Part shown: piece after piece, positions 1 through 14,410 of the stretch
Layout: every line of letters starts with the position of its first letter
Numbering within the stretch: position 1 is the stretch's first letter
Assembly (NCBI GenBank): GCA_030671985.1
Contig: DAOVHI010000020.1
Location: forward strand, 1-14,410
Reading direction: 5' to 3'
DNA length: 14,410 bases
Source of the DNA: JAHJDO01 sp030671985 [NCBI: bacterium]
GTDB lineage: Bacteria > JAHJDO01
Position numbers and translations under genes: made by a program
The notes under the pieces: model-generated
The model's database searches: none
What the model saw: the letters and a program-made list of their open reading frames with translations, nothing else
What the model was told of the DNA's origin: nothing

Positions 1-142
1 AGAGATGGTAATGCCGGGAGACAATGTAGATTTAGAGGTGGAATTGATAGCTCCGATAGCAATGGAAGATGGTTTGAGATTTGCGATAAGAGAGGGAGGA
101 AGGACAGTAGGCGCTGGTGTCGTAAGTGAAATTATTAAGTAG
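1..142 (+). CDS. tuf: Elongation factor Tu, C-terminal end (partial)
   Basis: This is the last 46 codons of EF-Tu, the GTPase that brings aminoacyl-tRNA to the ribosomal A site in the cytoplasm. The frame begins at base 2 and ends at TAG 140-142. The peptide reads [20 protein letters not shown] and then a segment with [15 protein letters not shown], the family's typical end of beta-barrel domain 3. The GTPase domain lies outside the window. The next gene, rpsJ, starts 24 bases downstream with no visible terminator, matching the common arrangement in which the str operon (rpsL, rpsG, fusA, tuf) runs into the S10 operon. That the rest of str lies upstream is inferred. Confidence 0.95.
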
Positions 143-166
143 TGGTACGCATTTAAGGATAAAGAA

Positions 167-475
167 ATGCCAAAAGAAAAAATAAGGGTAAGGTTAGAGG
201 CTAACGACCACAGGCTGCTTGACCAATCTGTTAAGGAGATAGTTAAGACGGTCGAGAAAACGGGTGCCATTGTTATAGGGCCCATTCCATTGCCGACGAG
301 AAAAGAAAGATTTACAGTATTAAGATCTCCTCATGTTGATAAAAAATCACGTGAGCAATTTGAAATAAGAACACATAAAAGACTGATAGATATTATAGAT
401 CCAACTCCTAAGACTGTGGATGCATTGATGAAACTTGACTTACCATCTGGGGTTGATGTTGAGGTTAAATTATAG
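167..475 (+). CDS. rpsJ: 30S ribosomal protein S10
   Basis: S10 is a 30S head protein and, in many bacteria, also the NusE partner of NusB in antitermination. The 102-residue length is normal. The family core is visible as [20 protein letters not shown] near the N-terminus, [20 protein letters not shown] at about residues 38-57, and the segment with [16 protein letters not shown] after it. The ATG is preceded by AAGGA at 155-159. It is the first gene of the S10 operon. The 24-base spacer after tuf is too short for an E. coli-type L4-responsive leader, so that form of autoregulation is not evident here. Confidence 0.98.
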
Positions 476-481
476 GAAATT

Positions 482-1117
482 ATGATGTTTTCTGGACTAA
501 TAGGCAGGAAAGTAGGCATGACTCAGATTTTTGGTGAGAAGGGAGAATCTATACCTGTTACTTTGATTGAGGCTGGTCCCTGTGTTGTTTTGCAAAAAAA
601 GACATCAGCCAAAGAAGGCTATGAGGCTGTTCAGCTAGGGTATGAGGATATAAAAGAGAAAAAATTGACAAAATCTTTAAAAACCAAGTTCAGTAAGATA
701 AAAGTGAAACCTAAGAGATATATAAGGGAATTCAGGGTAAGTAATCCTGATGATTATGAAGTAGGGCAAGAACTGAAGGTTGATATTTTCGAGGAAGGAA
801 GCTTTGTTGATGTATGTGGAACCTCTAAAGGGAAGGGGTTTGCAGGGGTAATAAAGAGATGGGGATTTAAAGGAGGACCTGCGTCTCATGGTTCAAGGTT
901 TCACAGAGCTCCAGGGTCCATAGGCGCCAGCGCTTCTCCTTCGCGTGTATTTAAGGGGCAGAAATTGCCGGGACAGATGGGGCACAAAAGAGTTACTATA
1001 CAAAGTCTTAAAATTGTGAAGTTGGATAAAGAGAAAAATTTATTGGCTATAAATGGAGCTATTCCCGGAGCAAGTAGACAAATTGTAATAGTAGAAAAAG
1101 CTGAGAAGAAGAGTTAA
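482..1117 (+). CDS. rplC: 50S ribosomal protein L3
   Basis: L3 is an early-assembly 50S protein whose long loop reaches towards the peptidyl transferase centre. At 211 residues it has the usual bacterial length. It opens with [13 protein letters not shown] and carries the loop with [20 protein letters not shown] (about 131-150) followed by [16 protein letters not shown] (157-172), the region that holds the methylated glutamine in E. coli L3. Two ATGs stand in tandem at 482 and 485. The Shine-Dalgarno-like AGGAAA (474-479), which overlaps the rpsJ stop, is better spaced for 485, so the true protein may be one residue shorter. rplD follows after 5 bases. Confidence 0.97.
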
Positions 1118-1122
1118 TTATT

Positions 1123-1755
1123 ATGGCAAGTATTAAAGTATATGGTATTGATAAGAAAGAATCAGAAGAAATGAAGCTGAATAATAAGATATTTGATAAA
1201 AAAGTTAATGAATCAGTTCTGCAGCAAGCAGTGAGAATGTATCTGGCAAATAGGAGAAAGGGTTCAGCTAATACTAAGACGAAGGGTGAAGTTAGAGGGG
1301 GAGGCGCAAAACCTTGGAAGCAGAAAGGAACGGGCAGGGCACGTGCAGGAAGTAATTCATCTCCTCTATGGAGAAAAGGCGGTGTTACTTTTGGTCCGAA
1401 ACCAAGGGATTTTCATTACTCTATCCCCAAAAAGGTAAAAGATTTGGCTTTAAGGTCTGCAGTGAATGTTAAGTATAAGAATAATCAAATAATGTTGATA
1501 GACAACCTTGTTGTTAAAAGTGGAAAGACAAAAGATGCAGCCGAAATTTTTTCAAAGTTTTGTCAGGGAGAAAAAGTTTTGGTTGTGAAAGATAAGATAA
1601 GTGAGAACACATTCAGATCTATGAGGAATTTGCCGGGTATAAGAGTTATAAGTTCATCTAGTGTTAGCACGTATGATATTTTAGCGCACGATATTTTATT
1701 TAGTGATAAAGATAGCTTTGCTAATTTTTCAAACAGGATGATGCGTAAAGTATGA
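1123..1755 (+). CDS. rplD: 50S ribosomal protein L4
   Basis: L4 binds 23S rRNA and lines the peptide exit tunnel with an extended loop. In E. coli it is also the autoregulator of the S10 operon. The 210-residue protein shows the conserved loop, with VRGGGAKPWKQKGTGRARAG (about 57-76) followed by SSPLWRKGGVTFGPKPRDF. The N-terminus MASIKVYGIDKKES fits the family. No clear Shine-Dalgarno sequence precedes the ATG (upstream bases are AAGAAGAGTTAATTATT), so translation may depend on coupling to rplC. The TGA stop at 1753-1755 overlaps the rplW start as ATGA. Confidence 0.97.
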   Translation: MASIKVYGIDKKESEEMKLNNKIFDKKVNESVLQQAVRMYLANRRKGSANTKTKGEVRGGGAKPWKQKGTGRARAGSNSSPLWRKGGVTFGPKPRDFHYSIPKKVKDLALRSAVNVKYKNNQIMLIDNLVVKSGKTKDAAEIFSKFCQGEKVLVVKDKISENTFRSMRNLPGIRVISSSSVSTYDILAHDILFSDKDSFANFSNRMMRKV

Positions 1756-2033
1756 AAAGCATGTACGAAATTATAAAAAGCCCGCTAATTACTGAGAAAA
1801 GCACTGAACTTGGTGAGAAACAGAATAAGTATGTCTTCAAAGTGGGTTGTAACGTAAATAAAATTGAAATCAGAAATGCAATAGAGAAGATATTTAAGGT
1901 AAAAATAGAAAAGGTTAATACTGTAAAGATACAGGGTAAAAAGAAGAGGGTCAGACTTGTTGAGGGAAAGACGCCGGATTGGAAAAAGGCTGTTATAACA
2001 CTTAAGGAAGGCAATAAAATAGAATTTATTTAG
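1752..2033 (+). CDS. rplW: 50S ribosomal protein L23
   Basis: L23 sits at the mouth of the exit tunnel and is the docking site for trigger factor and the signal recognition particle. The 93-residue product has the family's YEIIKSPLITEKSTELGEKQ near the start, then NKYVFKV, IEIRNAIEKIFKVKIEKVNT, and the basic KIQGKKKRVR segment. The start overlaps the rplD stop by four bases (ATGA), a standard sign of translational coupling. A weak AGGATGATG lies upstream inside rplD. rplB begins 9 bases after the stop. Confidence 0.96.
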   Translation: MKSMYEIIKSPLITEKSTELGEKQNKYVFKVGCNVNKIEIRNAIEKIFKVKIEKVNTVKIQGKKKRVRLVEGKTPDWKKAVITLKEGNKIEFI

Positions 2034-2042
2034 TGAACAATT

Positions 2043-2873
2043 ATGGCAATAAAAAAATATAAACCAACAACTCCAAGTAGAAGATTTTCAGTGTTGCCGG
2101 CATTTGATGAGATTACAAAAAGCAAGCCGGAAAAAAGTCTTACTGTATCGTTGAATAAAAAGAGTGGACGTAATGTTAGGGGAAAGATTACTGTAAGACA
2201 TAGAGGCGGCGGGCATAGGCGAAAATACCGCATTATTGATTTTGCAAGAATTAAGAAAGATATAGAGGGTAAAATAGTTTCAATTGAATATGATCCAAAT
2301 AGAACGAGCAGAATTGCTCTAACGCAGTATTCTGATGGTGAGAAGAAATATATAATTGCGCCGGCAGAAGTTAAAGTAGGTGATAAAATTATATCGGGAA
2401 AAACGGTGGAAATAAAAGCTGGAAATAGTTTGCCTTTAAGGAATATACCTGCAGGTACCTTAATTCATAATGTGCAATTGTATAAGAATAAAGGTGGTCA
2501 GTTAGCACGCAGTGCCGGAGCCGGTGCTCAGTTAATGGCAAAAGAGGGGAATTATGCGCAGGTAAAACTTCCATCAGGAGAGATTAGAGCTATTTTATTA
2601 GATTGCACGGCCACTATTGGGCAGGTTGGTAATATTGATCACGAAAGCGTGTCGAGTGGTAAAGCGGGGCGGAAACGCTGGTTAGGTCGACGTCCAAAGG
2701 TACGAGGTGTTGTTATGAATCCTGTAGATCATCCTCTCGGAGGTGGAGAGGGAAAGAGTTCGGGGGGAAGACACCCTGTTTCCAAATGGGGACAGCCTGC
2801 TAAGGGATTTAAAACGAGAAAAAAACGTAAAGAGTCGGATAAATATATAATAAAACATAGAAAGAAGGCATAA
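2043..2873 (+). CDS. rplB: 50S ribosomal protein L2
   Basis: L2 is a core 50S protein needed for subunit association and for the integrity of the peptidyl transferase region. The 276-residue length is typical. Family motifs are [17 protein letters not shown] (51-67), [12 protein letters not shown] (82-93), the stretch with [26 protein letters not shown] (151-163), and [13 protein letters not shown] (225-237). The essential histidine of E. coli L2 (His229 without the initiator Met) corresponds to H230 here and is kept. The second His of the common HPH triplet is Leu (L232). The ATG has no evident Shine-Dalgarno sequence (preceding bases TAGTGAACAATT). Confidence 0.98.
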
Positions 2874-2875
2874 AA

Positions 2876-3172
2876 ATGTCTAGATCAATTAAAAAAGGAC
2901 CATATTTAGACCAAAGGCTGGTAAAGAAAATGGAAGAAGCTAAAAGATCCGGCAATAAAAAAATTATTCAAACATGGTCGCGAAGCTGTACTATTATACC
3001 TGATTTCGTTGGTCAGAGCATTGGTGTGCATAACGGAATGAAATTTATACCAGTGTATATAACGGAAAATATGGTGGGACACAAGTTGGGAGAATTTTCC
3101 CATACACGGACATTTCGTGCGCATAGCGGGCAAAGAGCAAAAGTAGAAGAAAAAGGATCAAAGAAGGGATAG
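2876..3172 (+). CDS. rpsS: 30S ribosomal protein S19
   Basis: S19 is a 30S head protein that pairs with S13 and contacts the large subunit through bridge B1a. The 98-residue product starts [20 protein letters not shown] and carries the diagnostic [20 protein letters not shown] and [14 protein letters not shown] segments, with a short basic tail. The ATG lies two bases after the rplB stop. A weak AAGG in the end of rplB serves as ribosome binding site. rplV follows after 10 bases. Confidence 0.98.
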
Positions 3173-3182
3173 TAGAAGTATT

Positions 3183-3641
3183 ATGTATGCAAAAGCAAAA
3201 GCACGGTATATTCATACATCTCCGAGAAAGTTAAGGGATGTTGCAAACCTTATTAGAGGCAAAGACACAACAAAAGCACTCAATATTCTTAAACTTGTTT
3301 CAAGGACGTCTACTTCTATTGAAAAAGTTTTACGCTCAGCGGTGGCTAATGCTATGCAACTAACAGATGTAAACGAGGAAGATTTATATATTTCCAAGAT
3401 TACAGTTGATATAGGATCTGTAATGAAGAGATTTAGGGCTGCGCCGATGGGGCGAGCAGTTAAAATAAAAAAAAGGACAAGTCATATTAATATAGTCTTA
3501 CGGGATAAAATTAAAAAGAAAGCATTGGTATTACAAAATAAGCAATCTAGGGAAGAAGTATCTTCTGATAAAATATTAGAAACAAAAGAAACGAAAAAAG
3601 GGATAGAGAATGGGGCAAAAGGTTCATCCGGTAGGGTTTAG
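3183..3641 (+). CDS. rplV: 50S ribosomal protein L22 with long C-terminal tail
   Basis: L22 spans the 50S subunit, and its beta-hairpin tip forms part of the exit-tunnel constriction. The conserved body runs from residue 1 to about 108, with ARYIHTSPRKLRDVANLIRG (7-26) and FRAAPMGRAVKIKKRTSHIN (84-103). The family usually stops near 110 residues, but this protein has about 44 more, rich in Lys, Glu and Ser. The last 11 codons overlap the start of rpsC in another frame (shared bases 3610-3641). The tail has no motif I recognise. AAGGGA lies about 17 bases upstream of the ATG, inside the end of rpsS. Confidence 0.96.
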   Translation: MYAKAKARYIHTSPRKLRDVANLIRGKDTTKALNILKLVSRTSTSIEKVLRSAVANAMQLTDVNEEDLYISKITVDIGSVMKRFRAAPMGRAVKIKKRTSHINIVLRDKIKKKALVLQNKQSREEVSSDKILETKETKKGIENGAKGSSGRV

Positions 3642-4233
3642 ACTAGGAGGAATAAAAACCTCTCAGTCATGTTGGATTATGAAGAAGAATTATGCGTCTC
3701 TTATTGCGGAAGATATAGTGATTCGTGAGTATATTGAGAAGAATTTAGCGCACGCAGGTGTGGCTGATATAGAAATTCGGCGGTCGTTAGGAAAGGCAAT
3801 TATAAATCTTCACACTGCGAGACCGGGAGTTATTATTGGTAGAAAGGGTACGGAAATTGATCGATTAAGAGAGAGTTTGGAAAAGAAAACAAATAAACAG
3901 ATTGTTATAAATATCGTAGAAATTGAAAATCCAGCTATAAACGCACAATTAGTTGCAAAGGGGATAGGGGCACAGTTAGTAAAAAGATTTCCATTTAGAA
4001 GAGCAATGAAAAAAGCGGTCAGTCTGGCAATGCAGTCCGGGGCGCAAGGTATGAAAATACTTTGCTCTGGACGTCTGGGGGGAGCTGAGATTGCACGGAA
4101 AGAATCAGTAAAGGACGGAAAGATACCTTTACATACCTTAAGAGCTGATATAGATTATGGCTTTGCAGAAGCACACACCACCTATGGAATAATAGGTGTG
4201 AAGGTATGGGTATGCAAAGGGGAAATTATATAA
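3610..4233 (+). CDS. rpsC: 30S ribosomal protein S3
   Basis: S3 forms part of the mRNA entry channel and helicase site on the 30S head. The 207 residues match the shorter bacterial forms. It starts [20 protein letters not shown]. It has a type II KH RNA-binding domain whose GxxG loop is GRKG (77-80, within [17 protein letters not shown]), and the C-terminal domain shows [13 protein letters not shown] and then [13 protein letters not shown]. The start is fixed by the family N-terminus, which places it 32 bases inside rplV. AAGGGA lies just upstream. The stop is one base before the rplP ATG. Confidence 0.98.
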
Positions 4234-4234
4234 A

Positions 4235-4663
4235 ATGGCATTAATTCCCAAACGAGTCAAACATAGAAAAATGCACAGAGGTCGTATGCAGGGAGTCTCC
4301 GGCAGAGGACATAATACCAGTTTTGGAGAATATGGTTTGAAGGCCTTGGAATGTGCATGGATAACTAGTCGTCAGCTTGAAGCCGCAAGAGTGGCAATGA
4401 CGAGATATATTAAACGAGGCGGTAAGGTTTGGATAAGAGTAGTTACAGACAAGCCTGTAACCAAAAAACCTGCTGAGACTAGGATGGGAAAAGGGAAAGG
4501 AGCCCCCGAATACTGGGTTTCAGTTATCAAACCGGGAAGAATTTTATTTGAACTAGGTGGTATTTCAGAAGATTTAGCACGAGAGGCTATGAAACTTGCG
4601 TCAGCGAAATTGCCTATAAAGACACGGTTCGTAGTCAGAGGGAAATTAGGGGTGACATCATAA
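4235..4663 (+). CDS. rplP: 50S ribosomal protein L16
   Basis: L16 helps shape the A-site region and the binding site of tRNA elbows on the 50S subunit. The 142-residue protein has [20 protein letters not shown] at the start, [20 protein letters not shown] (43-62), and the near-invariant [12 protein letters not shown] (84-95). AAGGGGA precedes the start inside rpsC. Its TAA shares its last base with the rpmC start (TAATG). Confidence 0.98.
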
Positions 4664-4890
4664 TGAAAGTTAGCAAGTTTAGAGATATGACGAATATAGA
4701 ATTGGATCAAGAACTTGTTAATTTAAAGCAAGAGATATTCAATCTGAATGTTCGTTCGTCTACCGGGCAATTGGATGATCCAAAAAGAATTGGACGATTA
4801 AAAAAAGATATAGCAAGAATTAATACTGTTTTGCGTGAGAGACAAATAGAGGAAGAAAAAAGTGATAAGGATTCGAAAAGTAAAGACTAA
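4663..4890 (+). CDS. rpmC: 50S ribosomal protein L29
   Basis: L29 lies beside L23 at the tunnel exit. The 75-residue product folds as two helices in the family. Here they are represented by [20 protein letters not shown] and the segment with [20 protein letters not shown] followed by RERQIEE. A charged Lys/Ser/Asp tail of about ten residues goes beyond the usual length of 65-70. The start overlaps the rplP stop by one base. The tail overlaps the start of rpsQ by 29 bases. Confidence 0.96.
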
Positions 4891-5122
4891 AGTAGGCGTT
4901 GTTGTTAGTGACAAAATGGATAAGACAGTTGTCGTTTTAGTAGAAAGACTGGTTTTGCATTCAGTTTATAAACGGAGAATAAAGAAATTTAGCAGGTTTA
5001 AGGCACACGATAAAGATAACTCTGCGCATACGGGTGATAAGGTTGAAATTAAGGAAACTAGGCCGCTAAGTAAAGATAAAAGATGGTATATATCGAAAAT
5101 TATAGAAAAGGCTAATAATTAA
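4862..5122 (+). CDS. rpsQ: 30S ribosomal protein S17
   Basis: S17 is a primary 16S rRNA-binding protein with an OB fold. The 86 residues show [20 protein letters not shown] (10-29), [18 protein letters not shown] (33-50), and [20 protein letters not shown] (57-76), all typical. The start is GTG, supported by a well placed GAGGAAG (4849-4855) six bases upstream and by the usual N-terminal length. The first 29 bases lie inside the end of rpmC. rplN starts two bases after the stop. Confidence 0.96.
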
Positions 5123-5124
5123 AG

Positions 5125-5493
5125 ATGATACAAGCGCAAACGATTCTCAACGTAGCCGATAATTCAGGAGCAAAAAGGTTAATGTGTTTCAAGGTATTAG
5201 GAGGCACGCGTAAAAGATATGCTCGAATAGGAGATATTGTAGTAGCGTCTGTAAAGGAGTCAATTCCGGAAGGCGCTGTTAAGAAGGGAGATGTGGTAAA
5301 AGTTGTTATTGTGAGGACAAGAAAAGAGATTAGAAGAGAAGATGGTTCTTATATAAAGTTTGATAAAAATGCTGGTGTCATAATTGATGCGCAGAAAAAT
5401 CCGGTTGGAACAAGAATTTTTGGACCGGTTGCTAGAGAATTACGCGACAAGAACTTTACAAAAATTATTTCACTAGCTCCAGAAGTTATTTAA
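5125..5493 (+). CDS. rplN: 50S ribosomal protein L14
   Basis: L14 is a highly conserved 50S interface protein that forms bridges with 16S rRNA and, in bacteria, is the docking site of the silencing factor RsfS. The length, 122 residues, is exactly typical. Motifs include [20 protein letters not shown] at the start, [20 protein letters not shown] (24-43), [20 protein letters not shown] (55-74), and [14 protein letters not shown]. The ATG follows the rpsQ stop after two bases, with AAAGG further upstream. Confidence 0.98.
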
Positions 5494-5504
5494 AGGGAAA
5501 TTAG

Positions 5505-5840
5505 ATGTCAGGAATAGGAAGAAATTATATTAAGAAGGGTGACAGCGTGGTAGTTATATCGGGTAAAGAAAAAGGCAAGACTGGGCGTGTCTTACATGTA
5601 CTCCCTAAGAAACAGAGGGCTGTTGTAGAGAGAGTGAATTTTGTCAAGAAACACACAAAACCTTCACAAAAGAATCAAAAAGGCGGGATAGTAGAAAAAG
5701 AGGCATCTCTGCATGTGTCCAACTTATTATTATATTGTACGCGGTGTGAAAAAGGGTCGAGAATAGGATTTAAAACATTGGAAAATAAAGCCAAAGTGAG
5801 ATATTGCGAACGTTGTAACGAATTAATTGATAAGAGTTAA
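5505..5840 (+). CDS. rplX: 50S ribosomal protein L24 with C-terminal Cys4 motif
   Basis: L24 is one of two proteins that start 50S assembly. It has an N-terminal KOW motif (about 9-36, with KKGDSVVVISGKEKGKTGRV), then the family's RVNFVKKHTKPSQ. At 111 residues it is slightly longer than usual. The C-terminal part carries two CxxC pairs (C78/C81 in YCTRC and C101/C104 in YCERC) that look like a complete zinc-binding knuckle. Many L24 proteins have such a pair of motifs, while others have lost it. AAGGGA precedes the ATG, and rplE starts four bases after the stop. Confidence 0.97.
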   Translation: MSGIGRNYIKKGDSVVVISGKEKGKTGRVLHVLPKKQRAVVERVNFVKKHTKPSQKNQKGGIVEKEASLHVSNLLLYCTRCEKGSRIGFKTLENKAKVRYCERCNELIDKS

Positions 5841-5843
5841 AAG

Positions 5844-6392
5844 ATGACGCGATTAGAAAAGAAATATAAAGAAGAGGTAGTGTTCAAGATGGTGAAGAAG
5901 TTTGGGTATAAGAACAAACTTCAGACCCCGAAATTAGAAAAGATTGTGCTTAACACATGCCTAAAAGAGGCTATAGAGAATAAGAAAATTTTGGATAGCG
6001 CGTGTTTGGAACTGGAAGCAATAACAGGGCAAAAACCGATTATTACAAAAGCAAAGAAGTCTATAGCTGGATTTAAGCTTAGAGCCGGAATGTCGATAGG
6101 AACTAAAGTAACTTTACGGAAAGACAGAATGTATGAATTTCTTGATCGCTTATTGAATATAACTCTGCCGCGTATAAGGGATTTTAGAGGGGTTTCTCCA
6201 AAATCTTTTGATATTGGAGGAAACTATACATTGGGCATTAAGGAACAAATTATATTTCCGGAGATAGATGTTGATAAAACAGAGAAAGTTCATGGTTTGG
6301 ATATTACAATTGTCACTAGTGCGAGAACTTCTGATGAAGGAAGAGAGTTGTTAAGATTACTGGGTATGCCCTTTGCCAGAGATGATGCATAA
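5844..6392 (+). CDS. rplE: 50S ribosomal protein L5
   Basis: L5 carries 5S rRNA together with L18 and contacts the P-site tRNA. The 182-residue length is typical. Conserved segments are [20 protein letters not shown] (about 55-74), [40 protein letters not shown], and [15 protein letters not shown] followed by [18 protein letters not shown] near the end. The early motif usually written LNMGVGEA reads LNTCLKEA here, a modest divergence from consensus. Only weak purine-rich sequence lies upstream, so coupling to rplX is likely. Confidence 0.97.
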
Positions 6393-6426
6393 AAATGACA
6401 AGTTTTAGGATTTAAGGAAGGGAGAT

Positions 6427-6612
6427 ATGGCAAGAAAAGCGCTTGTAGTAAAAGCAGGAAGAGAGCCAAAGTATAAAGTGCAAAGGTATAATAGGTGTAG
6501 TTCCTGTGGAAGACCGCGGGGGTATCTAAGAAAATTCGGATTATGTAGAATATGTTTTAGGAAATTAGCTCGGAGTGGAAAACTTCCCGGGGTTATAAAA
6601 GCTAGTTGGTAA
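6427..6612 (+). CDS. rpsN: 30S ribosomal protein S14, zinc (type Z) form
   Basis: S14 is a 30S head protein. This is the short 61-residue zinc form, rather than the roughly 90-100 residue zinc-free form. Two CxxC pairs (C24/C27 in [10 protein letters not shown] and C40/C43 in CRICFRKLA) supply all four ligands. It ends in the usual [12 protein letters not shown] strong GGAAGGGAG precedes the ATG. The 34 bases between rplE and this gene hold only that ribosome binding site. Some genomes name this form rpsZ. Confidence 0.98.
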
Positions 6613-6628
6613 TTTTGGAGGATAAAAG

Positions 6629-7024
6629 ATGCCTGTAACAGACCCAATATCAGATATGCTTACGTCAATTAGAAATGCTTATATGGTTCATAAAGATCGT
6701 TTATCTGTATCAGCCTCTATATTGAAAGTAAATATAGTGAATATTCTAAAAGAAGAGGGGTTCATTCAGAATTATAAAGTAGTAACCGATAATGGTCGCA
6801 AAGTTATAGAAATAGATTTGCGCTATTATAAAAGTGAGCCTATGACAAGGAGTTTAGAGAGAGTAAGCAAACCGGGTCTGCGCATATATGTGCCTGCTTC
6901 TAAAGTTCCTAGAGTGAAGAGAGGGGCAGGAATAGCAATTCTATCTACTTCAGAGGGGATAATGACCGATAAAGAGTGTCGGAGGAAGAAAATTGGAGGC
7001 GAGGTTATTTGTTATGCATGGTAG
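6629..7024 (+). CDS. rpsH: 30S ribosomal protein S8
   Basis: S8 binds helix 21 of 16S rRNA and is a central-domain assembly protein. In E. coli it is the autoregulator of the spc operon. The 131 residues include DPISDMLTSIRNAY near the N-terminus, RVSKPGLRIYVPASKVPRVK in the middle, and the family end STSEGIMTDKECRRKKIGG followed by EVICYAW. GGAGG lies nine bases before the ATG. I could not identify an S8-binding mRNA structure near rplE. Confidence 0.98.
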   Translation: MPVTDPISDMLTSIRNAYMVHKDRLSVSASILKVNIVNILKEEGFIQNYKVVTDNGRKVIEIDLRYYKSEPMTRSLERVSKPGLRIYVPASKVPRVKRGAGIAILSTSEGIMTDKECRRKKIGGEVICYAW

Positions 7025-7028
7025 GAGG
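7023..7028 (+). promoter_or_regulatory. Ribosome binding site deciding the GTG start of rplF
   Basis: AGGAGG overlaps the rpsH TAG stop and lies five bases before GTG 7034. No ATG stands at the N-terminus of the L6 frame, so this site supports the GTG start. Confidence 0.85.
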
Positions 7029-7033
7029 AGATA

Positions 7034-7585
7034 GTGTCTAGGATAGGGAAAATGCCAATACATATCGCAGAGGGTGTTGATGTGCAAATAGACGGAGATC
7101 TAATTAAAATTAGCGGACATAAAGGTGCGCTGAAACATAAGTTAGATGCAGAGGTGTCTGCAGTTGTAGAGGATAACAAAATTATTGTAAAGAGGAGCTC
7201 GGATACAAAATCAGCGAGGGCAAAACATGGATTGAATAGAGCTTTAATTTCCAATATAGTAACGGGAGTAACTACAGGCTTTGAAAAAATTCTGGAAATC
7301 AAAGGAGTAGGATATAGAGCTCAATTGCAGGGGCGGAAGTTGCAGTTGCAATTGGGTTTTTCGCATCCGATGATATACGAGATTCCATCAAATATAGAAA
7401 TTGAAGTAATGAAGAACAATCAGATTGTAGTGAAAGGGATTGATAAACAGTTAGTGGGTGAGGTGGCTGTTACAATTAGAAACATGAAAAAACCCGAACC
7501 GTATAAAGGGAAGGGAATTCGATATTTAGGAGAGCACATTAAACATAAGGTTGGTAAGACAGCCACAACTGGTGTGCAGGCATAA
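7034..7585 (+). CDS. rplF: 50S ribosomal protein L6
   Basis: L6 sits near the factor-binding centre beside the sarcin-ricin loop. The 183-residue product begins MSRIGKMPIHIAEGVDVQI from a GTG codon, the normal family N-terminus. It has the duplicated L6 fold, with RSSDTKSARAKHGLNRALIS in the first half and LEIKGVGYRAQLQGRKLQLQ followed by LGFSHP at the junction. The C-terminal signature KPEPYKGKGIRYLGEHIKHK is complete. rplR follows after 12 bases. Confidence 0.98.
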   Translation: MSRIGKMPIHIAEGVDVQIDGDLIKISGHKGALKHKLDAEVSAVVEDNKIIVKRSSDTKSARAKHGLNRALISNIVTGVTTGFEKILEIKGVGYRAQLQGRKLQLQLGFSHPMIYEIPSNIEIEVMKNNQIVVKGIDKQLVGEVAVTIRNMKKPEPYKGKGIRYLGEHIKHKVGKTATTGVQA

Positions 7586-7597
7586 AGGATACTGCTG

Positions 7598-7951
7598 ATG
7601 AAGCTAGAAGGTAGAGCTAGAAGACATAGAAGAGTAAGAAGAAAAGTTATTGGGACGGCTCAAAGACCGAGGTTGAGTGTGTTCAGAAGTTTGAAACACA
7701 TATATGTGCAATTGGTTGATGATGAAAGCGGTAAGACAATACTTTCAGTGTCAACTCGTTCAACGGACGCTGCGGGGAAAATAAAGTACGGAGGGAACGT
7801 AGCAGCAGCAAAAGTTGTGGGAAAGATGCTCGGAGAAACTGCATTAAGCAATAAGATTACAAATGTGGTGTTTGATAAAGGAGGCTACTTATATCATGGC
7901 CGCATAAAGGTCTTGGCAGACGCGGCTAGAGAAGCAGGACTTAAGTTTTAG
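7598..7951 (+). CDS. rplR: 50S ribosomal protein L18
   Basis: L18 binds 5S rRNA and joins the central protuberance with L5. The 117 residues have the Arg/Lys-rich N-terminus (GRARRHRRVRRKVIGTAQRP), then RLSVFRSLKHIYVQLVDDES, and end in VVFDKGGYLYHGRIKVLADA followed by AREAGLKF, all typical. AAAGGA lies upstream. The stop shares a compact junction with the rpsE ribosome binding site. Confidence 0.97.
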   Translation: MKLEGRARRHRRVRRKVIGTAQRPRLSVFRSLKHIYVQLVDDESGKTILSVSTRSTDAAGKIKYGGNVAAAKVVGKMLGETALSNKITNVVFDKGGYLYHGRIKVLADAAREAGLKF

Positions 7952-7955
7952 TGTG

Positions 7956-7961
7956 AGGAGG
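7956..7961 (+). promoter_or_regulatory. Ribosome binding site deciding the TTG start of rpsE
   Basis: A consensus AGGAGG lies seven bases before TTG 7969. GTG 7951 in the same frame runs straight into TGA, so TTG 7969 is the only workable start for a full S5 and this strong site supports it. Confidence 0.85.
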
Positions 7962-7968
7962 AACTGGT

Positions 7969-8460
7969 TTGAGAGAGAATAGGAAAAAAGAGGAAGCAGA
8001 AGGTCAGGAACTAGTAGAGAAGGTTGTGAATGTAAACAGGGTTGGTAAGGTTGTAAAGGGGGGAAGAAAGTTTGGTTTTAGTAGTCTTGTTGTAGTGGGC
8101 GATGGAGGTGGAAAAGTAGGGTATGGTATAGGTAAGGCAAACGCAGTGCCTGAGTCAATAAAAAAAGCTCTCCAATCAGCAAAGAAGAATATGGTGGATG
8201 TTTTAATTGTAGATACAACAATTCCGTTTGAAATAATAGGCCGTTATGACGCGGCGAGGATTATGTTGAAACCTGCTTCAAAGGGAACGGGTGTAATCGC
8301 AGGAAGCGCGGTTAGAGCCGTGTTAGAAGCCGTTGGCATTCAGAATGCTTTAACAAAGTGTTTGGGATCCAATAATCCAACGAATGTTGTTAGAGCAACA
8401 ATTGAAGGCTTGAGAAATATATCAGAGATTTATGAACTATCAAAAAAAAGGCACGGATAA
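7969..8460 (+). CDS. rpsE: 30S ribosomal protein S5
   Basis: S5 lies on the back of the 30S body, lines the mRNA entry tunnel with S3 and S4, and affects decoding accuracy. The 163-residue protein starts from TTG. It has an N-terminal double-stranded-RNA-binding-like domain with [20 protein letters not shown] and [20 protein letters not shown]. The C-terminal domain shows [20 protein letters not shown] followed by LEAVGI, then [16 protein letters not shown]. The stop TAA touches the rplO ATG directly. rpmD (L30), which often sits between these two genes, is absent. Confidence 0.98.
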
Positions 8461-8610
8461 ATGATATTAAGTAATTTGAAAGTTTCTGAGGGAGCTAAGA
8501 AGAGAAAGAAAATAGTTGGGCGTGGCAATGGCTCTGGTCATGGCTAAACTGCCTGCAAAGGGAGCAAAGGGCAGAGATCAAGATCTGGCGGAAAAGTTCG
8601 CCGTGGTTTT

Positions 8611-8619
8611 GAGGGAGGA
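8611..8619 (+). promoter_or_regulatory. Possible internal ribosome binding site in rplO
   Basis: GAGGGAGGA ends three bases before the in-frame ATG at 8623. It is also the coding sequence of the conserved Glu-Gly-Gly in the FEGGQMP motif, so its existence may owe nothing to initiation. If the upstream TAA is real, this site could start a truncated L15. Confidence 0.4.
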
Positions 8620-8622
8620 CAA

Positions 8623-8901
8623 ATGCCCCTCTATCGCAGGGTACCAAAAAGAGGGTTTACGAGTCGCTCAAGAGAGAAAATAGAAATTATAAATGTAGAA
8701 AAATTAGATTGTTTTAAGGATGGTTCAATAGTGAATCATGAGCATCTTATAGAGAAGGGGCTGCTAAAGTCTCAGGATAGTTTAATTAAAATTTTGGGCA
8801 GTGGAGATTTAAAAAAAAAGCTAAATGTAAAAGCGCATAGCTTTAGCGATGGTGCTGCTCGGAAAATTAGAGATGCCGGGGGGACTACAGAGGTTATATA
8901 A
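8623..8901 (+). CDS. rplO: L15 fragment, possible reinitiated product
   Basis: This is the longest open part of the interrupted L15 gene: 92 residues from MPLYRRVPKRGFTSRSREKI to the natural stop. It holds the globular C-terminal domain, including the IIGxx-like LIEKGLLKSQDSLIKILGSG region and the closing FSDGAARKIRDAGGT. It lacks the first 54 residues, which include the rRNA-penetrating glycine- and lysine-rich arm. There is no in-frame ATG, GTG or TTG between the TAA and 8623. The stop overlaps the secY start as TAATG. Whether it is made as a separate protein is unknown. Confidence 0.45.
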   Translation: MPLYRRVPKRGFTSRSREKIEIINVEKLDCFKDGSIVNHEHLIEKGLLKSQDSLIKILGSGDLKKKLNVKAHSFSDGAARKIRDAGGTTEVI

Positions 8902-10214
8902 TGCTGTCAGGGTTTCGAGATATATTTAGAATACCAGAGTTAAAAAAGAGGGTTTTATTTACTTTAGCTATTATAGCTGTTTTTAGGATAGGTGCCTTTG
9001 TACCGACACCAGGAATAGATACTAGCGCATTGGTTAAATATTTTGCCAGCATGCAGGGCACTCTCTTCGGGATGGCAGACTTATTTTCAGGCGGGGCGCT
9101 ACGGAAGTTGTCCATATTTGCCTTAGGTATAATGCCATATATTAGTGCATCAATCATAATGCAATTGTTGACGCCGGTTATTCCTTATTTAGAAAAATTG
9201 TCAAAAGAAGGAGATTTTGGGCGGAAGAAGATAACTCAGTATACCAGATATGGAACAATAGTGGTAAGTATAATACAGTCCATTGGTATTAGCTTATGGC
9301 TGTCTAATCCACATAGTTTTGGGGGATTGATAATCGTTCCTAATCCGGGAATTTTCTTTCATTTCATAGTTGTAATGACACTTACTACAGGAACGGTATT
9401 CATTATGTGGCTCGGAGAACAAATAACTGAACGTGGGATAGGCAACGGGATATCACTTATAATTTTTGCGGGAATTGTTGCCGGAATGCCTGGAGATCTG
9501 GGCAGAACCTGGAAATTATTTAATACCGGACAGATGAGATTCTTTTCATTAATATTTCTCGCAGCAATTATGATTGCAGTTATTGCAGCGGTGGTCTTAA
9601 TTACGCAAGGGTACAGGAAGATACCTGTTCAATATGCAAAGCGTATTGTTGGAAGAAAAATGTATGGAGGGCAGAGCACGCACATTCCTTTGCGTGTAAA
9701 TCAGGCAGGAGTGATCCCGATTATATTTGCTGTTTCCATTATGATGTTTCCGCAGACAATAATGACCTTTTTACCGGGTAAAAGTTCATTAATTGGAACC
9801 ATTGTTTCTTATTTTTCGATGAATCAATGGCCTGGTATGATAATGTATGTAACTTTAATTATATTATTCACATACTTTTACACAGCCATTACTTTTAATC
9901 CTGTGGAAATGGCTGATAATATGAAGAAATATGGAGGATTTGTTCCTGGTATAAGACCAGGTAAACCAACTGCTGAATATTTTGATAGGATAATGACAAA
10001 AATTGCTTTTGCAGGAGGTATATTTTTAGGGGCTATAGCAATCTTGCCAACACTGCTGACAAAGTGGATGAATATTCCATTTTATTTTGGAGGAACTTCA
10101 CTTTTAATAGTTGTCGGGGTTGCTCTTGATACAATGAAGCAGGTAGAATCGCACCTATTAATGAGACATTACGAAGGGTTTATGAAAAAGGGCAAACTGA
10201 GAGCGCGGTACTAG
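8901..10214 (+). CDS. secY: Protein translocase channel subunit SecY
   Basis: SecY is the pore of the SecYEG translocon in the cytoplasmic membrane. The 437-residue protein has the expected pattern of ten hydrophobic segments, starting about 18-35 and ending about 397-413. The first signature region reads FALGIMPYISASIIMQLLTP (73-92) and the second FIMWLGEQITERGIGNGISL (167-186). Later come QSTHIPLRVNQAGVIPIIFA (258-277), the cytosolic C5 loop FVPGIRPGKPTAEYFDR (347-363), which meets SecA or the ribosome, and the tail ending LRARY. The ATG overlaps the rplO stop by one base (TAATG), with AGAGG upstream, suggesting translational coupling to L15. secE and secG are not in the window. Confidence 0.98.
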   Translation: MLSGFRDIFRIPELKKRVLFTLAIIAVFRIGAFVPTPGIDTSALVKYFASMQGTLFGMADLFSGGALRKLSIFALGIMPYISASIIMQLLTPVIPYLEKLSKEGDFGRKKITQYTRYGTIVVSIIQSIGISLWLSNPHSFGGLIIVPNPGIFFHFIVVMTLTTGTVFIMWLGEQITERGIGNGISLIIFAGIVAGMPGDLGRTWKLFNTGQMRFFSLIFLAAIMIAVIAAVVLITQGYRKIPVQYAKRIVGRKMYGGQSTHIPLRVNQAGVIPIIFAVSIMMFPQTIMTFLPGKSSLIGTIVSYFSMNQWPGMIMYVTLIILFTYFYTAITFNPVEMADNMKKYGGFVPGIRPGKPTAEYFDRIMTKIAFAGGIFLGAIAILPTLLTKWMNIPFYFGGTSLLIVVGVALDTMKQVESHLLMRHYEGFMKKGKLRARY

Positions 10215-10232
10215 AGAGGTAATAAGGGGAGT

Positions 10233-10892
10233 ATGTATATAATTTTATTAGGGGCTCCGGGAGCAGGTAAGGGGACACTGGCTAAAATGATTGAGAAGAA
10301 ATTTGGTATATCTCATTTGTCTACAGGGGATATTCTCAGAGATAATGTTAATAGAAAAACTTGTGTGGGAAATCAAGCCAAAGAGTATATGAATAATGGG
10401 AAACTGGTTCCTGATGATATTATGATACAGATGGTAAAGGGAAGAGTTCTCGAGGAAGATTGTAAAACTGGTTTTGTGTTGGATGGGTTTCCCAGGACGA
10501 TAGAACAAGCCGAGGCATTGGAATTGATATTTAATGGACTTAATGTAACGATTGATGCTGTTCTTAACTTGAAAGCATCTCAGGAGACAATTATAGAAAG
10601 ACTTTCCGGGAGAATAATATGTAATGGGTGCGAAGTAATTTATCATACGGAAAATATTCCTCCTAAGTTTGAGGGTAAGTGTGACAAGTGTGGTGATAAA
10701 TTGTATCAGCGCGATGATGATAAAAAAGATGTTGTTAAAAAAAGATTGATAGTGTATAAGACACGAACAAAAAAATTAATTTCGTATTATGAACGGCAAA
10801 ATTCCTTCTATGAAATTGATGCTAACAAAAAGGCTGATGAAATGTTTGTGGAAGTCTGCAAAAACTTAGAAAAAGTTGGTAAAAGTGGGTAA
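10233..10892 (+). CDS. adk: Adenylate kinase, zinc-type long form
   Basis: Adenylate kinase catalyses ATP + AMP = 2 ADP in the cytoplasm. The 219-residue enzyme has the P-loop GAPGAGKGT (7-15), the AMP-binding segment [12 protein letters not shown] (28-39), and [14 protein letters not shown] (83-96). Its long LID domain (about 125-162) has four cysteines, C130/C133 and C150/C153, that match the structural zinc site of Gram-positive-type enzymes, followed by the conserved YQRDDD. AAGGGGAG precedes the ATG. It lies between secY and infA as in many spc operons, but map, the usual next gene, is missing. Confidence 0.98.
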
Positions 10893-11103
10893 AGAAGAAG
10901 CGATAGAAGTAAGAGGCAAAGTAATAGATATGTTGCCTAATACAAAATTTAGAGTAGAGCTGGAAAATGGGCATACAGTACTTGCTCATCTTGGCGGAAA
11001 AATGAGAATGCGGTATATAAAAATTCTTTTGGGAGACGAAGTAAGTGTTGAACTTTCCCCTTATGATTTAACGAGAGGACGAATCGTATACAGGTTTAAA
11101 TAA
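10885..11103 (+). CDS. infA: Translation initiation factor IF-1
   Basis: IF-1 is a small OB-fold protein that covers the A site of the 30S subunit during initiation. From GTG 10885 the product is 72 residues, [20 protein letters not shown] onward, ending [15 protein letters not shown], the standard length and end for the family. A TTG at 10876 in the same frame would add three residues and also lies inside adk. I prefer the GTG because it matches the usual MAKEEAIEV start. The gene overlaps the adk stop by eight bases. No strong Shine-Dalgarno sequence is visible, so coupling to adk translation is likely. rpmJ follows after two bases. Confidence 0.95.
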
Positions 11104-11105
11104 TT

Positions 11106-11219
11106 ATGAAAGTAAGAGTTTCAGTCAGAAGAATGTGTGATCAGTGCAGAATAGTAAAGAGAGGTAGAGTCCTCAGGGTTATTTGTAAAAATCCAAAACA
11201 TAAACAAAGGCAGAAGTAA
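11106..11219 (+). CDS. rpmJ: 50S ribosomal protein L36, zinc form
   Basis: L36 is the smallest 50S protein and stabilises 23S rRNA near the base of the L7/L12 stalk. The 37-residue product begins [20 protein letters not shown] and continues [17 protein letters not shown]. The ligands C11, C14, C27 and H32 form the complete zinc ribbon of the C+ type. The family's usual 37-38 residue length and the infA-rpmJ-rpsM order confirm it. The stop at 11217-11219 is 20 bases before rpsM. Confidence 0.97.
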
Positions 11220-11239
11220 AAAGCATAGAGTGAGATAGA

Positions 11240-11626
11240 ATGGCTAGAATACATGGTGTAGATTTACCGAAGGATAAGAAGGTTTTAGTAGGGTTGTCAT
11301 ATATTTATGGGATAGGGAGGACATTGTCCGGCAAGATTTTGAAGATCGTGAATGTTTCTCCTGATAAACGAGTAAAAGATTTAACAGAAGACGAAATAAG
11401 TAAAATAGCCTCTATAATACAGGAAAGTTATGAGATAGAAGGTTCTTTGCGTCGCAGTGTGGCTTCTCATATCAGAAGATTGATTGATGTAGGTTCGTAC
11501 AGAGGTACAAGACATCGTAGAAAATTGCCTGTTAGAGGACAAAGGACGAAGACTAATGCAAGAACTAGAAAGGGTCCAAAACGAATAGTAATGAGAGCTA
11601 GGCAAAAGGAATCTAAGTCCACGTGA
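11240..11626 (+). CDS. rpsM: 30S ribosomal protein S13
   Basis: S13 is a 30S head protein that contacts the P-site tRNA through its basic tail and the 50S subunit through bridges B1a and B1b. The 128 residues show [20 protein letters not shown], the helix-hairpin-helix-like [14 protein letters not shown], the segment with [20 protein letters not shown], and [20 protein letters not shown] before the Arg/Lys-rich C-terminus. It is the first gene of the alpha operon core. Upstream is only a weak GTGAGA. It ends in TGA. Confidence 0.98.
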
Positions 11627-11643
11627 TTGTAGGGGAGTAAATA

Positions 11644-12042
11644 ATGGCTAAAGCGAAGAGAAAGACTAAGAAATTAAGTAAAAAAATAACGAAGAATGTT
11701 CCTTCGGGGATTGTTTATATTCAAGCAACATTTAATAATACGATAGTTACTATAACGGATCTTTCGGGTAACGTTTTATCATGGGCAAGCGCTGGAGGTT
11801 GTGGCTTTTCAGGTTCAAGAAAAAGCACGCCGTTTGCGGCACAAGTGACTGCTGGGGCAGCCGCACAGAAAGCTATTGCGCATGGAATGAGGCAGGTTGA
11901 GATTTATGTAAAAGGACCAGGAAGTGGTAGAGAAACAGCAATAAGGGCTCTTCAGGCGGCGGGATTAGGAATAAATTCAATAAAAGATGTAACGCCTATA
12001 CCGCATAATGGGTGCAGACCGCCTAAGAGAAGAAGAGTCTAA
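11644..12042 (+). CDS. rpsK: 30S ribosomal protein S11
   Basis: S11 forms part of the 30S platform near the E-site codon. The 132-residue product has a lysine-rich N-terminus, [20 protein letters not shown] (26-45), [20 protein letters not shown] (46-65), [20 protein letters not shown] (73-92), and the closing [18 protein letters not shown]. This ending includes the HNG site that is isomerised to isoaspartate in E. coli S11. AGGGGAG lies eight bases before the ATG. Confidence 0.98.
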
Positions 12043-12047
12043 TTAGC

Positions 12048-12053
12048 AGGAGG
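12048..12053 (+). promoter_or_regulatory. Ribosome binding site deciding the TTG start of rpsD
   Basis: A consensus AGGAGG lies eight bases before TTG 12062. The S4 frame has no ATG near its family N-terminus (MGRYIGPVCRLC), so the site supports a TTG start. Confidence 0.85.
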
Positions 12054-12061
12054 TTATAAAT

Positions 12062-12688
12062 TTGGGTAGATATATTGGGCCGGTTTGTAGATTGTGCAAA
12101 AGAGAGGGAGAAAAGTTATTTTTGAAAGGCAGATCTTGCAACATTGAAAAATGTGCTTTGGAGAAAAGGAATGCTGCTTTGGGTAAGCGCTTTCAGAGAA
12201 AACGAAAGATGTCTGATTTTGGCTTAAGGTTAAGAGAAAAGCAAAAGGCAAAGAGGATATACGGCATTTTAGAGAAGCAGTTCAAAGGATATTATAAGAT
12301 GGCTACTAAACGCAAGGGTGTAACAGGAGAGATATTGCTGGAGTTATTAGAAAGACGTTTGGATAATGTTGTTTTTCGCTGTGGTTTTGCGACGACTAGA
12401 AGAGAGTCAAGGCAATTAGTAAGTCACGGTCACTTTCTTGTAAATGGAAGGGTTGTAGATATACCTTCGTATTTAATGAATCCCGATGAAAAAGTTCAGA
12501 TAAAAGATAAAGATAAAGAATGTGATTTTTTCAAAAATATAATTGAACTGACAAAGGAAAAGGAGATTCCTGCTTGGTTAGAAGTTGATAAGAAAGATCT
12601 CGCGGGGAAGATACTCAAAATTCCATCTCGTGAGGAAATGGGAGTATCCTTAAAAGAGCAGCTGATTGTTGAATTATATTCAAAATAG
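12062..12688 (+). CDS. rpsD: 30S ribosomal protein S4, zinc form
   Basis: S4 starts 30S assembly by binding the five-way junction of 16S rRNA. In E. coli it is also the repressor of the alpha operon. The 208 residues have an N-terminal zinc motif with C9, C12, C26 and C31 (in VCRLCKREGEKLFLKGRSC and IEKCALEKR). The S4 RNA-binding domain is at about 98-150, with RRLDNVVFRCGFATTRRESR followed by QLVSHGHFLVNG. The C-terminus matches the family in IPSREEMGVSLKEQLIVELY. The start is TTG. rpoA begins nine bases downstream. Confidence 0.98.
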   Translation: MGRYIGPVCRLCKREGEKLFLKGRSCNIEKCALEKRNAALGKRFQRKRKMSDFGLRLREKQKAKRIYGILEKQFKGYYKMATKRKGVTGEILLELLERRLDNVVFRCGFATTRRESRQLVSHGHFLVNGRVVDIPSYLMNPDEKVQIKDKDKECDFFKNIIELTKEKEIPAWLEVDKKDLAGKILKIPSREEMGVSLKEQLIVELYSK

Positions 12689-12697
12689 GAGAAGAAT

Positions 12698-13708
12698 ATG
12701 CCTTTAAAGTTAAAAAATTTTGAGATGCCAAAAAAAGTGGAGTGTGATGATAAAGTATCTAGTAGTACATTTGGAAAATTCACAATAGAGCCTTTCGAAC
12801 GTGGTTTTGGCACGACAATAGGTAACGCACTTCGTAGAGTTATGCTTTCTTCGTTAGAAGGTACTGCTGTAAAAGCTGTCAAAATAAAAAATATTCTTCA
12901 TGAGTTTTCTACAATTAAGGATGTAAAAGAGGATATTGTTGAAGTGGTTTTGAATTTAAAACAGTTAATTGTAAAGAGCTCCAACGATTCTTCCAAAGTA
13001 CTGACTGTTAAGGCTAAGGGCTCTAAAGATGTAAAAGCATCCAATATTAAAGTAAGTAGCGGAGTGGAAATTATTAATCCGAATTTGCATATAGCTACAC
13101 TTGGCAAAAGCGGTACGTTGGATATGGAAATTCACATTGGTAAAGGCAGAGGATACGTAACTGCAGAAGAAAACAAGGAGGAAAAGCAGCCAGTTGATCT
13201 AATAAATTTTGATTCATTTTTTTCTCCTGTAAAACGAGTGAGTTATACTGTAGAAGATGCAAGAGTTGGGCAGAGGACAAATTATGATAGGCTGATTTTA
13301 GAAGTATGGACAAATGGGACTATTTCTCCGTATGACGCTATTGTTTCTGCTGCAGAGGTTATTAACGAACATTTAATGTTATTTATAGCTCCCGAAAAAA
13401 TAAAAACCGAAGAAGTAGAGCAGGTTAGTGAAGAGGAGAAAAAAAGAGATAAGTATTTAGAGCAAAACATAAACGAGTTAGAATTATCTGTTAGAGCGTC
13501 CAATTGTTTGAAGGCGGCAAATATTAAAACAATTGGAGAACTTGTACGAAAAACAGAAGCTCAAATGCTCAAATATAGAAATTTTGGAAAGAAATCCTTG
13601 AATGAAATAAAGGATATTTTGACTAAAATGGGATTGGATTTTAAGAATAAATCAGAAGTTTCAAATGATTCAAAAGAAGAAAAATCAAAAACTAAAAAGA
13701 AGAAGTGA
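12698..13708 (+). CDS. rpoA: DNA-directed RNA polymerase alpha subunit
   Basis: RpoA dimerises to nucleate RNA polymerase assembly, and its C-terminal domain contacts UP-element DNA and activators. The 336-residue protein has the N-terminal assembly domain (about 20-232), with [20 protein letters not shown] (28-47), [17 protein letters not shown], and [11 protein letters not shown] charged linker (about 233-258) leads to the C-terminal domain with [20 protein letters not shown] (263-282) and [15 protein letters not shown]266 and N269 correspond to E. coli R265 and N268, the key DNA-contact residues, so UP-element recognition is probably kept. A Lys/Glu/Ser tail ends in six of seven basic residues. 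GGAGAAG precedes the ATG. Confidence 0.98.
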
Positions 13709-13711
13709 AAA

Positions 13712-14065
13712 ATGCGGCATAAAAAAGCAGGCAGAAAATTAGGGCGGACGTCGAGTCACAGGAAGGCTCTATTTATGAATTTATTATGTTCTCTGTTTGA
13801 GCATGAAAAGATTAAAACAACAGAGGCAAAAGGTAAAGAGATTAAAAGGTTAGGTGATAAATTAATCAGTTTAGCAAAAAGAGGAGACCTGCACGCCAGG
13901 CGCATAGCGGCAACGACAATTATTAATAAAAAAATATTAACAAAGTTATTTAATAAAATCGCTCCGGAGCTTAAAGACAAACAAGGCGGATATATTCGTT
14001 TAATAAAAATAGGCGCACGTCTCGGAGACGCTGCTCCGCAGGTTATTGTAGAAATTATCAAGTAG
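13712..14065 (+). CDS. rplQ: 50S ribosomal protein L17
   Basis: L17 lies near the tunnel exit on the 50S surface. The 117-residue product begins MRHKKAGRKLGRTSSHRKAL and continues with the family's NLLCSLFEHEKIKTTEAKGK, a helical middle, and the ending RLIKIGARLGDAAPQVIVEI. It starts three bases after the rpoA stop. It closes the alpha operon in the usual way. The 42 bases that follow hold the ribosome binding site of the next gene but no hairpin with a U-tract. Confidence 0.98.
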   Translation: MRHKKAGRKLGRTSSHRKALFMNLLCSLFEHEKIKTTEAKGKEIKRLGDKLISLAKRGDLHARRIAATTIINKKILTKLFNKIAPELKDKQGGYIRLIKIGARLGDAAPQVIVEIIK

Positions 14066-14107
14066 AAACAGTCCGCGATTTGTTCTGTCTCTGGGGGAAG
14101 TAGCATC

Positions 14108-14410
14108 ATGCCAATAGAAATTATTCTTAACAAATGCACAGGTTGCAGAAAATGCATTCCTGTTTGTCCATTTTCTGCTGTAGAAGTAGTAGATAAAAAA
14201 GCCAAAATTTTGGATAATTGCACATTATGCGGGGCATGTGTGGATGCATGCAGATTTGATGCAATAGTTTTGGACAAAGAAGAGAAAAAAATATCAACGG
14301 GTGAATATAAAGGCATACTGGTTTTTGCAGAACAAAGACATGATGAACTTCAAACTGTAACGCTGGAACTATTAAATGAGGCAAGAAAATTAGCAGATAT
14401 ATTAAAGGAA
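14108..14410 (+). CDS. etfA: Electron transfer flavoprotein alpha subunit with N-terminal ferredoxin domain (partial)
   Basis: The reading frame is open to the window edge (101 codons). Residues 1-56 are a two-cluster ferredoxin: C10, C13, C16 and C20 (CTGCRKCIPVCP), then C38, C41, C44 and C48 (CTLCGACVDAC), each fit to bind a [4Fe-4S] cluster. From about 67 it reads YKGILVFAEQR, followed by ELLNEARKLADIL, the usual beginning of the ETF alpha domain. Ferredoxin-fused EtfA proteins are known from anaerobes, including electron-bifurcating lactate and caffeyl-CoA reductase systems. The FAD domain and any etfB or dehydrogenase partner lie outside, so the partner reaction cannot be named. GGGGGAAG (14093-14100) precedes the ATG. 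Confidence 0.9.
   Translation, partial: MPIEIILNKCTGCRKCIPVCPFSAVEVVDKKAKILDNCTLCGACVDACRFDAIVLDKEEKKISTGEYKGILVFAEQRHDELQTVTLELLNEARKLADILKE

Follow-up and report, generated by a model that had tools for sequence, protein, structure and literature searches.

An in-frame TAA, probably a base error, in the L15 gene (rplO) of a fragmented draft bacterial genome

The DNA analyzed here (the window) is a stretch of 14,410 nucleotides that makes up the whole of contig 107 in a draft genome of 1,253,468 bases, 152 contigs and 92% completeness; from these fragmentation and completeness figures we infer that the genome is metagenome-derived. The window contains an S10-spc-alpha ribosomal cluster, its genes being named from their translations and L15 by profile. 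The gene for ribosomal protein uL15, rplO, lies where bacterial RplO is expected, in the spc operon before secY (Table 1), and its terminal TAA (8899-8901) overlaps the secY ATG at 8901, a TAATG overlap that was preserved in the window and in three congeners (4/4). On the other side, rpmD (L30) is missing between rpsE and rplO (window 8460-8461) and the rplO ATG directly follows the rpsE stop; in the three congeners rplO is also found close behind rpsE.

Table 1. Features of the rplO region, in window coordinates.
Feature	Position	Strand	Details and basis
rplO frame (ribosomal protein uL15)	8461..8901	+	146 codons, one internal stop; profile and congener alignment
In-frame TAA, codon 29 of rplO	8545..8547	+	Assembled sequence
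28-codon stub, the product if the stop is real	8461..8544	+	Frame and profile
Codons 30-54, left untranslated by a real stop unless it is read through	8548..8622	+	Private-codon counts
Possible restart from the Met55 ATG, giving a 92-residue C-terminal part	8623..8901	+	First in-frame start past the stop
GGGAGG, Shine-Dalgarno-like, 4 nt 5' of the Met55 ATG	8613..8618	+	In conserved Glu-Gly-Gly codons

The L15 frame is open at all codons but codon 29, and in the assembled sequence it is thus interrupted once, reading ...VGRGNGSGHG 5' of the TAA and TACKGSKGQRSRSGG... 3' of it. Residues 1-28 match positions 2-27 of the TIGR01071 profile (bacterial uL15/RplO) with 28.7 bits, and residues 55-146 match positions 54-143 with 81.8 bits, above the cut-off of 77.95; register is kept on both sides of the stop. 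When read through, the window rplO aligns along its length with those of three congeners at 80-83% amino-acid identity, which shows that the frame is not open merely by chance. A previous inspection of the letters alone (the sequence-only reading) had described an in-frame TAA replacing a lysine in an otherwise intact, in-register L15 gene, and this description was borne out in each of its parts. Compared with an ordinary bacterial rplO (uL15, TIGR01071), the window gene is the same in place, length, frame, conserved residues and secY overlap, and differs from it in having a stop within the frame. Codons 28-29 are GGC-TAA in the window and GGG-lysine in the three congeners, two adjacent bases (8544 and 8545) being different, the first of them silently. 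The nearby ATGGCT (8528-8533; repeated at 8540-8545) was considered as a template for mutational copying and discarded, two matching bases being no evidence. Searching the window's own genome with PF00828 returned the window rplO as the sole match, and neither this search nor the comparison with other genomes, which included the window's own, turned up another L15 there.

The sequence-only reading had proposed comparing rplO in sister genomes. Among the four other congeneric genomes rplO is intact in three, with a lysine codon and no TAA at position 29, and was not found in the fourth (G001, 62% complete). Moreover, L15 was present in 95 of the 97 genomes searched (own included), with an internal stop in the window genome only. 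We also aligned 109 relatives (29 from the 97-genome search and the best 80 matches listed, 47-58% identity), in none of which does the aligned stretch contain a stop; the codon-29 column is lysine in 93 and G, T, R, Q, F or S in the remaining 16, showing that lysine is not strictly required at this position. A phage search for near-identical DNA gave no match, and neither did viral contigs searched with a degenerate pattern spanning the stop site. Among the relatives examined, in collections that may omit records very near the window, the stop is private to the window assembly.

TAA is a working stop codon in this genome, as had been supposed from the sequence. It terminates 16 of the 28 listed window genes (TAG 9, TGA 3) and was found at 107 of the 196 complete ends among 214 long frames from the sampled contigs plus the window, being the commonest stop in both sets. 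This usage, together with the lack of any other mid-gene stop in the 100 congener ORFs compared below, leaves a general reassignment of TAA unsupported, in agreement with the sequence-only reading. Suppression is also unlikely, given that an anticodon UUA is carried by none of the 38 tRNA genes found in the 92% complete draft, a set which is visibly incomplete (Asn and Ile tRNAs, for example, are missing); the only UAA-anticodon tRNA among the 38 is a leucine tRNA. No tRNA genes were found within the window.

Purifying selection acted on rplO on either side of the stop. The dN/dS of the window gene against the three congeners was 0.15-0.18, whereas one pair of congeners gave 0.41 (with a dS of only 0.13) and another 0.23, and the dN/dS of rplO is near the top of the range for ribosomal genes of the window. 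Codons private to the window were 5 silent and 2 replacing in codons 1-28, 5 silent and none replacing in codons 30-54, and 17 silent and 14 replacing in codons 55-145; in codons 30-54 the three congeners displayed private silent/replacing counts of 2/2, 4/1 and 2/2. Although the numbers are small, five silent changes out of five in codons 30-54 would have a probability of about 0.001 if this segment had been free to drift throughout, thus indicating that the stop is either young or not real. A rough Poisson bound places any loss of translation within the last 20% of the window lineage's branch, and downstream of the lesion we saw no relaxed selection of the kind that would mark a long-standing pseudogene.

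The error rate of the assembly was explored by comparing congener ORFs with the sampled contigs and the window. From 356 ORFs, 222 were kept after removal of shadow frames and 100 matched at ≥60% identity (some window genes being counted twice, from congeners G002 and G003); in these 100 ORFs, which span 22,429 residues, a true mid-gene stop was seen in rplO alone. Eight rows had a stop or a split: two correspond to rplO, two to queries whose start had been set too far upstream, with the stop among their first 12 residues, three to minus-strand frames opposite window genes and one to a split match without a stop. Without shadow-frame removal, 30 of 157 rows had a stop or a split. Scans for broken genes based on codon usage were rejected; one of them recovered only 304 of 615 simulated stops and missed rplO itself, and its eight candidates were, by eye, gene ends or non-coding frames. 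The clean state of the sampled genome neither proves nor excludes an error at 8545. Of note, about 5% of random coding substitutions yield a stop (2070/40680), so that about 20 coding substitution errors suffice for one nonsense error. Local assembly errors are well described for metagenome-assembled genomes (available text of PMC7111523), and short-read errors have been reported to cluster after motifs ending in GG, or after GGC according to an earlier study cited there (available text of PMC4787001).

Taken together, these results suggest that the TAA is probably a base error in the consensus or assembly of a fragmented draft, the explanation that the sequence-only reading had also placed first. 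We infer that the base is wrong from the 152-contig, 92% complete state of the draft, from the absence of the stop in the 94 further genomes that matched and in the aligned relatives (29 plus the best 80 listed), and from the private-codon counts in codons 30-54 together with a dN/dS of rplO that is not above that of the congener pairs. The TAATG overlap kept in all four genomes points in the same direction, since termination at codon 29 would presumably uncouple secY, as do the few coding errors needed for one stop and, weakly, the fact that base 8545 follows GGC. If so, the real rplO would be intact and would function as an ordinary L15 gene. Against a base error, the sampled genome is clean and the assembly thus not poor overall; position 8545 lies well within the contig, far from its ends; the lysine is replaceable and loss of L15 is survivable elsewhere, so that a real mutation is possible; and the dN/dS of rplO sits at the upper end among the window ribosomal genes. 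The strengths that we attach to this and to the other explanations are judgements, leaning on priors as much as on results. A lone private stop in a draft, if an error as is likelier here, is a reminder that a read check is needed before any biological reading.

A genuine nonsense mutation that arose recently in the strain or subpopulation sampled, with L15 absent or present as fragments only and a cost in growth, is a tentative second explanation, to which we grant a substantial minority of the probability. The selection evidence caps only the age of the stop, and where the assembly was sampled it is clean. There is moreover a close laboratory precedent: the available text of PMC5319836 describes five viable rplO frameshift mutants of M. 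smegmatis, comprising three alleles (rplO-1 to rplO-3) in which L15 goes out of frame at residue 26 or 28 of 147, nearly the site of the window stop, the most closely studied of them (rplO-1) having slower growth and impaired 70S assembly. The same text cites work (Akanuma 2012, Shoji 2011) in which L15 is conditionally dispensable in E. coli and B. subtilis. By analogy a null rplO mutant is possible. The M. smegmatis alleles arose under laboratory selection, in strains whose sequenced genomes revealed them, whereas the window lesion is one unverified draft base. A mutation of this kind must also dominate the assembled population despite its growth cost, would probably uncouple secY as well, and would have no substitute in a second L15 gene as far as the genome search goes. 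Essentiality of rplO in M. tuberculosis is termed indeterminate in the available text of PMC5319836, and rplO is listed among 79 core genes of Mollicutes in that of PMC4014445. The sequence-only reading held that it would be notable for a universal ribosomal protein to carry a real lesion; the viability of the M. smegmatis frameshifts (available text of PMC5319836) and the conditional dispensability of L15 weaken this claim. Even if genuine, the lesion would be a modest novelty; it would be a wild counterpart of the laboratory L15 mutants.

We also examined, once the stop was already known, a possible restart at Met55, the next in-frame ATG, GTG or TTG past the stop. Its predicted Shine-Dalgarno pairing of -11.8 kcal/mol, scored against a generic anti-Shine-Dalgarno that may differ from the 16S of this genome, is stronger than at any of the 27 gene starts tested in the window, a set without rpsQ, the next strongest being rpsE and rpsD, both with -11.5 kcal/mol. 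The 60 internal in-frame ATGs of 12 window genes include none with a site as strong, the congener Met55 sites score -7.6, -7.6 and -8.8 kcal/mol, and 5 of the 109 relatives (29 plus the best 80 listed) match the pairing strength. These values would suit a split gene, with a stop at codon 29 and a restart at Met55, the product being an L15 that lacks the N-terminal arm, while secY stays coupled. Nevertheless, the conserved G-rich peptide GFEGGQ with the codon usage of the window produces a site this strong with a probability of 0.44, and the strength at Met55 is thus not unusual given that usage; the spacing of 4 nt is short, and the site was noticed with the stop in hand. Furthermore, an alignment of 34 chosen L15 proteins has 21 invariant positions, 12 of which precede Met55 and would be missing from the product, and purifying selection persists in codons 30-54. 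A split gene, one of the outcomes left open by the sequence-only reading, is for these reasons very unlikely. We give just as little credence to a natural population without the L15 N-terminal arm, in which a real recent TAA and a Met55 restart would leave secY coupled and ribosomes lacking either the L15 arm or the whole protein. This locus most likely reflects an error, or a mutation of very recent origin at the most, and not a novel route to the L15 protein.

Readthrough or suppression of UAA to give full-length L15, likewise raised from the sequence alone, could be accommodated by the purifying selection that carries on beyond the stop and by an incomplete tRNA set with room for a missing suppressor gene, yet we regard it as the least credible explanation, TAA being the commonest stop, no UUA anticodon occurring among the 38 tRNAs and no Rfam element matching in the window at gathering thresholds. 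UAA readthrough is generally too weak to supply a stoichiometric ribosomal protein. A recoding structure near the stop was tried as a candidate and rejected, the fold being mildly stabler than shuffles (z -1.94), with 12 of 200 shuffles equally good.

Elsewhere in the cluster, the infA frame as listed (10876-11103) begins with a TTG within the terminal part of adk, and its Shine-Dalgarno pairing (0.2 kcal/mol) is the weakest among the starts tested; its true start may differ. The interval between adk and infA is too small for a map gene. In congener G003 (L116, 1118-1922), about 800 bases separate rplC and rplD, compared with a few bases in the window and in G002.
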